Below are positions 1 to 64,000 of a stretch of 64,000 bases of DNA, one piece after another. Location of the stretch: NCBI RefSeq assembly GCF_027946175.1, contig NZ_AP026671.1:1736001-1800000 (forward strand). Direction: 5' to 3'. Both the position numbers and the translations under genes were made by a program. The DNA comes from Nitratiruptor tergarcus DSM 16512 (GTDB lineage: Bacteria; Campylobacterota; Campylobacteria; Campylobacterales; Nitratiruptoraceae). A model generated the notes under the pieces. That model searched no databases and was not told where the DNA came from. It was given only the letters and a program-made list of their open reading frames with translations. Numbering within the stretch: position 1 is the stretch's first letter; each line of letters starts with the position of its first letter.

Positions 1-814
1 AGATCTCTTTGAAGCAGGATTTATCACCTATCACCGCACCGATTCTATTCGTGTCAGTCCCGCTGGACTTGCTATTGCCAAAGAGTATATAACAAGTCAC
101 TTTGGAGAGGAGTTTTACAAACCAAGTCCTCACAGTAGCCAAGGGGGTGCTCACGAGGCTATTCGGCCCACTAGAGCGATGGATGCCCAAGAACTCGAAG
201 AGTTTATGCGACTGCAAAATCAAAATATCACACAAGTACACTTGAGACTTTATGATCTCATTTTCCGCAACTTCATTGCTTCACAGATGAAAGAGGCAAA
301 AGTATTACAGATCGATGCAATTGCCACTGTTCTTGGGCAGGTGGCAGAGCTTAGCTTTTACAAAAAAATCATAGAGGATGGGAACAATCTCATTTGGCCA
401 GTGGATATTGTAGATATTGAAGAGGGAGAAGTAGAGGCACAAAAGAGTTTGAGCACCAGAAGTAAAGTGCCACGCTACAGCTACGCACAAATCATCAGGA
501 TGATGAAAGAGCGAGGTGTGGGTAGACCTTCAACGTATGCTATAACGATCGATAAACTGCAGCAAAGACGCTATATTTTTCAAAAAGGAGGTATACTCTT
601 TGCTACGAAAAAAGGGATAGCAGTCTATGAGGAGATCAAAAAGCATCCAGAACTCTACTACTTCGTCAACGAAAACTACACTAAAGAGCTGGAATCTTTG
701 ATGGATGGAGTAGAAGAAGGAAAAATAGAGTTCGTAGAAATTTTACAAGAGCTTTATAAAACCTTGCAAGAGAGTATAGACAAAAAAGAGGAGACAGATA
801 AGAGGAATAAGTAG
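1..814 (+). CDS. rgy: Reverse gyrase, C-terminal fragment (5' end outside window)
   Basis: This is the last 270 or so codons of a type IA topoisomerase, readable in frame from base 2; the start lies left of the window. The catalytic tyrosine is in TYHRTDS (bases 26-46), followed by GAHEAIRPT (146-172) and MKERGVGRPSTYA (503-541). Two points favour reverse gyrase over TopA: a histidine directly after the catalytic tyrosine (TopA commonly has MRTDS), and a protein that ends right after the topoisomerase fold with no C-terminal zinc ribbons. Reverse gyrase uses ATP to put positive supercoils into DNA and is a marker of high growth temperature. The helicase-like N-terminal half is not visible here, so a C-terminally short TopA remains possible. 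Confidence 0.75.
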   Translation, partial: DLFEAGFITYHRTDSIRVSPAGLAIAKEYITSHFGEEFYKPSPHSSQGGAHEAIRPTRAMDAQELEEFMRLQNQNITQVHLRLYDLIFRNFIASQMKEAKVLQIDAIATVLGQVAELSFYKKIIEDGNNLIWPVDIVDIEEGEVEAQKSLSTRSKVPRYSYAQIIRMMKERGVGRPSTYAITIDKLQQRRYIFQKGGILFATKKGIAVYEEIKKHPELYYFVNENYTKELESLMDGVEEGKIEFVEILQELYKTLQESIDKKEETDKRNK

Positions 815-999
815 CTAAGATAGAGTCAAACAACCTCAGTATGGTATAAAGAGAGGGTTATAGAATATAGGCTCTTATAAATAATTACAACTTTGCTTAA
901 GATAATGTATTTTTTTACTCCTGTGCCTGTTAGTTATTACCTTCTCAACTAGCCATTGTAAAAAACTTATATATTATGAAAAATTTAGTTTTAAAGATT

Positions 1000-1018
1000 T
1001 ATAATCAAAAAAAAGGAG
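1000..1018 (+). promoter_or_regulatory. Candidate -10 box and ribosome binding site of ppk2
   Basis: A TATAAT hexamer at 1000-1005 lies only 17 bases before the ATG at 1023, and an AAAAGGAG Shine-Dalgarno sequence sits at 1011-1018. If this is the real promoter the leader is only about ten bases. The rest of 815-999 is AT-rich with no ORF I can support. Confidence 0.4.
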
Positions 1019-1022
1019 TAAT

Positions 1023-1931
1023 ATGAAGAGTATTTTTGAAGATATCTACTATCTCAAAGAGCGGATCCAAGAACCAGATCTCAAAGAAAAGCTCGAAAAT
1101 TTAGAGCAGCAGTTTCATCTATTGCGCACCAAAAATGGTCTCAAGCAACTTGTGAAGAAAAAGAAGCTCAAAAAAGCGATAGAGTATATCAAGTATGAAG
1201 ATGAACTTACAAGACTGCAGATTGAGCTTATTAAGATGCAAAACTGGATATATGAAAATAAAAAGAGGCTTATGATTATATTTGAAGGGCGTGACGCAGC
1301 GGGAAAAGGTGGTTCAATCAAACGCTTTACTATGCATCTCAATCCCAGAAAGTATCGTGTTGTTGCACTGCCTGCTCCAACTGAAGTAGAAAAAGGGCAG
1401 TTCTATTTTCAGAGATATTTTCAGCATTTGCCAAATCCTGGTGAAATTGCATTTTTTGATCGCAGCTGGTATAACCGTGCTATTGTGGAGCCAGTATATG
1501 GGTTTTGTACAAAGGAGCAGTATGAGAAGTTTATGATGGAAGTGCCGGAGATTGAGCATGCGCTGATTGATGATGGGATAATGCTTATAAAATTTTGGTT
1601 TTCTATCTCCAAAGAGACGCAAAAAAGACGATTTGAAGAGCGTATGCACAATCCTTTAAAACAGTGGAAACTCAGTCCAGTTGATATGAAAGCGCAAGAG
1701 TTATGGGATGAGATAACGCATTATAAAGAGGAGATGTTTAGCCGTACGCACACATCATATAGTCCTTGGATTATAGTCAACTCTAATAACAAAAAACTCG
1801 CACGTCTCGAGTCAATTCGCTATGTGCTCTCTCAAATTCCTTATAAAGGAAAAGAAGAAGCAAAAGTCTCTCTCCATCCCGATCCTGATATAGTACAGCG
1901 CTACCATAGAAAAAATATTCAGATAGATTGA
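1023..1931 (+). CDS. ppk2: Polyphosphate kinase 2 family protein, N-terminally extended
   Basis: PPK2 enzymes move the terminal phosphate between polyphosphate and nucleoside mono- or diphosphates in the cytoplasm. The protein has 302 residues. A Walker A loop GRDAAGKGG is at about residues 89-97 and the second signature FFDRSWYNR at about 144-152; RTHTSYSPW near the C terminus is also family-typical. About 50 charged, helical residues precede the core and are absent from the second PPK2 at 14096-14854. The gene stands alone with its own ribosome binding site. Which nucleotide it prefers (AMP, ADP or GDP) cannot be told from the motifs. Confidence 0.9.
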   Translation: MKSIFEDIYYLKERIQEPDLKEKLENLEQQFHLLRTKNGLKQLVKKKKLKKAIEYIKYEDELTRLQIELIKMQNWIYENKKRLMIIFEGRDAAGKGGSIKRFTMHLNPRKYRVVALPAPTEVEKGQFYFQRYFQHLPNPGEIAFFDRSWYNRAIVEPVYGFCTKEQYEKFMMEVPEIEHALIDDGIMLIKFWFSISKETQKRRFEERMHNPLKQWKLSPVDMKAQELWDEITHYKEEMFSRTHTSYSPWIIVNSNNKKLARLESIRYVLSQIPYKGKEEAKVSLHPDPDIVQRYHRKNIQID

Positions 1932-1949
1932 GATTTTTCTCAATCTATC
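1922..1949 (+). terminator. 12-bp perfect hairpin over the ppk2 stop codon
   Basis: GATAGATTGAGA (1922-1933), a TTTT loop, and the exact reverse complement at 1938-1949. The stop codon TGA (1929-1931) is inside the 5' arm. No T-tract follows directly, so it may be a weak terminator or a 3' mRNA-stabilising hairpin. The remaining bases up to 2195 are AT-rich and hold nothing else I can support. Confidence 0.5.
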
Positions 1950-2209
1950 CTATTGAATATTTTTCAACTTATTTATGGAAAGTTTTATTTACACTATATT
2001 CTCTTCCTTGAGACAGTAACTATTTTATTAAAATTTATAATGATATAAGATGTATTGCAATTATATGTTCAATTGTGTAAAGAGACATATTTTCTCAAAA
2101 GTCAACAAGATTTTGTTAAGAAAATATTGAAAAATAACTATTAATGAACTAATAAAATTTTAATATAGACTGAGTTAATATAGATCAATAAATATTGAAG
2201 GAGGATATT

Positions 2210-5200
2210 ATGCAAAAGCTCCTTAAATCCATAATGTTGGTTGGATTGCTCTTTGTGTCATATCTTTTGGCAGCAGGTAATACAGATCCTATCAGCCAAA
2301 TAGAGCATGATGTGCTTGCAAACAATGGTGGCAAATATGATATTACAGGCTATTTTGCTTCATATCACTTTAGCAGTGATACAAAATCTAACTGGACATT
2401 TACATTTGCAAGCAGATATGGTGGTAAAACCTATCAGCTTTTAGGTGATACAAGTGAAGAGAATATGCAAAGAATGGGAATATTTGGTTGGAAACCGATA
2501 AATGTTACTCCAAATCCTCCTCAATATTATATGGTGCAGTATAAGCGTACACCTTTTGGATGGATTTTATTTGATATAGATGAAGAGGGAAATTGCAAAA
2601 ATGTATATAAGCTTGCGGGTCAAGATCCAGTAACAAAAGGCTTTAGCTATGATGTAGATGGTGATGGACATACTGATAGATTAGATGGCTTGGGTTGTAA
2701 AGTTACAGGTGAGAGTGTGCAGTTTTTCTCTGCTCAGCAAAGCTCAAGTTCGCAAAGTTCAAGTTCACAAAGCTCAAGCTCACAAGGTAATATAACTGTA
2801 GGGACTGCACAATTGGGAAATTTGGCGGAAGCTGCTGTGACTATCTATAAAATAGAAGATAATGGAAGCTTTACTCCTTTATGGAATGAGACAACAAGTA
2901 GTGGAGATACACTCGATGAGATAGGAAAGTTCAATATCCATGCAGATGAGCTTCATGATGAGGAGTACTATCTCTTTAAAGTTGTAGGGGGTAAAGATTG
3001 GGATGCAGATGATAATGGTATAAAAGATGCACATTTTACTCTCAATAGAGGAACTATTAGGCTTGTTGCAAAAGGAAAGGATATCAAGGTTGCAGGAAAT
3101 AATCTCAGAGTCACGCAAGTTTCAGAATTAATCTATGAGAGCGTTGTCAAGCAGATAAAATATAACTTCAATAAAGCAAACTTTCAAACAGTTTTACAAA
3201 ATTCGATAGTAAAGATTGTACAAGATATAAATCAAGATGGAACTGTAGATATACAAGATATGCTCCAATTCGATCCAGTCAATGACAAAAATAGGCTTAC
3301 ACATATTTATAAATTAAAAGCACAAGATATTATAGATCTTATTCATTTAGGAAGAATACCAGCTCTATTCTTTTCGGCTCAAATCGGCCACTATAATACA
3401 GGTGGAGAGTCTCATAATATAGCCCTCTCAAATGATGGAACAAAGGCGTATATAGCAGATGGGAGAGACGGTTTGGTTATCATAGATATCAGCAATCCTC
3501 AAACCCCCACTCAAATTGGTTTCTTTGATACAACTGGAATTGCGTGGGATGTTGCTCTCTCAAATGATGGAACAAAAGCGTATGTGGCAAATGGGGCCGG
3601 TTTAGCTATTATAGATATCAGAGATCCTCAAAATCCAACTCTTCTTGGCTCCTATTATACAGCAGCAGGTGTTTGGGATGTAGCCGTCTCACAAGATGGA
3701 ACAAAGGTATATGTGACAGATGGAGATAGAGTTGGTTTGCTTATCATAGATATCAGAGATCCTCAAAATCCAACTCTTCTTGGCTCATGTAATATAGCAA
3801 GAATTGCTTTTCAAGTTGTTCTCTCAAAGGATGGAACAAAAGCGTATGTGGCAAATGGGGCTGGTTTAGCTATTATAGATATCAGAGATCCTCAAAATCC
3901 AACTCTTCTTGGCTCCTATTATACAGCAGCAGGTGTTTGGAATGTAGCCGTCTCACAAGATGGAACAAAGGCGTATGTGGTAAATGAGGCCGGTTTAGCT
4001 ATTATAGATATTAACAATCCTCAAAATCCAACTCTTCTTGGCTCTTTTAATACAGCCGGAATTTCCAGGAACGTTGCCCTTTCAAGTGATGGAACAAAAG
4101 CATATATGACAGATTCTTCTAATGGTTTAGTTATTATAGATATTGGTAATCCTCAAAATCCTACTTTGATTAGTTCATGTGATACTGCTGGAACAGCTTA
4201 TGGTGTAGCTCTCTCACAAGATGGAACAAAAGCATATATAGCAGATGGAGAAAATGGGTTAGTTATCGTAGATGTTAGCGAACCGGAAAATTTCATTTCA
4301 TTTAAAAGCAATGCTTTAATTGGCTCCTATAATTTAGCTGGATATGCTTTGGATATTGTTCTCTCACAAGATGGAACAAAAGCGTATGTAGCAGATGGCT
4401 GGCAAGGTTTGGCTATCATAGATGTCAGTAATCCTCAAAATCCAACTCAAATTAGCTCGTCTGGTACAGGGGGATATGCTCATGGTGTTGCTCTCTCAAG
4501 CATTAGAAAATATGCATATGTAGCAAATTACACTAAAGGTTTAGCTATTTTAGATATCAGAGATCCTCAAAATCCGACTCTTCTTGGCTTCTACGATACA
4601 GCAGGAACTGCATGGGATATTATTCTCTCAAATGATGGAAAAAAAGCATATGTGGCAGATTATTCCAATGGTTTAGTTATCATTGACGTCAATAACCCTC
4701 AAAATCCAACTCAAATAGGTCACTATGATACGGATGGATATGCCTATGGCATTACTCTCTCACGAGATGGAACAAAGGCATATGTGGCAGATGGCTGGCA
4801 TGGTTTAGCTATCATAGATGTTAGCAATCCTCAAACCCCTACTCAGATTAGTTCATGTGATATAGGAAGATCTGCTTATGGTGTTGTTCTCTCACAAGAT
4901 GAGAAAAAAGCATATGTGGCAGATGGGGATTCGGGTTTAACTATCATAGATATCCAAGTTCCTCAAAATCCAACTATTCTTGGCTCCTACAATTTAGCTG
5001 GTACAGGGGGAATTTCCTGGAACGTTGCCCTCTCAAATGATGGAACAAAGGCGTATGTAGCAGATGATAGCAATGGGGTAGTAATTATAGATGTAAGTGA
5101 TCCTCAAAATCCAACTCTTCTTGGATCTTATGCTACGAATGGAAGAGCTCATAGGATTGTCCTTTCAAAGAATGGAACATATGCTTATGTTGCAGATGAA

Positions 5201-5242
5201 ATTGGTGGTTTGAAAGTAATTGATTTGACTCTTTTTGAATAA
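2210..5242 (+). CDS. Secreted LVIVD-repeat beta-propeller protein
   Basis: This is a protein of about 1010 residues starting with a signal peptide (basic MQKLLKS followed by a hydrophobic stretch). ATG 2210 is chosen because a GAAGGAGG ribosome binding site ends just before it. The order is: an N-terminal domain of about 170 residues; an acidic Ca2+-site-like DVDGDGHTD; a Ser/Gln linker (about residues 177-192); a middle domain containing DINQDGTVDIQD, again EF-hand or dockerin-like; then about 14 repeats of roughly 43 residues from about residue 390 to the end, each with a core like GLAIIDIRDPQNPTLLG. Such LVIVD repeats form beta-propellers, and 14 would suit two seven-bladed propellers. No catalytic residues are recognisable; a surface or adhesive role is inference. 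Confidence 0.85.
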   Translation: MQKLLKSIMLVGLLFVSYLLAAGNTDPISQIEHDVLANNGGKYDITGYFASYHFSSDTKSNWTFTFASRYGGKTYQLLGDTSEENMQRMGIFGWKPINVTPNPPQYYMVQYKRTPFGWILFDIDEEGNCKNVYKLAGQDPVTKGFSYDVDGDGHTDRLDGLGCKVTGESVQFFSAQQSSSSQSSSSQSSSSQGNITVGTAQLGNLAEAAVTIYKIEDNGSFTPLWNETTSSGDTLDEIGKFNIHADELHDEEYYLFKVVGGKDWDADDNGIKDAHFTLNRGTIRLVAKGKDIKVAGNNLRVTQVSELIYESVVKQIKYNFNKANFQTVLQNSIVKIVQDINQDGTVDIQDMLQFDPVNDKNRLTHIYKLKAQDIIDLIHLGRIPALFFSAQIGHYNTGGESHNIALSNDGTKAYIADGRDGLVIIDISNPQTPTQIGFFDTTGIAWDVALSNDGTKAYVANGAGLAIIDIRDPQNPTLLGSYYTAAGVWDVAVSQDGTKVYVTDGDRVGLLIIDIRDPQNPTLLGSCNIARIAFQVVLSKDGTKAYVANGAGLAIIDIRDPQNPTLLGSYYTAAGVWNVAVSQDGTKAYVVNEAGLAIIDINNPQNPTLLGSFNTAGISRNVALSSDGTKAYMTDSSNGLVIIDIGNPQNPTLISSCDTAGTAYGVALSQDGTKAYIADGENGLVIVDVSEPENFISFKSNALIGSYNLAGYALDIVLSQDGTKAYVADGWQGLAIIDVSNPQNPTQISSSGTGGYAHGVALSSIRKYAYVANYTKGLAILDIRDPQNPTLLGFYDTAGTAWDIILSNDGKKAYVADYSNGLVIIDVNNPQNPTQIGHYDTDGYAYGITLSRDGTKAYVADGWHGLAIIDVSNPQTPTQISSCDIGRSAYGVVLSQDEKKAYVADGDSGLTIIDIQVPQNPTILGSYNLAGTGGISWNVALSNDGTKAYVADDSNGVVIIDVSDPQNPTLLGSYATNGRAHRIVLSKNGTYAYVADEIGGLKVIDLTLFE
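2738..2785 (+). repeat. Three 15-bp units coding a Ser/Gln linker
   Basis: Three consecutive CAA-plus-four-serine-codon units encode QSSSS repeats between the N-terminal and middle domains of the LVIVD protein. The serine codons vary between AGC, AGT and TCA, so the array is slightly diverged. Slippage here would change linker length in 5-residue steps. Confidence 0.8.
3567..3971 (+). repeat. Near-identical 141-bp direct repeats inside the LVIVD gene
   Basis: Bases 3567-3707 and 3831-3971 differ at only two positions that I can find, with an offset of exactly 264 bases (two propeller repeats). The other repeats in the gene are clearly more diverged at DNA level, so this pair is a recent duplication or gene conversion. 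Confidence 0.85.
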
Positions 5243-5244
5243 TA

Positions 5245-5274
5245 TTTTTACGGTGCCATGTAGCACCGTAAAAA
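5245..5274. terminator. Symmetrical hairpin after the LVIVD gene
   Basis: TTTTTACGGTGC, a six-base loop, and GCACCGTAAAAA form a perfect 12-bp stem starting two bases after the LVIVD stop codon. The T-run is on the 5' arm and the A-run on the 3' arm, so it is not a textbook intrinsic terminator in either direction, but the position fits 3'-end formation. Bases 5275-5378 hold no other feature. Confidence 0.5.
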
Positions 5275-5378
5275 GAAATAAAGTTTTAGTAATGTAATCA
5301 TCTATTTTATGCTACAAATTTTACTCATGTATGTATAGGTAATGTTACAATTATAAAAATATAATCTAAAGGATATCA

Positions 5379-6065
5379 ATGAAAATATTTATAACAGGTA
5401 TTGGCAGTGGTTTAGGTGAAGCATTGGCAAAACTCTATGTTGAAGCTGGGGAAGAGGTGTATGCCCTGAGCCGCTTTTTGCCCCGCAGTTTGCAAGGATA
5501 TGAAAATCTCCATTTTGTACAGCTGAACTTACATGCTTTGGAAAAGATAGAGGGAGCAGTTGAAGAATTGCTAGCACAAACAGAGCTTGATTTAGCAATT
5601 TTAAATGCCGGAATTTTAGGGGAGCTCAAAGATATGAGTGACACAAGTATCCATGAGATCGAAGAGATTATGAATCTCAATGTATGGGCAAATAAAGTAC
5701 TGCTTGACTCTTTTAAAAAGCGTACCGTGAAGCAGGTTGTGGCTATCAGTAGTGGTGCAAGTGTAAGTGGAGCAAGGGGATGGAATGCCTATGCACTGAG
5801 CAAAGCGGCTCTCAATATGCTTATTCGCCTCTACGCTGCTGAGATGCCAAATACACACCTTACAGCACTTGCTCCTGGTCTTATAGAGACTCCTATGATG
5901 GAGCATATTTTACAGCATGCTGATAGGGAGAAATTCCCTGTAGTAAAACGCCTAGCAGAGTCTCAAAGACTTGCACCAGCAGATGCTGCTTTATTGCTAA
6001 GTGATAGTTTTGGAAAACTTTTGGAGTTTCCAAGCGGAGAGTTTATTGATATTAGAAACCTTTAA
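5379..6065 (+). CDS. Short-chain dehydrogenase/reductase (SDR) family protein
   Basis: This is a 228-residue classical SDR. The dinucleotide-binding motif TGIGSGLG is at about residues 6-13, a conserved NAG follows in strand 4, and the catalytic serine region (AISSGAS) leads to YALSK carrying the Tyr and Lys. The length is slightly shorter than the usual 250. The substrate cannot be told. The gene has its own start after a free intergenic stretch and ends back-to-back with the convergent PilZ gene, whose stop is the very next base. Confidence 0.85.
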   Translation: MKIFITGIGSGLGEALAKLYVEAGEEVYALSRFLPRSLQGYENLHFVQLNLHALEKIEGAVEELLAQTELDLAILNAGILGELKDMSDTSIHEIEEIMNLNVWANKVLLDSFKKRTVKQVVAISSGASVSGARGWNAYALSKAALNMLIRLYAAEMPNTHLTALAPGLIETPMMEHILQHADREKFPVVKRLAESQRLAPADAALLLSDSFGKLLEFPSGEFIDIRNL

Positions 6066-7151
6066 TTATATACGTATCTCTTTGATGATTTCAAACTGCC
6101 TATGCAGGATATATTCGGCAAGAAAGTTTTCAAATTCTACATCTAAACTGTATTGTATACCCAATCTTTTCGCTTCCTCGTCGAGGTAGCGAATCTCCCC
6201 TTCTATTACAATTTTTTTATTCTCTAATGCAAACTGGAGAGTAACGCTGTCCCGTTTATTACATGAAGAAATATTACTACAGATAATACCTGCTCCTCCT
6301 ATGGAGATATCTTGAATGACCCCACTGCATTGGCATTGAGAAGATGTAATAGTTATAGGAATAGACTCTTTTGGCTGAACACGTACAAATTTTCTTTTTT
6401 CCTGTGGGAGCTCTTCAAAGCAAAAAGAGTCTAAGATAACATAGTCAAAATCTTTGATCTCTTTTATTTTAGTTTTTATTGGCTTGTCTATAAGATCTGT
6501 TTTTATAAAAAGCTCTTTGTCATGATGAAAAATTTTAAAATTGCATTCTGCTATATCGACAACAATTGTATCTTCTTTTAATAGTCTGATTTTGGCTTTG
6601 CAAGATATAGGTACCTGTTTGTAAAAATCGAGTAGAATTATTTGGCTGTTTTGTCTTTTTATTTTTTCTAAAATCGACAAGATTATCTCTTGCTCTTTTT
6701 TATCATTTTCATGTTTTAATGAGCGTAACTCTTGCTGTTGCTCTTCAAAAAATTTTGTATATCCTCTTTGAAAAGCAACAATATAATTATCTATGAGTTG
6801 AATCATTATAGAGACATCAAGGTGATTATGGTGTTCTTTTTGGAGAATAATGCCAATAAAATCTTGCAAAAGTTTAAGAAGAGATTTTGTAAGAGGTGGA
6901 AGGATATTAAATCTATTTTGTGCCAGCATATATGCAAAATTGATAATTTTTTGCTCTCTATCGGATGTACCAGGTGTGAAAAGTATAAGGTAGAGTTTTT
7001 CTGCTATGGTGTTGATTGCTCCAGATGAGAGGGGTTTACTATTTTTTGGTGGCTTTTCTAAAATGGAAGAACGGAAAAATTCAAGAAAGTGCTCTTTATA
7101 TTGTGAAAAAAATGCTTTGTGTTTACTCAAAAAGGAATTCATCGTTTCCAT
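6066..7151 (-). CDS. PilZ domain protein (probable c-di-GMP effector)
   Basis: This is a soluble protein of about 361 residues. The C-terminal domain (about 250-350) carries both PilZ signatures, RxxxR as RKFVR and DxSxxG as DISIGG, which bind cyclic di-GMP. The first 250 residues are mostly helical with a central coiled-coil-like stretch and match no family I recognise. I chose ATG 7151 because TTAGGA lies properly in front of it; an in-frame TTG at 7181 has no such site. Two GGDEF/EAL proteins in the window could supply or remove its ligand. The output is unknown; motility or adhesion would be a guess. Confidence 0.8.
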   Translation of the reverse strand: METMNSFLSKHKAFFSQYKEHFLEFFRSSILEKPPKNSKPLSSGAINTIAEKLYLILFTPGTSDREQKIINFAYMLAQNRFNILPPLTKSLLKLLQDFIGIILQKEHHNHLDVSIMIQLIDNYIVAFQRGYTKFFEEQQQELRSLKHENDKKEQEIILSILEKIKRQNSQIILLDFYKQVPISCKAKIRLLKEDTIVVDIAECNFKIFHHDKELFIKTDLIDKPIKTKIKEIKDFDYVILDSFCFEELPQEKRKFVRVQPKESIPITITSSQCQCSGVIQDISIGGAGIICSNISSCNKRDSVTLQFALENKKIVIEGEIRYLDEEAKRLGIQYSLDVEFENFLAEYILHRQFEIIKEIRI

Positions 7152-7221
7152 GTTTATTCCTAAATTGTAATTATTAATCAAACTATAGTAATATTACCAC
7201 AAAAAAGGAGAGGGGGGGATA

Positions 7222-7677
7222 ATGAAAAGCTTTTTGATGTATCTTGGTGCAGTAGCGGTTATTATTGGACTTTTGCAATTTATTCCAACCTATGAAAAAT
7301 CAAACCCACCAACCGATCCTCAAAAAGAGATACAAGCTCCAAAGGAGGTGATGGCAATTTTTAAACGGAGCTGCTATGATTGTCACTCTAATGAGACAAA
7401 ATGGCCATGGTATGCCAATGTAGCTCCTATGAGTTGGGCAGTAAGACGCGATGTGATAGAAGGGAGAAAAGCGCTCAATTTTAGCACATGGAATGATTAT
7501 AGTGATGAAAAAAAACAAGAGCTCAAAAAGCAGATCTTTAGAAGTGTCATCTTAGCTATGCCACTTCCACAATATCTTTGGCTTCATCCTGAAGCAAAAC
7601 TCTCATCAAAAGATAAAGAGACTATACGCAACTGGGCGAGTGATGGTAAAGGATATATCGACTATGATGTTCGCTAA
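7222..7677 (+). CDS. Haem-binding domain protein (single CxxCH)
   Basis: This is a 151-residue protein with an N-terminal membrane anchor or signal (about residues 5-21) and one c-type haem motif, CYDCH at residues 51-55, followed by SNETKWPWY, typical of the small Haem_bd family. It should be exported and carry one covalent haem, as a periplasmic electron carrier or haem-stress protein. The gene is preceded by AAAAAAGGAGAGG. It is transcribed away from the PilZ gene and followed by decayed DNA, so no partner oxidase or reductase is visible. Confidence 0.8.
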   Translation: MKSFLMYLGAVAVIIGLLQFIPTYEKSNPPTDPQKEIQAPKEVMAIFKRSCYDCHSNETKWPWYANVAPMSWAVRRDVIEGRKALNFSTWNDYSDEKKQELKKQIFRSVILAMPLPQYLWLHPEAKLSSKDKETIRNWASDGKGYIDYDVR

Positions 7678-7695
7678 CCGGCTTTTTTGCTGGTT
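7676..7695 (+). terminator. Hairpin at the end of the haem protein gene
   Basis: AACCGGC, a TTTTTT loop, then GCTGGTT form a seven-pair stem with one G-U pair, overlapping the stop codon. The following sequence has only a weak T-run (7701-7706). Confidence 0.4.
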
Positions 7696-7898
7696 GCGCC
7701 ATTTTTGTGTAAAAATATCTGCATGAAAGTTATTTGTGTCAGTGTGTTGCGCAAAGACTTGGTAAAGCTCTTACTTAAATGGTAGTTGTTGATGGCGATG
7801 GTAAGCTTCTGTGAAGCAATATGGGGATTTTTGGCGATATCGTTGAGAGCGTGGGAAATGCCTTCTCAGTCAAGATAAAATAAGAAAAAAAGACTGAC
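7696..7898. other. Non-coding or decayed stretch left of the IS256 relic
   Basis: There is no intact reading frame. One frame reads MVVVDGDGKLL, a stop, then NMGIFGDIVESVGNAF and another stop (about 7780-7883), which looks like decayed coding DNA but resembles nothing I can name. A TGTGTCAGT at 7735-7743 faces ACTGACACG at 8418-8426 on the other side of the transposase relic; these could be remnants of the element's ends, but the match is too short to rely on. Confidence 0.3.
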
Positions 7899-8370
7899 AT
7901 GAAAAGATTTGATTTTGATAAGGTAGTAAAAGAGCTACTTGAGGTAAAAAAATAAGTGGTAAAGATGGGGGTGTTGGCGTTATTGGTAAAATAGTTGGTT
8001 GAGGCTGCTTTGGACGCAGAGGTTGAATCATATAGCCGATTGAAATGAAGGGAAATGGGGTAAAAGTATCCTATCATTATCAATTCCTAGCAAAACAAAT
8101 GGAAGAATCTCTCCTATTATTTTAAATATCCAGAAACTATCAGAAAAATTATTTACATTACAAATAATATCAAATCAGTACATCGGCAATTTCGTAAACT
8201 GACTAAAATGAAAGGAGCTTTTCCAAATGAAAATTTACTTCTAAAACTACTTTCTATGAGAATATTTTGCTTGCAGTGATGTTAAAGGGAGTGAAAGGAA
8301 AAATGCACAGAAAAAATGGAAGATGATGATTGGAAACAGGAATCTTACTCTATTAGTTAGCTATATTTGA
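7899..8370 (+). pseudogene. IS256-family (mutator-type) transposase relic, internally deleted
   Basis: The 5' part reads MKRFDFDKVVKELLEVKK, stop, then VLALLVK, stop, LVEAALDAEVESY, matching the N terminus of IS256-type transposases with in-frame stops. From about 8130 the text resumes at the family's C terminus: YPETIRKIIYITNNIKSV, then HRQFRKLTKMKGAFPNE, and after a frameshift KKWKMMIGNRNL. Some 250 codons between the two parts, including the DDE catalytic core, are gone. It is clearly dead. A second fragment of the same family lies at 34430-34616 on the other strand. Confidence 0.85.
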
Positions 8371-8510
8371 AGTAAGGATTGAAAAACCCTTGAAATTTAA
8401 TTATGGTACAATGCTCTACTGACACGGAATTTTGAACAATCTCAGAGAAATAGTTCATTTATTTGTTCAATCTTTGCTCTTAGAACGACGTTACACAGAA
8501 GGAATAGCAT

Positions 8511-10262
8511 ATGCAACTACGCTATTTTGGAAAAATCACATGGGCCCTACTATTTTCACTTCTCTGTGGTATCTTCTACTATCTTTCAACACCTCATATA
8601 CAAAAAAGTTTGCTCAATCAACAAAAGGCTATCTTGTTGCCTTATGTTACAAATGCAAAATCGAAACAAAAGTTTATCTTCGATATCTCTTTTTTCTCTC
8701 TCAACCCATTACAAAAAATTGATATCATACCAGATGACTGCGTTGAAAATTTCACAATTAATAAAAAATCAATTTTTATCAAAAATATCGAAGGAAAATG
8801 TGACTGGAAAAGGGGTTTTTCTCTCGATATAACCAAATACATCCATCCAGGAATAAATCATATACAATTAGTAATAAAAAATAGAAATGGAAAAAGTGGC
8901 CTCTATCTCCATTTTCATTCTCCTATCTCCACTGTTTTTCATTTGCTGTTTTCTCTTTCACTCCTTCTACTACTCTTTTTAGTATCGAATAGATTTTTTT
9001 CGAAAAAGCTCTCTTTTTTCATTGTTGCAGGCATTGCTTTGTGCATGATATATCTTTCTTATACTCCTTATTATGTGAGAACCTACGATGTCATCACTCA
9101 TACTGGGCATTTGGACTATATCAAGATGATAGCAGATCATTTCACATTTCCAAATCCGACGAAAGGCTGGGAGTATCATCAGCCACCTCTTTATTACATT
9201 CTCGCAGCGATTGTCTACAAAATATCGCTTCTGCTCTATATCAATCCATACATTAGTTTACAATGGCTATCTTTACTCTTTTTTACAATTTTCATCATCT
9301 TTTCAATAAGAAGTTTGCAACTTGTTATAAAAAAAGAATTTTTACTATCTCTTTCATCTTTGTTACTCATTTTTTGGCCCTCTGGTATCATCCACTCCAT
9401 TCGAATAGGAAACGATGTTTTGACATATGCATTGACTGCAATCGGATTTTATTACACTCTTCTTTGGTGGCAGCATAAAAGAGATATAAAACCTGCTCTT
9501 CTTTTTTCAGCATTAGCACTCATCACAAAAGCAAGTGGAATAATTCTTTTCATAATTATAGGTGTTTTAATCATCATAGAGGCATTGAAGCAAAAAAACA
9601 AGAAATATTTTATCAAAATGGCGGCATTAGCGTTTTTATTCTTTTTAGTCGGATTTGTTATCAATTTTGCAGACAATATATATTATGCATTACAAAGCAC
9701 CTCTTCTGATTGGCTCGTGAGCAATGTGGTGAACACGTTGAACAAAAAACTCTATGTAGCTAATACTCTAGGAAACTATTTTTATTTCGATATGAAAAAA
9801 TATCTTCTTTTTCCCTATATAGATGCTTGGCACGATTTGTATGGAAGGCAATATTTTTGGAACTATTTTTTAAAAAGTGCTTTGTTTGCAGAATTTTTCT
9901 TCAACGACGCATATCACCAAAATATAGCATATATTCTCTCTTTTTTAAGTCTTATTCTCTATGTAAGTATTTTGATAGGGGTATTTACCATTTATAAAGA
10001 GGAGTTGCAAGAAGCAGCTCCTTTTTTACTCTTTTTTATTTTATATATTTTGATTCTTCTTGCCTATCGGATAAAGATTCCGGTTGCTTGTAATACAGAT
10101 TTTAGATACGTCTATCCCTTACTTATACCCATGGTCTATTTCTATGCAAAATTGTATGAAAAACTTAGATCCACACCATTTATATTATTGCAATATTCCG
10201 TTGTTTTGGAAGCCATCCTTTTTTCGTTTCTCTCCTTTCTTTTTTTCATTAAACCAGCATGA
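8511..10262 (+). CDS. GT39/PMT-like integral membrane glycosyltransferase
   Basis: This 583-residue protein has roughly ten to twelve membrane segments. The loop after the second membrane segment holds YDVITHTGHLDYIKMI and WEYHQPPLYY, the conserved pattern of PMT/ArnT-type enzymes (acidic residue in the first loop, then QPPLYY). Such enzymes transfer sugars from polyprenyl-phosphate donors on the outer face of the inner membrane. ATG 8511 has AGAAGGAA just upstream. A possible -10 box TACAAT is at 8407-8412. It has no glycosylation partners nearby and lies between a dead transposase and a dead RNase Y gene, so it may have arrived by transfer. The acceptor is unknown. Confidence 0.75.
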   Translation: MQLRYFGKITWALLFSLLCGIFYYLSTPHIQKSLLNQQKAILLPYVTNAKSKQKFIFDISFFSLNPLQKIDIIPDDCVENFTINKKSIFIKNIEGKCDWKRGFSLDITKYIHPGINHIQLVIKNRNGKSGLYLHFHSPISTVFHLLFSLSLLLLLFLVSNRFFSKKLSFFIVAGIALCMIYLSYTPYYVRTYDVITHTGHLDYIKMIADHFTFPNPTKGWEYHQPPLYYILAAIVYKISLLLYINPYISLQWLSLLFFTIFIIFSIRSLQLVIKKEFLLSLSSLLLIFWPSGIIHSIRIGNDVLTYALTAIGFYYTLLWWQHKRDIKPALLFSALALITKASGIILFIIIGVLIIIEALKQKNKKYFIKMAALAFLFFLVGFVINFADNIYYALQSTSSDWLVSNVVNTLNKKLYVANTLGNYFYFDMKKYLLFPYIDAWHDLYGRQYFWNYFLKSALFAEFFFNDAYHQNIAYILSFLSLILYVSILIGVFTIYKEELQEAAPFLLFFILYILILLAYRIKIPVACNTDFRYVYPLLIPMVYFYAKLYEKLRSTPFILLQYSVVLEAILFSFLSFLFFIKPA

Positions 10263-10960
10263 TCAGCGAGTAAACTCAATTGCTCTTTGCTCCCTGATAA
10301 GATTTACTTTTACTTCTCCTGGATATTGCATACTCGCTTCAATATCTTTTGCTAATAGAATAACTTTGTTATCTGTGACAAATCCTGCATTAGCAAGTAC
10401 GCGCATTTCTCTACCAGTATGGATTGTATAGGCCTTTTTCATAGATGGTTTACTCAAAGCTATATCTTCAATAGCTTGTGCTCTTTTCAAAAAAGCATCC
10501 AAAAACACTCTTCTTGCTCCAGGTCTTGCTGCACTGAGTGTATCGGCAGTATATACTGCTGTAGCTTCTGCGATTCATGGCTCTTCATAGCTATGGTGAG
10601 CATAGATTGCATTGATAACAACATCTGGTTCTTTATACCATTTACTTGCTACTTGCTATAAGATCTACATGGCTACCACTATATTCATGCGTGAGTACTT
10701 TACCTATATCATGCAAAAGTCCAGCTCTTTTAGTTACTACTTCATTGCCACCTATCATTGCGGTAAGATTCCTGTAAAATGAGTAACTTCCAGTGAGTGG
10801 CCTAAAGCATTTACCCATAACTGGCCCAAATTTAAGATGATCTATTAATTTAATCAATTCCAGATAGACTTGACACTTGTCCAATACCTAAATCAATAAC
10901 AATGTTCTCTCCCTTTTCAAGAAGCTGGGATACATCCTAAGACTTTTCGAAGGAGTGTTA
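10263..10960 (-). pseudogene. rny: Ribonuclease Y C-terminal half, decayed
   Basis: Read on the minus strand from about 10960, successive frames give DVSQLLEKGENIVIDLGIGQ, then GQLWVNALGHSLEVTHFTG, then KRAGLLHDIGKVLTHEYSGS (the HD motif), then KWYKEPDVVINAIYAHHSYE, a stop, TADTLSAARPGARRVFLDAF and the C-terminal tail ending in YPGEVKVNLIREQRAIEF. These match RNase Y in the correct order but need at least three frameshifts and one in-frame stop. The membrane anchor, coiled coil and KH domain are missing. RNase Y is the main mRNA-decay endonuclease of many Campylobacterota, so an intact copy should exist elsewhere; this is a dead duplicate or the remains of a replacement. Confidence 0.85.
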
Positions 10961-10983
10961 GTCATCCAGCGAACAAGGTTTTT

Positions 10984-11019
10984 TAAAAAGCTTCCAGCAG
11001 CGTTACGTAACTGCTGCTC
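10984..11019 (-). terminator. Possible terminator of the amrS pair
   Basis: On the minus strand CAGCAG, a TTACGTAACG centre and CTGCTG fold into a hairpin followed by GAAGCTTTTT. It lies about 70 bases beyond the stop of the downstream amrS gene. The surrounding 10961-11086 holds no ORF I can support. Confidence 0.4.
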
Positions 11020-11086
11020 GAGATAGAGCATGCCAAACAGAAAGAGTTCAAGCCTACAAAACGCTTCTATGAAAGCTTGATTTGCT

Positions 11087-12109
11087 CTATTTCCAAACTC
11101 CTGGGATGAATGTATGACATTTGGGGCATCTACCATCTTGCAGATGGTTTACCACTTTTTCACCAAGATATCCGGCGCGCTCAATCACTTTATAGCCACA
11201 TGCTGGACAGTATGTGGCGGTAAACTCAGGGGCATTGAAGTTACCTACATAGACAAATTTGAGCCCTTCATCTTTTCCTATCTTATAGGCTTTGAGTAGG
11301 GTATCTGGAGGAGTTGGATTTGTATCAAGCATCTTATAAGTTGGATAAAAGCCGCTCACATGCCAAGGAATGGCTGTATCGATGGAAGCGATGAAATTAG
11401 CAATTTGGCGCATCTCCTCTTCGCTGTCATTTTTGCCGGGGATAAAAAGGGTAGTAATTTCGATCCAAAATCCTTTTTTGTAAGCGTATTTGATAGCTTC
11501 CAAAACCGGTTTGAGTCTTGCACCGCACAGCTCTTTATAAAACTCATCTATAAATGCTTTGAGATCAATATTCATCCCATCGATCACATCGGCTAGTTTA
11601 TCCAATGCTTTGTGGGTTTCGTATCCACTAGTGACATAGATATTTTTAAGCCCCGCTTCTTTAGCTAGTTTTGCTGTATCGTAGGTGTATTCAAACCAGA
11701 CAATCGGCTCGTTGTAGGTATAAGCGATCGCTTTACACCCATACTGCAAGGCTAGGTCTACTGCCAGTTTTGGAGGTAGATCTTTTCCAAAAATTTTATG
11801 CTCATGCTCTTGCGGAAATTGGCTGATCTCAAAATTTTGACAAAAGCTGCAGCTAAGATTACACCCAACTGTTCCAAAGCTAAAGACTTGAGAGCCAGGT
11901 AAGAAGTGGTACATGGGCTTCTTTTCTACAGGATCAACATTCATCGCTGCTGCTTTTCCATAAACGAGCAGTTTTAACTCCCCGTTTTCAACCTTTCGTA
12001 CACCGCATATTCCATATTCACCCTCATCGAGCTTGCATGCATGAGCACACGCTTCACACATGATTTTACCACTGGGTAGTTTTTTACTCAGCCACGCTTT
12101 TGCGCTCAT
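11087..12109 (-). CDS. amrS: AmmeMemoRadiSam-system radical SAM enzyme, copy 1
   Basis: This is a 340-residue radical SAM protein. The cluster-binding CxxxCxxC is GCNLSCSFCQN (Cys 83, 87, 90); an N-terminal Cys cluster (Cys 18, 21, 25, 35) and a C-terminal zinc ribbon (CPAC...CPKC) flank the barrel, as in AmrS proteins. YNEPIV and DGMNIDLK are family-typical. I chose ATG 12109, which overlaps the upstream stop as ATGA and has GGAG in front; a GTG at 12115 is possible. AmrS works with a Memo-like AmrB and an AMMECR1-like AmrA, neither of which is nearby. The substrate is not established. Confidence 0.85.
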   Translation of the reverse strand: MSAKAWLSKKLPSGKIMCEACAHACKLDEGEYGICGVRKVENGELKLLVYGKAAAMNVDPVEKKPMYHFLPGSQVFSFGTVGCNLSCSFCQNFEISQFPQEHEHKIFGKDLPPKLAVDLALQYGCKAIAYTYNEPIVWFEYTYDTAKLAKEAGLKNIYVTSGYETHKALDKLADVIDGMNIDLKAFIDEFYKELCGARLKPVLEAIKYAYKKGFWIEITTLFIPGKNDSEEEMRQIANFIASIDTAIPWHVSGFYPTYKMLDTNPTPPDTLLKAYKIGKDEGLKFVYVGNFNAPEFTATYCPACGYKVIERAGYLGEKVVNHLQDGRCPKCHTFIPGVWK

Positions 12110-13128
12110 TGCCACACTCCTGCTATGACTTTACCACATTTTGGACATTTGCCATCTATGAGATGATTTTTTACCTGCTCGCCAAGATATCCAGCCCGCT
12201 CAATTACTTTAAATCCACATTTTGGGCAGTATGTTGATTCTCTATCAGCATCGGGATAATTACCGATATAGATATACTTCAGACCTTCAGCTTTTCCAAT
12301 TTCGTATGCTCTTTTAAGCGTTTCATAAGGAGTGACAGGGCGATCGAGCATTCTGTAATCTGGATGAAAACGACTTATATGCCATGGCATATCTTTGCTC
12401 AAATTTGCTTGGAATCTAGCGATATCTCTCAACTCCTCATCACTATCGTTGATACCAGGGATGATAAGTGTAGTTGTCTCAATCCAGATACCTTTTGAGT
12501 GAGCATATTCTATAGCTTGTAGTACTGGTTTAAGACGTGCACAGCTGATTTTTTGATAGCTTTCATCTTTGAAAAACTTGATATCGATATTCATTCCATC
12601 CAAAAAGGGTGAAAGTTCATCTATCGCTTTTCTTGTCTCAAAGCCACTTGTTACGTAGACATTTTTGAGTCCTGCTTCATGGGCTAGTTTGGCTGTATCG
12701 TAAGTATATTCAAAATATACAATTGGCTCATTATAGGTATAAGCCACAGATTTACATCCATACTCTTTGGCAAGCTTTACGATAGTCTCCGGCATCATTT
12801 CTTGACCAAAAACTTTGTAGCCGTTGGTTTGAGGATATTGACTAATCTCCCAGTTTTGGCAAAACTGGCAGCAAAAGTTGCACCCAACCGTTCCGATGCT
12901 AAAGATAGTAGAACCTGGCAAAAAGTGAAACATCGGCTTTTTTTCGATTGGATCGATATGGGCTGCAGCTGCTAATCCATATACAGTAGATTTGAGTTTT
13001 CCATTTTCATTGACACGTACGCCACATTTGCCAAACTCTCCGGGCTCTAATTTACAAGCATGGGCACACGCTTGGCACAAAACTTTACCATTTTTAAGCT
13101 CTTTGGAGAGCCATGCATCTGCTACCAT
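12106..13128 (-). CDS. amrS: AmmeMemoRadiSam-system radical SAM enzyme, copy 2
   Basis: This is a 340-residue paralogue of the next gene and colinear with it from end to end, including the CxxxCxxC at Cys 83, 87, 90 (with an extra Cys at 86), the N-terminal Cys cluster and the C-terminal CPKC pairs. It starts at ATG after AGGAGAGAAAC and overlaps the second copy by four bases, so both are made from one message. The copies have diverged strongly in loops (for example KVFGQEMMPE against KIFGKDLPPK) while every metal ligand is kept, which argues for two active enzymes with different partners or substrates rather than a fresh duplication. Confidence 0.85.
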   Translation of the reverse strand: MVADAWLSKELKNGKVLCQACAHACKLEPGEFGKCGVRVNENGKLKSTVYGLAAAAHIDPIEKKPMFHFLPGSTIFSIGTVGCNFCCQFCQNWEISQYPQTNGYKVFGQEMMPETIVKLAKEYGCKSVAYTYNEPIVYFEYTYDTAKLAHEAGLKNVYVTSGFETRKAIDELSPFLDGMNIDIKFFKDESYQKISCARLKPVLQAIEYAHSKGIWIETTTLIIPGINDSDEELRDIARFQANLSKDMPWHISRFHPDYRMLDRPVTPYETLKRAYEIGKAEGLKYIYIGNYPDADRESTYCPKCGFKVIERAGYLGEQVKNHLIDGKCPKCGKVIAGVWQ

Positions 13129-13198
13129 TGTTTCTCTCCTTATTTTTTTTCATAATAGCATATTTTTAAGCAGATACAAGGAACAAAAGTAGCAAAAA

Positions 13199-13771
13199 TT
13201 AAGGCTCAATTTTTTTGTTGCACAAACGATATTCTCGACCAACTCGTGCAACGAGATCAAGTTCAAAGTTGTAGTTTGGATCAAAATAGTTATCAGCAAT
13301 ATAGTATTTCTTGATCTCTACTATCAAAGGAATGGTTTTGCTTCCACTCAGGTCTACTACTTGATTGAGTTCACAAAAAAAAGCGCTTGGGCTATCAGTT
13401 ATGATAGGAGGAAAATCTTCTACTATTCTTTTTGTTGCAATACCAAAAGCTTCTGCTTCGCTCACCTCTTCTGGGAGGCTCTCACTTGAGGCGTGCATTT
13501 GTGTAATTTGATCTGGAGTTACTGAGCAGATAGTACATTTTTTGGTTTGTAAAATATTTTTGAGGGTATCCTTTTGTGTTCCATCTTTTTTGTGTCCTAT
13601 TGAGACGATAAGAGTAGGAGGGTTAGAAGATAGTGCCATAAAATAACTAAATGGAGCGATATTGAGTGTTTTGCCTTCAGTTACTATCCATGCAATTGGG
13701 CGAGGAATTATGGAGCGACTCATGATTTTATATCGATATTTGAGCTCTAATGGTGAAAAGTCGATTATCAT
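13199..13771 (-). CDS. Flavin reductase-like FMN-binding split-barrel protein
   Basis: This is a 190-residue protein. The N-terminal half has SRSIIPRPIAWIVT and NIAPFSYFMALSSNPPTL, the FMN-contacting segments of the flavin reductase-like family (NADH:flavin oxidoreductases and related proteins). It would be cytoplasmic. It overlaps the stop of the upstream 105-residue protein gene by four bases and appears to be the last gene of a minus-strand operon starting near 15745. Whether it reduces free flavin or serves a bound acceptor cannot be decided from sequence. Confidence 0.8.
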   Translation of the reverse strand: MIIDFSPLELKYRYKIMSRSIIPRPIAWIVTEGKTLNIAPFSYFMALSSNPPTLIVSIGHKKDGTQKDTLKNILQTKKCTICSVTPDQITQMHASSESLPEEVSEAEAFGIATKRIVEDFPPIITDSPSAFFCELNQVVDLSGSKTIPLIVEIKKYYIADNYFDPNYNFELDLVARVGREYRLCNKKIEP

Positions 13772-14085
13772 ATGATCCTCTCAATCTCTTCTTTTGTATT
13801 TTCAAGTATCATGCAAGTTTCTAAGAGTATTGCATAGTGTCTGTTGCTTGGTGTAAGGAATCTTTTGGCCTCTTCATAACTGTTCCAAAGCTCCTCCACA
13901 TCATCAAACTCGCCCATTTTCAAAGCTTGCAAAGATTTAGCAGCACTTAAAAAACCTTCGATAATTGGAGTGCTTTCATCTTCGCACTCTTCAATTATGC
14001 TTTGTGCTAGTTCAATTGCCTCTTTAAAGTTTTTTTCGTTGATGGTATCCATATAGTAAAACATATATCGCTCAAGATGTGCCAT
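13768..14085 (-). CDS. Small helical protein of unknown function
   Basis: This 105-residue protein is all-helical by composition and has no signal or membrane segment. Stretches such as NFKEAIELAQSIIEE and FDDVEELWNSYEEAKRFL recall helical-hairpin (TPR or DUF309-like) folds, but the resemblance is only in pattern. It overlaps the flavin reductase start (ATGA) and follows PPK2 by ten bases, so it is co-translated with them. No function is assigned. Confidence 0.6.
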   Translation of the reverse strand: MAHLERYMFYYMDTINEKNFKEAIELAQSIIEECEDESTPIIEGFLSAAKSLQALKMGEFDDVEELWNSYEEAKRFLTPSNRHYAILLETCMILENTKEEIERII

Positions 14086-14095
14086 TATTACCTCC

Positions 14096-14854
14096 TTATG
14101 GTGCTATAAGTCCTTTTTCATAGCAGGCTTTATCAAATTCACATACAATATTAGGATCGTATACCAATAGTTTCTCATCTTTTTTCTTATAATTTACTTT
14201 AGAGAGGAAATGTTTTATACAATTGATACGTGCTACTTTTTTATCATCTGCTTTGACGACATACCATGGAGCAAAGGCAAAGTGTGTACGTGCAAATATC
14301 TCATCGCGGGCAAGGGAATACTCTTTCCAAAGCTTTTGTGCCTGCATATCAATGGGGCTGAGCTTCCACTGCTTGAGGGGATCTTTTTTACGCTCCTCAA
14401 GACGCCTCTTTTGCTCCTCTTTGGTGATATCAAGATAGTACTTGGTAAATATCATCCCATCGTGCACAAGAAGATGCTCGAAGTTTGGAACCTCTTGCAT
14501 AAAGCGCTCATACTCCTCTTTTGTACAAAATCCCATTACCTTTTCTACGCCGGCTCTATTGTACCAGCTACGATTGAAAAAGACCATCTCACCACCATGA
14601 GGAAGATGAGGGACATAGCGCTGAAAATACCAGCTCTTTTTATCAATATCACTAGGTTTTCCAAGAGCTACTACACGGGTTTCTCTGGGACTGAGGTGCT
14701 CAACAAAACGTTTAATAGTTCCATCTTTTCCAGCAGCATCCCTTCCTTCAAAGATTGTGCAGACTTTCAAGTCATTTTCTATAACTTCTCGTTGGAATTT
14801 TACCAGTTCTATTTGAAGATAGTAGAGCTCTTTTTTGTACTCTTTTTTGTCCAT
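14096..14854 (-). CDS. ppk2: Polyphosphate kinase 2 family protein, short form
   Basis: This is a 252-residue PPK2. Walker A GRDAAGKDG is at residues 37-45, the second signature reads FFNRSWYNR (93-100) with Asn where the other PPK2 of this window has Asp, and RTHFAFAPWYVV is near the C terminus. Length and motifs are those of single-domain PPK2 enzymes that phosphorylate nucleotides with polyphosphate or run in reverse. It is second in an apparent operon, nine bases after the outer-membrane-like protein gene. Having two different PPK2 genes suggests separate AMP/ADP or synthesis/use roles, which is inference. Confidence 0.9.
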   Translation of the reverse strand: MDKKEYKKELYYLQIELVKFQREVIENDLKVCTIFEGRDAAGKDGTIKRFVEHLSPRETRVVALGKPSDIDKKSWYFQRYVPHLPHGGEMVFFNRSWYNRAGVEKVMGFCTKEEYERFMQEVPNFEHLLVHDGMIFTKYYLDITKEEQKRRLEERKKDPLKQWKLSPIDMQAQKLWKEYSLARDEIFARTHFAFAPWYVVKADDKKVARINCIKHFLSKVNYKKKDEKLLVYDPNIVCEFDKACYEKGLIAP

Positions 14855-14863
14855 GATAATCCT

Positions 14864-15745
14864 TTAAAAACGATATGTTGCACCAATTGTAAAATCAGCA
14901 CTGCCGTAAAAAGGGGCAAGATTTTCAGTAAAAAATATTTTTGTATGTTTATTGAGACTGTATGCTACATTCACTACATTTGACCAAGAGTCGAGTGAAA
15001 TGTGGCGTGATTTGAAAGCTGAAGAGATGGTACGCCACTCAAAAAGCCAGTTTTTGTATGCATATCCTACATAACCACTCACTAACCATTTACGAGAAGT
15101 TCCATATTCAAAGAGGTGGATTTTTCCTAGTCGCATACAAGAGATATTCCATAGCCAATTATTCTTTTGTAGTGCTAATCCCACCATATAATCAGCTTTT
15201 GCGGATCCAAATCCATCCTTTTTCTTTGCAAGGGGAATTTTCCATCCGCCAAAAATGGCACTTTTTGCACCGAAAGGATGGAATGCGAGGGAGTGTTTAT
15301 ACTCTATTTGCAGATTGGATAGCGAAGTAAAAGAGTTATCCTTGCGAAATTGCGAGCCAATATGGTAGTGAACTTCATTTTCTCCATAGAGATTATGTAC
15401 AGCTCCATTGAGTAGACCAGTAGCATCATGAAACCAATCGAGTGCTCCATCCATAAATCCACCATAAACACGGTGTATTCCTCCTATAATGCGTAAGGAG
15501 GAGTTATTGCTTAGAGGAACTCTCACTACTCCTTGGAGTGTTGCTATCTCAAAATCGAGGAGATAGATATCTTCACTTTCATAGTTGTTTGCTTCATACC
15601 AACCAAGCGTTACCATTTTAGTATGAGAAGTATCTGTAGCAAATGGAGCGTAAAAAGCAAGGCGCAAAGGATGCTCTATGGTGGTAAAGAGAGGCTCAAA
15701 TGCGAAAAGCGGAAGTGTAAAGAGAAATACCAAAAATTTTTTCAT
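14864..15745 (-). CDS. Exported beta-barrel-like protein (DUF3187-type)
   Basis: This 293-residue protein has a signal peptide (MKKFLVFLFTLPLFAF) and ends in an aromatic residue (GATYRF), as outer-membrane barrels do. Alternating polar/hydrophobic strands run through the whole length. The segment FMDGALDWFHDATGLLNGA resembles the conserved part of DUF3187 proteins. Function is unknown. It is the first gene of the operon that continues with PPK2, a helical protein and a flavin reductase; I see no obvious functional link between them. Confidence 0.6.
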   Translation of the reverse strand: MKKFLVFLFTLPLFAFEPLFTTIEHPLRLAFYAPFATDTSHTKMVTLGWYEANNYESEDIYLLDFEIATLQGVVRVPLSNNSSLRIIGGIHRVYGGFMDGALDWFHDATGLLNGAVHNLYGENEVHYHIGSQFRKDNSFTSLSNLQIEYKHSLAFHPFGAKSAIFGGWKIPLAKKKDGFGSAKADYMVGLALQKNNWLWNISCMRLGKIHLFEYGTSRKWLVSGYVGYAYKNWLFEWRTISSAFKSRHISLDSWSNVVNVAYSLNKHTKIFFTENLAPFYGSADFTIGATYRF

Positions 15746-15789
15746 TTAAATGTTCCATTACTGTTTGAATAATTATAGCAATAAAATTT

Positions 15790-17160
15790 CTACTTTTTCA
15801 TGCGAAGTTTTTTGCGCAAAATTCTTCTTCGAATTTTTTGATAGCGTCTGTTTTCTAGCTCCACTTCAGCTTTTTCTATCTCCTCACCTATTTTTACTTC
15901 AAGTATCTCACTCTTTTTCATTGCTAAAATTTGCGATGGAAAGACACTTCTGTGTCCTGTAACCAAAAAGCTAATCACTGCACTGAGTGCTGCATAGTGT
16001 GCAATTTCAAGTCCAAAGAGCTCTACTGCCATGATGGTAGCTGCAATTGGAGCATTTGTAGCACCACTTAAGACACTCACAAAACCTAGTGCAGCAAAGA
16101 GAGTAATATGCTGGTAATCAAACCATGCGCCAAAAGCATGTCCACTTGTTGCTCCTATGTAAAATATCGGAGTAATAACACCTCCACTGCCCCCACCACT
16201 AAGAGTGAGAGAGGTGGTGAAGGCTTTAAGTAAAAAGGCATACCATGGCAAATCTTTAGCAAAATAGGGATCGGGATTGAGAGTATCTTTGATAGTATCC
16301 ATACCAAGACCAAGATACTGTGTGCCAAAGAGAAGTCCAATAAGTACTAAGAGTGAGCCTATGATAAATGTTTTGAGGTAGATATTAAGAGGTATCTTTT
16401 TGATAGTTTTGTGCATAAAGTTCATAGAAGTAACCACAATATCGCTTACAAGACCAAAGAAGAGTCCTGCACCTACTACTTTGAGTATGAGTGGGATATC
16501 AAGAGCTATGCTTTGGTAGTAGTGCATATCAAAATAGGTATACTCAATACCAAGAAACTGCGCTGTAGTAAAAGCAGCAAATCCGGCAATAAAAGAGGGA
16601 AGGAGTACATCATATAAAATGACGCCTATGATGAGAACCTCCACACCAAAAATAGCCCCTGCAATGGGGGTGCCAAAAACTGAAGCAAAGCCGGCACTAA
16701 TACCACATATTACTATTTTTTTACGATCTACATCATTAAAGCGCAAAAGATCACTGAGTCCCGAAGCACTTGCAGCACCTATTTGACCAGCTGGTCCCTC
16801 TTTTCCCACAGAGCCACCTGCAAAAATTGTCAAAACTGTTGCGATAAGTTTGATAGGGACTACTTTGAGATCAATTTTTCCATGCTTTTTGTGTACTGCT
16901 TCGATCACCTTTTCTGTGCCGTGACCTTCAGCAGAAGGGGCAAAGGTGCGAATCATCCATACAACAAGCATTAAAACAAATGGAAGAGTATAGTAGTAAG
17001 GAAAGGGAAGACTACTTTGGTGGTGCTCTGCAAATTGAATAATTTTGAGAAAGAGTGTAACAATTGAGCCAATAATTATCCCCACTATTGTTGAGAGAAT
17101 CATCCATTTTGTAACAGAAAGCAAAATTGCAGTTTGCTCTGTGAGATGTTTTTTTATCAT
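15790..17160 (-). CDS. ClC-family chloride channel/transporter
   Basis: This 456-residue membrane protein has about ten to twelve hydrophobic segments. GGSVGKEGPAGQIGA contains the GKEGP signature with the gating glutamate; GGGSGGVITP sits where GxFxP is expected; the N-terminal GSGIP motif is replaced by SAEGHGTEKV, as in many prokaryotic ClC homologues. The last 40 residues form a charged cytoplasmic tail (EEIEKAEVELENRR onward) with no CBS domains. The gene follows trkH by 18 bases. Paired Cl- and K+ systems suggest osmotic or membrane-potential control; whether it is a channel or a Cl-/H+ exchanger is open. Confidence 0.85.
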   Translation of the reverse strand: MIKKHLTEQTAILLSVTKWMILSTIVGIIIGSIVTLFLKIIQFAEHHQSSLPFPYYYTLPFVLMLVVWMIRTFAPSAEGHGTEKVIEAVHKKHGKIDLKVVPIKLIATVLTIFAGGSVGKEGPAGQIGAASASGLSDLLRFNDVDRKKIVICGISAGFASVFGTPIAGAIFGVEVLIIGVILYDVLLPSFIAGFAAFTTAQFLGIEYTYFDMHYYQSIALDIPLILKVVGAGLFFGLVSDIVVTSMNFMHKTIKKIPLNIYLKTFIIGSLLVLIGLLFGTQYLGLGMDTIKDTLNPDPYFAKDLPWYAFLLKAFTTSLTLSGGGSGGVITPIFYIGATSGHAFGAWFDYQHITLFAALGFVSVLSGATNAPIAATIMAVELFGLEIAHYAALSAVISFLVTGHRSVFPSQILAMKKSEILEVKIGEEIEKAEVELENRRYQKIRRRILRKKLRMKK

Positions 17161-17178
17161 AGTAGCTCCTCAAGCTTT

Positions 17179-18633
17179 TTAAAACCTTTTCCAAAACTCT
17201 TTTGAAAAGAGCACAATAAATGTATAAAACTCTAACCTCCCAATAATCATAAAGATTGCTAAGAGGATCTTTTCAAAACTACTAAAAAATGCAAAATTGT
17301 CTGCAGGTCCTACATGCCCAAATCCAGGCCCAATATTGCCAATACAGGCAATTGCTGCAGAGATGGATGTTAAAAAATCGTATCCTCGTGCAAAGAGAAA
17401 GAGTGCAAGTAAGAGATTTGTAACAGCATAGATGAAGAAAAATCCATGTACGCTTCCAAGAATTTTACCGCTGATGCGATTGCCATCGATAAATACATCT
17501 ACAATTGCATTGGGATGGAGATTTTGTTTGATTTGCGCAAAGAGATTTTTAAAAAGTATAACATAACGAATAATTTTTACGCCTCCTGCGGTACTGCCAG
17601 CATTGGCACCTATGTACATAGGAATAAAGATGATTGCCACTGCAACAGGTGACCATAAAGAGTAGTCGGTAGAGGCAAATCCTGTTGTAGTGAGAATTGA
17701 GCTTATGGTAAAAAAGGCGTGTGTCATTGCGTGAAAGAGAGTATCTTTTCCAATAGTGCAATGTACCCATGTTAGAGTCAAAGAGAGGAGCATAAAAACA
17801 ATAAAATACCACTTTACCTCTTCGCTTCTGTAACCGCTAAAATCTCTATGAAAGAGCCGCAAATGCGCAATGAAGTTTATGCCGCTAATAAACATAAAAA
17901 ATGTAGTTACCCAAAGAATGAAATAGTTGTTTTTCCAGTGGCCTAAGCTATCGTTCATGGTAGAAAAGCCACCAGTAGAGATAGTAGAAAAAGCGTGGTT
18001 GATTGCATCAAAACCGTTCATTCCTCCAAAATAGAGTAAAAGAGCATTAAGGAATGTCAAAAGAAGATATATGCCCCAAAGTCTTATAGCAGTATCTTTG
18101 ATTTTTGGAGTAAGTTTTTCTATGCTAATGCCTGTAGATTCAGATTTAAATAGAGTAAGCGAACCTGATGGATTGAGCAGTGTCAAGAGCCCCACACTTA
18201 AAACGATGATACCCATCCCGCCTAACCAGTGTGTGAGAGAGCGGATCATGAGCGTAGTGTGAGAGAGGCTCTCAATATCGGTGTATATTGTAGCTCCCGT
18301 GGTGGTAAAGCCACTAATAGCTTCAAAAAAAGCTTCACCTGGAGTAACATTGGATGTGAGATAAAGAGCACCTCCTCCAGCAACTCCTAAGAGGATCCAG
18401 ATGAGATTAACTGCAAATATGGCCTCTTTGATACTCATTTTAAAATGGTGGTTGTAAAGCGTCGCATAGATTAAAAAATTCCCTAATATAAACAGGAGAT
18501 AGAAGATGAGAAAATTTTTGATGTTTTCATGGTAGAGAAAGCCCGTTAGGAGAGGAATGATGAAAAAAAGCCCTAATCCCAGTCCCACAGCGCTAATAAA
18601 TTTAGCGATATTTTTTAGAGATTGTAGATCCAC
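17179..18633 (-). CDS. trkH: Trk potassium uptake membrane subunit TrkH
   Basis: This 484-residue protein has four pore-loop repeats of the Trk/Ktr fold, recognisable as SGFTTTGATIY, STISTGGFSTMND, SSILTTTGFASTD and CIGNIGPGFG, each between membrane helices. It is the K+-conducting subunit of the low-affinity uptake system in the inner membrane. Its start lies inside the 3' end of trkA (19-base overlap), so the two are made together. C-terminal helices end in SKEFWKRF; no additional domain is present. Confidence 0.9.
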   Translation of the reverse strand: MDLQSLKNIAKFISAVGLGLGLFFIIPLLTGFLYHENIKNFLIFYLLFILGNFLIYATLYNHHFKMSIKEAIFAVNLIWILLGVAGGGALYLTSNVTPGEAFFEAISGFTTTGATIYTDIESLSHTTLMIRSLTHWLGGMGIIVLSVGLLTLLNPSGSLTLFKSESTGISIEKLTPKIKDTAIRLWGIYLLLTFLNALLLYFGGMNGFDAINHAFSTISTGGFSTMNDSLGHWKNNYFILWVTTFFMFISGINFIAHLRLFHRDFSGYRSEEVKWYFIVFMLLSLTLTWVHCTIGKDTLFHAMTHAFFTISSILTTTGFASTDYSLWSPVAVAIIFIPMYIGANAGSTAGGVKIIRYVILFKNLFAQIKQNLHPNAIVDVFIDGNRISGKILGSVHGFFFIYAVTNLLLALFLFARGYDFLTSISAAIACIGNIGPGFGHVGPADNFAFFSSFEKILLAIFMIIGRLEFYTFIVLFSKEFWKRF

Positions 18634-19931
18634 TTTTTGACTCTTTCCTCCTGATAGGTTTTTGCAAAAACGACGATGAGATCATTTTTATGAAGTGTGA
18701 TTTTTTGTTTGAATGGATAGATAATTCCATCACGAATATAGTAGCTGATGGTATCGTCGAGTTTGAGAGGTTTGAGGGAGGTGCCAATCAGCAAAGAGTC
18801 TTCAAAGATTTTTCGCATAAAAATAGTACCTCTTCCTCCACAGTAGTGCTTTTCTGTAATAACATTGCTTGAGCCAATTTTTTCCAAAATTGCATAGTAT
18901 GCACTCGCTTTTGGTCCTCGTACTGCAATGATTCCAAGTTTATGCATGAGGTTGTAAAATTCTAGATTGTTATTGATTGCTACAGTTTTTCGTACCTCAT
19001 ACTCCTTGGCTTCAAGACACTCAATGATGTTTTCTTCATCTTCGCTACTTGTCGCGATAACCATATCTGCTAGGCGGATATTCTCTTCTTCGTAAATTTT
19101 ATGCTCAATATATTTGGAGTTGATAACGGTGGCGCGATTTTGCAAAAGCTCGGAAGCTCGTATGCAAAGAGCAGGGTCACTTTCAACAATTTTTATGTTT
19201 ACATTTTTTTCTAAAAAAGCCTTTGCTATCTCAATTCCCAAAAGATTTGCTCCAAAAATAGCAATATTTTTGATAGATTTAGGATCGCTTTTATTGATTT
19301 TTTTGCAAACCTCTTTTATTTGCTCTCCATCACCAAAAAGATAGAGGAGATTATTATCTTCTAATGGGTAGGATTGGGTGGGGATGAAAAACTTTTTATC
19401 TTTTTCAATTCCTACTACTTTGATATTTTGTGACTCTATCTCTTGTGTGGAAGTAAGGAGTGGTTCATTGACGCGCACAGAGATGAGTTTGAAAGAGGTA
19501 AAGATAAAATCTTTAATATTGTTCGCTTTAGGAAAGTCTAAAAGGAGTTTTATTGATTGGGCTGCGAGAGAAAAGGGAAAGACAGCTTCATCTATTCCGA
19601 GTTTTTTTGCAATGGAGCTTTTAGCAAAATAGGGGTTGCGTAAGCGAATAATCTTTTTAGTTACATTAATCTCATCATCAGCTATGAGAGTGGAGAGAAT
19701 ATTGGCTTCATCATTATCTGTTACAGCTATAAAAATATCATACGTTCCATTAAGTACTTTGAATGTATCGGGATCTTCTATGTTGCCCACAATAGGAAGT
19801 ATGTCGATCGATTCTTGCAGTCTTGCAAGAGCCTCTTTGTTCTTATCAATTATGATAACGTTGTGTTTAATAGAGAGTGTTTGTGCGAGGCGAAAGCCAA
19901 CTCTTCCAGCTCCTGCTATGATAATATTCAC
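18615..19931 (-). CDS. trkA: Trk potassium uptake regulatory subunit TrkA
   Basis: This 438-residue cytoplasmic protein is made of two RCK halves. The first begins MNIIIAGAGRVGFRLA (GAGRVG nucleotide-binding loop), the second near residue 222 with NIAIFGANLLGIEIA, where the glycine motif is altered to GANLLG. Each half is followed by a TrkA-C-like region. It gates TrkH in response to NAD(H)/ATP. It lies 14 bases downstream of the RCK-type channel gene and overlaps trkH. Confidence 0.9.
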   Translation of the reverse strand: MNIIIAGAGRVGFRLAQTLSIKHNVIIIDKNKEALARLQESIDILPIVGNIEDPDTFKVLNGTYDIFIAVTDNDEANILSTLIADDEINVTKKIIRLRNPYFAKSSIAKKLGIDEAVFPFSLAAQSIKLLLDFPKANNIKDFIFTSFKLISVRVNEPLLTSTQEIESQNIKVVGIEKDKKFFIPTQSYPLEDNNLLYLFGDGEQIKEVCKKINKSDPKSIKNIAIFGANLLGIEIAKAFLEKNVNIKIVESDPALCIRASELLQNRATVINSKYIEHKIYEEENIRLADMVIATSSEDEENIIECLEAKEYEVRKTVAINNNLEFYNLMHKLGIIAVRGPKASAYYAILEKIGSSNVITEKHYCGGRGTIFMRKIFEDSLLIGTSLKPLKLDDTISYYIRDGIIYPFKQKITLHKNDLIVVFAKTYQEERVKKWIYNL

Positions 19932-19945
19932 AAAGCCTCCTGCTT

Positions 19946-21655
19946 TTAAAAAGCTATTTTCTCTTTTTGAAAAATATTAAAAATGCCTACACTTTGCTCT
20001 TTACCTGTGAGTACATAGTAGAGCTCATAGTAATTATTGATGATATATTCAAAATCGCTGCGAGCCTCTTCATCACAAGCGATTAAGAGTGAAGCTCCAC
20101 ATCTGATGCTCAGTGAATCAGAAGGCATTAAAACAGTCTCTCTTTCATGCTCATTTTCATAGTGATACATCAAAAAAACAATTTTATTTTTTTTACGGTA
20201 ATCTTTGCGGGATCTGCGCAAGATTTCAAGGGTAATATCTCTTCCATTTTCTAACTCTTTACAAAGAGCATATGCGGTTTCATGTGTTAGTTGAATCTCA
20301 AAAACATCAGGGTTTTTGCCAATTGTGGAGCTCAGTTTTCCTACTACATTCATTGCCCAGACATTATCTTTTTGGTATATCATGCGTATAAATCTATTAG
20401 CCATCGGTTTGGCAATGAAGTTATAGGTATATTTTGCTAAGACCTTCTCTAAAATGTAGATTTTATCGATACGTGCTGATTTAAAAACGCTAATATCTTC
20501 AAGTGTGTTTTCACGAGCTATTGTGTAGATAGAGGGATTGAGTTTTTTGGCAGTGGAGAGGATAGTGAGATTTATCATATCATCTTTTGTACCAGCAATA
20601 ATACAGCTAGCCTCTTTGATACCTGCTTTAATGAGTGTCTTGATATCTTCTGCATCACCATAAATGGCACTCTGCTTTCTCTTTTTATATTCACTCGATT
20701 TAATATCAATAAAGACATATTCGATTTTTGCTCGCTCTAGCGCTGAAGCGAGAGCTTTACCCATACGTCCAGCACCACAGATGATATATTTTCCTTTTGG
20801 AAGGAATTCACGCTTGCGTATGCGCAAAATATGGCCAAATATCCACATCTCTAAAAGCCAGATATAAGGTGCTGCAATGGCAAAATAGAATCTATTGGAG
20901 ATGATTTTAAAAGGATCTTCAATGTGACGAATACCAATATTGCGCAGATGCTCAGTATTATCTTTGGTAGTTGATTTGACGATGATGTTGATTTTTTTGT
21001 TGAGTAGTTTACACATGAGTGCGATTTTTGCATTTTTTACATCATCTTCAAAAAGTACCACAACTGCTTGGCAATTTTTATGATGAATTCCAGCAAGTTT
21101 GAGTGTGTCGGGCTTTGTTGTATCAGCACTGATTGCAGGAACTTCGGGAATGAAGCCTTCCAGTTCAATTTCTTCTACTTTGCTTTCATCTTTATCCACT
21201 ACGACTATTCTTATACCTTCTAGACTGAGGCGCTTAATGATCTCTTTTGTAACATTGTTATAGCCTAATATAATGATAAATGGCTCAGTGAGTTTTTGAA
21301 CTTTGTTGCGAAAGCGTGCGATTGCAAGTTCACGAGCAAGTTTTTTATCTTGAATAAGTGCGATTATATTACCAATACCATAAAACCAGCCAATGACTGT
21401 GAGATAGATACAAAAACTTACCCATAGACGCTGTGGATAGGTAAAGGTATAGGGTGCTTCTCCAAAGCCAATGGTAGTTGCCATATAGCTTACAAAGTAA
21501 AAGGCATCAAAAAAATTCATATAATAGGGCTTACCCTGATCATCTACACCAGGGATGAGAGTCATGCCTAAAATAGAGATTGAAAAAGTGATAATAATTA
21601 CAAGAAGAGGGATCCTCATCCGGTGGATGATGATCCATGCGCTATTGCTTTCCAT
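19946..21655 (-). CDS. Two-TM potassium channel with two RCK domains
   Basis: This 569-residue protein has a first hydrophobic helix (about residues 13-32), a pore loop with the filter TTIGFGE, a second helix (about 82-103), then an RCK domain beginning FIIILGYNNVTKEII and a second beginning KYIICGAGRMGKALA, followed by a C-terminal regulatory region. The filter GFG instead of GYG still suits a K+-selective channel. It is expected in the inner membrane as a gated efflux or leak path opposed to Trk uptake. It sits between trkA and the small membrane protein with gaps of only 14 and 2 bases. Confidence 0.85.
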   Translation of the reverse strand: MESNSAWIIIHRMRIPLLVIIITFSISILGMTLIPGVDDQGKPYYMNFFDAFYFVSYMATTIGFGEAPYTFTYPQRLWVSFCIYLTVIGWFYGIGNIIALIQDKKLARELAIARFRNKVQKLTEPFIIILGYNNVTKEIIKRLSLEGIRIVVVDKDESKVEEIELEGFIPEVPAISADTTKPDTLKLAGIHHKNCQAVVVLFEDDVKNAKIALMCKLLNKKINIIVKSTTKDNTEHLRNIGIRHIEDPFKIISNRFYFAIAAPYIWLLEMWIFGHILRIRKREFLPKGKYIICGAGRMGKALASALERAKIEYVFIDIKSSEYKKRKQSAIYGDAEDIKTLIKAGIKEASCIIAGTKDDMINLTILSTAKKLNPSIYTIARENTLEDISVFKSARIDKIYILEKVLAKYTYNFIAKPMANRFIRMIYQKDNVWAMNVVGKLSSTIGKNPDVFEIQLTHETAYALCKELENGRDITLEILRRSRKDYRKKNKIVFLMYHYENEHERETVLMPSDSLSIRCGASLLIACDEEARSDFEYIINNYYELYYVLTGKEQSVGIFNIFQKEKIAF

Positions 21656-21657
21656 AA

Positions 21658-22038
21658 TTACCTTTTAGATTTGAGCGTGTCGCCTACAAAGAGTAAGACT
21701 GAGACAATATTTGCTAAAAGTGCACCACCACTCATAGAGACAATAGCTACACTTGCTTCAAGATTCATTTGCCCTAAGCCATATATTGCAAGTGCCCAGA
21801 CACTTGCTGCCCCTATGAGCTGAATATCGGCAACGAGGCTTGTAGCAAGGAGTACTGATCCTAGTTGTGTTTTATCTCCTAGTTTGAGAATCGTAGCGAT
21901 GAGGTTTACAACTATTGCGGCAAAGAGTTCATATTTGCTATGATATTCTAAATTTGATGGATCGCCATAGAAGAAGCCAAAGTTTGTTGTCATTGCAAGA
22001 ATAAAGAAAAATCCACTAATAACTTTTTGAATATTCAT
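21658..22038 (-). CDS. Small integral membrane protein (DUF6394-like)
   Basis: This 126-residue protein has about four membrane helices and short loops (GDPSNLEYHSKYELF between the first two). It resembles a family found mainly in Campylobacterota; I believe it is the one labelled DUF6394 but am not certain. It is the first gene of the K+/Cl- cluster and its stop lies two bases before the channel's start, so it may be an accessory subunit of that channel. That is inference from context only. Confidence 0.6.
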   Translation of the reverse strand: MNIQKVISGFFFILAMTTNFGFFYGDPSNLEYHSKYELFAAIVVNLIATILKLGDKTQLGSVLLATSLVADIQLIGAASVWALAIYGLGQMNLEASVAIVSMSGGALLANIVSVLLFVGDTLKSKR

Positions 22039-22098
22039 GATACTCCTTTGATAATAGTGTAGATTTTTCTTACTTATATTTTAATTAATTGGAGATAT

Positions 22099-22539
22099 AT
22101 GAAAAGAAGTGCTGGTATTCTTCCTTATAGGATAAAAAATGGAGTTGTAGAGGTGTACCTTGGTCACTTTGGAGGACCTTTTTGGAAAAATAAAGAGCGC
22201 TCTTGGGGAATTATTAAAGGTGAGGTAAATCCAGGAGAGAGTGATTTGGATGCAGCGAAGAGAGAATTTTTTGAAGAGACGGGAAAAGAGATTGCAGGAG
22301 AGTTTATAGATTTGGGTGAAGCAAAAACCTCAAATAAAATCTTGCATATTTTTGCCGTGCAAAAAGATCTTGATACACATATAAGATCCAATCTGGTTAC
22401 AATGGAGTATAAGGGAAGAGTATTGAAATTTCCCGAAATTGATCAAGCTACATGGATGGATATAGAAGAAGCAAAGAAAAAAATTGTCAAATCTCAAGAG
22501 ATCTTCTTGCAAAGACTCCTTACTACTGTAAGTGCTTAG
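22099..22539 (+). CDS. NUDIX hydrolase
   Basis: This 146-residue protein holds a full Nudix box: GEVNPGESDLDAAKREFFEE followed by TGKEI (G-x5-E-x7-REUXEEXGU). The start region SAGILPYRIKNGVVEVYLG and the GGPFW segment resemble the diadenosine-polyphosphate or small-molecule phosphohydrolase branch. It hydrolyses nucleoside diphosphate-X compounds with Mg2+; the substrate is not clear. It is transcribed away from the K+ cluster, and its last 17 bases overlap the convergent GGDEF/EAL gene. Confidence 0.85.
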   Translation: MKRSAGILPYRIKNGVVEVYLGHFGGPFWKNKERSWGIIKGEVNPGESDLDAAKREFFEETGKEIAGEFIDLGEAKTSNKILHIFAVQKDLDTHIRSNLVTMEYKGRVLKFPEIDQATWMDIEEAKKKIVKSQEIFLQRLLTTVSA

Positions 22540-24406
22540 ATGGCTTTCCTAGATAAAAACCTTGTCCATATTGGATATTGAGGCGTGAGACGGTTTGCAG
22601 TATCTTTTCGTTTTCTATAAATTCTGCAACAACTTTTATATTAATTGCTTGTGCAAATGAGGTTATTGATTTAACCATAAGATATGAGACTTTTGATTTT
22701 TCAATCTCTTTAATGAGTGTTCCATCGATTTTGAGAATATCTATAGGAAGATATTTGAAAATTTCAAAATTGGAATAGCCACTTCCAAAATCATCAATTG
22801 CAATTTTGATTCCATACTCTTTAAGTTTTTGTAGTCTCTTTTTAAGGTCTTCATGCTCCTCATATGTTGGGAGAGCCTCATTTTCGAGAAGTTCAATGAC
22901 TAAAAAATTTGCAAGCTCTCGATTTTTTTCAATCTCTTGCAATATCATCTCATACACAACATTGTCTGTGATGTCAGAAAAATTGAGGTTAATGCTCAGT
23001 GGTACTTTATAAGTTTGAATAGTATCGAACGTTTGGCGTAGTACCTCTTTTGTCAAAGAGTTGTAAAGTGTTGTATAAGCGATATTTTCTAAAAATGCTC
23101 CAGGATAGATCACATTTCCTTCTCTATCTTTGAGTCTTACAAGTACTTCGTAGCGCACTGGCTGCATAGAGTTTATATCGTATATAGGTTGGAGTTCTAT
23201 AAAGAGCCGTCTATTATCTATGGCATCTTTTATGATATCAACCTCTCTTGTAGTTTTTGTTTTAGTAAGAGTGTAATCGGTGTTATAGCAGATTTTGTTT
23301 CTTCCTGTCCTTTTGGCTTCATACAAAAACTCATCAGCTTTTTTAATTGCATCCTTAATTGACTTGAACTTTTCAGGATGCAAAATTATACCTATAGAGA
23401 CAGTAACCTTTAAAGAGTGTTCTTCGTAGATAAAGGCGGTAGTATAAAATGTTGTACGGATTCTTTCGGCTATTTGGATAATGTTTTCTTCTTTGCCATT
23501 TCTTTTGATAAAAATGATAAACTCTTCACCCCCATAGCGAAAAATGAGATCATGGTTGCGCAAAATTGAGTGGAGTGTTTTGTAAACATTTTTTAGTACA
23601 AAATCTCCTGCTTTATGGCCATAATTGTCATTTATCTTTTTGAAATGATCAATATCGAGCATTAAAATTGCATACTCTTGAGGATTGATTTCATAGAGAA
23701 ATTTATGGAGATAGTTTCTATTGTAGGCTCCTGTGAGCGGATCAGTCAATGCGCTTTTTTTTGTATGTAAATAGAGCCATCCTTGATAAGCTAAAAGAGC
23801 TAAAAGAAGAAATATTGCAAAAAAGAGATATGCAAAAACCTTTTTGAGAGGCGAGATGATAGTAGAGATGGTTGAAGGAAGTTCATTTGTAAAATCTATA
23901 GCGATGATTCCTTGTACGCTTCCATGCAAAACAATTGGATATAAGTAAGTGATATAGAGTATATCCGAATCTTGATGTGAAAAATAGAGAGCTTGTTTGC
24001 TCTTATATGCTCTATTCCATATTTTGCTATTTACATCGAGTTTTTGATTAAATTCCCCTTTATCTTCCAAACTGCCATCGAGCAGATACCTAAAATGTCC
24101 ATGTTTGTCTCTGTAGAGGATATAGACGAATTTATGAGGAGGAGCAGTTGTGAGTTCAAGTGCATCTTGGAGATAGTCTCTTAGTTGTGGATTGCTCTTG
24201 AGTTCAGTGTAGAGATTCTCTTTGCAATATTTTTTGATAAATCTTTCTATATGGTGTGCTACGGCATCTACATGTGATAAAAACATTCTGTTGAGATTAT
24301 TTTGGAGACGATTTTCTACTTCATAAGTGGAGATATAGAGTATGCTTATCATAACTCCTATAACGACAATTATTCCAATAAGCAGTTTATTAAGTGTTTT
24401 CATCAC
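22523..24406 (-). CDS. Membrane GGDEF-EAL protein with periplasmic sensor domain
   Basis: This 627-residue protein has a membrane helix (about 7-27), a periplasmic region (about 30-188), a second helix (about 190-212), a GGDEF domain with an intact GGEEF active site at 292-296 and an RxxD product-inhibition site at 283-286, and an EAL domain in which EAL reads EVL (420-422) while the Asn, Glu, DDFGSGYS, Lys and Gln positions are kept. It may therefore both make and break c-di-GMP. It overlaps the upstream gene by four bases and ends an operon TonB receptor / periplasmic protein / GGDEF-EAL, which suggests that an extracellular or periplasmic ligand sets its activity. Confidence 0.9.
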   Translation of the reverse strand: MMKTLNKLLIGIIVVIGVMISILYISTYEVENRLQNNLNRMFLSHVDAVAHHIERFIKKYCKENLYTELKSNPQLRDYLQDALELTTAPPHKFVYILYRDKHGHFRYLLDGSLEDKGEFNQKLDVNSKIWNRAYKSKQALYFSHQDSDILYITYLYPIVLHGSVQGIIAIDFTNELPSTISTIISPLKKVFAYLFFAIFLLLALLAYQGWLYLHTKKSALTDPLTGAYNRNYLHKFLYEINPQEYAILMLDIDHFKKINDNYGHKAGDFVLKNVYKTLHSILRNHDLIFRYGGEEFIIFIKRNGKEENIIQIAERIRTTFYTTAFIYEEHSLKVTVSIGIILHPEKFKSIKDAIKKADEFLYEAKRTGRNKICYNTDYTLTKTKTTREVDIIKDAIDNRRLFIELQPIYDINSMQPVRYEVLVRLKDREGNVIYPGAFLENIAYTTLYNSLTKEVLRQTFDTIQTYKVPLSINLNFSDITDNVVYEMILQEIEKNRELANFLVIELLENEALPTYEEHEDLKKRLQKLKEYGIKIAIDDFGSGYSNFEIFKYLPIDILKIDGTLIKEIEKSKVSYLMVKSITSFAQAINIKVVAEFIENEKILQTVSRLNIQYGQGFYLGKPSKHLQ

Positions 24407-24831
24407 TCTATACCCTCATCAATATATTTTTGAAATGATGGTGGTAGGGTAAGACGATATCGTGTGAGATTATTTTTGAAAAAGAGAATATTAGGTCTTC
24501 CTTTTTGCCAAAAAAATCCACCAATCGCCCAGTTTCTATACTTTTTAAGCAGAGGATAATTGCGAACAAAGAGGATCTTTTTTCGCAAATTTGGCGAATG
24601 GAGTGGAAGAGGTTTTTTAAGAAAGATTATATCTGCCTTTTCCGGTTTTGTAGTATACAATACATTTTGGATGGCAGTAAAAAGTTCTTTGTCACTATCA
24701 CTCCAGACCAAAACGATATGTTTATGAGGGAAGAGAGAGTGAATGATTGTTTTGTATATCTCTCTTTCAATATCTTGTGTATTTGCAAATAGAGAAAAAG
24801 TGAAAAAGAAAAAAATACTAAGCCGCTTCAA
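24403..24831 (-). CDS. Small periplasmic protein, possible YfiR-like sensor
   Basis: This 142-residue protein has a signal peptide (MKRLSIFFFFTFSLFA). The mature part has alternating strands and helices and a conserved-looking C-terminal block NWAIGGFFWQKGRPNILFFK followed by LPPSFQKYID. The shape, a small periplasmic Rossmann-like protein beside a membrane diguanylate cyclase, recalls YfiR-type regulators, but I cannot confirm homology. Both gene ends overlap neighbours by four bases (ATGA), so it is produced in step with the TonB receptor upstream and the GGDEF-EAL protein downstream. It could relay ligand state between them. Confidence 0.6.
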   Translation of the reverse strand: MKRLSIFFFFTFSLFANTQDIEREIYKTIIHSLFPHKHIVLVWSDSDKELFTAIQNVLYTTKPEKADIIFLKKPLPLHSPNLRKKILFVRNYPLLKKYRNWAIGGFFWQKGRPNILFFKNNLTRYRLTLPPSFQKYIDEGIE

Positions 24832-26675
24832 AATGTGTACTCCATGTTCAATAAAATTTTTCTATCTGTAGTAGGATAGGCAGTATTGATTTTTCTATAG
24901 GCTTGCTTAAAACCTTTGCCAAAAAGATTCTCTCCTCGTAAACCAATGGAGAGATCGTTATTAATGCGATATTTTATCGCTACTGTATAATCTAATGAAT
25001 CGGTTACAGATGTTCCAAAGTATGTATAAGAGTTTTTATAGAGCAATTCATTATAGATATCAATATTATCAAAGCTGTTGAAAGCTTGGAGGTTGATGTG
25101 TATATCTGGAGAAAACTTTTTTTGTGAGTTGCGCCCTTTGATAATGTAGAGAGTCACTCTATTTTTCGGATCAAATTGATACTGTGCTTTTGCTTCGATG
25201 AAATCAAAGTAAATTTTGTTTGGAATATTGTAGTAGCCTTTTTGCGGTGAATAAGAAGTCATATTTTTTGCATTACGCGTGCCGTATTTAAGGCCAAAAG
25301 AAAAATTCTCTTTTTTATAGAGGGCACCAATAATAAAAAGATTGATGCAAGAGGGTTTAAGGTGCGGATTGGTAACAAGTGGTATATTATTGTCAGAGTA
25401 GAGAGAAAAGAATTGTGGTTCTAACATAGTTTTTGTGTAGAACGTTTTGAATTCCCACTCTTTGCTCTTTTTGATAAATCCTGCACGTACCATCATATTA
25501 GTATGAGATGGAATCTCTTTTTGATATTCATACCAGTCGTTTTTGGCTGAAAGAATAAAAAGTGTCTCTTTATCGATAGAGTAACTCTCTTCAAGATAAA
25601 GTGTGGCAAGACCAAGCCTATTTGTAGCATATGTGTGAATAGTATCGTATGTTCCTCGTTCTTTATACTTTTTGATTTTATAAAATCCTCCAAGTAAAAG
25701 CGAGTGTTTACCCTCATCTATATGTTTTTTGAAATTCAAAGAGAGAATATCGTCAGTAAATCTTCTATAATAGATATCTACAATTCCTTGTGAAGTATAA
25801 ACACCATTGGCATCTTTATAGAGTCTCTTATAATCGAGCCTATCAAATGCAAAGCTCCAAGATATACCATAGATATTTTTATCTAATTTTAAATAGGTGT
25901 GTCTTGCATCTAATCCGCCGCCAAGAGGCTTTTTGCTACGCCCATATCCCAAAAAAGGATCTCTATGTGGCTCATAATGGGAAAACTCTACTTGCAGATC
26001 ATTTTTTTTGAAATTGAGATAAACCATTTTGTCATCTCCATCACGAGAGAGGAGATAGTTGCCGTTGTGATAATGTTTTGTTTTAAAGGATGTCCCATGA
26101 ATGTATCCAAACAAAGAGCTTTTGTTATCAAAAAGCTCTGCTATATAGCTGTCAAATCCTTTTGAGCCCCTTGAGTCAGCAATCAAACGAATCTTTTTCC
26201 CAAGTTCTCTTTGGGCTAGTTTGGTATAGACTTTGATGATAATAAGTCCGGTTTCGTCACCAAATTCGATAGAAGAAGATCCTTTATATACCTCTATGTG
26301 ATCTACATATTCCAAAGGCATCTGTCCCCAAATGAGTAATGCACTTCCAAAAGATGCACTTGTAACATCATGATCATTGATATAGAGTCTTGCTATATTG
26401 ATAGGAGAAAATTTTGTAGATACAGCAGAGAAGAGATTAAGATTATTTGGTGTGAGTGTGTAGTTGATACCAGGAACAGTTTGAAGTATATCTTTGAGAG
26501 TGTAGCTTTGCATCTTTTGGAGATCCTCGCGGGTAAAGACGTAAACAAAACCGGCTGAATCTCTTTTCGTTATTTTTGAGAGTTCAGAAGCTTCTTTATA
26601 TTTTTGGAGTAAAAGATCTATATTTGCTCCATACAGATATGCAAGAAAAAAAGATAGAAAAGCTACTCCTCTCAT
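24828..26675 (-). CDS. TonB-dependent outer-membrane receptor
   Basis: This 615-residue protein has a signal peptide (MRGVAFLSFFLAYLYG), a plug domain (from about residue 38: REDLQKMQSYTLKDILQTVP, then GINY) and a long series of barrel strands ending in the aromatic terminus MEYTF. A barrel of roughly 480 residues fits 22 strands but is on the short side. The plug resembles cobalamin/haem/siderophore-type receptors; no ligand can be named. No ABC importer or TonB gene is next to it. Instead it is translationally coupled to a small periplasmic protein and a GGDEF-EAL protein, which points to sensing rather than simple uptake. Confidence 0.85.
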   Translation of the reverse strand: MRGVAFLSFFLAYLYGANIDLLLQKYKEASELSKITKRDSAGFVYVFTREDLQKMQSYTLKDILQTVPGINYTLTPNNLNLFSAVSTKFSPINIARLYINDHDVTSASFGSALLIWGQMPLEYVDHIEVYKGSSSIEFGDETGLIIIKVYTKLAQRELGKKIRLIADSRGSKGFDSYIAELFDNKSSLFGYIHGTSFKTKHYHNGNYLLSRDGDDKMVYLNFKKNDLQVEFSHYEPHRDPFLGYGRSKKPLGGGLDARHTYLKLDKNIYGISWSFAFDRLDYKRLYKDANGVYTSQGIVDIYYRRFTDDILSLNFKKHIDEGKHSLLLGGFYKIKKYKERGTYDTIHTYATNRLGLATLYLEESYSIDKETLFILSAKNDWYEYQKEIPSHTNMMVRAGFIKKSKEWEFKTFYTKTMLEPQFFSLYSDNNIPLVTNPHLKPSCINLFIIGALYKKENFSFGLKYGTRNAKNMTSYSPQKGYYNIPNKIYFDFIEAKAQYQFDPKNRVTLYIIKGRNSQKKFSPDIHINLQAFNSFDNIDIYNELLYKNSYTYFGTSVTDSLDYTVAIKYRINNDLSIGLRGENLFGKGFKQAYRKINTAYPTTDRKILLNMEYTF

Positions 26676-26725
26676 ATTGATTCCTTAGAAGTTTTTCTCT
26701 ATTATCGATTAATGGTATGAATTTT

Positions 26726-27949
26726 TTAAGGTTTAAGAAAACTGATAATGAAGAGGTTTTGCCCTTTTTGGTGGTGGTAATGGAGTGTAAATCCATGCAT
26801 TTTTAAAATATTGCTTACAAGATAGAGTCCCAGTCCAAAGCCACTTTTTTTGCCCTCTTTGCTAAATGGCTCTAAAAAATAGGAAAGATCTTTTGAAAGA
26901 GCTGGGGCGTTGTTGATAATGGTAAGGGAATCTTGGTCAACAATGATTTTTGCTTTGTGATCAGTGGAGTACTTAATAGCGTTATCGATGAGGTTTTTGA
27001 CTGCTATGGAGAGGAGTTTATAGTCTGCTTTAATAGTGGGATCACTTTTTATTTGAATCTCAATATCCTTTTTATCAAACATACCGATATTAATTGCTTC
27101 TTGCACAATATCAGAGAGTTTGATGGGTTCAAGATTTGGTTTGATTTTTGCATTGACCGCTTCAATGGCTGCAAGCTCATTAATGAGAGAGTTGAGCTTT
27201 TCAAAAATATGGATGAGGCGCTGCTTTTGTTTGGGGTCTTCCACCATTTCAGCTTGGATTCTGCCTTTTGTCACAGGGGTTTTGAGCTCATGCATGATGT
27301 TGCGCAACAAAAGCTTGCGAGAGTTTTGAATATTTTTGAGTGAATCTGCTGCATTTTGCAGAGCATTTGCCACTTCGTTAATCTCTTTAAACCCTTTAAT
27401 ATTGAGATTGAGTTCTAGATTGCCTGCAGAGAACTTCTCTATCTCTTTGGTGATCTTTTTGAGGGGGCGAAGCTTGATGAGAATGAGAATATATATTAGC
27501 AGCAAAAAGCCCATCATAATGACAAAAATAGTGGTGTAGATTAGTCTTAGATGTTCAATACCCCGAGAGATATCTTTGAGTAAAAGCGTATTGCCATAAC
27601 TTTGGATCCAGATATAGTAAGTGCTGTTCTTTTTGAGGATAATAATTTCTCCTATAGGATAGCGGGTTCGTTTGATGATTTGAGAGGTTTTAAGTATGGT
27701 GAGAATCTCTTTTGGATGTGTGATGGGTAAGAGATCGAGTTTTTGCAAATCATCAATGAGACTATTGGGATTTTGGATGGTGCCCAACTGCCAAATGAGA
27801 GATTTTGAGATAAAGTCAAACCGCTTTTGCATCTGATTTTTATCATTTGCTTTGATATATTTCAAAGAGAGCATATAGGATGCTCCAATACCTATGAAGG
27901 CAAGGAGAAATATGAGGGTAATCCAAAGAAAAATTGAGGTTTTTTTCAT
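26726..27949 (-). CDS. Sensor histidine kinase (ArsS/CprS-type)
   Basis: This 407-residue protein has two membrane helices (about 8-28 and 137-158) around a periplasmic domain of about 110 residues, a HAMP-like linker (LRPLKKITKEIEKF), the phospho-acceptor box MHELKTPVTKGRI and the ATP-binding N and G boxes (LIDNAIKYS, GFGLGLYLV). It matches the ArsS-type kinases of Campylobacterota. It overlaps its response regulator by four bases, and the upstream htrA gene gives the same order as htrA-cprR-cprS of Campylobacter jejuni, so envelope-stress sensing is a reasonable inference. Confidence 0.85.
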   Translation of the reverse strand: MKKTSIFLWITLIFLLAFIGIGASYMLSLKYIKANDKNQMQKRFDFISKSLIWQLGTIQNPNSLIDDLQKLDLLPITHPKEILTILKTSQIIKRTRYPIGEIIILKKNSTYYIWIQSYGNTLLLKDISRGIEHLRLIYTTIFVIMMGFLLLIYILILIKLRPLKKITKEIEKFSAGNLELNLNIKGFKEINEVANALQNAADSLKNIQNSRKLLLRNIMHELKTPVTKGRIQAEMVEDPKQKQRLIHIFEKLNSLINELAAIEAVNAKIKPNLEPIKLSDIVQEAINIGMFDKKDIEIQIKSDPTIKADYKLLSIAVKNLIDNAIKYSTDHKAKIIVDQDSLTIINNAPALSKDLSYFLEPFSKEGKKSGFGLGLYLVSNILKMHGFTLHYHHQKGQNLFIISFLKP

Positions 27950-28605
27950 GGAACGAATTTATAGCCCACGCCTCTTACTGAGATAATGTAGCGGGGATTT
28001 TTGGGATCTTCCCCAAGTTTGTGGCGTATACGGCTAATGATCACATCGATAGTCTTTTCAGAGGCATTTTCGCTTAAGTTTTCACAGGTATAGAGAAGCT
28101 CTTCTCGCTCAATTGGCTGATTTGGATGCTCTATGAGATAGGCGAGTACTTCAAATTCTGCTGGAGTGAGTTGGAGAGGTTTATTTTTAAAATGGATTTC
28201 ACGTCTATTTTTATAGATTTTAAGATCTGGCTCTTTGGGTGGTTTGCTGCGTCGTCTCGTAATTGCTTTGAGTCTCGCTTCTAGCTCTTTTGGATCGTAA
28301 GGTTTTGGCAAATAGTCATCTGCCCCAAGTTCTAAGCCTATAACTTTGTCGCTAAGATCACTGCGTGCACTGCTTATGATAATGGGCAGATCGCTAAATT
28401 CACGAATCTTTTTGAGAATCTCTAAACCATCCATGCCAGGGAGTGTCAAATCCAAAATCAAAGCATCATAATCTTTTGCTATCCGCAGCGCTGAGAGGGC
28501 AATAAATGGATCTTCATAATTTTCTACATCTATGCCATATTTTTTGAGATATTCACTCAATATCTCAGCTAATTCGATATCATCTTCTATCATTGCTACT
28601 TTCAT
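27946..28605 (-). CDS. OmpR-family response regulator (CprR-like)
   Basis: The protein has a receiver domain (MKVAMIEDD acid pocket, phospho-Asp in ALILDLTLPG, Lys in PKPYDP) and a C-terminal winged helix (TPAEFEVLAYL to ISVRGVGYKF). ATG 28605 is preferred because AAAAGGCG precedes it; a GTG at 28626 would add seven residues and lies within a CCCC/GGGG hairpin (28621-28633). That hairpin, between htrA and this gene, could reduce read-through. The regulator is coupled to the kinase by a four-base overlap and probably controls htrA and envelope genes, by analogy with CprRS. Confidence 0.85.
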   Translation of the reverse strand: MKVAMIEDDIELAEILSEYLKKYGIDVENYEDPFIALSALRIAKDYDALILDLTLPGMDGLEILKKIREFSDLPIIISSARSDLSDKVIGLELGADDYLPKPYDPKELEARLKAITRRRSKPPKEPDLKIYKNRREIHFKNKPLQLTPAEFEVLAYLIEHPNQPIEREELLYTCENLSENASEKTIDVIISRIRHKLGEDPKNPRYIISVRGVGYKFVP

Positions 28606-28640
28606 ATAGCGCCTTTTTATCCCCACAGCGGGGGAAAGAT

Positions 28641-30044
28641 TTATTTGAGTACCAAAATAAGTGGTATCCCTTGACGTTTAATATAAACTCGTATTGGAGT
28701 TTTATATTTTTTTAGTGCTTTTTTTAGATCTTCTACGTTTGTAATCTCTACATCTTCAATACCAATTATAACATCACCAGGTTTTATTCCAGCTTTTTCT
28801 GCTGCACTGTCTGGTTTGACATTGGTAACGAAGACTCCCTTAACATTTTCAGGAATATTGTACATGCGGCGAAGATTGTCATCAAGAGTTTGTACTTCAA
28901 GTCCTTTGAGACTCTGAGTAGCTTCAGTCTCGCCTCCTGGACGTTTACCTAGTTTTACTTTTGCAGTATGTACGTTTTTATTGCGCTCATATTTGATGGC
29001 GATCTCTTTTCCTGGAGGGTAAGATCCTATGATAGTTTTAAGCTCATTAGCATCTTCAATCTTTTTACCCTCAACTTCGATTATCAAATCTCCTCTTTTA
29101 AGCCCAGCTTTGTCTGCTGCACTATCTTTTGTTACATCTACGATGACCGCTCCATATTTATGTTTATACACATCTTTAAGATCACCTTTGAGATCTTCAA
29201 TTATCACACCAAGGTATCCACGCTCGATTTTTCCTTTCTCTACAAGCTTTTTGACAACCTCTTTCATCATGTTGGATGGAATTGCAAAACCTATACCATT
29301 ATTGCCGCCGCTTCTAGTAATGATGGCACTGTTGATACCGATAAGTGCACCTCTACTATCAACTAAAGCTCCTCCACTGTTACCAGGATTAATCGCAGCA
29401 TCAGTCTGAATGAAGTTTTCGTAAGTGTTGATACCAACATTATTTCTGTTTGTTGCACTTATGATTCCTTGAGTGATAGTCTCACCAATACCAAAAGGGT
29501 TACCAATAGCAAAAACGAGATCACCTGGTTTTATTTTTGAAGAGTCCGCGATTTTAATAGCTTTGAGACCTTTTTTGTCTATTTTAATGACAGCTAAATC
29601 TGTAAGAGCGTCTTTTCCTATAACTTTTGCTTTGTACTCTTTATCATCTCCAGGGAGTGTGACAGTGATTTCATCAGCATTTTTAATGACGTGGTTGTTT
29701 GTGACAATATAGCCATCATTACTTATAATTACACCACTTCCCAAGCTTCTTTCTACTCTGTTTCTTGGGAGACGATCGCGAAACATAGGGCCAAAAAACT
29801 GCTTGAAAAAAGGATCGTTAAAAAATGGCATATTTTGCATATTTGGCATTTTGATCTTTTTTTTGGTAGAGATATTGACAACACTTTCCTTTGCATCCTT
29901 GATAGCATCATAAAAAGAGAGTACAGTATTTGTTCCGCTATTTGGCATAACACGTGTAAACTCTTTTGGTGCTTCATTGAAATTGATTGTAGCTGCACTG
30001 AGCATAAGCGCAGCGATTGTGGAAATCACAACTGCTTTTTTCAT
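28641..30044 (-). CDS. htrA: HtrA/DegQ-family periplasmic serine protease
   Basis: This 467-residue protein has a signal peptide. The catalytic triad is visible: His in VTNNHVIKNAD, Asp in TDLAVIKID, Ser in GNSGGALVD. Two PDZ domains follow (starting near IERGYLGVII and near LKGLEVQTL). It degrades and refolds misfolded periplasmic proteins. It is transcribed divergently from the inositol monophosphatase gene and is followed by a two-component system in the Campylobacter htrA-cprRS order. Confidence 0.92.
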   Translation of the reverse strand: MKKAVVISTIAALMLSAATINFNEAPKEFTRVMPNSGTNTVLSFYDAIKDAKESVVNISTKKKIKMPNMQNMPFFNDPFFKQFFGPMFRDRLPRNRVERSLGSGVIISNDGYIVTNNHVIKNADEITVTLPGDDKEYKAKVIGKDALTDLAVIKIDKKGLKAIKIADSSKIKPGDLVFAIGNPFGIGETITQGIISATNRNNVGINTYENFIQTDAAINPGNSGGALVDSRGALIGINSAIITRSGGNNGIGFAIPSNMMKEVVKKLVEKGKIERGYLGVIIEDLKGDLKDVYKHKYGAVIVDVTKDSAADKAGLKRGDLIIEVEGKKIEDANELKTIIGSYPPGKEIAIKYERNKNVHTAKVKLGKRPGGETEATQSLKGLEVQTLDDNLRRMYNIPENVKGVFVTNVKPDSAAEKAGIKPGDVIIGIEDVEITNVEDLKKALKKYKTPIRVYIKRQGIPLILVLK

Positions 30045-30130
30045 TTTTGTTTCCTCCTAGAATTTTTTCACTATAATGATACGCAAAAAAAGAGTCCAAA
30101 AATTAATAAAAAATTAATAGAAGGTTAATC

Positions 30131-30886
30131 ATGAAAGAGATTTTACAAGAGGCAGGAGAGATTCTGCGCTATGGATATGAACATAATAAAAAGATATATA
30201 AAAAAGGGAGAGTGGATCTTGTAACAGAGTATGATCTCAAAATAGAGCAGTTTTTAAAAGAGCGACTCTCTAAACAGTATCCAGATTTTGTTATTGTTGG
30301 TGAAGAGAGTTTTGGTGGGGTTTTGCCAAAAAAAGCGATTTTTATCGATCCTATAGATGGAACTACAAATTTTGTCCACCATATTGCATATACATGTATT
30401 AGTGTAGGAGTTTGGGAAGATGGCGAGCCTTTGGAAGGAGCTATTTATAATCCTATTTTGGATGAGATGTTTTATGCTAAAAGAGGTGAAGGGGCATATC
30501 TCAATGATGAAGTGATCTCATGCAATAATACAGAAAATCTTATAGATGCACTACTGGCAACTGGTTTTCCTTATACAAAAACTGAGAAGGGAGCCGATTT
30601 TTATTTTGTCATTGAAACTATGAAAAATCTTCTTCCTTATACCCGCGATATCAGAAGGCTAGGAAGTGCAGCTATCGATCTTGCTTATGTTGCATGTGGA
30701 AGATTTGCAGGATTTTATGAAGTCAATCTCAAACCTTGGGATGTAGCAGCTGGAATTTTACTCGTAAAAGAAGCAGGAGGTAAAGTGACAAACCATCTAG
30801 GAAAGCCTTACAAATTTGGTGATATTATCGTAGCTAGCAATGGCATACTCCATGAAGCATTACTAACCAAAATGGGAAGATGGTAG
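30131..30886 (+). CDS. Inositol monophosphatase family protein
   Basis: This 251-residue protein carries the Mg2+/Li+-site motifs GEES, DPIDGTTNFVH and, near the C terminus, WDVAAGILLVKEAGG. These enzymes dephosphorylate inositol phosphates, histidinol phosphate, fructose 1,6-bisphosphate or PAP; the motifs do not say which. The start codon follows AGAAGGTTA. It is a single gene, divergent from htrA and convergent with the BON protein gene. Confidence 0.85.
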   Translation: MKEILQEAGEILRYGYEHNKKIYKKGRVDLVTEYDLKIEQFLKERLSKQYPDFVIVGEESFGGVLPKKAIFIDPIDGTTNFVHHIAYTCISVGVWEDGEPLEGAIYNPILDEMFYAKRGEGAYLNDEVISCNNTENLIDALLATGFPYTKTEKGADFYFVIETMKNLLPYTRDIRRLGSAAIDLAYVACGRFAGFYEVNLKPWDVAAGILLVKEAGGKVTNHLGKPYKFGDIIVASNGILHEALLTKMGRW

Positions 30887-30900
30887 TAATGCTTCTCAAG

Positions 30901-30919
30901 AAGTTTTAGAGTAAAACTT
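30901..30919. terminator. Convergent-gene hairpin
   Basis: AAGTTTTA, GAG, TAAAACTT followed by TT lies between the inositol monophosphatase stop and the BON protein stop, overlapping the latter's last codons. It could end transcription from both sides. Confidence 0.45.
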
Positions 30920-31367
30920 TTGCTGGTGTTTTGATGATGAGATAGGAGACAACTTCTTTCACACCAGCTGTATGGAGGGCAATATCAATGGCTTTAAGAG
31001 CACTTTTTTTTGAATAGAGTTTGCCAAAGAGCTCTACTACGCCATCCTTGACTGTCACTAAAATTGTAGAACTTGGTATATCTTTTTGTGTGAGAAATTT
31101 GTAATTGATTTGCGTTTTTATTAAAAGATCATTGCGCTTTTTCACTTGTGCACTATTTTTTACATCTTTGTAAAAAAGCTGCCAACTATCTTTCTCTTCA
31201 GGAATTGCATTTTGTTCGTTTTCTGAGAGCTCTTTGAGAGTTTGGGTCGATTTTTCCATCATGAGCAAAAAGTTTTGTAACGCTTTTTGTAGTTCATCAT
31301 CTTGTGGTTCTTGTGCAAAGAGATTCATTGCCAATGCTATTATGGCTAAACTACTTTTTAATCGCAT
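30906..31367 (-). CDS. Exported BON-domain protein
   Basis: This 153-residue protein has a signal peptide (ending near LFAQ). A BON domain occupies about residues 75-150: ILVTVKDGVVELFGKLYSKK and a final VVSYLIIKT strand. BON domains bind phospholipid membranes in periplasmic stress proteins such as OsmY. Only one BON copy is present. It overlaps the upstream helical-protein gene by 17 bases and so is co-translated with it. Confidence 0.75.
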   Translation of the reverse strand: MRLKSSLAIIALAMNLFAQEPQDDELQKALQNFLLMMEKSTQTLKELSENEQNAIPEEKDSWQLFYKDVKNSAQVKKRNDLLIKTQINYKFLTQKDIPSSTILVTVKDGVVELFGKLYSKKSALKAIDIALHTAGVKEVVSYLIIKTPAKVLL

Positions 31368-32238
31368 GAATTGACTCCTGGATTTTTTCTTTAGCTATTT
31401 CAAATGCACGTTTGCCCATTTTTTTGGCTTCATCAGCACTGATTTTAATGGATGGTGCCTCTTTGAGAAGCTCATTGAAACTCTTTTTCAAGCCTTTGAC
31501 TGCTTTTTGTGCTTCAGTGAGCAGTTTATCGTAAATTGGTTGTTCGGCAATTTGCAGGATTTTCTCTTTAATACCAGGCTCACTCTTTTGTGCTACCTCT
31601 TCGATACTTTTATAAAAGATCTCATCAATGTGAGGGAGATTTTGAATAATGGTTTCATAATTTTCAATAATGAGCGATCTTGCCTCATCTGGCGTAAACT
31701 CCACTGTTTCGTTAAATTTTGCAAGGCTTTTATGGATGCCTTGTTTGGTACCATAAATTGCACCTTTTATGATCTCATCAGCGTGATTGATACTTGCTTC
31801 AGCGATATTTGCAGCAACTTGAATGATGGTTGTACTAGTATTTTTGATATGGGTTGGATCTACATTGATATTTATCGTTTCAAATGCAAGATCTTTTGTA
31901 ATTTCTGTGATTGTCTCTTCTATATTTTCACCATTTTCCAAGGCATTGAGGATAGCACTCTCCACAGTTTCTGCTAAGATACCTAAAAACTCCAATGAGT
32001 GGAGTTTGCATTCATGCAAAGTACGCAGAGCCTCTTGGCGCTCATTTTCTGGAAGGTTTTCTATTTGGGATTCTATATCTTCAAAAAGAAGAGCTAAATC
32101 GCTACGGAGTTCTTGTTTTTGTGCTTCAACTTCTGCTCTGAGTCTGTCGATTTGAAAAAGAAGCTCTTTGATTTTTTGGATTCTTGGTTTTTTAACCTCT
32201 TCGATCCGTTTGATAAGATGTTTTTTAAAGTTGCTCAT
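31351..32238 (-). CDS. Long helical protein of unknown function
   Basis: This 295-residue protein has no signal or membrane helix. The N-terminal 80 residues form a likely coiled coil (RIQKIKELLFQIDRLRAEVE); the rest is helical with repeated acidic stretches and lacks Cys almost completely. It resembles proteins known only as hypothetical in this phylum. It shares an operon with the periplasmic BON protein, with a 17-base overlap. An envelope- or stress-related scaffold role would be a guess. Confidence 0.6.
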   Translation of the reverse strand: MSNFKKHLIKRIEEVKKPRIQKIKELLFQIDRLRAEVEAQKQELRSDLALLFEDIESQIENLPENERQEALRTLHECKLHSLEFLGILAETVESAILNALENGENIEETITEITKDLAFETININVDPTHIKNTSTTIIQVAANIAEASINHADEIIKGAIYGTKQGIHKSLAKFNETVEFTPDEARSLIIENYETIIQNLPHIDEIFYKSIEEVAQKSEPGIKEKILQIAEQPIYDKLLTEAQKAVKGLKKSFNELLKEAPSIKISADEAKKMGKRAFEIAKEKIQESIHAIKK

Positions 32239-32275
32239 AGTCCAACCTTTTGTAAAGTTGGACTATTATAACAAA

Positions 32276-33691
32276 TTATCGTCTATGAGAGCTGCGACCT
32301 CTTCGGTTGCCCCGGTAGCTTCTGCTATTTCGTCCGCCACCTCTTTGTGGTCGTGAGAGCTCTCTTTTTGCTTGCTCAAGCATCTTTTCGATCTCTTTGA
32401 GACTTTTCCCTATCTTTTCATTTCCACTTACAGCATCATTTTTGATAACCATAGAAGCTAGTTTGAGTGCAGCTGTAGAGATATCTAGTTGAGATTCAAG
32501 AAGTTCTACAAGCTCTATCGCTTCTTTCGATACTTCCTGAGAGAGGATTGCATCAAGTATCGATTTTTGCTTTTCGTTTTTTACTTCCGCAGAGGTTGGA
32601 ATCTCTTTATTGATAAGAGAGCTTCCCACCTCTTTTTGGATGCGTAGGAGCTGCTTAAATTCATGAGGAGTTACTAAACTAATAGCTATTCCCTCTCTAC
32701 CAGCTCGTCCGGTTCGTCCAATTCTATGGACATAGCTTTCAGGGTCAAAAGGGATATGGTAGTTAAAAACATGGCTTACATCACTGATGTCTAGTCCTCT
32801 TGCCGCTACGTCTGTGGCGATTAAAATTTCTATATTTCCTCTTTTGAAGGCTTTGATAGTCTCTTCTCGCTGGCGCTGCTGCATATCTCCGTGCAGTCCT
32901 TTTGCGCTGTAACCTTGTGCTTCAAGGAATTGTGCAAGGCGATCTACTTCTATCTTCATACGGCAAAAGATGATTGACTTTGTTGGGTTTTTATAATCGA
33001 GTAAACGAATAAGTGCTTCATCTCTTTCATGCTCATCTACAACATAGTAAAACTGTTTGATATTTACATTTGTAATATCTTTTTTGGTAATAGAGATAAA
33101 CTCTGGTGAATGGAGAATCTGCTGTGCTAATTCTTTAATAGCCTGTGGCATTGTGGCGCTAAAAAGCAGGGTTTGTCTGTTGGTTGGAAGATAGTTAAAA
33201 ATAGCTTTAATATCATCCAAAAAGCCCATATCAAGCATCTCATCTGCTTCATCAAGCACGACAAATTTTGGATTGAGTTCAATTTTACCGCTTTTAAGTA
33301 GATCTAAAAGTCTTCCTGGTGTTGCTACCACAACAGCTGCATTGGCGATGTGGTTAATCTGTCTAGAATAGGAGCTTCCTCCATACACAGTTGCTGTTTT
33401 GATACCAAGATATTTTCCAAGGCGAAAAATCTCATCACTTACTTGGGTTGCAAGCTCACGTGTAGGAACAATAACAAGGGCTTCTGCTTCGCCGTCAAGC
33501 TCAAGCATATTTAAAATTGGAAGTGCAAACGCTGCAGTTTTACCAGTACCTGTGTGGGCTTGTCCCACCATATCTTTGCCTGCTAATACAACAGGAATTG
33601 CCTCTTTTTGGATAGGGCTAGGCTCTTTAAAACCAGCTTGCTCTATCGCTTTCATTATTGGGGATTTTAGATTAAAATCTTGAAAAGTCAT
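32276..33691 (-). CDS. DEAD-box ATP-dependent RNA helicase
   Basis: This 471-residue protein shows all helicase motifs in order: Q motif (FKEPSPIQKEAIP), AHTGTGKT, PTRELA, TPGR, DEAD, SAT, then ARGLD and HRIGRTGRAGR. The C-terminal tail is rich in Arg/Gly (RGGGRNSRSYRGNRRG) and should bind RNA. This is the single general DEAD-box helicase type of Campylobacterota (RhpA/CsdA-like), used in RNA decay and ribosome assembly. It has an unusually long upstream region (33692-34095) that may form a structured leader. Confidence 0.9.
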   Translation of the reverse strand: MTFQDFNLKSPIMKAIEQAGFKEPSPIQKEAIPVVLAGKDMVGQAHTGTGKTAAFALPILNMLELDGEAEALVIVPTRELATQVSDEIFRLGKYLGIKTATVYGGSSYSRQINHIANAAVVVATPGRLLDLLKSGKIELNPKFVVLDEADEMLDMGFLDDIKAIFNYLPTNRQTLLFSATMPQAIKELAQQILHSPEFISITKKDITNVNIKQFYYVVDEHERDEALIRLLDYKNPTKSIIFCRMKIEVDRLAQFLEAQGYSAKGLHGDMQQRQREETIKAFKRGNIEILIATDVAARGLDISDVSHVFNYHIPFDPESYVHRIGRTGRAGREGIAISLVTPHEFKQLLRIQKEVGSSLINKEIPTSAEVKNEKQKSILDAILSQEVSKEAIELVELLESQLDISTAALKLASMVIKNDAVSGNEKIGKSLKEIEKMLEQAKRELSRPQRGGGRNSRSYRGNRRGRSSHRR

Positions 33692-34094
33692 TATGCCTCT
33701 TTAAAAAATATTAACCTTCAATGAGCGAATCACAGACGATTCAATCAAAGGTCACTTCTAAGTTTTTTGTGGAGTGTAGAGGTGATAAGGGGATCGAATC
33801 GTAAATAGTCGCCTCTTAAAGGCTTGAGGCGTATTGTAGCTGTTTATGCTTAAAATTAACTTAATGTTTATTGTGATAATAAACAAAGATTAATTAAAAG
33901 AGAGTTTTGAACAAAGCTTATTCAAAGCTGCTAATTGATTGCTGACTAAACTGGCTCTTTTAAATTTCTTAAACTCTTTCAAAGAGTCTTCAAATTTAAT
34001 TGCGAATATTAGTGTACTCTATTATCTAGTATGATAAAAATCATCAAAAAATAAAAAAATACAAAAAAATAAAATCTACTATTTTAAAATAAAG
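33692..34094. other. Long gene-free region upstream of the RNA helicase
   Basis: I find no supportable ORF. The stretch contains CGCCTC (33810-33815) pairing with GAGGCG (33826-33831) and an alternative GCCT/AGGC pairing in the same place, in what would be the helicase mRNA leader (minus strand). Helicase genes often have long, structured, autoregulated leaders. A small RNA is also possible, but no clear promoter-terminator pair is visible. Confidence 0.4.
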
Positions 34095-34120
34095 ATATTG
34101 ATAATTATTATTAGTATAAT
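34095..34120 (+). promoter_or_regulatory. -10 box overlapped by a Fur-box-like sequence
   Basis: TATAAT at 34115-34120 is preceded by TTGATAATTATTATTA (34099-34114), which resembles the A/T-rich dyad bound by Fur in this phylum (TAATAAT-n-ATTATTA). Such an overlap would give iron-dependent repression of the small exported protein gene. The AT-rich background makes chance matches likely. Confidence 0.4.
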
Positions 34121-34155
34121 ATCCGCTCCAAAAAAATACTTTAAAGGAAGCATCA

Positions 34156-34362
34156 ATGAAAAAAACATTAACAATAATGGCATTATTGACTATTGCTGTT
34201 TTTGCAAATACCGGAAGTCAAGATGACAAAATAAATGAGGACATGCAAATTACGGCTGTTGAAATCGAACAGGTTAATCCTTACTGGTTTGAGGAAGAAG
34301 ATAGTGCAAGACACCAAATAAAAAAAGAGGTTTTATTAAAAACAGTTCCTTATTCTTCATAA
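34156..34362 (+). CDS. Small exported protein of unknown function
   Basis: This 68-residue protein has a clear signal peptide (MKKTLTIMALLTIAVFANTG), leaving an acidic mature peptide of about 48 residues that contains EQVNPYWFEEED and no Cys. It has its own AAAGGAAG ribosome binding site, promoter candidate and strong terminator, so it is a real monocistronic unit despite its size. I do not recognise the family. The Fur-like site upstream suggests iron response. Confidence 0.7.
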   Translation: MKKTLTIMALLTIAVFANTGSQDDKINEDMQITAVEIEQVNPYWFEEEDSARHQIKKEVLLKTVPYSS

Positions 34363-34368
34363 TTTTTT

Positions 34369-34392
34369 AGCCACTGAAAAGTGGCTTTTTTT
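34369..34392 (+). terminator. Rho-independent terminator
   Basis: AGCCAC, TGAAAA, GTGGCT and then an unbroken run of T residues. The perfect stem followed by a T-tract, six bases after the stop of the small exported protein, makes this the clearest intrinsic terminator in the window. Confidence 0.92.
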
Positions 34393-34429
34393 GTACTTCT
34401 TAATATAAAGCCCTCTAATGATTTATCTT

Positions 34430-34616
34430 TTAAGGGTTGATAGAGTCAAAACCGTAGTAGTTAACAACAATTAGTATAAAAGGAACACCTTTGATTGAAA
34501 AAATCTTCACATTTGTGAGGAAAGATAAGTACTTCCATTACAATCATCACAAATAAACATCAACTCTTTTAATCCTCTATTGATTAAATCTTGAAAAATA
34601 TCCCTCCAGGTTGCCT
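34430..34616 (-). pseudogene. IS256-family transposase fragment
   Basis: Read on the minus strand from 34616, the sequence gives KATWRDIFQDLINRGLKELM then FICDDCNG, which matches the catalytic mid-region of IS256-type transposases (W-x-x-[VI]-x-x-DL-x-x-RGLK followed by the Asp). Stops and frameshifts follow. Both termini are missing. It is the part of the protein deleted from the relic at 7899-8370, but on the opposite strand 26 kb away, so the two are probably separate insertions. Confidence 0.65.
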
Positions 34617-34645
34617 TGTTTTCAAAAATTTAAAGAAATACCACA

Positions 34646-34792
34646 CTAGACTGGACTATCAGGGAAAATACAAGAACAAAAATAAAAGTTATTATTCAAT
34701 ATGGATATCCGCCCGATATGGGAAAGTTAGCTACCCAAACAGTTTTAAAGCAAGCCGAAGCATTGGCAAATGAGTTGGTTGAGACAATTTAG
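34646..34792 (+). pseudogene. hsdR: Type I restriction subunit HsdR, C-terminal relic
   Basis: About 48 codons read DWTIRENTRTKIKVIIQ, YGYPPDMGKLATQTVLKQ and AEALANELVETI before a TAG. DWTIRE and YGYPPD followed by A-T-x-x-VL-x-QAE are the hallmark of the extreme C terminus of type I restriction enzymes. Five or so residues before YGYPPD are missing compared with the family. No other hsd gene is present, so this is the scar of a lost restriction system. Bases 34793-34912 hold nothing further. Confidence 0.75.
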
Positions 34793-34924
34793 ATAAAGTT
34801 ATGGCATTTATTCTACTTCTAAAAGGTCTTTCTACCATGGTCATAAACTTAAATGTAACTTAAGTAGCACTTTTTTCGATTTCTTTTTGGTATGATAAAA
34901 ATAGTTCATGTAAAAGGAGGAGCC

Positions 34925-35191
34925 ATGAAAGAGCTTAAAGATTTTGATCAAAAAGTACAGATTGAATATCCAACGATTTGGCGATACAAAGTAATAGGTG
35001 AAAATGCCAGAAAAACAAGAGAAGCGATTGAGAGTGTGACAAATCGCCCTACAACTATCACATTTTCAAAGCAGAGTAATCGTGGCAAATACCAAAGTTT
35101 CAATGCTGATATTATGGTACACTCTGAAGAGGAACGTGAAAAAATTTATCAAGACCTCAAAAAACATGAAGATATCAAGATGGTGCTATGA
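34925..35191 (+). CDS. YbeD/DUF493 family protein
   Basis: This protein of about 88 residues runs from MKELKDFDQKVQIEYP through YKVIGENARK to [13 protein letters not shown], the ferredoxin-like fold of the DUF493/YbeD family. An ATG 33 bases upstream is in frame, but the AAAGGAGGAG ribosome binding site (34913-34922) lies between the two, so 34925 is the start. It overlaps the SIMPL-protein start by four bases. The family's role is not well defined; a small-ligand-binding regulatory fold is known. Confidence 0.8.
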   Translation: MKELKDFDQKVQIEYPTIWRYKVIGENARKTREAIESVTNRPTTITFSKQSNRGKYQSFNADIMVHSEEEREKIYQDLKKHEDIKMVL

Positions 35192-35862
35192 TGAAAAGAG
35201 CTATTGTACTACTTTTGCTTTTTTTAGTTGGCGGTGTTGCTGCGCCAAATGGTACTGAGATAATTATAGAGTTTACAAAGAGCGCTAAAGTCATGCCAGA
35301 TACTTATAGTTTCGGTTTGCATATATTTATGAAAGATCCAAAAGAGAAGGTAATCTTAAATACTCTAGGCGCAGTGGATAAAACGATTCGCAATCTTAAA
35401 ATCTCTTATGAGGGTGGGCGATATGAGTTGCATCAAAACTGCTTTTGGCAAAAAGAGAAAAGGATTTGTGAAGGGTATAAAGGATCTGTCTCTTATCGAT
35501 TTTTTCTCAAAAATCCTCAAAAGCAAAATGAGATCTTTGAAGCAATAGAAAATCTGAAAAAAAGAATGCAAGAGAGTTTTCATTACAGCGTAGTTTATCC
35601 GCATTGGCAAATTTCACAAAGCAAGCAAAACCAAGTGATACAAAAACTCCAGCTAGGAGTTATCGATAAAGCAAAAGTGTTTGGCAAACAAGCGGGCAAA
35701 AGGCTTGCAAAGCAGTGTGATATTAAAAGCATCGATTATATCACAAGACTCTATCCGGTGGTAAAAAGCATGGCTGCTAAGGCTTCCGTACAAGCACCCC
35801 AGCCAGCTAAAGAAGAGCAAAGTATGAGTGTGCGAGCAAAAGTGCGATTTATTTGCGATTAG
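35188..35862 (+). CDS. SIMPL (DUF541) domain exported protein
   Basis: This 224-residue protein has a signal peptide ([19 protein letters not shown]). [20 protein letters not shown] starts the mature part, as in SIMPL proteins, and the C-terminal AKVRFICD strand closes the fold. Two Cys flank an inserted loop ([16 protein letters not shown]) that may form a disulfide. It is periplasmic and of unknown role (related proteins include oxidative-stress and adhesion factors). It overlaps DUF493 at its start and the convergent moaC by four bases at its end. Confidence 0.75.
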
Positions 35863-36335
35863 CGTACAAAGTCGCCACTTTTGCCCCCACTTTTTCGCTC
35901 AAGTTGAATGTTTTTAATCACCATTCCTTTATCGATGGCTTTGAGCATATCGTAGATCGTTAAAAGACCGATACTTACTCCAGTCAATGCTTCCATCTCC
36001 ACGCCGGTTCTGCCTTTTAGCTTGCAAGTGACAATAAGTTTAAAGCCAGGAAGATTTGGAAGCTCCTCTACATCACAATTAATAGATGTAAGAAGCAGTG
36101 GATGGCACATAGGGATAAGATCTGGAGTCCTTTTGGCACCCATTATTGCAGCGATTACTGCTGTATGAAGGACTGCTCCCTTTTTGGTCGTTTCATTTTT
36201 TACCGCTTCAAAAGCTTCAGGAGTTACTTCGATGATACCACTTGCAACGGCGATGCGCTCAGTCTCTTCTTTGACTCCTACATCTACCATTTTAGGGCGT
36301 TTTTTCTCGTCTAAATGTGTTAAATCAGATTTCAT
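35859..36335 (-). CDS. moaC: Cyclic pyranopterin monophosphate synthase MoaC
   Basis: This 158-residue protein has the typical length. The N-terminal [25 protein letters not shown] and [20 protein letters not shown] are the conserved active-site segments, with the family's His and Lys residues. It converts the MoaA product to cyclic pyranopterin monophosphate in molybdenum-cofactor synthesis. It overlaps the upstream Dabb-protein gene by 11 bases. mobA, another molybdenum-cofactor gene, is 0.8 kb away. Confidence 0.93.
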
Positions 36336-36609
36336 AATCCACTACCTTCGTCTCAGTTCCTATCTCTTTGAGCCATGCGACTATCTTATTTTGGTGATAG
36401 GGATGGATGCGATAGGTTTCAAGATCCTCTTTGGTTGCAAACGTAGTAACAAGAGCAAGATCGTAGCTTCTTGGGCTTCTGCTAAAGTCAATTCCCACTT
36501 CTATATCTTGTAGCACTTCGATGTGATCCTTCATACTGAGTAGTTTTTCTTTTGCTTTTTGTGCTAAACTAAAATCATGAAACTTCATAAAGACAATATG
36601 TCGAACCAT
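36325..36609 (-). CDS. Dabb (stress-responsive A/B barrel) protein
   Basis: This 94-residue protein reads [30 protein letters not shown] and [19 protein letters not shown] before PYH, the layout of the dimeric alpha-beta barrel Dabb family. It is cytoplasmic and of unknown catalytic role. It is divergent from the TPR-like exported protein and overlaps moaC. Confidence 0.8.
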
Positions 36610-36630
36610 GTTAATCCTTTAGGAGAGATT

Positions 36631-37083
36631 ATGAAAAAACTTTTGCTTATTCTACCACTTTTGCTCTTTGGCGCTGATAAGTCTTGTACCAAGTGCAATC
36701 TCAACAAATCACAGATGAAATGTGAGTATTACCTTATTCACAAAGGGGATACAAGTAAATCCCAAGAGTGCGCTTTTTATGCAGACTATTTGCATAAGAC
36801 AAAAGTCTATGGTAAAGCGAGTTGGTACTATCTTTTAGCACTGCAACCAAAAAAAGCGATTGCAGCAGCCAAAGAGGCGGTAAAGATGGGAGAGAATTAT
36901 GCTTATGAGTATATGGGTGATGCCTATTTAATTTTGGGCGATGAAGATGCTGCGAAGAGAAGTTATCAGAAACTGAAACAAAATGGAGGAAATACCAAGT
37001 TTTTTACAAGTCAAAATTTTAAGATTTTAAGCAGACTCTATAAAAGCTTTGATGCTAAAAAAGCGGAAAAGTTAGCGCAGTAG
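36631..37083 (+). CDS. Exported TPR-like protein with Cys cluster
   Basis: This protein of about 150 residues starts at MKKLLLILPLLLFG, a signal peptide, with TTAGGAGAG in front of ATG 36631; in-frame codons upstream lack a ribosome site. The mature N terminus has KSCTKC and two further Cys within 30 residues, then helical-hairpin repeats typical of TPR or Sel1-like proteins (YAYEYMGDAYLILGDEDAAK). It is periplasmic with unknown partner. Its stop codon directly adjoins the CCA end of the tRNA-Lys gene on the other strand. Confidence 0.65.
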   Translation: MKKLLLILPLLLFGADKSCTKCNLNKSQMKCEYYLIHKGDTSKSQECAFYADYLHKTKVYGKASWYYLLALQPKKAIAAAKEAVKMGENYAYEYMGDAYLILGDEDAAKRSYQKLKQNGGNTKFFTSQNFKILSRLYKSFDAKKAEKLAQ

Positions 37084-37159
37084 TGGTGACCCGTGTTGGA
37101 TTCGAACCAACGGCCCACTCCTTAAAAGGGAGTTGCTCTACCAGCTGAGCTAACGGGTC
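37084..37159 (-). tRNA. tRNA-Lys (anticodon TTT)
   Basis: Read on the minus strand, acceptor GACCCGT pairs with ACGGGTC; the anticodon loop CTTTTAA between ACTCC and GGAGT gives TTT; the T-arm is GTTGG TTCGAAT CCAAC; CCA is encoded. It is 76 nt. It lies 11 bases downstream of mobA, in the same direction. Confidence 0.97.
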
Positions 37160-37170
37160 AAGAACCGAAA

Positions 37171-37746
37171 TTATAGCAAAACTTTTTTGAGTTGCAAAGC
37201 CTTTTGGAAATCTTGTGGGTAGTTGAGATTTAAAAATCTCTCATCTTCTTTAAATTCTACAAATTGTGTATCTGCCTCTTTTAAAATGGCATTGAGTTTA
37301 TAGTTTTGCTTCTTTATAGTCTCTTCGATTTTTGGTGCAATCGACTTTCGATAGATTCCAATAAGTGGATGGGGAAAGTCTGTTTGTGCAATAATAGCAT
37401 CTTTATGAGGGTGCTTTTTTGCCTCAGTTATAAGTTTTTCTATGACAGTTTGATTGATAAATGGCGTATCTACACTCAGTGCAAAAAATTCATAGACTTT
37501 TTCAAAAATATCCAAAAATGCAGGAGTAGGGGCATACACTTTGCTGCTGTCGAGAATAAGAGGGGCTTTGAAGTCAAATTTATCACTTTTTGATGAGATA
37601 TAGACTTTCTCAAACATAAGGGATAGCCTCTCATATTGATACTGGATAAGTGGTTTATCACCAAATAGAAGAAGAGATTTATCTTTTCCCATTCGTGAAC
37701 TTTTACCACCAGCAAAGATTATACAAGGAATCGAGAATTTTTTCAT
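37171..37746 (-). CDS. mobA: Molybdenum cofactor guanylyltransferase MobA
   Basis: This 191-residue protein has the nucleotide-binding loop FAGGKSSRMGKDKSLL at residues 12-27, then SVDTPFI, where the metal-binding Asp is expected. It attaches GMP to molybdopterin to make the dinucleotide cofactor of enzymes such as formate dehydrogenase and nitrate reductase. It lies between tRNA-Pro (43 bases upstream) and tRNA-Lys (11 bases downstream) on the same strand, suggesting a mixed tRNA-mRNA transcript. moaC is close by. Confidence 0.88.
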   Translation of the reverse strand: MKKFSIPCIIFAGGKSSRMGKDKSLLLFGDKPLIQYQYERLSLMFEKVYISSKSDKFDFKAPLILDSSKVYAPTPAFLDIFEKVYEFFALSVDTPFINQTVIEKLITEAKKHPHKDAIIAQTDFPHPLIGIYRKSIAPKIEETIKKQNYKLNAILKEADTQFVEFKEDERFLNLNYPQDFQKALQLKKVLL

Positions 37747-37789
37747 GCAAAAATTATAGCGTAAGCAAGTGAAGTTAAGTTAAAGAGAC

Positions 37790-37867
37790 TGGTCGGAGTG
37801 GCGGGATTTGAACCCGCGACCTCTACCACCCCAAGGTAGCACGCTAACCAGGCTGCGCCACACCCCG
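37790..37867 (-). tRNA. tRNA-Pro (anticodon GGG)
   Basis: Read on the minus strand, acceptor CGGGGTG pairs with CACTCCG (one G-U pair); the anticodon loop TTGGGGT between CTACC and GGTAG gives GGG; the T-arm loop is TTCAAAT; the CCA end is encoded. It is 78 nt. Confidence 0.96.
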
Positions 37868-37880
37868 AAATTGTATGCGA

Positions 37881-37909
37881 ATTATAAAGCGATTCTTTTT
37901 TTTAGTCAA
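37881..37909 (-). promoter_or_regulatory. Promoter of tRNA-Pro (and probably mobA, tRNA-Lys)
   Basis: On the minus strand the -35 box TTGACT (37909-37904), a spacer of exactly 17 bases with eight A residues, and the perfect -10 box TATAAT (37886-37881) lie with the expected start a few bases before the tRNA. The -35 box directly adjoins the target duplication of the insertion sequence. Confidence 0.85.
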
Positions 37910-38964
37910 GATTTTGTATAAGTCCAATACATATGGCACTCATAATGATTTTCAAGAAGGTATTGTACCGGAGATTTAAAATTAAGAGAAGAGTGTGGTA
38001 TTTTGGTATTGTAATCGATGAGCCATTTTGCTAATTTTTTATTGAATTCATCCAAATCTGTAAAGAGTAAATCTTCATAGTATTGAATAAATTGTTCTTG
38101 AATTGTTCTATTGAATCTTTCATTGTGTGCATTCATTTTAGGGCTCCTTGGATATGTCCAGTAGTGTGTAAAGCCTTTTTGTTCAAGCAGAGCATCAAAC
38201 TCTTTTTTAAATTCACTGCCATTATCTGAAAGAATTGCAAGTTTACGTTTTTGTTTGATGGAAGTTATTCCATCAATTAAAGCTTCAAGAGCATATGCAG
38301 TATGTCTTGCTCTTTTGGATGGAATCGCCACTGCGAATGCAATACGTGTGAGTGGGTCAATCATAGTAAGGATATATCGTTTTATACCGTTTGATACTAT
38401 TTGGATGGTATCGACTGCCCACAGTTCAAATGGTTTGGATTTGAGGTTTTTTGGTTTTCTGTTTTTTTGTGTCTTCTTTTTTGGTTTCACTTTTCCTTTT
38501 GTATCGATGCGGTAGGGAAAAAGTCTCATTGTATCTGGTGCTTTTGCGATTATTCTTCCTATTGTGGATTCCGAGGGAGTTTTAAGTTCTTTTTCTTCAC
38601 AAAAAGGTTTAAGCAGGTGGTAGAGTTTTGCTTTGCCGATGTTGGGATACTCTTTTCTTAATCTTTTTATCTCATTAATAACTTCTCTTGGTACTTTTGA
38701 CTCTCTTACTCTTTTTGGTCTTCGTGATTTTGGATTTAAGGCTTTTATATCGCCATCTGCATCATTTAAACTCTTTTTCCATCGAAAGAGTGTTCTTCTG
38801 CTTACTCCAAAAGCTTCAGTTGTTGCTGCTAGTCCATATTTTTCCCAAAACTCCAATATCTTTTTTCTTCTTTTTGCCTCTTCGCTTATCATAAGCGAAT
38901 TGTAGTATATCCTCTCTAATCTTTTATATCCTTTGAGCCCTGGCAACGTGTATTTGATTTGCAC
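37906..38964 (-). CDS. DDE (rve-core) transposase of the insertion sequence, IS481/IS3-like
   Basis: This 352-residue protein has an N-terminal helix-turn-helix (KYGLAATTEAFGVSRRTLFR, about residues 46-65), a basic linker, and an integrase core with Asp in WAVDTI, Asp in LSDNGSEF and Glu in NERFNR, 34 residues after the second Asp. It appears intact. The start used is GTG 38964; ATG 38892 is an alternative. Its last sense codon inside the element is ACA at 37917-37915; the two final residues and the TGA stop are read from host DNA. It is a single frame, unlike the frameshifted ORFA/ORFB of classical IS3. Confidence 0.85.
   Translation of the reverse strand: MQIKYTLPGLKGYKRLERIYYNSLMISEEAKRRKKILEFWEKYGLAATTEAFGVSRRTLFRWKKSLNDADGDIKALNPKSRRPKRVRESKVPREVINEIKRLRKEYPNIGKAKLYHLLKPFCEEKELKTPSESTIGRIIAKAPDTMRLFPYRIDTKGKVKPKKKTQKNRKPKNLKSKPFELWAVDTIQIVSNGIKRYILTMIDPLTRIAFAVAIPSKRARHTAYALEALIDGITSIKQKRKLAILSDNGSEFKKEFDALLEQKGFTHYWTYPRSPKMNAHNERFNRTIQEQFIQYYEDLLFTDLDEFNKKLAKWLIDYNTKIPHSSLNFKSPVQYLLENHYECHMYWTYTKS
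37915..37941 (+). repeat. Left terminal inverted repeat
   Basis: 27 bases, TGTATAAGT...GGCACTC, pairing with the right end at 38983-39010 with three mismatches and one gap. It also encodes the C terminus of the transposase. Confidence 0.92.
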
Positions 38965-38982
38965 TCCTCACTCTCCCTCTCG

Positions 38983-39010
38983 GAGTGCCATATGTGTTTG
39001 AACTTATGCA
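38983..39010 (-). repeat. Right terminal inverted repeat
   Basis: 28 bases; read inward on the minus strand it gives TGCATAAGT...GGCACTC. It lies upstream of the transposase start and probably overlaps its promoter. Confidence 0.92.
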
Positions 39011-39043
39011 GATTTTGTGTACAATGGCAAAAAAGGAGGAAGG

Positions 39044-39682
39044 GTGCAATTAGATTTTTTGACTATCTTTATCCATGCAACTATAGCTTTGATTACTATT
39101 TTAAATCCAGTGGCTGCTGCAAGTATCATGGTAACACTTGTTTCTCCACTTACCCCAACAACAGTAAAACCCATAGCTGTAAAAACGACATTAACTGTCT
39201 TAATAGCTTCAATGATTACACTTTTTAGTGGTGAAGCGATATTTAATTTTTTTGGCATAAATGTGAATTCTATCAAAGTTATTGGCGGTATTATTTTGAT
39301 GCTTATTGCTATAAATATGGCTTATGGAGAGATGGCGAAAAACCGCCATTCACCAGAAGAGAAAGAAGAGGCACAAGATAAAGAGGATATCTCCGTGGTA
39401 CCTCTTGGTATCCCCATACTTTTTGGCCCCGGTGTTATTGCTACAATTATTGTATTGCAACACTCTATAGCAGTCAGTTATCCCATATATATAGCATATA
39501 TTCTTTTAGTAGTAGCCTTACTTATTTCATCATTGATGGTTTATGCTACGTTGCGCTATGCTATTGCAATTACAAAGTGGCTCGGTGTGACAGGTATAAA
39601 GATTTTGACAAGAATAATGGGGCTTATAGTCGGTGCTATTGCAGTGCAGTTTATCATTGATGGTATAAAAGCATTATGGTAA
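39044..39682 (+). CDS. MarC family inner-membrane protein
   Basis: This protein of about 212 residues has six membrane helices in two halves, with NPVAAASIMV in helix 1 and the matching PILFGPGVIATII in the second half, both diagnostic for MarC/UPF0056. The function of the family is unsettled (formerly linked to drug resistance). The start is GTG 39044 behind AAAAGGAGG; a GTG at 39017 is also in frame but lies only two bases beyond the target duplication of the IS. The insertion 33 bases upstream must have cut away the original promoter region, so expression may now depend on the IS. Confidence 0.85.
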   Translation: MQLDFLTIFIHATIALITILNPVAAASIMVTLVSPLTPTTVKPIAVKTTLTVLIASMITLFSGEAIFNFFGINVNSIKVIGGIILMLIAINMAYGEMAKNRHSPEEKEEAQDKEDISVVPLGIPILFGPGVIATIIVLQHSIAVSYPIYIAYILLVVALLISSLMVYATLRYAIAITKWLGVTGIKILTRIMGLIVGAIAVQFIIDGIKALW

Positions 39683-39692
39683 TTTTAAAGCC

Positions 39693-40895
39693 TTAACTCT
39701 CTTCATAGAGTTTGAGTATTGTAAGTGGCTCAAAAGAGATTGCTTTCAAAGCAGGATAGATACTGGCAATTATGCCAATAATTATAGAGAGAGTTATTGC
39801 AATTATGAGTGTTTGGAGAGGAATATACAAAGGCCAGTGTGCAAAATATTCGATGAAACCTAGTAAAATGAGAGCAACAAATGCGCCAAAAATTGCCCCT
39901 GCACTGCTAAGCAGCAAAGATTCAGTGAAAAACTGCAAAAAGAGATCCCTTTTTCTTGCTCCTACAACCCTTTTTATCGCAATTTCGATAACTCTTTCAT
40001 ATACTGAGAGCGCCATAATAGCTATTATCCCAAGTACGCCAACACTATAAGCAATTGCTGCGACAAGAATGCTCAAAATCGAAAAGAGCTTTTCCATCTT
40101 GGCTGATGTTCCACTTGCTGCTTCATACTCCATAACGGTAAAATCCTCTTTGCCATGGCGTTTTTTGAGAAGATCTTTAATCTGTTGAATGAGGGTTTTG
40201 TTGAGACTACTTTTTTGTGAGAGGACAAAGATCCCATCAAGCCAGTCACTTTTTGTCAAGAGTCTTTGCATAAGTTTGATGGGAATATAGATCGTACTAT
40301 CATAATCTTCCATGCCAACATTTCCTCTTGGGGCAAGGACACCCGTGATGCGAAAAGGGATGTTTGCAATGAGCAAGTCCTCTCCCAAAGGACAGGGGGT
40401 ATTGAAAAAATCCTCTTTTGTTTGGGAACCAATAATTGCTGTTTTTTGCATCATTGCACTATCCAAAAAGGTACCTCCACATGTAAAAGAGAAGTCTATC
40501 AATCTAAAGAAAGCCGAATCAACCCCCATAATAGTTCGCGGTTCGCTTCTTTTTGGTGTGATAACGCTTAGTATCGCATTTTTGAGCACTGCTGTACCTT
40601 CAATACCGGCAATCTTTTGCTCTATTGCTTTGGCATCAGCGACTGTGAGGGTCTGAACGTTTCCCATTGTAACGCTTTTATGGCTAAATACAATGAGCTC
40701 TCCTGGTGCTACGACAATGATCCTGCTTCCAAAAGCTCCAAGATCTTGCAAAGTTTTTTGGCGCATCGCCCCACTAATACCACTCATAAGCACGAGGGAG
40801 AGTACGCCAAGAGCGATCCCTGCGATAGCTATAAAAGCTCTTTTTTTGTTTTGTGCGAGATATTGCCAAAACTCCTGCCAGTAGAGCCACTTCAT
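39693..40895 (-). CDS. MacB/FtsX-type ABC exporter permease, second subunit
   Basis: This 400-residue protein has the MacB layout: an N-terminal membrane helix (about 18-38), a large periplasmic domain (about 40-270) and three C-terminal helices forming the FtsX domain (ERVIEIAIKRVVGARKRDLF between the first two of these). It has no ATPase domain. It overlaps the first permease by four bases (ATGA) and ends the operon that starts with leuC. With the other permease it probably forms a heterodimer driven by the separate ATPase. Confidence 0.85.
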   Translation of the reverse strand: MKWLYWQEFWQYLAQNKKRAFIAIAGIALGVLSLVLMSGISGAMRQKTLQDLGAFGSRIIVVAPGELIVFSHKSVTMGNVQTLTVADAKAIEQKIAGIEGTAVLKNAILSVITPKRSEPRTIMGVDSAFFRLIDFSFTCGGTFLDSAMMQKTAIIGSQTKEDFFNTPCPLGEDLLIANIPFRITGVLAPRGNVGMEDYDSTIYIPIKLMQRLLTKSDWLDGIFVLSQKSSLNKTLIQQIKDLLKKRHGKEDFTVMEYEAASGTSAKMEKLFSILSILVAAIAYSVGVLGIIAIMALSVYERVIEIAIKRVVGARKRDLFLQFFTESLLLSSAGAIFGAFVALILLGFIEYFAHWPLYIPLQTLIIAITLSIIIGIIASIYPALKAISFEPLTILKLYEES

Positions 40896-42085
40896 AACTT
40901 TTGCCTTAGTGCTTTAAGTGGATCCATAGAAGCTGCCTCTTTAGCAGGGGTAAGAGCAGCCAAAAAGGAGACGCCCAAAGAAAAAATAAGTGCTATCACA
41001 AAAGCTTTTATTGGATAGCTTTGGGGAATTTGTAAAAGTGGAAGGATAAAATGTACACTTAAAAAACCAACCAATGTACCAACAACTGCTCCTATTAAAG
41101 CAATAGTTGATGCTTCAAGAATTATGCCCCGTAAAATCATCTTTTTTGTAGCACCAAGTGCACGCCTGAGCCCTATTTCCCAAGCGCGAGTGCGGTTGTT
41201 GATGAGAAATATATTAGAAAGCACAAAACCGCTAACAAAGAGAGCTGTAAAAGAGGCAATCCCTAAAAAGAGTGTGAAGGAGGTGCTAAGCATTGAGAAA
41301 AAATGCATAATTTTTTGTGGAGTTATTAAAAAATAGTCATCACTTTTGAGAGTTTGATTGAGAACTGTTTTGATATCTTTAATGACTCTTTTATAATCTG
41401 TGTTGGGTGCCACTTTTGCTACCATTGCAAAAATTTTGTGGTATTCATGCTGGATAAATTTGCGATATGTAGAGACTGGCATCATGATTCTCTCATCCAT
41501 ACTGTTGCCTCGGGGGCTTTTTCCTCTGCGTTTATAGACTCCGATGACACGGAAAGGTATTTTGCCAATGAGGAGCGTTTTGCCGACGGGATTTTGCCCG
41601 TGAAAAAACTCATCTACAATATCAAGACCTACCACAACCACTTTTGCAAAATGTTCATTATCACTTGGCAAAAAAAATCTTCCCCATAGAGGCTCATAGC
41701 CAAAGTGGGGTAGTGTGCCAACTGTAAATCCCTCAACTAAGAGACTTTTCCCATAGCCTCCTCGTTTTACATCGAGGCGTTTTACATAGAAGTAGTCCAA
41801 AGAGCTGATGCCCTCTATTTTTTTGATGAGGTTGTAGTGCTTCATTGTGAGCTTCATTGGAACATGGCGGAAAGAGACGCGACTACCAAAACTTGAGCGT
41901 ATCAAGATTGTATCACTTCCTAGCATATTGATAATTCTTTTTGCTTTGAGCTGGCTTCCTTCGATGGTAGCTACAATAAATACAAGTGAGGCTATACCTA
42001 AAATGATGCCAAATAGGGCAAAGAGTGTACGACCTTTGTAAAAAAAGAGGAATGAAAAAAGATCACGAAGATACAATGCGCCCAT
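40892..42085 (-). CDS. MacB/FtsX-type ABC exporter permease, first subunit
   Basis: This protein of about 397 residues, when started at ATG 42085 (MGALYLRDLFSFLFF), has the same plan as its neighbour: one N-terminal helix, a periplasmic domain and three C-terminal helices around TRAWEIGLRRALGATKKMIL. Upstream in-frame codons to 42163 lie within the ATPase gene and lack a ribosome site. It differs clearly from the second permease, so the exporter is heteromeric unlike standard MacB homodimers. The substrate is unknown. Confidence 0.82.
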   Translation of the reverse strand: MGALYLRDLFSFLFFYKGRTLFALFGIILGIASLVFIVATIEGSQLKAKRIINMLGSDTILIRSSFGSRVSFRHVPMKLTMKHYNLIKKIEGISSLDYFYVKRLDVKRGGYGKSLLVEGFTVGTLPHFGYEPLWGRFFLPSDNEHFAKVVVVGLDIVDEFFHGQNPVGKTLLIGKIPFRVIGVYKRRGKSPRGNSMDERIMMPVSTYRKFIQHEYHKIFAMVAKVAPNTDYKRVIKDIKTVLNQTLKSDDYFLITPQKIMHFFSMLSTSFTLFLGIASFTALFVSGFVLSNIFLINNRTRAWEIGLRRALGATKKMILRGIILEASTIALIGAVVGTLVGFLSVHFILPLLQIPQSYPIKAFVIALIFSLGVSFLAALTPAKEAASMDPLKALRQKL

Positions 42086-42725
42086 CTTGTATCCGTACCA
42101 CTTTTTTGGCATATTGTGCCATCGCTGGATCGTGTGTGACCAAGACGATTGTTTTGCCCTCACTGTTGAGCTGCTGTAAAATCTCCATCACATTTTTTGC
42201 ATTTTGGCTATCAAGCTGGCCAGTAGGCTCATCGGCTAAAATTACTTTTGGATCGTTGATAAGAGCTCTTGCAATTGCTACACGCTGCTTTTGGCCACCG
42301 GAGAGTTGGTCTGGGTAGTACTCCATTCTCTGTGTAAGTTGCAGTTTTTCAAGTAAAGTTTTAGCTTTAGATTGTGTAGGGGGATGGGTGGTATAGAGTG
42401 TGGGGATTAAGACATTGTCTAAAACATTGAGATAGGGAATGAGATAGAAAGCTTGAAAGATAAAGCCAAACATTGTGTTACGTAAATGGGAGAGCTCATC
42501 ATCACTGAGCTTGGCTACATTTTTGCCATCTATCAAATATGTACCACCACTTGCTTTATCCAAGCATCCAAGGATATAGAGCAGTGTAGATTTTCCGCTT
42601 CCGCTGCTCCCCATAATGGCAAGAAAATCTCCCTCATTGATAGTAATATTTATATCGTGCAGAACTGTTGTTGTAAGATCTCCTATTTGAAAGGTTTTTG
42701 TGATATTTTTACACTCAATGAGCAT
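42063..42725 (-). CDS. ABC exporter ATPase (LolD/MacB type)
   Basis: This 220-residue protein has Walker A GSSGSGKST, signature LSGGQKQRV, Walker B VILADEPTGQLD and the H-loop VTHD. Its single-domain size and motif spacing fit the LolD/MacB group that drives MacB-like permeases. It overlaps the adaptor gene by 11 bases and the first permease by 23. Confidence 0.92.
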   Translation of the reverse strand: MLIECKNITKTFQIGDLTTTVLHDINITINEGDFLAIMGSSGSGKSTLLYILGCLDKASGGTYLIDGKNVAKLSDDELSHLRNTMFGFIFQAFYLIPYLNVLDNVLIPTLYTTHPPTQSKAKTLLEKLQLTQRMEYYPDQLSGGQKQRVAIARALINDPKVILADEPTGQLDSQNAKNVMEILQQLNSEGKTIVLVTHDPAMAQYAKKVVRIQDGRIVSS

Positions 42726-43959
42726 GCTTTTGCTCCACTAAGACAATATCTCCCTCTTGGAGGCCATGGAGAATCTGTGTGTAGTGTTCATCAGCTATGC
42801 CTGTTTGCACCTCCTTTTCTGTTATCTTGTTGCCTTTTTTATGATAGACAAAAAAGTGCCCATTTTTAAACTTTACAGCTGCATTGGGGAGTCTTAGGAC
42901 GTTTTTATGAACTTGAATGATAATTTTATTGTGGGTGGTCATTTCAGGACGGAGTAGATGAGAGTTTTCAAAATCTTTCATGACAGCGATATAGTATACC
43001 ACACTATTTTGGATCTCTGGTTGCGGATAGATTTGAACAATTTTTCCATGAAACTTGTTTTGAGGAAGAGCATCAACGTTGAAAATCACTTGCATACCTC
43101 TTTTTATTTTTGCAATTGCAGTTTCATCAATATAGATGCGGTTTTCTATTTTTTTTGGATCCAAAATTTTGGCAAATTGCGGTGCATTGAGGCCAGCTAC
43201 TACTGTTTCACCTTTTTGCGTTGAGATATAAGTAATAATACCATCAAATGGTGCTTTGATAGTTGCATATTCGAGGCGGATCTTTGCTTGATTGAGTTTT
43301 GCTCGGGCAATCGCTTTGTCATATTTGAAACTTTTTTGCAATTTTTCTAAAGAGAGTTGTGCTTCTTGCAGATTCTCTTTGGCTTGTAAAAGAGTTAGCT
43401 TTGCCTTTTGCACTGCTTTTTGTTTGATAGTGGCTTCTGTACAGATGGTGCGATACTCTTTTTGGCTGGTTGCATGTTTTTGCAAAAGCTTCTTTTTATT
43501 TTTACAAAGCCATTGTGCTGTGGCAGCATCAGCTTGTGCAGCCTCAAGGTTGAGTGCGGCTTTTTGTTCTTCAATTGCGGCTTTTTTGACACTTTTTTTA
43601 AGCTTTTCTATCTCTAAAGGATAGGTTTTTTGAATTTTTGTAAGCTCTTTTTGCGTAATTTTAAGAGATTGCTGAAGCTCTGCATCATCTATTTTTGCGA
43701 TGATAGTACCTTTTTTTACAAAATCTCCTACTTTGATTGGCTCATCTACTACCATTCCGCTTACTCTCGCTCCAATTTTTACCTCTGCTCCAATAGATGG
43801 TTTGATGACTCCTGTTGCTTCGACACTCTCAATAATATCTCCTCGTGTAACCTGTACCGTGGTAAAATGGCTAAACTCTTTTTTGGGTTTTTTCCAAAAA
43901 TAGAGGACTCCTCCCATTATAATAAAGAGCGCTAAAAGAGATGTAATAAACTTTTTCAT
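42715..43959 (-). CDS. MacA/HlyD-type periplasmic adaptor
   Basis: This protein of about 414 residues begins MKKFITSLLALF, a membrane anchor. Then come a barrel-sandwich half (VTRGDIIESVEATG), a long coiled-coil hairpin (about 95-220, Lys/Ala/Gln-rich), the second half of the lipoyl-like domain (IKAPFDGIITYI) and beta-barrel domains. ATG 43959 is used because GGATCTA lies before it; upstream codons run into sfsA. It connects the inner-membrane exporter to an outer-membrane channel that is not encoded here. Confidence 0.88.
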   Translation of the reverse strand: MKKFITSLLALFIIMGGVLYFWKKPKKEFSHFTTVQVTRGDIIESVEATGVIKPSIGAEVKIGARVSGMVVDEPIKVGDFVKKGTIIAKIDDAELQQSLKITQKELTKIQKTYPLEIEKLKKSVKKAAIEEQKAALNLEAAQADAATAQWLCKNKKKLLQKHATSQKEYRTICTEATIKQKAVQKAKLTLLQAKENLQEAQLSLEKLQKSFKYDKAIARAKLNQAKIRLEYATIKAPFDGIITYISTQKGETVVAGLNAPQFAKILDPKKIENRIYIDETAIAKIKRGMQVIFNVDALPQNKFHGKIVQIYPQPEIQNSVVYYIAVMKDFENSHLLRPEMTTHNKIIIQVHKNVLRLPNAAVKFKNGHFFVYHKKGNKITEKEVQTGIADEHYTQILHGLQEGDIVLVEQKHAH

Positions 43960-43993
43960 ATCTAGATCCATATATAAAAATTTAGCACTTACA

Positions 43994-44686
43994 TTATAAC
44001 TCATCTGGGCAAAGAGGAAGTTCTCCATCATAGCAAATGTGTAAGTTTGGATCTATACGAATAAAAAAGCCTCTGAAGTCAACTCCTTGCGCGAGGGCTT
44101 GTGTAAAAATGGCTTTGAATGTGGGATCTCTTGTGGGATGAGGTTTGAAGCAGTCGCATTGTCTCACAGCCATGATGAGGATATAGGCATCAAATCCTTG
44201 CTCTTTTGCTTGGATGAGATCTTGAATATGTTTAACACCTCTTGATGTGGGAGCATTGGGGAAAAGGCAGATATTTTCTTGCACGAGACTACACCCTTTT
44301 AGCTCAATGTAAGCGTTGTCTGCTTTGAAATCGAGCCTACTCTTTTGGAATGTAACTTCTGCTTGAAGCGTTTTTGGAATAAATCCCAACACCCCTTGTT
44401 CAATTGCTTTTTGGGCAATAGGGCGGTGGAGTTTTGTGTTGATAAGTACCCATCCCTCCTCCATTTTGGCAGCTATCAAGGTGTAGTCTGTTTTGAGACC
44501 TGGGCGATTTTTGAGAAGAAGGAGTTCTCTATTTGGCGTGAGGATCTCTTCTAGTCTTCCTGTATCTGCTATATGAACTTTTTTGATTTGGTTATGAACT
44601 AAAGCGGTAGCTAAGAAGCGGTTTTCTCGTTTTAAGAGCGAGCCAGTTGTCAGCTCGCCTAAGCTTTTAAGATCAAAAAGAATCAC
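43994..44686 (-). CDS. sfsA: SfsA family protein
   Basis: This 230-residue protein has the conserved segments of SfsA: RFLATALV near the N terminus, HIADTGRLEEIL, the FIPKTLQAEVTF stretch and, further on, LKGCSL plus FPNAPTSRGVKH. E. coli SfsA was tied to maltose metabolism and later to nucleic-acid binding and cleavage. It overlaps leuC by four bases (ATGA). Confidence 0.9.
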   Translation of the reverse strand: MILFDLKSLGELTTGSLLKRENRFLATALVHNQIKKVHIADTGRLEEILTPNRELLLLKNRPGLKTDYTLIAAKMEEGWVLINTKLHRPIAQKAIEQGVLGFIPKTLQAEVTFQKSRLDFKADNAYIELKGCSLVQENICLFPNAPTSRGVKHIQDLIQAKEQGFDAYILIMAVRQCDCFKPHPTRDPTFKAIFTQALAQGVDFRGFFIRIDPNLHICYDGELPLCPDEL

Positions 44687-45948
44687 AGCTCTCTGGGGTC
44701 TGCAATCTTTCCTGCTACTGCACTTGCAGCTGCAACTGCAGAGTTTGCCAGATAAATTTCACTTGTACGTGCACCCATACGCCCAATGAAGTTTCTGTTT
44801 GTAGTGCTTACACACCTTTCATTATCAGCCAAAATCCCCATATATCCGCCTAGACATGCACCACATGTTGGGTTGCTGACTACCGCTCCAGCATCAATGA
44901 GGATATCAATATAGCCTTGTTTTTCTGCTTCTTTTAAAATCTTTTGGGTTGCAGGTGTGACTATCATACGCGTATGGCGCGCAACTTTACGCCCCTTTAA
45001 AATCTCAGCAGCGATTGCGATATCGCTAAGGCGTCCGTTGGTACAGCTTCCTATAAATACTTGATCAACTTTGAGATCCATCTTTGCTGCTTCACTGATA
45101 GGGCGGCCATTGCTTGGAAGGTGTGGAAAAGCAATGACAGGTTCAAGACTATTTACATCAATCTCAATTACCTGCTCATACTCTGCATCCTCATCGCTAT
45201 AGTGGATTTTTGGCTCACGTGCAAGATCTTTATCAGCCAAAAAGGCTTTTGTTATCTCATCGACGGCAATGATTCCATTTTTTGCTCCAGCTTCGATTGC
45301 CATATTGCAAAGACTAAAGCGCCCATCCATATCGAGATTTTCTATTGTATCTCCTGTAAACTCAAGTGCTTTATAGAGCGCTCCATCTACGCCGATTCTA
45401 CGAATAAGCTCTAAAATGAGATCTTTTCCATACACATACTCGTCAAGTTTTCCAGTATAAACTACTTTAATTGATGGTGGGACTTTAAACCAGTTTTTGC
45501 CTGTGATCATTCCGTATGCGAGGTCTGTGCTTCCCATGCCTGTAGCAAATGCTCCAAGAGCTCCATGTGTACATGTGTGAGAATCTGCGCCAATAATCAC
45601 ATCCCCTGGAACCACAAGCCCCTTTTCAGGAAGTAAAGCGTGCTCAATTCCCATATCTTTTTCGTCAAAGAAGTGCTTGAGGTTGTGCTCATAAGCAAAT
45701 TCACGGCTGATTTTTGCCTGATTGGCACTGGCGATATCTTTTGCAGGGATAAAGTGATCAAGCACAATTGCAAAGTTATCTGGTTTTGCTAATTTTTTAG
45801 CACCACTTTCACGAAAAGCTTTGATAGAGATAGGTGTAGTGATATCGTTACCTATGATCATATCAAGTTCACACTCAACTATCTCTCCCGCTTTTACTTC
45901 ACGCCCCACATGCTCACTAAAGATTTTTTCTGTTATAGTTTGACCCAT
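44683..45948 (-). CDS. leuC: 3-isopropylmalate dehydratase large subunit
   Basis: This 421-residue aconitase-type protein (HacA/LeuC short form) has GADSHTCTHGALGAFATGMG, the cluster-ligand SCTNGRLSDI and CGACLGGYMG. It isomerises 2- to 3-isopropylmalate in leucine synthesis with a [4Fe-4S] cluster. The small subunit is not in the window. The related homoaconitase cannot be excluded from sequence alone, but LeuC is the expected enzyme here. It is the first gene of a minus-strand operon with sfsA and the exporter. Confidence 0.88.
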   Translation of the reverse strand: MGQTITEKIFSEHVGREVKAGEIVECELDMIIGNDITTPISIKAFRESGAKKLAKPDNFAIVLDHFIPAKDIASANQAKISREFAYEHNLKHFFDEKDMGIEHALLPEKGLVVPGDVIIGADSHTCTHGALGAFATGMGSTDLAYGMITGKNWFKVPPSIKVVYTGKLDEYVYGKDLILELIRRIGVDGALYKALEFTGDTIENLDMDGRFSLCNMAIEAGAKNGIIAVDEITKAFLADKDLAREPKIHYSDEDAEYEQVIEIDVNSLEPVIAFPHLPSNGRPISEAAKMDLKVDQVFIGSCTNGRLSDIAIAAEILKGRKVARHTRMIVTPATQKILKEAEKQGYIDILIDAGAVVSNPTCGACLGGYMGILADNERCVSTTNRNFIGRMGARTSEIYLANSAVAAASAVAGKIADPREL

Positions 45949-46001
45949 TATGCGCCTTTAAAAGAGTTTTTGCTATTTTATCAAAAAAGAATGAGGAACT
46001 C

Positions 46002-47309
46002 ATGAAATACAAAGAGTTACGAGCTATTGTCGAGTATTTGCAGCAATTTCGCCATTTAAACGATATTGCAAGAGTGGATGACAATGTTTTGCGAGCTGTT
46101 TTTGACAAAAAAGAGATCTTTTTTGATCTGAATCGCAGCAAAAATCTCATCTATATGCGTGATGATTTTGTCAAGACCAAATTTTATAATGCTCCATTTG
46201 ATAAGGTGCTTGCAAAGAGGTGCAAAAAGAGCAGTATTGAAAAAATTGAGTTAGACAATGATGACAAGATCATACGAATCTATTGTAAAAAAAGGGGTTC
46301 GTATAAAGAAGAGTCAGCTATTTTGCAGCTTGAATTTACCGGCCGCCATGCAAATGTAATTATTTTGGATGAGAAGGGACATGTTTTAGAAGCCCTTCAC
46401 CACGATTTTCATAGAGACATCCGTCCAGGTAAGCCTCTCTATCCTCTCACACCTCCTAAAAAGCTTGATAAGAGTGAATTTAATATTTTTGATATTGAAG
46501 AGTATCTATACAATATCTACAACCAAGAACTAGAAAAACGGCTCAATATCTTAAAGAGTGCAAAGTTGCTTCAAATTAATAAGCAAAAAGACAAACTGCA
46601 AAAACTTCTTGATTCTTTGGAAAGAGAAGAAGAACTTTTAGCACAAGCAGATGCGGAAGAGCAAAAAGGGCAGATTGTTTTGGCAAATCTTCATCAGATA
46701 AAGCCCTATCAAGAGGAGTTTGAAGGGGAGGATTTTGAAGGAAATCCTATAAAGTTTACTCTTCCCGCTGAGGCAAAAACGCCAGCAATGATGAGTGATA
46801 TATTTTTTAAAAGGGCTAAGAAGCTACGCCAAAAAGCTGCCAATATTCATATACAGCGTGAGAACTTACAAGAAAAGATAGCATTTTTGGATAAAAAGGC
46901 AAATCTTGTACGCAATGCCAAAAGAGTAGAAGATATAGAGCTGCTCTTTAGCAAAAGCGCAAAAAAAGAGGCTAAAAAAGATAAAAACTATGAGCGCTAC
47001 AATATTGCTGGATACGATGTCTATATTGGCAAAAACAAAAGAGGCAATGTGGAGCTATTAAAAAAAGCAAAAGCGAGCGATATATGGCTCCATCTCAAAG
47101 ATCTTCCCTCAGCCCATGTAATTATTGCTACAAACAAGCAAAATGTTCCACAAGATGTGCTCGAGCAGGCTGCGAAGCTTTGTGCGAGTTTTAGTGTAGA
47201 GCATCCAGGTTCATATAAAGTCGACTATACCCAGCGTCGCAATGTCAAACCAAAAGAGGGTGCGAATGTAGAGTATGTAAAGTATAAGACTTTAAGTGTT
47301 AGAATATGA
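46002..47309 (+). CDS. NFACT family protein (RqcH/FbpA-like)
   Basis: This 435-residue protein has an NFACT-N-like part (LQLEFTGRHANVIILDE), a long coiled coil (about 170-310) and the C-terminal NFACT-R domain (AKASDIWLHLKDLPSAHVII). Members bind stalled large ribosomal subunits with tRNA (RqcH) or were described as fibronectin-binding proteins. The length is shorter than the 550-580 of Gram-positive RqcH, as usual in this phylum. It is followed by cdsA after 13 bases and starts the plus-strand operon. Confidence 0.85.
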   Translation: MKYKELRAIVEYLQQFRHLNDIARVDDNVLRAVFDKKEIFFDLNRSKNLIYMRDDFVKTKFYNAPFDKVLAKRCKKSSIEKIELDNDDKIIRIYCKKRGSYKEESAILQLEFTGRHANVIILDEKGHVLEALHHDFHRDIRPGKPLYPLTPPKKLDKSEFNIFDIEEYLYNIYNQELEKRLNILKSAKLLQINKQKDKLQKLLDSLEREEELLAQADAEEQKGQIVLANLHQIKPYQEEFEGEDFEGNPIKFTLPAEAKTPAMMSDIFFKRAKKLRQKAANIHIQRENLQEKIAFLDKKANLVRNAKRVEDIELLFSKSAKKEAKKDKNYERYNIAGYDVYIGKNKRGNVELLKKAKASDIWLHLKDLPSAHVIIATNKQNVPQDVLEQAAKLCASFSVEHPGSYKVDYTQRRNVKPKEGANVEYVKYKTLSVRI

Positions 47310-47322
47310 TAAAGGAGTTTTG

Positions 47323-48072
47323 ATGAGTGAGCTTGCAAAACGCCTCATAACCGGGGCACTGCTTATTGGTATTGTAGCGCTCGTAGCGTGGATTGATAGT
47401 TTTGGACTAACTTGGCTCTTCTTTGGTGTTATCTATCTCTTTTCTTTTTATGAAGCGTTGAAGCTCTTTGGTATGAGTGAGAGAAATAGCCTCTACTTTT
47501 GGGCGCTGCTGGTGTGGATTGTAGCAGCCATCTACCCAAATCCAGATGATCTCTTTTTCCTCATAGCGCTTCTTTTTGCTGCTTTTGAAGCCTATACGCA
47601 GGAGCGTGATTGGCAAAAGTTTTTGCCATTTCTCTATCCCACTGCCTCATTTTTGTTTTTGCTAGCGCTCTATCACGATTTTGGGATGGATGCTCTCATA
47701 TGGCTAGTGATTGTAGTAGCCCTTACTGATATTGGTGCTTATTTTACTGGACGTGCAATTGGAAAGCATCCCTTTTGTAAGACTTCACCCAAAAAGACGT
47801 GGGAAGGGGTTATTGGTGGTGTGATAATTGCTACGATTGCTGGAAGTTACTATGCGCTCATTTTAGTAGATCTTCCCTATGGAATTGTAATTTCACTACT
47901 TACAGCAGTTGCAGCAGTCTTTGGGGATCTTTTTGAGAGCTATCTCAAACGCCTAGCAGGAGTAAAAGATAGCGGCAATATATTACCGGGACATGGTGGG
48001 ATACTCGATAGAGTGGATGGATATCTCTTTGCAGCTGTTGCGATGGTAATACTTTTAAGAGGGCTTTTATGA
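47323..48072 (+). CDS. cdsA: Phosphatidate cytidylyltransferase
   Basis: This protein of about 249 residues has around seven membrane helices. The C-terminal signature LPGHGGILDRVDGYLFA follows SYLKRLAGVKDSGNI, as in CdsA. It makes CDP-diacylglycerol from phosphatidate and CTP in the inner membrane. ATG 47323 is used, with AAAGGAG just before it; an ATG 27 bases upstream lacks one. It overlaps dxr by four bases, a pairing common in Campylobacterota. Confidence 0.93.
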   Translation: MSELAKRLITGALLIGIVALVAWIDSFGLTWLFFGVIYLFSFYEALKLFGMSERNSLYFWALLVWIVAAIYPNPDDLFFLIALLFAAFEAYTQERDWQKFLPFLYPTASFLFLLALYHDFGMDALIWLVIVVALTDIGAYFTGRAIGKHPFCKTSPKKTWEGVIGGVIIATIAGSYYALILVDLPYGIVISLLTAVAAVFGDLFESYLKRLAGVKDSGNILPGHGGILDRVDGYLFAAVAMVILLRGLL

Positions 48073-49133
48073 AAATAGCTCTTCTTGGCTCAACTGGCTC
48101 AATTGGTACCAACACGCTTGAGGTATGCAGACGCTATGGGATTGAAGTTGAGGTGTTGGTTGCAGGGAATAATATCGATCTGCTTGCAAAGCAGATAGAA
48201 GAGTTTCGACCGCGTATTGTGGTAAGTGCAAAGAGAGCTAATTTTGATGCTCCTGTGGTACTCCATGGGCAGGAGGGGATCTTGCAAGCGCTTACGATGT
48301 GTGAGAGTGAGCTTGTTGTCAATGCGCTTGTTGGCTTTTTGGGACTACGCCCAACACTCAAAGCGATTGAGCTTGGCAAAAGGGTTGCACTTGCGAATAA
48401 AGAGAGTCTTGTAGTTGCGGGAAAGTTTATTGATGTATCAAAGCTACGCCCCATCGATAGTGAGCACTTTGGTCTTTGGTATCTTTTGCAAAGTGCTCGC
48501 CAACCAAAAAGGCTCATTCTCACTGCAAGCGGGGGAGCCTTGAGGGATTGGGAGATCGAAAGAATTGCTCATGCTTCTTTGCAAGATGTACTTAATCATC
48601 CCAACTGGTCTATGGGAACAAAGATTACTATTGATAGTGCTACAATGGTGAATAAACTCTTTGAAGTTTTAGAAGCCTACTGGCTTTTTGAGACAAAGCA
48701 TATAGATGCTGTGATTGAGCCAAGCTCTTTGGTGCATGGGATTGTGGAGTTTATGGATGGAAGCACTACTATGCATGCAAGCAAAACAGACATGAAGCTA
48801 CCTATCGCTTATGCTCTTGGGATTATGGATGAGCCGATTTTGAGCAATGTAGATCTTTTAGCAATGAATATAGCTTTTAGGGCTATTGATAGTGAGCGCT
48901 ATCCTGTATGGCAGATAAAAGATGCACTTTTACAACATCCAGATTGTGGAGTTGTTGTGAACGCAGCAAATGAAGCAGCAATTGAGAGATTTTTAAAAGG
49001 AAGTTTTACTTTTGGTGATATAGCACAAGCTATTTTACAAGCTTTTGAGCGCTTTGAGGGCAGAGTGGTAAACGATATTGAAGAGATATTTGCTATTGAT
49101 GAAGAGGTACGTAATTATGTTAAAACTCTTTAA
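48069..49133 (+). CDS. dxr: 1-deoxy-D-xylulose-5-phosphate reductoisomerase
   Basis: This 354-residue protein begins MKIALLGSTGSIGTNTLEV (NADPH loop), then ANKESLVVAGKF, the substrate/metal region DSEHFGLWY (most bacteria have DSEHSA), WSMGTKITIDSATM and EPSSLVHGIVEF. It is the second enzyme of the MEP isoprenoid pathway. It is shorter than the usual 390-400 residues, as in relatives. The 3' end overlaps the lipoprotein gene by 17 bases. Confidence 0.93.
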   Translation: MKIALLGSTGSIGTNTLEVCRRYGIEVEVLVAGNNIDLLAKQIEEFRPRIVVSAKRANFDAPVVLHGQEGILQALTMCESELVVNALVGFLGLRPTLKAIELGKRVALANKESLVVAGKFIDVSKLRPIDSEHFGLWYLLQSARQPKRLILTASGGALRDWEIERIAHASLQDVLNHPNWSMGTKITIDSATMVNKLFEVLEAYWLFETKHIDAVIEPSSLVHGIVEFMDGSTTMHASKTDMKLPIAYALGIMDEPILSNVDLLAMNIAFRAIDSERYPVWQIKDALLQHPDCGVVVNAANEAAIERFLKGSFTFGDIAQAILQAFERFEGRVVNDIEEIFAIDEEVRNYVKTL

Positions 49134-49833
49134 TCTGCTTGTTGTTATCATACTTTTTAGTGGTTGTATGGAGAGTACGCAAAAGCTCGATAGAAAAAAG
49201 GATGAGCTATTAGAGAGGAAAGCGAGAATTGAAGCGAGATTGCAAAAGGCTAGAGAAGAGGCTGATAAGCAAAAAGAGCTTGCTCTAACGAAGATGCAGC
49301 AGCAAATCGAAAAATTAGCTCTAGAGCGCAGCAAAAATGAGGCGCAAAAAGAGATTGCACTCGCTAAAATTAAGGCCAAACAAGCCCTGGAGCTGCAAAA
49401 AATAGAGCAAGCTTACAAGCTCAAAGAGCTAGAGCTTAAAAAGCAAAAAGAGCTTTTAGAGCTTGAAAATCAAAAGATAGTTGCGCAAAAAGAGATTGAG
49501 CTCAAAAAGCAGTTTCTCTATCTCTCTTTGGCTGCACTAGTATTCATTATCGTAGTTGTATTGATAATTCTCTATTTTTACAAAAAGCGAAAAGACAAAC
49601 TCATTGCTTACCATGACAATTTAGAAAAATATTTCCGCCTCAAAGAGAACGAAGCAAAGGTTGCTATAGCAAATAAGATAATAGACACTATTGCTGAAGG
49701 CAAACTCACTCCTGAGCAGGAGCAAAGACTCCTTGGAGTGTTAAAAGGTGAAACAAAAGAGCTGCCAAAAGAGATAGAGCATAAAGATGAGGAGCCAATA
49801 GAGGCTGAGGTGGAGGAGAAAAGGGATGGATAG
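49117..49833 (+). CDS. Coiled-coil lipoprotein with internal membrane helix
   Basis: This protein of about 238 residues starts at ATG 49117 (MLKLFNLLVVIILFSGC), a lipoprotein signal with lipobox FSGC. Then follow roughly 110 residues of Glu/Lys/Gln/Ala-rich heptads, a hydrophobic helix (about 132-155, LSLAALVFIIVVVLIILYFY) with basic KKRKDK directly after it, and an acidic C-terminal part. A lipid anchor plus a later membrane span would place the coiled coil in the periplasm and the tail in the cytoplasm. I do not recognise the family. It is in the dxr-tsaD operon. Confidence 0.6.
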   Translation: MLKLFNLLVVIILFSGCMESTQKLDRKKDELLERKARIEARLQKAREEADKQKELALTKMQQQIEKLALERSKNEAQKEIALAKIKAKQALELQKIEQAYKLKELELKKQKELLELENQKIVAQKEIELKKQFLYLSLAALVFIIVVVLIILYFYKKRKDKLIAYHDNLEKYFRLKENEAKVAIANKIIDTIAEGKLTPEQEQRLLGVLKGETKELPKEIEHKDEEPIEAEVEEKRDG

Positions 49834-50383
49834 GTTTTTGCTTTTGCATGGTTGGGGAGGAAGTGACTATCCCCATTGGCAAAGTTGGTTAGCAGGAGAG
49901 CTAGCTAAAGAGTATGGGACGGTGAGTTTCCCACTCATTCATCATCCTCATCATCCAAACAAAAAAAAGTGGATGAATCAGTTCAAAAAGCATCTTAAAA
50001 CATTTCGACCGACTACTGTCATTTGCCACTCTCTTGCTTGTACCGTTTGGTTGGCTTTGTGTGAAGAGGGGGAGATTGATGAAGTAGAGAGGCTTTTGCT
50101 TGTAGCACCTCCGAGTCAAAATACAGATATTGAGCTACTCAAGCAGTTTTTCCCTCACTCTCTTCCTCAAAGACTCTATGCAGATGAAGTGCAGCTAGTC
50201 GTTTCAACGAATGATCCATACTTGAAGATTGAAGAGGCTCATGATTTACAGCGCCATTTTGATTGTGAGATGCTGATACTAGAAAATGCAGGGCACATAA
50301 ATGATAAAAGTGGCTATGGCCAGTGGCCATGGGTGCTTGCGTGGGCAAAGAGAGATCCAAGTTTACTATCGGAGCCGTTATGA
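49826..50383 (+). CDS. RBBP9/YdeN-type alpha/beta hydrolase
   Basis: This 185-residue protein has the oxyanion region [20 protein letters not shown], the nucleophile elbow CHSLAC (a variant of GxSxG) and the catalytic His in [16 protein letters not shown]. These match the small RBBP9/YdeN serine hydrolases. The substrate is unknown. It overlaps its upstream and downstream neighbours by eight and four bases. Confidence 0.85.
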
Positions 50384-51369
50384 TTTTGAGCATTGAGAGT
50401 AGTTGTGATGATAGCTCTATTGCAGTGACACGCATTAGTGATTATAAACTTCTCTTTCACAAAAAAATCTCCCAAGAGCTAGCACATAGTGAATATGGTG
50501 GTGTTGTACCAGAGCTTGCAAGCAGGCTGCATGCTGAAGCTTTGCCAAAGATTTTAGAAGAGGCAAAGGAGTTTTTGCCTCATATCAAAGCAGTAGCAGT
50601 GACAAATGAGCCAGGGCTCTCTGTGACGCTTATGGAGGGCGTTATGATGGCAAAGGCTTTGCATCTAGCTCTAGGTGTTCCCCTCATTGGTGTTAATCAT
50701 CTAGTAGGACATATCTACTCCCTCTTTATAGAGCAAGAATCTAGGCTGCCAAAGATGGTATTGCTTGTAAGTGGTGGGCATACAATGATTTTGGATGTAA
50801 AGGGTTACAACGATCTCAAAGTCTTAGCTACTACGCTTGATGATAGTTTTGGTGAGAGCTTTGATAAGGTTGCAAAGATGATGGGACTAGGATATCCTGG
50901 AGGACCAATTATCGAAAAACTAGCTCGCCAGGGGGATCCAAACCGTTTTTCTTTTCCTATTCCACTCAAAAGCAGCTCCAAGCTTGCTTTTAGTTACTCT
51001 GGACTCAAAAATGCAGTGCGCTTGGCTTTGGAAGAAATTGAAAATCTCAGTCGCCAAGATATGGCAGATATTGCAGCCTCTTTTCAAAAAGCTGCAATTA
51101 CACACCTTTTGCAAAAAACCAAAAAAGCGTGTGAAATCTATACACCTAGTGATTTTGCAATAGTTGGCGGGGCGAGTGCGAATCTTGCCTTGCGTGAAAT
51201 TTTTGAGAAGGAGTGCGCAAAACGGGGTATCCCTATAGAGTTTGCAAAGCTAGAGTTTTGCAGTGATAATGCAGCAATGATTGGACGGGCTGCTATTGAA
51301 GCATATAAAAGGGGTGATTTTATTGCGATGGAGGATCTCAAAGTTTTGCCACGCAGCTGTTTTGTGTAG
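50380..51369 (+). CDS. tsaD: tRNA N6-threonylcarbamoyladenosine transferase TsaD
   Basis: This 329-residue protein begins [16 protein letters not shown]. The metal-binding HxxxH is in [10 protein letters not shown], followed by [26 protein letters not shown] and the C-terminal CSDNAAMIG. It forms the t6A base at position 37 of ANN-decoding tRNAs with TsaB and TsaE, which are not in the window. ATG 50380 overlaps the hydrolase stop (ATGA). Confidence 0.95.
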
Positions 51370-51406
51370 AAAAGTAACATAGTTTATTATAATTACAGCC
51401 CTCATA

Positions 51407-51443
51407 TTAAATAAGATAAAAATTGTCTTATTTAAGCTATAAT
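51407..51443 (+). promoter_or_regulatory. Palindromic operator candidate and -10 box of tpx
   Basis: TTAAATAAGA (51407-51416), nine bases, then the exact reverse complement TCTTATTTAA (51426-51435), followed after two bases by TATAAT (51438-51443). The dyad covers the -35 region, so a bound dimer could repress or activate tpx. Peroxide-responsive regulators of this phylum (PerR/Fur type) bind A/T-rich dyads, but the exact sequence is not one I can assign. Confidence 0.6.
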
Positions 51444-51493
51444 TTCTTCATGAGCATCTGCTCCAAAATAAAAATATGAAAAAGGAGGTTGCA

Positions 51494-52009
51494 ATGGCAA
51501 CTGTTACACTAAAAGGAAATCCAGTAAATTTGGAAGGAAATGAAGTAAATGTTGGAGATAAAGCTCCTGAGGCTACTGTAGTAACTACTGATTTGGCAGA
51601 GAAAAAAGTAGGTGGTGCACAAGATAAAGTACAAATGATTGTTGTTGTTCCTTCACTTGATACACCAGTGTGTGCAACTGAAACAAGAAAATTTAACGAA
51701 GAAGCTTCTAATATTGAAGGTGTAGATGTTACTGTTGTTTCTATGGACCTTCCATTTGCAAGTAAGAGATTTTGCTCTACTGAAGGTGTAGAAAACCTAA
51801 CAGTTGCAAGTGACTATAGAAACAGAGATTTTGGTGAAAAATATGGTGTTGTAATCGCTGAAGGTCCTCTTAAAGGGATCCTTGCAAGAGCGATTTTTAT
51901 CATCGATAAAAACGGAAACGTTGTTTATAAGCAACTCGTTCCTGAAATCACAGAAGAGCCTAACTATCAAGAAGCTCTCGAAGCTGCGAAAAAAGCGGCA
52001 GCTGCATAA
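51494..52009 (+). CDS. tpx: Thiol peroxidase Tpx
   Basis: This 171-residue atypical 2-Cys peroxiredoxin has the peroxidatic Cys60 in SLDTPVCATETRKF and the resolving Cys94 in KRFCSTEGVENL, with spacing as in E. coli Tpx (61/95). It reduces H2O2 and alkyl peroxides using thioredoxin. The start is ATG 51494 behind AAAAGGAGG; an ATG at 51476 lies ahead of that site. The gene is monocistronic, with its own promoter dyad and terminator. Confidence 0.95.
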   Translation: MATVTLKGNPVNLEGNEVNVGDKAPEATVVTTDLAEKKVGGAQDKVQMIVVVPSLDTPVCATETRKFNEEASNIEGVDVTVVSMDLPFASKRFCSTEGVENLTVASDYRNRDFGEKYGVVIAEGPLKGILARAIFIIDKNGNVVYKQLVPEITEEPNYQEALEAAKKAAAA

Positions 52010-52018
52010 AAACTTCTC

Positions 52019-52046
52019 AGGGGCTTTGCCCCTTACACTCTTTTTT
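52019..52046 (+). terminator. Terminator after tpx
   Basis: AGGGGC, TTT, GCCCCT forms a tight GC stem; a run of six T residues follows at 52041-52046 after a seven-base gap. It starts ten bases after the stop. Confidence 0.7.
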
Positions 52047-52138
52047 CTGCTTCCCTACAAATTTTTCAATAGTTTTTAAGTTAATATTTGTAAAATTTTG
52101 TATATTACTTAAAAAATTTAATAATATAAAGAATAATT

Positions 52139-53170
52139 ATGCTTGCATTAAGATTCTACGATAGGCGAGATATTAAACTAGAAGAGATTCCAAAGCCGAA
52201 CCCCAAAAAAGGTGAAGTTCTTATAAAAGTAACTGATGCAGGAATAAGTCAGACACAGATCAATGAGTTTGTAGAAGGCCCCTTTATCATCAATAAGACT
52301 CCCCATCCCCTCACGCATAAAGCTACGCCACTTATTCCTTGTCAAGAGTATGGTGGGATTATTGAAGAGGTTGGAGAAGGTGTAGATCAAAGCCTCATAG
52401 GCGAGCAAGTAGCTGTTGCACCACTGCTATCATGTGGCGAATGTGAATATTGTAAAATGGGGAAAGAGAACCTTTGTGAAAAAGTGGGATACCTTGGCCT
52501 ATTAGGGGCAGATGGAGGGTTTTGCGAATATAGTGTTGTCTCTGTAGAAAATATCATTCCGATATCCCAAAAGGAGCTTCTTACATTTATTGAGCCAATT
52601 TTGGTGGGGCTCCATGCTGCAAAAACGATTGAGAGTTTTTTAAATTTACAAAATAAAAAGGTTCTCATTTTAGGGGCTGGAGCAGTTGGCATAAGTGTTG
52701 CAGCTGTTTTTCGAGACTATTTTGGTGCTAATGTTTTCATAAACGATATATTAGAAGCAAGGTTGAAAAGAGCACAAAAAGGCGGTTTTCTGACGGTAAC
52801 AAAAGAAGAACTGGCAAAAGAGTATGATTTAGTTATAGATGCAGCAGGAATGGATACACTTGTTGACAAACCGGCAATCGTGGAGGGAGTTTCTTATCTT
52901 AAAAAGAGTGCACCACTTCTTAATATTGGAACATATTTTCATCCAGTCTCTTATATCCCTTCTACACTACTATTGGGTGAGCATCCTTTACTTGCTTCTC
53001 TTATGTACACTAAGAGAGATTTAATGTTACTGCCAGAAGTTTTAAAGAAGTTATCTGTAGATTTCTCCTCTTTCATCACATCAATCGACTTAGAACATAT
53101 TATTGAGGATGGCTATTATAAAGCAGAAGTCGATAAAGAGAGTTTTACAAGAATTGTGGTAAGGCCATAG
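52139..53170 (+). CDS. Zinc-type alcohol dehydrogenase homologue lacking two catalytic zinc ligands
   Basis: This 343-residue MDR protein resembles butanediol/sorbitol dehydrogenases. The structural zinc loop is intact (Cys 99, 102, 105, 113) and the NAD loop is LGAGAVGISVAA. At the catalytic zinc site, however, the usual Cys is Ser37 (GISQTQINEF) and the usual GHE is CQE with Gln69 in place of His. Redox catalysis by the normal mechanism is therefore doubtful. Its stop is directly followed by the start of a GGDEF/EAL gene with no gap, so the two are coupled; a ligand- or NAD-sensing role is inference. Confidence 0.8.
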   Translation: MLALRFYDRRDIKLEEIPKPNPKKGEVLIKVTDAGISQTQINEFVEGPFIINKTPHPLTHKATPLIPCQEYGGIIEEVGEGVDQSLIGEQVAVAPLLSCGECEYCKMGKENLCEKVGYLGLLGADGGFCEYSVVSVENIIPISQKELLTFIEPILVGLHAAKTIESFLNLQNKKVLILGAGAVGISVAAVFRDYFGANVFINDILEARLKRAQKGGFLTVTKEELAKEYDLVIDAAGMDTLVDKPAIVEGVSYLKKSAPLLNIGTYFHPVSYIPSTLLLGEHPLLASLMYTKRDLMLLPEVLKKLSVDFSSFITSIDLEHIIEDGYYKAEVDKESFTRIVVRP

Positions 53171-54973
53171 ATGATAGCTTTACTCTCACAAATGCTTAGT
53201 GAAACGTTAGAAGATGAGGTAGAGATAGTTTCCAAAAAAGAGTTTGCCTATCCAAAAGAGAGAAAGTTTTTTGCAATAGATAGTGAATATGTATTTATCT
53301 ATAATAAACACCTCATGCCAAAAAAACTGCATATTATCAAAACACTCCTTGCTCAATTTATTCGTTTGTATCAACAAAACGAGGATGAATTAAAAAAATT
53401 AAAAATTATCCATAAAGAGGTAGATAATATTCTTCATTCTAATGAACTTTTTTTTGAAAAAAAGGGTGATATTGCCTCTTTTTTCTCTTTTTTGCATAAA
53501 GAGGATATTCAATTTGTTTTAATTGAAAACGGTAAGGTGCTATTTAATAATGGGATTGATACATTTACTATTGAAACGACTCTTAAAAAGCTAAAAAAAG
53601 CAGCTATTGTCTCTTTGCCTATAGGAGAAGGAGCACTTTTTGCTACGAATAAAGGATTTTATACTATTATATTATTAAAAAAGAGAGGAAGTATTGATCC
53701 ATTTATTAAAAAGCTTATGAATTCGCGTCTTTTGTGGATAAATGCTCTTTATGAAGCAAGAGTATCTTATGAGGTTGATAGACTTACAGGCCTTTATACA
53801 CGGAGCAAGTTTCTTACAGATCTTCCAATGCACAAAAAGAGATCATTTATCTTCATCAACATTAAAAATTTCAAAGTTATTAATCAGCTATATAATGATG
53901 CTATTGGTGATAGAGTTTTACAAGAGCTTGCAGAGAGATTCCGTCAAGGTTTTGGGCATGAGCATATATATAGGATCTATGGAGATAGATTTGCAATAAT
54001 TTGTGAAGAAAAAGAACTGCAAAATTTTATAGATATATTGTGGGGTATAGAAACTAAAGCATTTTTAATATATAACGATGAAACAAAAGAGTATATTGAA
54101 CCACAGCTTAAATTTGGGGTATTTGTTTCTCGAGAATATCACGATGAAATGTTGGAATTAGCCAATATTGCTTTTAAGCAGTGTCAAAAAGCTCTTTGTT
54201 ACTATAAAGACGATATAAAACCAATGCTACAAGAAGAGATAGAGTATACATATCTTTTAACACGGGCATTGGATGAGGATGGTATTGAGCCATATTTTCA
54301 AAAAGTTATTGATAAAAAAAATGGTACAGTTCACTATTATGAAGTTCTCATGCGCATTGTTATAGATGAAAAAGTGTACCCGCCTGTAAAATTTTTGGAT
54401 ATTGCAAAGAAAAAGGGGCTTTATAAAAAACTTAGTACTGTAATGATAGAAAAAGCGATTGCAGCTGCTAAAAAACTTCAACAGAGAGTTTCGATAAACA
54501 TAGATATTTTTGATATTTTGGAAAAAGATTTTATGGCAAATATTCAAAAACTTTTGCAAAAATATCAAATAGCTTCGCATATGCTACAATTTGAAATTTT
54601 AGAAACAGAAGATATATATCAATATAGCAGTGAAGTTAAAGCTTTTATTAGTACTATGCGGTCCCTTGGTATAGGTGTGGCTTTAGATGATTTTGGAAAA
54701 GGCTATTCCAATTTCGCGATTATTAAAGATTTTGATCTTGATTTACTCAAAATAGATATGAGTATTGTTCGCCATATTGGGAAGAGTGAAGAGTCTTTTT
54801 TGATTCTCAAATCAATTGCAGAGTTTGCCTCTTTGTTACATATTGAGACTACTGCAGAAGGTGTAGGGAGCGAAGAGATCTATCAAAAGGTATTACAGAC
54901 TCCTATTAACTATCTGCAAGGTTTCTTTATCGATAAGCCAAAACCTCTTGAAGAGATCCTTATACAACAATAA
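53171..54973 (+). CDS. Cytoplasmic GGDEF-EAL protein with degenerate GGDEF
   Basis: This 600-residue protein has no membrane helix. The first 190 residues are a novel or PAS/GAF-like sensor region. The GGDEF domain (about 200-330) has IYGDRF where GGDEF is required, so it should not make c-di-GMP. The EAL domain (about 360-600) reads EVL but keeps the catalytic Asn (INIDIFD), Glu (EILETED), DDFGKGYS, Lys (LLKID) and AEG positions, so phosphodiesterase activity is plausible. The start codon immediately follows the dehydrogenase-like gene; the end overlaps the convergent murB by 14 bases. Confidence 0.88.
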   Translation: MIALLSQMLSETLEDEVEIVSKKEFAYPKERKFFAIDSEYVFIYNKHLMPKKLHIIKTLLAQFIRLYQQNEDELKKLKIIHKEVDNILHSNELFFEKKGDIASFFSFLHKEDIQFVLIENGKVLFNNGIDTFTIETTLKKLKKAAIVSLPIGEGALFATNKGFYTIILLKKRGSIDPFIKKLMNSRLLWINALYEARVSYEVDRLTGLYTRSKFLTDLPMHKKRSFIFINIKNFKVINQLYNDAIGDRVLQELAERFRQGFGHEHIYRIYGDRFAIICEEKELQNFIDILWGIETKAFLIYNDETKEYIEPQLKFGVFVSREYHDEMLELANIAFKQCQKALCYYKDDIKPMLQEEIEYTYLLTRALDEDGIEPYFQKVIDKKNGTVHYYEVLMRIVIDEKVYPPVKFLDIAKKKGLYKKLSTVMIEKAIAAAKKLQQRVSINIDIFDILEKDFMANIQKLLQKYQIASHMLQFEILETEDIYQYSSEVKAFISTMRSLGIGVALDDFGKGYSNFAIIKDFDLDLLKIDMSIVRHIGKSEESFLILKSIAEFASLLHIETTAEGVGSEEIYQKVLQTPINYLQGFFIDKPKPLEEILIQQ

Positions 54974-55733
54974 TCTCTTCTTCTAAAGGGATTCCATATT
55001 TGGCAAAAACTTGCGCTTTTGCTTCATTGATAAGTGTCATTGCTTCTTCAAAAGTGCCTCCGCCAAGATTAACCAAAAAGTTTGCATGGATATGGCTAAA
55101 AGCCATATTGCCTACTCTTTTTCCTTTGAGACCTACAGCCTCTATGAGTCTTCCTGCATAATCTCCCGGAGGATTTTTAAATACACTCCCAGCACTTGGT
55201 TCTTTTGGCTGATTGGAACGAAGTTGCAGGAGTTTTTGGCGTAGCTCTTCGCTGAATCCAGGCACAATTTTAAAGCCAGCTTCATAGATAATATTTTTGA
55301 TAGCGCTTTTGCGATACTCTAAGCCAACTTTGTGAGCTGGAATTTTGCCTTGATGAGTGCGAATCCAAAGGAGGCGATCTTTGATCTCATACTCTTTGAC
55401 ACCTGCATTCATTTTCACTGCCCCACCGATGGTTCCAGGGAGTTTGTTCAAAAACTCAAACCCTGCAATATCATGTTTTTTACAAAATGAGACCACTTTG
55501 CCTGTTGCAGTTTTTGCACCGATGATAAGTTCATCCCCTTCTATGCGGATAAAATCAAAGTTTTTGCCCAAAATTGCTAGGGGAGGTGGTGAAGGACTTA
55601 CCAGCAGATTGTTGGCTCCACCGATGAGAAAAAATGCTTCATTTGTAGCTTCAATGCTCTCTATTACTTCTACTTCGATTTTTGGACCTATTTTGATAGA
55701 GCTGTAGCGACTAAAATCTATTACTCTCTTCAC
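54960..55733 (-). CDS. murB: UDP-N-acetylenolpyruvoylglucosamine reductase
   Basis: This protein of about 257 residues has the FAD-binding segment IGGANNLL, NKLPGTIGGAVKMNAG, the catalytic Ser region PSAGSVFKNPPGDYAGRLIE and the final Glu in IPLEEEI. It reduces the enolpyruvyl group in peptidoglycan precursor synthesis. The length matches the short MurB form of Helicobacter and relatives. GTG 55733 is chosen, with GGGAG before it, overlapping the mqnD stop by one base; another GTG is at 55751. Confidence 0.9.
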   Translation of the reverse strand: MKRVIDFSRYSSIKIGPKIEVEVIESIEATNEAFFLIGGANNLLVSPSPPPLAILGKNFDFIRIEGDELIIGAKTATGKVVSFCKKHDIAGFEFLNKLPGTIGGAVKMNAGVKEYEIKDRLLWIRTHQGKIPAHKVGLEYRKSAIKNIIYEAGFKIVPGFSEELRQKLLQLRSNQPKEPSAGSVFKNPPGDYAGRLIEAVGLKGKRVGNMAFSHIHANFLVNLGGGTFEEAMTLINEAKAQVFAKYGIPLEEEIIVV

Positions 55734-56596
55734 TACATCTCCCGTAAACACTTATATTCATGGGGAATGAGAAAATCTTTTGCTCTTATAGGACAGTCAT
55801 AAAAATCATACTCAAAGCCAATTGCAAAGAGTCTGTTGAGAGCTTCGTATTGTAATTCATTCATAGTAATGGAGTGTTCATTTGCATAGAGATCAAGATA
55901 TCTTTGCAATTGCTCATCCTCTATGCGTACAAGATTACGCTCTAAGAGCATCTTTGAAAGGAGTGTTTTATGGTTGTGTGCAACTGCTACTGTTTTTGTG
56001 AGCATCTCTTCTGCTTCGATCGCTTTATTAAGTGGAATCGATCTGCGCAAAGCCATTCCGCCAAGAGGGAGTGGGAGATCACTGCCAGCAAGATCCACCC
56101 AGATATCCCACAGTTCTCGTTCTACTTCTAAATTTTCATCAAAATCGAGAATCGATTCATGGATAAGTACGCCCGCATCTACTGTGCCTTCAAGTACTGC
56201 CTTTTCAATATCTAAAAAATTCATATAGACTGGTCTTGCATGAGGATAGGCGATGCGAAAGAGGAGGGCGTTTGTCGTGTAGCGCCCACTCAGAGCAGCT
56301 TTAAAGTTTGGTTTGAGCTTTTTCCCTCTTTTTTTTATGAGTTTTGGACCATACCCTTCACCAAAGCTCACAGCTGTACGCAAAAGTGCATACTCATTGC
56401 GAATTTTTGGATAGAGTGCAAAGCTAATAGCTGTAATATCGTAAAAATTTTCTAAGGCTTTTTCATTGAGAGTTTCAATATCAAGAGCAGTATTGGTAAA
56501 GTGAAGATCTTTTGCACTCACCCAGCCAAATTTGATAGCGTAAAACATAAAAATATCATCTGCATCGGGAGAGTGGGCGACTGAATAGGTTGACAT
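55733..56596 (-). CDS. mqnD: 1,4-dihydroxy-6-naphthoate synthase (menaquinone, futalosine route)
   Basis: This 287-residue protein begins YSVAHSPDADDIFMFYAI; ITAISFALYPKI and SGRYTTNALLFRIAYP follow, as in MqnD enzymes, which have a periplasmic-binding-protein fold but stay cytoplasmic. It cleaves cyclic dehypoxanthine futalosine to dihydroxynaphthoate. Campylobacterota use this route instead of the classical Men pathway. MqnA is a related family, but SPDADD and the overall length favour MqnD. Confidence 0.8.
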   Translation of the reverse strand: MSTYSVAHSPDADDIFMFYAIKFGWVSAKDLHFTNTALDIETLNEKALENFYDITAISFALYPKIRNEYALLRTAVSFGEGYGPKLIKKRGKKLKPNFKAALSGRYTTNALLFRIAYPHARPVYMNFLDIEKAVLEGTVDAGVLIHESILDFDENLEVERELWDIWVDLAGSDLPLPLGGMALRRSIPLNKAIEAEEMLTKTVAVAHNHKTLLSKMLLERNLVRIEDEQLQRYLDLYANEHSITMNELQYEALNRLFAIGFEYDFYDCPIRAKDFLIPHEYKCLREM

Positions 56597-56687
56597 TATA
56601 AGCCTTTATATGCGATTTTATGAAAGAAATTATATCTTATAGTTGTTATAATTGCAGATCCTAAATTGAAAGAAAGTACAAGAATAT

Positions 56688-57762
56688 ATGGAGAGATTTT
56701 ATTTTATTGATTTTTTTCAGAGGATGTGCTGTTATATTTGTTTCATGGCTGCATATAGCAGAAAATTATAAAAGAATTGCATCTGATGGGTTAGAGTTTT
56801 ATCAGTTATTTAAAGTATTTGATTTTGGTAGATTTGGTGTTATTCTCTTTTTTATCATAAGTGGTTTTCTACTTATTGGTACTTTAAGAGATGAAAGGCA
56901 TATTGCTGTAAAAAAGTACTTAATTAAACGATTTTTCAGGCTCTATCCCGCTTTTTTTCTCTCTGTCTTTATAGCATATCCAGTTATGAAAATCTGGGGT
57001 TGTCACTTTTCAGTAAAAGATTTACTTATCAATTTAACTATGGTGCCCCAGTTTTTTAATGCTCCTTTGATTCAATGGCTCTATTGGACTTTGGAGGTGC
57101 AGTGGATATTTTATCTTTTATTAGCAGTTTTGTATTATCTAGGATATTTAAATAATAAAAAAGTTTTATTTTCCATTTTTTTACTATGTGTGGCTATTTT
57201 TACTCTTTCACGACTATTACATTTTCATAGCTCTCATGTTGGATTGGAAGAGTTGCCACATTTTCTTGCGATAATGTTTTGGGCGATTATAGTGCGACGT
57301 TTTCATGATAATAGCAATGAGTATCAGCGAGTTTTTTATATTGCAACAATTATTTTGTTCACTATCCAAATTGCTGCAGTGATAAAATATTATATGACGC
57401 ATAAAATGCAATTTATTCCACTCATGCTTTCGTTTATTGGTGCAGAAGTTTTCTTTTTAATTATTTTCTTTTTTTATCATCAAAATATTCAAGTGAAATT
57501 TCCAGTAATAATTCATCATTTCATTCGATTTATAAGAAAGGTAGGAAAGATTAGCTACAGTATGTATCTTTTTCATGCAATTGTTTTACATGGTATGTAT
57601 TTACTTATTATTCACCATTTTCAAGATTTTAAGAATCTCCATTTAGGCCTGTATGTTGTAGTGAATCTGTCTCTTACAATAGTTGTAGGTTGGATAATGT
57701 ATCATTTGGTTGAAAAACCGTTTAATACTTTAGGGCATAAATTGGCAAGTAGGGTGAAATAG
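56688..57762 (+). pseudogene. Acyltransferase-3 family membrane protein with a 5' frameshift
   Basis: The main frame (from TTG 56707 to 57762, about 351 residues) is an OafA/YrhL-like O-acyltransferase with some ten membrane helices. Its start lacks the expected N terminus. ATG 56688 gives MERFYFIDF in another frame; removing one T from the seven-T run at 56711-56717 joins this to FRGCAVIFVSWLHIAENYKR, the family's normal beginning with the catalytic His. So the gene carries a one-base shift. It may be broken, phase-variable, or a sequencing error. The acceptor sugar or lipid is unknown. Confidence 0.75.
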
Positions 57763-57803
57763 AGTACAAATTGGCGAAAAACTATTTTTTTGGATGGAAT
57801 ATA

Positions 57804-58271
57804 TTACTTTAGTTTTTCGCATCTCTCTTTTATAATGTGATTGTCAATACCCCCTGAGTATTTATAAACAATTGAGCCACCCATATTGCCTTCATATAAG
57901 ACTGTTAAAATAGTAAAGATGATGAAAAGGAGTGATAGCTTTTCTAATGTAAACGATTTTTTCATCGTTGCAATCCATTTTATTAATGTAGTGATAAATA
58001 AGATTAATAGTGTTAAAAATCCTAAAATTTTATGTTTGGCAATCACAGCTTTACCATATTCTAAAATATAGTTATTATTTAATATAGTATTAGCATCATG
58101 TAATCCCCCATAAACAGCAAAGAATGAGATAAGAAGCGAGAGTGCCAAGATTCTTGTAGATGCTTTTGCGTATGTTATATCTTTTGTGCCAAGATACGTA
58201 AGTTGTGAAAAGAGTGCAGCTAATGGAAGAGCTACGACAAAATGGACGAATGGAGGATGTATTACATTCAT
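57804..58271 (-). CDS. DUF2231 membrane protein
   Basis: This 155-residue protein has four membrane helices and starts MNVIHPPFVHFVVALPLA; the HPPxVHFxxALP motif in the first helix is the mark of DUF2231 proteins. The family often accompanies redox or haem-membrane proteins, but its role is not established. The gene is alone, convergent with the acyltransferase and divergent from recA. Bases 58272-58504 contain only the recA upstream region. Confidence 0.8.
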   Translation of the reverse strand: MNVIHPPFVHFVVALPLAALFSQLTYLGTKDITYAKASTRILALSLLISFFAVYGGLHDANTILNNNYILEYGKAVIAKHKILGFLTLLILFITTLIKWIATMKKSFTLEKLSLLFIIFTILTVLYEGNMGGSIVYKYSGGIDNHIIKERCEKLK

Positions 58272-58504
58272 TATGACTCCTTTGTGGAAATGGCACCTTT
58301 ATCCTGTATGCTTCTAATAATAACATAATTTTTTGTAATATCAAAAAATTGTAAAAATAGGATGGAGAATCAAAAGTGCTGGAAATTTGAAAAAGGATAA
58401 GATTTTATAGCAGAGTTCAAGGTGTAAACTGTATTCATTTAATGTTTTATGGATATTTCACTTAAAAAAAGCTAAAATATTAAAAAATTTATGAGAGGGT
58501 ATTT

Positions 58505-59539
58505 ATGGATCCAAATAAAGAAAAAGCACTTGAACTTGCCATAAAGCAGATTGACAAAGCTTTTGGGAAAGGGGCTTTGGTCAAACTTGGCGAAAAAGAG
58601 ATTGAACCAATTGCTTCTATTTCAACAGGTTCTCTTGGTTTGGATATGGCTCTTGGCATTGGTGGTGTGCCAAAAGGGCGAATTATTGAGATATATGGAC
58701 CAGAGAGTTCAGGAAAAACCACACTAGCTCTCCAAATAATTGCTGAAGCGCAAAAGCAAGGAGGTATTGCTGCATTTATTGATGCTGAGCATGCACTCGA
58801 TGTATTTTATGCAAAAAATTTGGGTGTAGATGTAGAAAATCTCCTCGTCTCCCAGCCAGATTTTGGTGAGCAGGCTCTTGATATTGTAGAGACCATCGCA
58901 AGGAGTGGGGCAGTTGATGTTATAGTAATAGACTCAGTCGCTGCTCTTACTCCAAAAGCAGAGATCGAAGGTGAAATGGGTGATGCACATGTTGGATTAC
59001 AAGCAAGGCTTATGAGTCAAGCCCTGCGTAAACTCACAGGTGTGCTGCATAAGATGAATACTACAGTTATTTTTATCAACCAGATCCGTATGAAGATTGG
59101 GGCTATGGGATATGGCACACCAGAGACAACAACAGGAGGAAATGCACTTAAATTCTATGCATCTGTACGTATAGATGTACGACGCATTGCCACACTCAAG
59201 CAAGGCGATAGTAATATCGGAAACCGGGTACGTGCAAAAGTAGTGAAAAATAAAGTGGCTCCTCCATTTCGTCAAGCAGAATTTGATATTATGTTTGGTG
59301 AAGGAATTAGTAAAGAGGGTGAGCTTATCGATTATGGTGTGAAGCTGGATGTTATCGATAAAAGTGGTAGTTGGTTTAGTTATAAAGATATTAAGTTGGG
59401 GCAGGGTAGAGAGAATGCAAAAGCGTATCTCAAAGAGCATCCTGACGTTGCTGCCCAAATTGAAGATGAGATCCGCCAAGCTCTTGGTATGAATGATAGT
59501 GTAATGATAGTTCCTGAAAATGAAATGGTAGAAGATTAA
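58505..59539 (+). CDS. recA: Recombinase A
   Basis: This 344-residue protein has Walker [41 protein letters not shown] and [12 protein letters not shown]. It is a full-length, intein-free RecA. It forms filaments on single-stranded DNA for homologous recombination. The start follows a GAGAGGG ribosome site. eno follows after 12 bases, a gene order common in Campylobacterota. Confidence 0.97.
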
Positions 59540-60822
<1,283 letters not shown>

Positions 60823-60823
<1 letters not shown>

Positions 60824-61092
60824 TGGATAAGAGGCCACAAGAGCTTGCTGACTCCTTAAAAAAAAGGAGTTGGCTAGCTGAAGCTTTCCGCTATAGTATG
60901 ATGGCTTTAGTTGTTATACTTATGGCTATCTATATTGGGGCGTTACTTTTTGGTACCAATTCGGTAGAAGTTCTCTATCAGCTCAATGTAGTAGAAAAAA
61001 ACCTCAAAAGAAGTATTAATTTTCTCAAAAAAGAGAATGCAAGATTGCAAAAAGAGTATTTTGAATTAAAAGAGCTGGAGCCCAAAGAATGA
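60823..61092 (+). CDS. FtsL/DivIC-like small membrane protein
   Basis: This 89-residue protein has a short cytoplasmic head, one membrane helix (about 24-44) and a periplasmic leucine-zipper-like coiled coil (VVEKNLKRSINFLKKENARL). This is the plan of septum-formation initiators of the FtsL/DivIC group. Its place right after eno and before the AMIN protein is conserved in the phylum. Assignment as the division protein is by shape and context, not by strong motifs. Confidence 0.7.
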
Positions 61093-61685
61093 GAATAATT
61101 TTTTTTCACATTGCCACTGTAACTTTTTTATTGGCACGTATTAATCCTTTCTATTTTCCAGGAGAGGTGCCAAATTTACAACATAGCTCTGCCCACATAA
61201 AGCAGAGTATCTCCTCACAGGCAGATGAGGAGAATTTGTCTACTTCAGCGCACAGTATCAGCGCAAATGCATCATCTGTTATAAAAGATAATAATACCTC
61301 TTCGATTTCTTCACATACTTTACAGACCTCTTCGCATGCAGCTGTAAGTCAATCTTCACAACAAAATAGACCATCTTTAGAGACTCCTTTTACTACGTTA
61401 CAACTCGGATTTGCTACTATTGCTTTTTATAAAGATAAAATAAGGATCCGTACGCAAGATAGATTAAAAAAAGAGTTTTTACTCGATTCTCCTCCAAAGA
61501 TTGTTATCGATTTTGCAGCAAAGAGGAAATTTCAAAGCAAAAAGCAGCAACTAAAAACTCCACTTTTTAAAGATATTGCAATTGGTGCTCATAAAAACTT
61601 CTATCGTATAGCAATTAGTCTGGGTGGAGAGTGCCGTAATCGCATAAAAAAAGAAACTGACACTATCTGGATATATTGCCACTAA
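61089..61685 (+). CDS. AMIN-domain periplasmic protein
   Basis: This 198-residue protein has a signal peptide, a long Ser/Gln/His-rich linker (about 35-100) and a C-terminal AMIN-like domain (FATIAFYKDKIRIRTQDRLK, PPKIVIDFAAKRKF, FYRIAISLGGECR). AMIN domains target proteins to peptidoglycan or septa. There is no hydrolase domain. It overlaps the ftsL-like gene (ATGA) and the convergent antiporter gene by 23 bases. Confidence 0.75.
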   Translation: MRIIFFHIATVTFLLARINPFYFPGEVPNLQHSSAHIKQSISSQADEENLSTSAHSISANASSVIKDNNTSSISSHTLQTSSHAAVSQSSQQNRPSLETPFTTLQLGFATIAFYKDKIRIRTQDRLKKEFLLDSPPKIVIDFAAKRKFQSKKQQLKTPLFKDIAIGAHKNFYRIAISLGGECRNRIKKETDTIWIYCH

Positions 61686-62817
61686 AACGTATTATCAATC
61701 GTATTGTTATCATTGTAAAAAGTACTTCAATGATACTTGCAAGGATAAAAGCCATATATTCACTCTCATCAATAAATTTCGTATGCAAAGCGATTGTGGC
61801 AATTGCTACAAGGAGTGTTAGAGGCATGGAGTGAGAAAGTGCAAAGAGAATTTGCTCTTTGAGTTTCATAATATCATAAAAAACAAATGCTGCGATAATG
61901 CGTATACAGATCATAATTGCAGCAATGAGTAAGGCGCTATAAGATATATCACTTACAAGGAGCGATGCAATCTTAAAGCTGCTTCCTGTATAGATGAAAA
62001 ATATAGGTACTAAAAATCCAAACCCAAAAGAGGAGAGCTTATGGGGCAGGCTTCTTTTGTGTTCAAAAAATGTTGCAATAAAAATACCGGCAATGAAAGC
62101 ACCAAAGGCTACCTCAAGATGCAAGTAGAGCATGAGAGAGATAAAGAGAAAAAAGAGTGCCATTGAGAGACGAATATCTTGCTCTTCATTATCAATCTTT
62201 GGCATAAGGGTAGTTTTGATTTCTGGATACCACCAAAAAAGAACCTGTAAAAGCTTAAAAGCTCCAAGCACCAAAAGAAGAAAAAGTGATAAAATAAAGA
62301 TCTTTTTGTAAAACTCTGTACCAAAACCAAACTCAAGACCTGTGCTAATTATTGTGAGAATTGCAATGGAGACAACTTCTCCAAGACTTCCAATTGCAAT
62401 TGAGAGATTGAGCCAAGTATAGTTTTTACCATACTCTTTGCGCAGAGCCGCTATCAATCCTACGGATATGAGAGGAAAAATAGCGATAAATATATTTTCA
62501 AATCCAAGATTTTTTACCAATAAGAATGAGAGGAGATATAAAGCTCCAATGTATAAAAAGCCTTTTTTGAGTGTCTTTTTATCAATGGCAAGGATTTTTT
62601 TGAGATCAACTTCAAGACCTGCTAAAAACATAAGATATAAAAATCCAAATTCTGCTACCAGCTCAAAGAGAGGTACATGGTGCAAAAATCCCCAAGTACC
62701 AAAGAGGGTACCGAGGGCGATCTCTATGACAGATGTGGGAAGTTTAGTAAATTTTGCCAAAAATGGCGATGAAAAGATTATTAAAGAGATAGTGGTAATA
62801 ATCGCTATTTCATTCAT
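61663..62817 (-). CDS. CPA2-type cation:proton antiporter
   Basis: This 384-residue protein has about 12 membrane helices. The N-terminal TSVIEIALGTLFGTWGF and FLAGLEVDLKKIL are typical of Kef/CPA2 exchangers, as is the discontinuous helix IGSLGEVVSIAIL. It has no RCK or other C-terminal domain. It exchanges Na+ or K+ for H+ in the inner membrane. It overlaps the bioB stop by eight bases; a functional link to biotin is not suggested. Confidence 0.85.
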   Translation of the reverse strand: MNEIAIITTISLIIFSSPFLAKFTKLPTSVIEIALGTLFGTWGFLHHVPLFELVAEFGFLYLMFLAGLEVDLKKILAIDKKTLKKGFLYIGALYLLSFLLVKNLGFENIFIAIFPLISVGLIAALRKEYGKNYTWLNLSIAIGSLGEVVSIAILTIISTGLEFGFGTEFYKKIFILSLFLLLVLGAFKLLQVLFWWYPEIKTTLMPKIDNEEQDIRLSMALFFLFISLMLYLHLEVAFGAFIAGIFIATFFEHKRSLPHKLSSFGFGFLVPIFFIYTGSSFKIASLLVSDISYSALLIAAIMICIRIIAAFVFYDIMKLKEQILFALSHSMPLTLLVAIATIALHTKFIDESEYMAFILASIIEVLFTMITIRLIIRFSGNISR

Positions 62818-63649
62818 GGCAACTTGTTGCTATTTCATATCCAAGATTTTGAAGTGTTAGAAGATCTCTATCTGGTTTTTCGCCTTTGGTAGTGAGATAG
62901 TCTCCTATAACAATGGCGTTTGCCCCAGCTTCTAAAATTGCTGGCCATCTTTTGCCAAAAACAAGCTCTCTACCACCTGCAACCATAATCAATGCTTTGG
63001 GGAGTTTTTTTCGTGTTTGACGAATAAGAGCAAGTGCGGTGCTCGGATCTACAGTTTTTTGTTCGAGAGGTAAAGCTGGATTTGGATGAAAAAAATTAAG
63101 CGGTACACTCATCGGCTCAAGTGAGGCGATTTGCTCTATGAGCTCATCTTGCTGTGCTTTACTCTCTCCAAGACCAAAAATCCCTCCAGTGCACAGATTT
63201 AGTCCTGCTTCTTTTGCATTGAGACATGTTTGGTAGCGCTCTTCCCATGAATGAGTTGAGCAGATTTGCGGATAGAAGCTTTTTGCGCTTTCCAAATTGT
63301 GGTTGTAGTTATCGATTCCAGCATGTTTGAGCTCTTTTAACTGTTCTAGCGTTGCAGTACCATTGCAGCCAATAAGTGAAATATCTGGGACCTCTTTTTT
63401 TACTGCATATGCTGCTTTGGTGACAAAATCGAGAATTTTATCATCAATTCCGCGCCCAGCTGTTACTAAACAAAATCCAATTGCTTTAGCTGCTTTTGCT
63501 TTTTTTGCCTCTTGCACAATTGTCTCAATCGGTTTATATTTATAACGTGGAATATCTGCGTGATATTTGGTACTTTGGGTGCAAAACTTGCAATCTTCAG
63601 CGCATACTCCGCTGCTGATATTGCTAATAGCGCAGAGATAGACCTTCAT
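62810..63649 (-). CDS. bioB: Biotin synthase
   Basis: This protein of about 279 residues begins MKVYLCAISNISSGVCAEDC; the radical SAM ligands are in CAEDCKFCTQS, followed by YNHNLESAKSFYPQICSTHS and GGIFGLGES. It inserts sulfur into dethiobiotin. The short form without a long N-terminal extension is normal in this phylum. The start is ATG 63649, preceded by GAGGAG; an in-frame upstream codon to 63706 has no such site. It overlaps the phosphoesterase stop (ATGA). Confidence 0.92.
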   Translation of the reverse strand: MKVYLCAISNISSGVCAEDCKFCTQSTKYHADIPRYKYKPIETIVQEAKKAKAAKAIGFCLVTAGRGIDDKILDFVTKAAYAVKKEVPDISLIGCNGTATLEQLKELKHAGIDNYNHNLESAKSFYPQICSTHSWEERYQTCLNAKEAGLNLCTGGIFGLGESKAQQDELIEQIASLEPMSVPLNFFHPNPALPLEQKTVDPSTALALIRQTRKKLPKALIMVAGGRELVFGKRWPAILEAGANAIVIGDYLTTKGEKPDRDLLTLQNLGYEIATSCHE

Positions 63650-64000
63650 ATACAGCTCCTCATTTCTTGCCATCTGTTTGTATCTACATCTTTGTATATA
63701 TAGCAAACCTCTTTTGTGGGTATCTCTAATAAAGTTCCTTCAATGCGGGGCTTTTTCCTTGCACATACCTCTCCAGGATTGAGGTAGAGAGCCTCTTTTT
63801 TTTCACAGCTAAACGTGTGAAGATGACCAAAAATAACAATATCGCTATCGGGCGAGAGATAGTAGGGCTGATGCATGAGTTTGAAGTTTGTATCACCAAT
63901 ACGAAAGTAGTAGGGAGGCTTTTGCAAAATGACTTGAGAAGAACTATTGTGCAGTCCTGTATCTGTGTTTCCATACACAGCAATGGTTTTTATAGGTAGG
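63646..64000 (-). CDS. YfcE-type metallophosphoesterase, C-terminal fragment
   Basis: The frame is open to the right edge of the window, so the gene starts beyond it. VYGNTD and FGHLHTF are the GNxD and GHxH metal-binding motifs of calcineurin-like phosphoesterases, and LYLNPGEVCARK is the usual closing segment (NPGS in many relatives). It probably hydrolyses small phosphodiesters. Stop TGA overlaps the bioB start codon. Confidence 0.82.
   Translation of the reverse strand, partial: LPIKTIAVYGNTDTGLHNSSSQVILQKPPYYFRIGDTNFKLMHQPYYLSPDSDIVIFGHLHTFSCEKKEALYLNPGEVCARKKPRIEGTLLEIPTKEVCYIYKDVDTNRWQEMRSCI

Follow-up and report, generated by a model that had tools for sequence, protein, structure and literature searches.

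A conserved module of a TonB-plug receptor, a small protein predicted to have the YfiR fold and a c-di-GMP enzyme in Campylobacterota and Aquificota

A TonB-plug outer-membrane receptor, a 142-residue small protein and a GGDEF-EAL enzyme form a conserved module of three genes. The module was analysed in a stretch of 64,000 nucleotides from Nitratiruptor tergarcus DSM 16512 (contig NZ_AP026671.1, positions 1,736,001 to 1,800,000), which is called the window below. Since the triplet travels together in two phyla, its gene content suggests that it very probably carries an external signal to the internal second messenger c-di-GMP. We read it as a relay similar to YfiBNR, in which a TonB receptor takes the place of YfiB and the sensor is a Cache domain. 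This logic, with the receptor replacing a lipoprotein, was already proposed in the sequence-only reading of the DNA, and it is now supported by a predicted YfiR-like fold and by the gene context.

Gene layout and conservation of the triplet

The three open reading frames are found on the minus strand exactly where the sequence-only reading had placed them (Table 1). Its claim of four-base overlaps at both junctions depends on the start codons: the upstream overlap holds if the small protein starts at TTG, and the downstream one holds with the GTG start of the enzyme and is reduced to a single base with the ATG. Relatives of the small protein have ATG at the position of this TTG, and the overlap of 4 nt with the receptor is the most frequent arrangement among them. 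Over 136 loci, with 117 distinct small proteins, -4 is the most frequent spacing at both junctions (63 upstream and 70 downstream), and therefore we do not regard the overlaps as chance. Shine-Dalgarno-like stretches (GGAG; GAGGG) are located ahead of both downstream genes. Translational coupling of the three genes, as read from the overlaps, is plausible. The promoter and terminator scans were uninformative, with counts close to the shuffled expectation. The HtrA-RR-HK genes adjoining the triplet were considered as part of the module and rejected, as they recur mainly within the same genus.

Table 1. Positions of the three genes and their junctions in the window
Feature	Position	Strand	Details
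TonB-plug outer-membrane receptor	24828..26675	-	615 aa; Plug PF07715, E=1.9e-10
142-aa small protein, predicted YfiR fold	24403..24831	-	TTG start
GGDEF-EAL enzyme	22523..24406	-	626 aa from ATG at 24403, 627 aa from GTG at 24406
Receptor / small-protein stop/start overlap	24828..24831	-	4 nt, TGA inside TTGA; from the sequence
Small-protein / enzyme overlap	24403..24406	-	4 nt if the enzyme starts at GTG, 1 nt if it starts at the ATG (24403)

The gene order receptor, small protein, enzyme is kept in most of the 136 loci. Among 100 genomes related to that of the window, 43 have small proteins of this family, at 55 places in total. Across Campylobacterota, 55 of 298 genomes carry the small protein, as do 43 of 136 from Aquificota, the phylum of the Persephonella locus. 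The carriers include Nitratiruptor, Sulfurimonas, Sulfurospirillum, Hydrogenimonas, Sulfuricurvum, a Nautiliales bacterium, Persephonella and Aquifex; a search of plasmids did not find the small protein. The triplet is therefore present across many genomes of two phyla, and the objection foreseen in the original proposal, that it might occur in no other genome, falls. Most of 20 Aquificota neighbourhoods contain the full triplet, and one lineage of this phylum (loci L249-L251 and L253) has kept the receptor together with a small protein that is degenerate, and no enzyme gene adjoins them.

Three independent profile searches, for the receptor, the small protein and the sensor domain of the enzyme, were performed over one set of 100 genomes. 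The strong receptor matches adjoin the small protein in 50 of 53 cases and the strong sensor matches in 50 of 52, while 50 of the 55 small proteins adjoin a sensor; the unpaired receptor and sensor matches come mostly from fragmented assemblies. The pairwise distances are also correlated, with coefficients of 0.87 for receptor and sensor, 0.84 for receptor and small protein, 0.79 for small protein and sensor, and a lower 0.73 for small protein and GGDEF domain, all of which still include the shared species history.

The output behind the sensor varies. Among 117 distinct loci, the receptor is accompanied by a GGDEF-EAL enzyme in 70, by a GGDEF enzyme in 14 and by a histidine kinase in 7, and the sensor domain is kept across all three types. 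Three of the kinase loci (L064, L065 and L076) continue with a receiver-PAS-EAL (REC-PAS-EAL) gene, and the output of these loci may therefore also be c-di-GMP.

Properties of the three proteins

The receptor has a signal peptide, recognised by eye, and ends in phenylalanine, as do 78 of 78 aligned receptors of the family. A signature LS-x2-TK-x-ESAG, located N-terminal to the plug, is conserved, as are the motifs DHIEIY and YTK. With a plug, an aromatic C-terminus and a barrel inferred from its length, the protein is classified as a TonB-dependent receptor; the barrel profile PF00593 was not detected in the window copy, and no STN domain was returned by hmmscan of this copy. The genome of the window encodes two TonB_C proteins and four plug receptors, two of which belong to receptor triplets. 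A peptide-pattern search of the genome contigs for relatives of the receptor found none.

The enzyme consists of an N-terminal transmembrane helix, a periplasmic single Cache (PDC) domain, a second transmembrane helix, and the GGDEF (5e-41) and EAL (3e-54) domains of Pfam. Its motifs GGEEF, RxxD (as RNHD) and EVL are all present as described in the sequence-only reading, and the remaining EAL positions that we take to be catalytic look intact by eye. The family enzymes have mostly GGEEF and EAL; as EAL is the usual motif, EVL is considered a minor variant. The sensor region was modelled by AlphaFold2 with a pLDDT of 91.9, and the Foldseek matches of the model are the PDC domains of WalK, KinD and Tlp3. 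On this model the predicted sensor is PDC/Cache-like and not of the CHASE8/PAS type of YfiN. A sequence search of the PDB with the sensor profile gave only weak chemoreceptor matches, and HAMP has no match in the window enzyme.

The small protein carries a signal peptide of about residues 1-16 (by eye) and contains no cysteine, although two cysteines are found in many of its relatives. In the collected family of 117 distinct members, a motif G-x-F-x-W-x-KGRP is near-invariant. No family of Pfam or NCBIfam matches the protein, and sequence searches of the PDB with the protein and with its profile gave chance matches only. A profile test against YfiR/DUF4154 (PF13689), suggested together with the original proposal, was negative: hmmscan did not detect the small protein, and the PF13689 search of the genome returned other genes only. 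The link to YfiR therefore rests on fold and gene context instead of detectable sequence.

For the fold, the AlphaFold2 model (77 sequences) reached a pLDDT of 93.6. In the Foldseek search of the PDB with this model, YfiR chains occupy 14 of the 20 top ranks at E ~1e-3, with TMq up to 0.67 and TMt 0.58, and the YfiR fold is assigned to the small protein from these predicted values. Single-lobe substrate-binding proteins (R. marinus) and TrpX-type domains have E-values similar to those of YfiR. We read the small protein as a predicted new, short family of the YfiR fold. At the sequence level, hhalign of the family against DUF4154 gave 94% with signal peptides and only 1-5% (P 0.008-0.04) without them, and the 94% match was withdrawn as a sign of homology because it came largely from the signal peptides. 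The best of 40 column-shuffled controls reached 0.8%, modestly below the real match. Sequence homology between the small protein and YfiR is thus not established. The weak alignment has a sensible register, in which the motif falls on the C-terminal hairpin of YfiR with F151, E163 and I169, residues reported to lie at the YfiB/YfiN interface (PMC4887326; see also PMC4655355). By our own mapping on this weak alignment, the motif region aligns with the partner-binding hairpin of YfiR, to which it may correspond.

A proposed relay and the alternatives

We think it rather probable that the state of the receptor controls the small protein, and that the small protein in turn controls the Cache domain and the enzyme. 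In this relay, the TonB-type receptor would bind a ligand at the outer membrane, and its periplasmic face, made of the plug and the conserved N-terminal segment, would set the availability or state of the YfiR-fold protein. The small protein would touch the GGDEF-EAL enzyme of the inner membrane at its periplasmic Cache domain, and this contact would shift the balance of synthesis and breakdown and set the level of c-di-GMP. By analogy with YfiR and YfiN, the small protein probably keeps the enzyme in one state up to the moment at which the receptor captures or releases the small protein. We infer the contacts, the direction of control, the ligand and the TonB dependence of this scheme.

The relay is favoured because nearly all receptor and sensor matches adjoin the small protein (50/53 and 50/52), because the sensor is kept with differing outputs, and because of the linked divergence and the conserved order and overlaps. 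The YfiR-like model, the position of the motif on the interface hairpin of YfiR, and DUF4154 genes in a similar context argue in the same direction. Counted against it are the non-detection by PF13689, an hhalign score only modestly above the shuffled controls, single-lobe substrate-binding proteins that equal YfiR by E-value, and the Aquificota lineage that keeps receptor and small protein without an adjacent enzyme.

The similarity to single-lobe binding proteins also allows another explanation, in which the module still serves signalling but the receptor is a transporter and not a switch: it imports a small ligand into the periplasm, and the single-lobe small protein binds this ligand and presents it to the Cache domain. 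Periplasmic binding proteins present ligands to some receptors, as in NspS-MbaA, and small ligands are usual for Cache domains. The R. marinus proteins and TrpX-type domains found at similar Foldseek E-values fit this explanation, as does the weak binding of L-Trp and vitamin B6 by YfiR (PMC4887326). On the other hand, the one-lobed fold of the small protein forms no clamp, its most conserved patch is a motif on a surface hairpin, which aligns with the partner-binding hairpin of YfiR, and many YfiR chains have TM-scores exceeding those of the binding proteins. We consider delivery of the ligand rather unlikely, but it is the chief rival of the relay.

Much less probable still is that receptor and small protein feed a distant inner-membrane importer, with the enzyme merely co-expressed and sensing independently, even though nutrient import is the usual role of a TonB receptor and YfiR-type folds are similar to ABC substrate-binding domains by Foldseek. 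As the sequence-only reading stated, no ABC importer adjoins the triplet, and none is recurrent among the neighbourhoods examined. Moreover, the sensor adjoins the small protein in 50/52 cases and the small protein the sensor in 50/55, and the variation of output is confined to signalling enzymes. That the small protein might prove to be the substrate-binding protein of an importer elsewhere had been named as a possible refutation; its model is YfiR-like and not two-lobed, although single-lobe binding proteins also match. Lastly, mere neighbourhood of functionally unrelated genes, with overlaps from inheritance or from the compaction of Campylobacterota genomes, where overlaps are frequent, is hardly credible given an order that is kept in both phyla and at differing sites of the genomes, and given the near-exclusive co-occurrence.

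A PilZ protein had been suggested as a possible reader of c-di-GMP. Its open reading frame covers 6066-7181 instead of 6066-7151, and the candidate was set aside, since the genome encodes three PilZ proteins and none is linked to the operon.

Comparison with known systems

YfiBNR of P. aeruginosa (PMC2837407, PMC3375315, PMC4887326, PMC4655355) shares with the triplet a three-gene logic from outer membrane through periplasm to inner membrane. Common to both are also the YfiR-like fold, predicted in the triplet, and an inner-membrane enzyme with a periplasmic sensor and a GGDEF domain. In YfiBNR, binding of the periplasmic protein to the sensor domain represses the cyclase. The outer-membrane partner is the OmpA/Pal-like lipoprotein YfiB in the former and a TonB-plug receptor in the latter. 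The putative relay protein of the triplet is shorter than YfiR and missed by PF13689, and the window copy has no cysteines while YfiR of P. aeruginosa has two conserved cysteine pairs (PMC4655355). YfiN has a CHASE8/PAS-HAMP-GGDEF arrangement, whereas the enzyme of the triplet is Cache-like without a HAMP match and adds EAL, or is replaced by a kinase.

Transducers of the FecA/FpvA type use a TonB receptor for inward signalling, as is proposed for the triplet too. They have an N-terminal STN domain, which the window receptor lacks, and unlike them it has no sigma/anti-sigma pair beside it; it is presumed to work together with a separate, soluble protein and with an enzyme of c-di-GMP metabolism. 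In NspS-MbaA, as in the triplet, the gene of a soluble periplasmic protein adjoins that of a membrane GGDEF-EAL enzyme. NspS is two-lobed and has no dedicated TonB receptor, in contrast to the single-lobe, YfiR-like protein predicted here.

The chances appear even to us that these receptors form a class of their own among signalling TonB receptors, which would act through a minimal YfiR-fold relay instead of STN and anti-sigma, control Cache-type c-di-GMP enzymes or kinases, and be widespread in Campylobacterota and Aquificota. If this is true, bacteria that are common in vents and sediments can pass a signal from an outer-membrane receptor directly to c-di-GMP, a purpose is found for a TonB-receptor family without neighbouring importers, and a function is suggested for an unannotated family present in about one-fifth of the sampled Campylobacterota genomes and one-third of those of Aquificota. 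Judged by titles and abstracts, searches returned no paper on a link of TonB receptor, YfiR and c-di-GMP; this is weak evidence of novelty, because they covered open-access PMC papers only.

Related sets exist with recognisable DUF4154 proteins. In Campylobacterota, DUF4154 (PF13689) genes recognised by Pfam adjoin TonB receptors and genes for GGDEF, GGDEF-EAL, hybrid kinase or receiver-SpoIIE proteins. As in the window triplet, a TonB receptor, a YfiR protein and a GGDEF, GGDEF-EAL or hybrid-kinase protein are adjacent, often with short overlaps. Unlike those of the window family, the receptors of these sets are without the LS-x2-TK-x-ESAG signature; their YfiR proteins are longer than the window small protein and mostly detectable by Pfam, and their sensors are of other types (CHASE8 where identified) compared with Cache. 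The window genome itself has a similar set at C1:829-839 kb with a divergent protein whose DUF4154 match is under the curated cut-off, and the group of this protein matches canonical DUF4154 at 97% by profile without signal peptides. An alphaproteobacterial (Indioceanicola) plasmid carries a TonB receptor, a DUF4154 protein (1.2e-44) and a CHASE8 hybrid kinase, whose genes overlap by 4 nt.

Genes flanking the triplet and related genes in the same genome

The genes for the protease, response regulator and kinase that precede the triplet are kept next to it chiefly within the same genus, and this gene set resembles the Campylobacter htrA-cprRS neighbourhood. The second triplet, L115, consists of a 678-aa TonB receptor, a 182-aa DUF4154-like protein and a 650-aa HAMP-GGDEF-EAL protein, and a TonB_C gene adjoins it on the opposite strand.

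Features near the triplet and related loci in its genome (G000)
Feature	Position	Strand	Remark
HtrA-type protease, response regulator, histidine kinase	window 26726-30044		just upstream of the triplet, 50-nt gap
NUDIX gene, convergent	window 22099-22539	+	shares 17 bases (22523-22539) with the 3' end of the GGDEF-EAL enzyme gene
Additional GGDEF-EAL protein	window 53171-54973		GGDEF match weaker, 53 bits
L115, second triplet	G000:C1:829000-839000

Variant triplet loci

At four loci of an Aquificota lineage (L249, L250, L251 and L253), the receptor and small protein occur without an adjoining sensor enzyme, and the small-protein motif is degenerate (WLDGR). Tandem copies were observed at G093:C21:2136-4561 and L193, where two receptors of the triplet family are adjacent and a single contig carries two small proteins. 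Five loci (L052, L059, L061 and two more) carry a predicted membrane protein of about 120 aa immediately upstream of the receptor. At L185:7844-10735, a triplet kinase is immediately followed by another kinase, of 963 aa, whose periplasmic domains include NMT1 and SBP_bac_3.

DUF4154 genes in other arrangements

The receiver-SpoIIE protein, which together with a TonB receptor flanks a DUF4154 gene at L120:1819-6973, is a further output type. DUF4154 matches were also contained in open frames of 642-881 aa (G025:C72, G095:C156, G096:C1:1178646 and G054:C16), where the YfiR domain is possibly fused to a larger protein.

Follow-up and report, generated by a model that had tools for sequence, protein, structure and literature searches.

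A conserved inverted repeat at the tpx promoter of Nitratiruptor tergarcus, a likely operator of an IscR/RisR-like Rrf2-family regulator of Fe-S assembly and peroxide defence genes

The inverted repeat in front of tpx in a 64,000-nucleotide stretch of the Nitratiruptor tergarcus DSM 16512 genome (hereafter, the window is the whole of this stretch) is likely to be the operator of an Fe-S-sensing repressor of the Rrf2 family, similar to IscR and RisR, under which tpx and Fe-S repair genes would be derepressed by oxidative or iron stress. The best candidate for this regulator, judging from sequence, is an Rrf2-family protein encoded outside the window.

The first-pass annotation of this DNA had described a perfect 10-bp inverted repeat, TTAAATAAGA-N9-TCTTATTTAA at 51407-51435, that ends two bases before TATAAT and precedes a peroxide-scavenging gene. 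Reading of the sequence bore this out in each respect: the two intervening bases are GC, the downstream gene is tpx, and the dyad lies between tsaD and tpx, which are 124 bp apart (Table 1). The tpx product is a thiol peroxidase according to NCBIfam (PRK00522, 229.1 bits versus a cut-off of 123) and Pfam (Redoxin); the mechanical ORF begins at 51476, and the ATG at 51494 is the most likely start. A second TATAAT is present 5' of the dyad (window 51388-51393), possibly belonging to another promoter, and is absent from the relatives L013 and L014. An AGTAACA near 51373 resembles the HP1021 box (KGTWDCD; PMC8266642) and was rejected as being at chance level, with 38 matches in the window versus 48 expected. 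At the tpx transcript start (window 51452-51463) a short hairpin, GAGC-ATCT-GCTC, is possible, and the tpx leaders of L007, L008, L009, L011, L016, and L020 have hairpins of about 7 bp that vary in sequence between species. The energies of the leader hairpins are only slightly below those of shuffled sequences, and the predicted fold of the window's tpx leader pairs CTCC with the GGAG of the ribosome binding site instead of forming the GAGC/GCTC hairpin. Behind tpx, a terminator-like element is present at window 52020-52045 (GGGGCTTTGCCCC, some bases, then a T run).

Table 1. Features of the tsaD-tpx region (window coordinates)
Feature	Position	Strand	Basis or remark
tsaD, upstream gene (mechanical start)	50323..51369	+	NCBIfam name; end 37 bp 5' of dyad
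Dyad left arm, TTAAATAAGA	51407..51416	+	Sequence read
25-bp core, in register with IscR type-1 site	51409..51433	.	Register scan
AT-rich spacer TAAAAATTG, 9 bp	51417..51425	.	Symmetry axis at 51421
Dyad right arm, TCTTATTTAA	51426..51435	+	Sequence read
tpx promoter -10 hexamer, TATAAT	51438..51443	+	Sequence read; relatives arranged similarly
tpx RBS, AAGGAGG	51482-51488	+	Sequence read
tpx, thiol peroxidase, 171 aa from ATG	51494..52009	+	ATG behind AAGGAGG

A lone dyad of this kind is mildly improbable and is weak evidence by itself, because such inverted repeats are numerous in the window: perfect repeats with 10-bp arms separated by 3-20 bp account for 11 hits at 6 places, versus a mean of 2.69 (maximum 13) under a first-order Markov model, with 0.24 expected for gap 9 alone. 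The other places are window 1922-1949, 5245-5274, 30855-30894, 32237-32266, and 48462-48498. The exact dyad pattern with up to three mismatches occurs once in the window (0.04 expected) and at six places in the whole genome, where the pattern read backwards occurs at one.

Strong evidence that the dyad is real comes from its conservation. In a comparison of tpx upstream regions that took in relatives with a Tpx identity of at least 66%, the same element adjoins the -10 region, in the form AATTAAGAC-NNAATTTTA-TCCTATTTAG followed by a TATAAT-like box. Alignment A1 holds 50 tpx sites (at least 18/24 against a consensus drawn up by hand, and in addition five family members with lower scores), and its invariant positions are A6, G11, A12, T22, and C23; in the window, G51415 and A51416 of the left arm and T51426 and C51427 of the right arm are invariant in 50/50 aligned sites. 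To reduce circularity, a matrix was also derived from 31 tpx sites outside the family (that of the Nitratiruptor relatives), "outside" being defined as a Tpx with at most 77% identity to that of the window. With this matrix, the tpx upstream regions of all 20 family genomes (19 relatives and N. tergarcus itself) score 15.4-39.3, including 30.5 for the site in the window, while only 2/200 Markov controls reach 10 (maximum 12.5). The same matrix ranks the tpx dyad first and second (its two strands) in the window, and the next score is 9.5. Absence of the dyad upstream of tpx in close relatives, which had been named in advance as grounds for abandoning it, is not what was found: it is present in 19/19 family relatives with a full-length tpx; two further family relatives, G008 and G019, have no full-length copy. 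Relative G007 has two copies of tpx (C28:1001-1525 and C91:3960-4484), with 94% and 93% identity to the window's Tpx.

This conservation bears on whether the dyad could be a chance feature of AT-rich promoter DNA, or a structural one such as an RNA hairpin or terminator of tsaD. The six perfect inverted repeats of such size in the window would be compatible with this, as would the joint variation of the two arms in some relatives (AAGA/TCTT, AGGA/TCCT). However, the covariation is slight (the A/G position pairs match in 25/50 sites versus 18.8 expected), the element adjoins the -10 at tpx in 20/20 family genomes, and it recurs before unrelated genes. An RNA hairpin or terminator was rejected on these three grounds, and a chance or structural origin is scarcely credible overall.

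To search genomes, a model (R1) was built from alignment A1; because the training tpx sites had been chosen by score, its matches at tpx are partly circular. In N. tergarcus, R1 finds 14 places at E<0.1, of which 13 are near gene starts; one place lies inside a Cas10/Csm1 gene and is probably due to chance. The targets in Fe-S assembly are sufE, an operon with a SufT/MIP18-type gene, nfu (NifU-domain), sufB, and mrp/apbC. Others are ubiD, the gene for a desulfoferrodoxin-type superoxide reductase, tpx, thiG, napA, speE, and por, a pyruvate:ferredoxin oxidoreductase gene, as well as trxA, whose site is 84 bp away and overlaps the end of the preceding gene. At E 0.1-1 the matches are mostly intragenic or without a clear neighbour. 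The first-pass annotation had proposed scanning the genome for the same dyad near oxidative-stress genes; the superoxide reductase gene, tpx, and trxA are indeed preceded by it, and the genes found besides these include those of Fe-S assembly. The ubiD gene is divergent from sufB and has its own copy of the site, such that the intergenic region (G000:C1:512658-512726, G000 being the N. tergarcus genome) contains a pair of complete dyads whose starts are separated by 36 bp. A dyad pair of this type is also present in several relatives (L145, L215, L225, L242, L263, L266, and L272).

The same pattern is seen across relatives. Every genome of the relatives sample (N. tergarcus and 59 others) has a match at E<=1, which is a loose threshold. 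Among the matches listed, there are 80 further ones (strands merged), and 64 of these, many of them orthologs in close relatives, precede ten target groups: superoxide reductase (15), sufB (12), mrp (8), sufE (7), thiG (6), nfu (5), the sufT operon (4), nifS-type genes (4), tpx (2), and napA (1). Nearly all of these groups are Fe-S assembly or oxidant defence, and the remaining 16 of the 80 matches have other, unclear, or intragenic neighbours. In family f11, the site precedes nifS in 7/8 genomes examined, most of these genes (and three of the four nifS-type genes among the 64) being named by N-terminal sequence only; one f11 locus, L319, is nifS_epsilon by NCBIfam. Other or intragenic neighbours account for 17/30 loci of the f11 search. 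The operator thus seems to accompany Fe-S assembly whether the machinery is SUF or NIF, and its place before Fe-S assembly genes is as in an IscR-like regulon. The earlier interpretation of the dyad is partly supported: the site is neither specific to tpx nor primarily a peroxide operator, and instead marks an Fe-S assembly regulon. Among individual site copies, one (L285) is followed by a flavodoxin gene, and two (L315 806-1189 and L276 1540-1914) are followed by genes for short, related-looking proteins that by eye resemble thioredoxin-fold [2Fe-2S] ferredoxins and have no Pfam hit at 1e-8.

Orthologs of one Rrf2-family protein of N. tergarcus, defined by a profile E<=1e-48, are absent from 8/59 relatives, and the gene (rrf2) is present in 18/23 families of the sample. 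At E<0.003, a threshold set after the values were seen, the motif is present in 48/51 relatives with rrf2 and in 2/8 without it (Fisher 4.7e-5); the other three rrf2-bearing relatives have weak motifs only. Both of the rrf2-less genomes with strong motifs are incomplete assemblies (G002, 79% complete; G057, 82%), and when they are left out the motif is present in 0/6 rrf2-less genomes (Fisher 2.3e-6). A rank test of motif against rrf2 gives 8.6e-5 without the two incomplete assemblies and 0.009 with them. In an even sample of the class (298 genomes), the motif occurs at E<=0.01 in 187/208 genomes with the ortholog and in 11/90 without it; all 11 of the latter and nearly all ortholog-less genomes listed belong to one family (f14), and therefore few independent events lie behind this count. 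Similarly, within the set covered, tpx upstream regions score at least 10 in 13/15 ortholog-bearing genomes and in 0/5 ortholog-less ones.

The site thus tracks the Rrf2-family gene and not Fur/PerR. A Fur-family regulator (PerR or Fur) acting at an unusual box, with tpx as an ordinary gene of the peroxide regulon, would explain the presence of tpx and superoxide reductase as oxidant-defence genes behind the site, and the N. tergarcus genome holds two Fur-family genes. However, Fur-family proteins are encoded in 60/60 genomes, including several without a strong motif, and therefore do not track it. Additionally, Fe-S assembly is the main theme among the genes that follow the site, and neither Fur-family gene of N. 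tergarcus has an R1 match at E<5 within 2 kb. The compact Fur/PerR box also looks unlike a spaced 25-bp palindrome. Control by Fur or PerR is accordingly quite improbable, and the earlier statement that the dyad is not a recognisable PerR box is supported.

The candidate rrf2 gene (L190) is located at about G000:C1:877482-877886. Its product belongs to the Rrf2 superfamily (TIGR00738, 106.4 bits versus 73.3; PF02082, 101.9 versus 30) and its sequence matches PDB chains of IscR and other Rrf2 proteins, and yet it falls below the IscR equivalog cut-offs (TIGR02010, 66.1 versus 207.55; PRK10857, 42.9 versus 275), and no named NCBIfam equivalog scores above its cut-off. Cys91, Cys98, and Cys106 are invariant in 45/45 aligned orthologs, and the candidate would thereby have the three cysteines in the cluster loop that are a trait of Fe-S-binding Rrf2 proteins. 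The gene adjoins no isc or suf genes: an integrase-core ORF is upstream, and an ORF without a Pfam hit is downstream. Near-identical integrase-core ORFs occur at L190 1-1290 and L155 1-831, one of which ends about 200 bp before the rrf2 start. The rrf2 promoter itself has a site with a score of at least 10 in 16/20 family orthologs and 8/25 others, versus 0/225 Markov versions, with no such site in the other 4/20 and 17/25; in most cases the dyad lies 45-60 bp upstream of the rrf2 start and adjoins or merges with the -10. In N. tergarcus the rrf2 site is weak (score 10.8, E about 1), and the insertion element beside the regulator may bear on this. A second Rrf2 gene of N. tergarcus (L191, CymR-like) was considered and rejected as the regulator: its best site scores 5.2 over its whole 3.3-kb stretch, and many motif-bearing genomes hold one Rrf2 match only.

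The geometry of the site resembles that of an IscR type-1 operator in part. The palindrome axis falls on a base, with the invariant GA at -6/-5 and TC at +5/+6, offsets shared with the E. coli type-1 consensus of IscR given in PMC6599224. When the type-1 consensus is slid along A1, the register with a common axis is the best of 11 (20.74 versus 18.32 for the next). Of the GAC-N7-GTC core of this consensus, A1 shares GA and TC; its third core base can be C, G, or T, and A or T prevails at the outer S/Y positions.

The placement of the site relative to promoters varies between targets. At tpx it takes up the -35/spacer region as far as the -10; in front of nfu and the sufT operon it starts in or after TATAAT and extends to the ribosome binding site (by eye); and at rrf2 one dyad arm merges with the -10. 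The dyad is therefore over or next to core promoter elements, which fits repression, and blocking of polymerase at tpx, nfu, the sufT operon, and rrf2 would be the simplest reading. In Pseudomonas aeruginosa, IscR represses tpx and nfuA via single type-1 sites that cover or overlap the -35; PB treatment induces the two genes in the wild type, and in an iscR mutant their expression is constitutively high (PMC6599224). On this precedent, holo-Rrf2 would repress and cluster loss would derepress.

In the mechanism that we propose, a homodimeric Rrf2-family factor that binds an Fe-S cluster would recognise the dyad in the manner of IscR and RisR. When Fe-S cluster is sufficient, the holo-dimer would occupy the 25-bp palindrome and block RNA polymerase at tpx. 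Peroxide, superoxide, or iron shortage would damage or deplete the cluster and release the protein, leading to joint induction of tpx, superoxide reductase, thioredoxin, the sufB operon, sufE, nfu, the sufT operon, and mrp; the regulator would also damp its own gene. The first-pass annotation had taken the dyad to be the operator of a dimeric redox regulator, and conservation supports an operator of a dimeric regulator; we infer its redox-responsiveness and signal, its binding to the dyad, the presence of a cluster, and that it represses instead of activating. Activation of tpx by the same Rrf2 protein, or action of its apo form as with IscR at type-2 sites, has some precedent, in that type-2 promoters of E. 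coli are under the control of apo-IscR, which also activates suf (PMC12594620). However, the dyad abuts or overlaps the core promoter at tpx, nfu, the sufT operon, and rrf2, where blocking is simpler, and its geometry fits type 1 best in register, making activation or apo-form action unlikely.

The position of the dyad at tpx could also suggest a CosR/HP1043-type site, at which an OmpR-family orphan regulator acts just 5' of the -10 and replaces the -35. HP1043 sites are located upstream of the -10 in -35-less promoters (PMC5253667), CosR, a regulator of oxidative-stress genes, covers -37 to -17 of ahpC (PMC3139631), and fldA is an HP1043 peak, to which the flavodoxin gene behind the L285 copy may be compared. 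However, HP1043 reads direct repeats, TTTAAG-N5-TTTAAG (PMC5253667), whereas the dyad is an inverted repeat with invariant GA...TC; a single TTTAAG is present at 51431-51436, with no second copy 11 bp to either side. Additionally, nfu and the sufT operon have the site within or downstream of the -10, and among 30 of the 37 HP1043 peaks, mostly tRNA, rRNA, and other genes, there is no Fe-S assembly gene. A CosR/HP1043 site was rejected on repeat type and targets and has only a slim chance of being correct; repression by an Fe-S-sensing Rrf2 protein is the preferred reading.

Many Campylobacterota inhabit oxic-anoxic borders, where Fe-S damage is a main stress. On balance, it seems probable that in most families of this phylum a single dedicated regulator responds to Fe-S status. 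With an operator and a Cys spacing of its own, it would link defence against peroxide and superoxide, along with electron-carrier genes, to whichever of SUF or NIF is in use, and both the regulator and its operators would be missing from several lineages. If so, this regulator would take the place that OxyR, SoxR, and IscR have elsewhere. A function is thereby proposed for a conserved, unnamed Rrf2 gene, and the 25-bp operator predicts its targets. In the open-licence literature, as far as its accessible text extends, we found no report of an Rrf2 or IscR-type regulator or regulon of this kind in Campylobacterota. The Rrf2-family gene CJJ81176_0891 of Campylobacter jejuni 81-176 is listed in PMC5438104 as a mouse-colonisation determinant with no significant growth defect in rich medium. 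It is a possible ortholog of the candidate, and the operator preceding nifS in f11 opens a role in Fe-S control to testing.

Overall, the kind of regulator is known (Rrf2/IscR/RisR), and its predicted operator and Cys spacing are its own. NsrR, RirA, and CymR are members of the same superfamily, but the candidate scores far lower than the respective NCBIfam cut-offs (42.7/182, 48.9/193, and 39.7/195). Their target genes also differ from those of the candidate. CosR/HP1043 (HsrA) resembles the system described here in being campylobacterotal, in acting just 5' of the -10, and in touching oxidative-stress genes, but differs in its direct-repeat site, OmpR family membership, and target set. RisR of Myxococcus xanthus is an Rrf2 protein that represses Fe-S assembly via GAC-N7-GTC in AT-rich surroundings (PMC9973013), a spacing equal to the GA(N)-N7-(N)TC found here. 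In contrast, the RisR gene is beside suf, its cysteines are at 92/102/108, and the text available from PMC9973013 contains no link to tpx, superoxide reductase, or NIF. IscR has cysteines at 92/98/104 (PMC6599224), and thus an X5/X5 spacing versus X6/X7 in the candidate, which is below the equivalog cut-off; additionally, the operator here is AT-rich, the gene is outside any isc/suf operon, and the sites precede SUF or NIF genes. Nevertheless, the gammaproteobacterial IscR is likewise an Rrf2-family protein with three cysteines and a 25-bp palindrome in which GA..TC are at equal offsets, and the P. aeruginosa IscR similarly targets tpx, nfu, and Fe-S assembly, with an operator over the -35 region of tpx.
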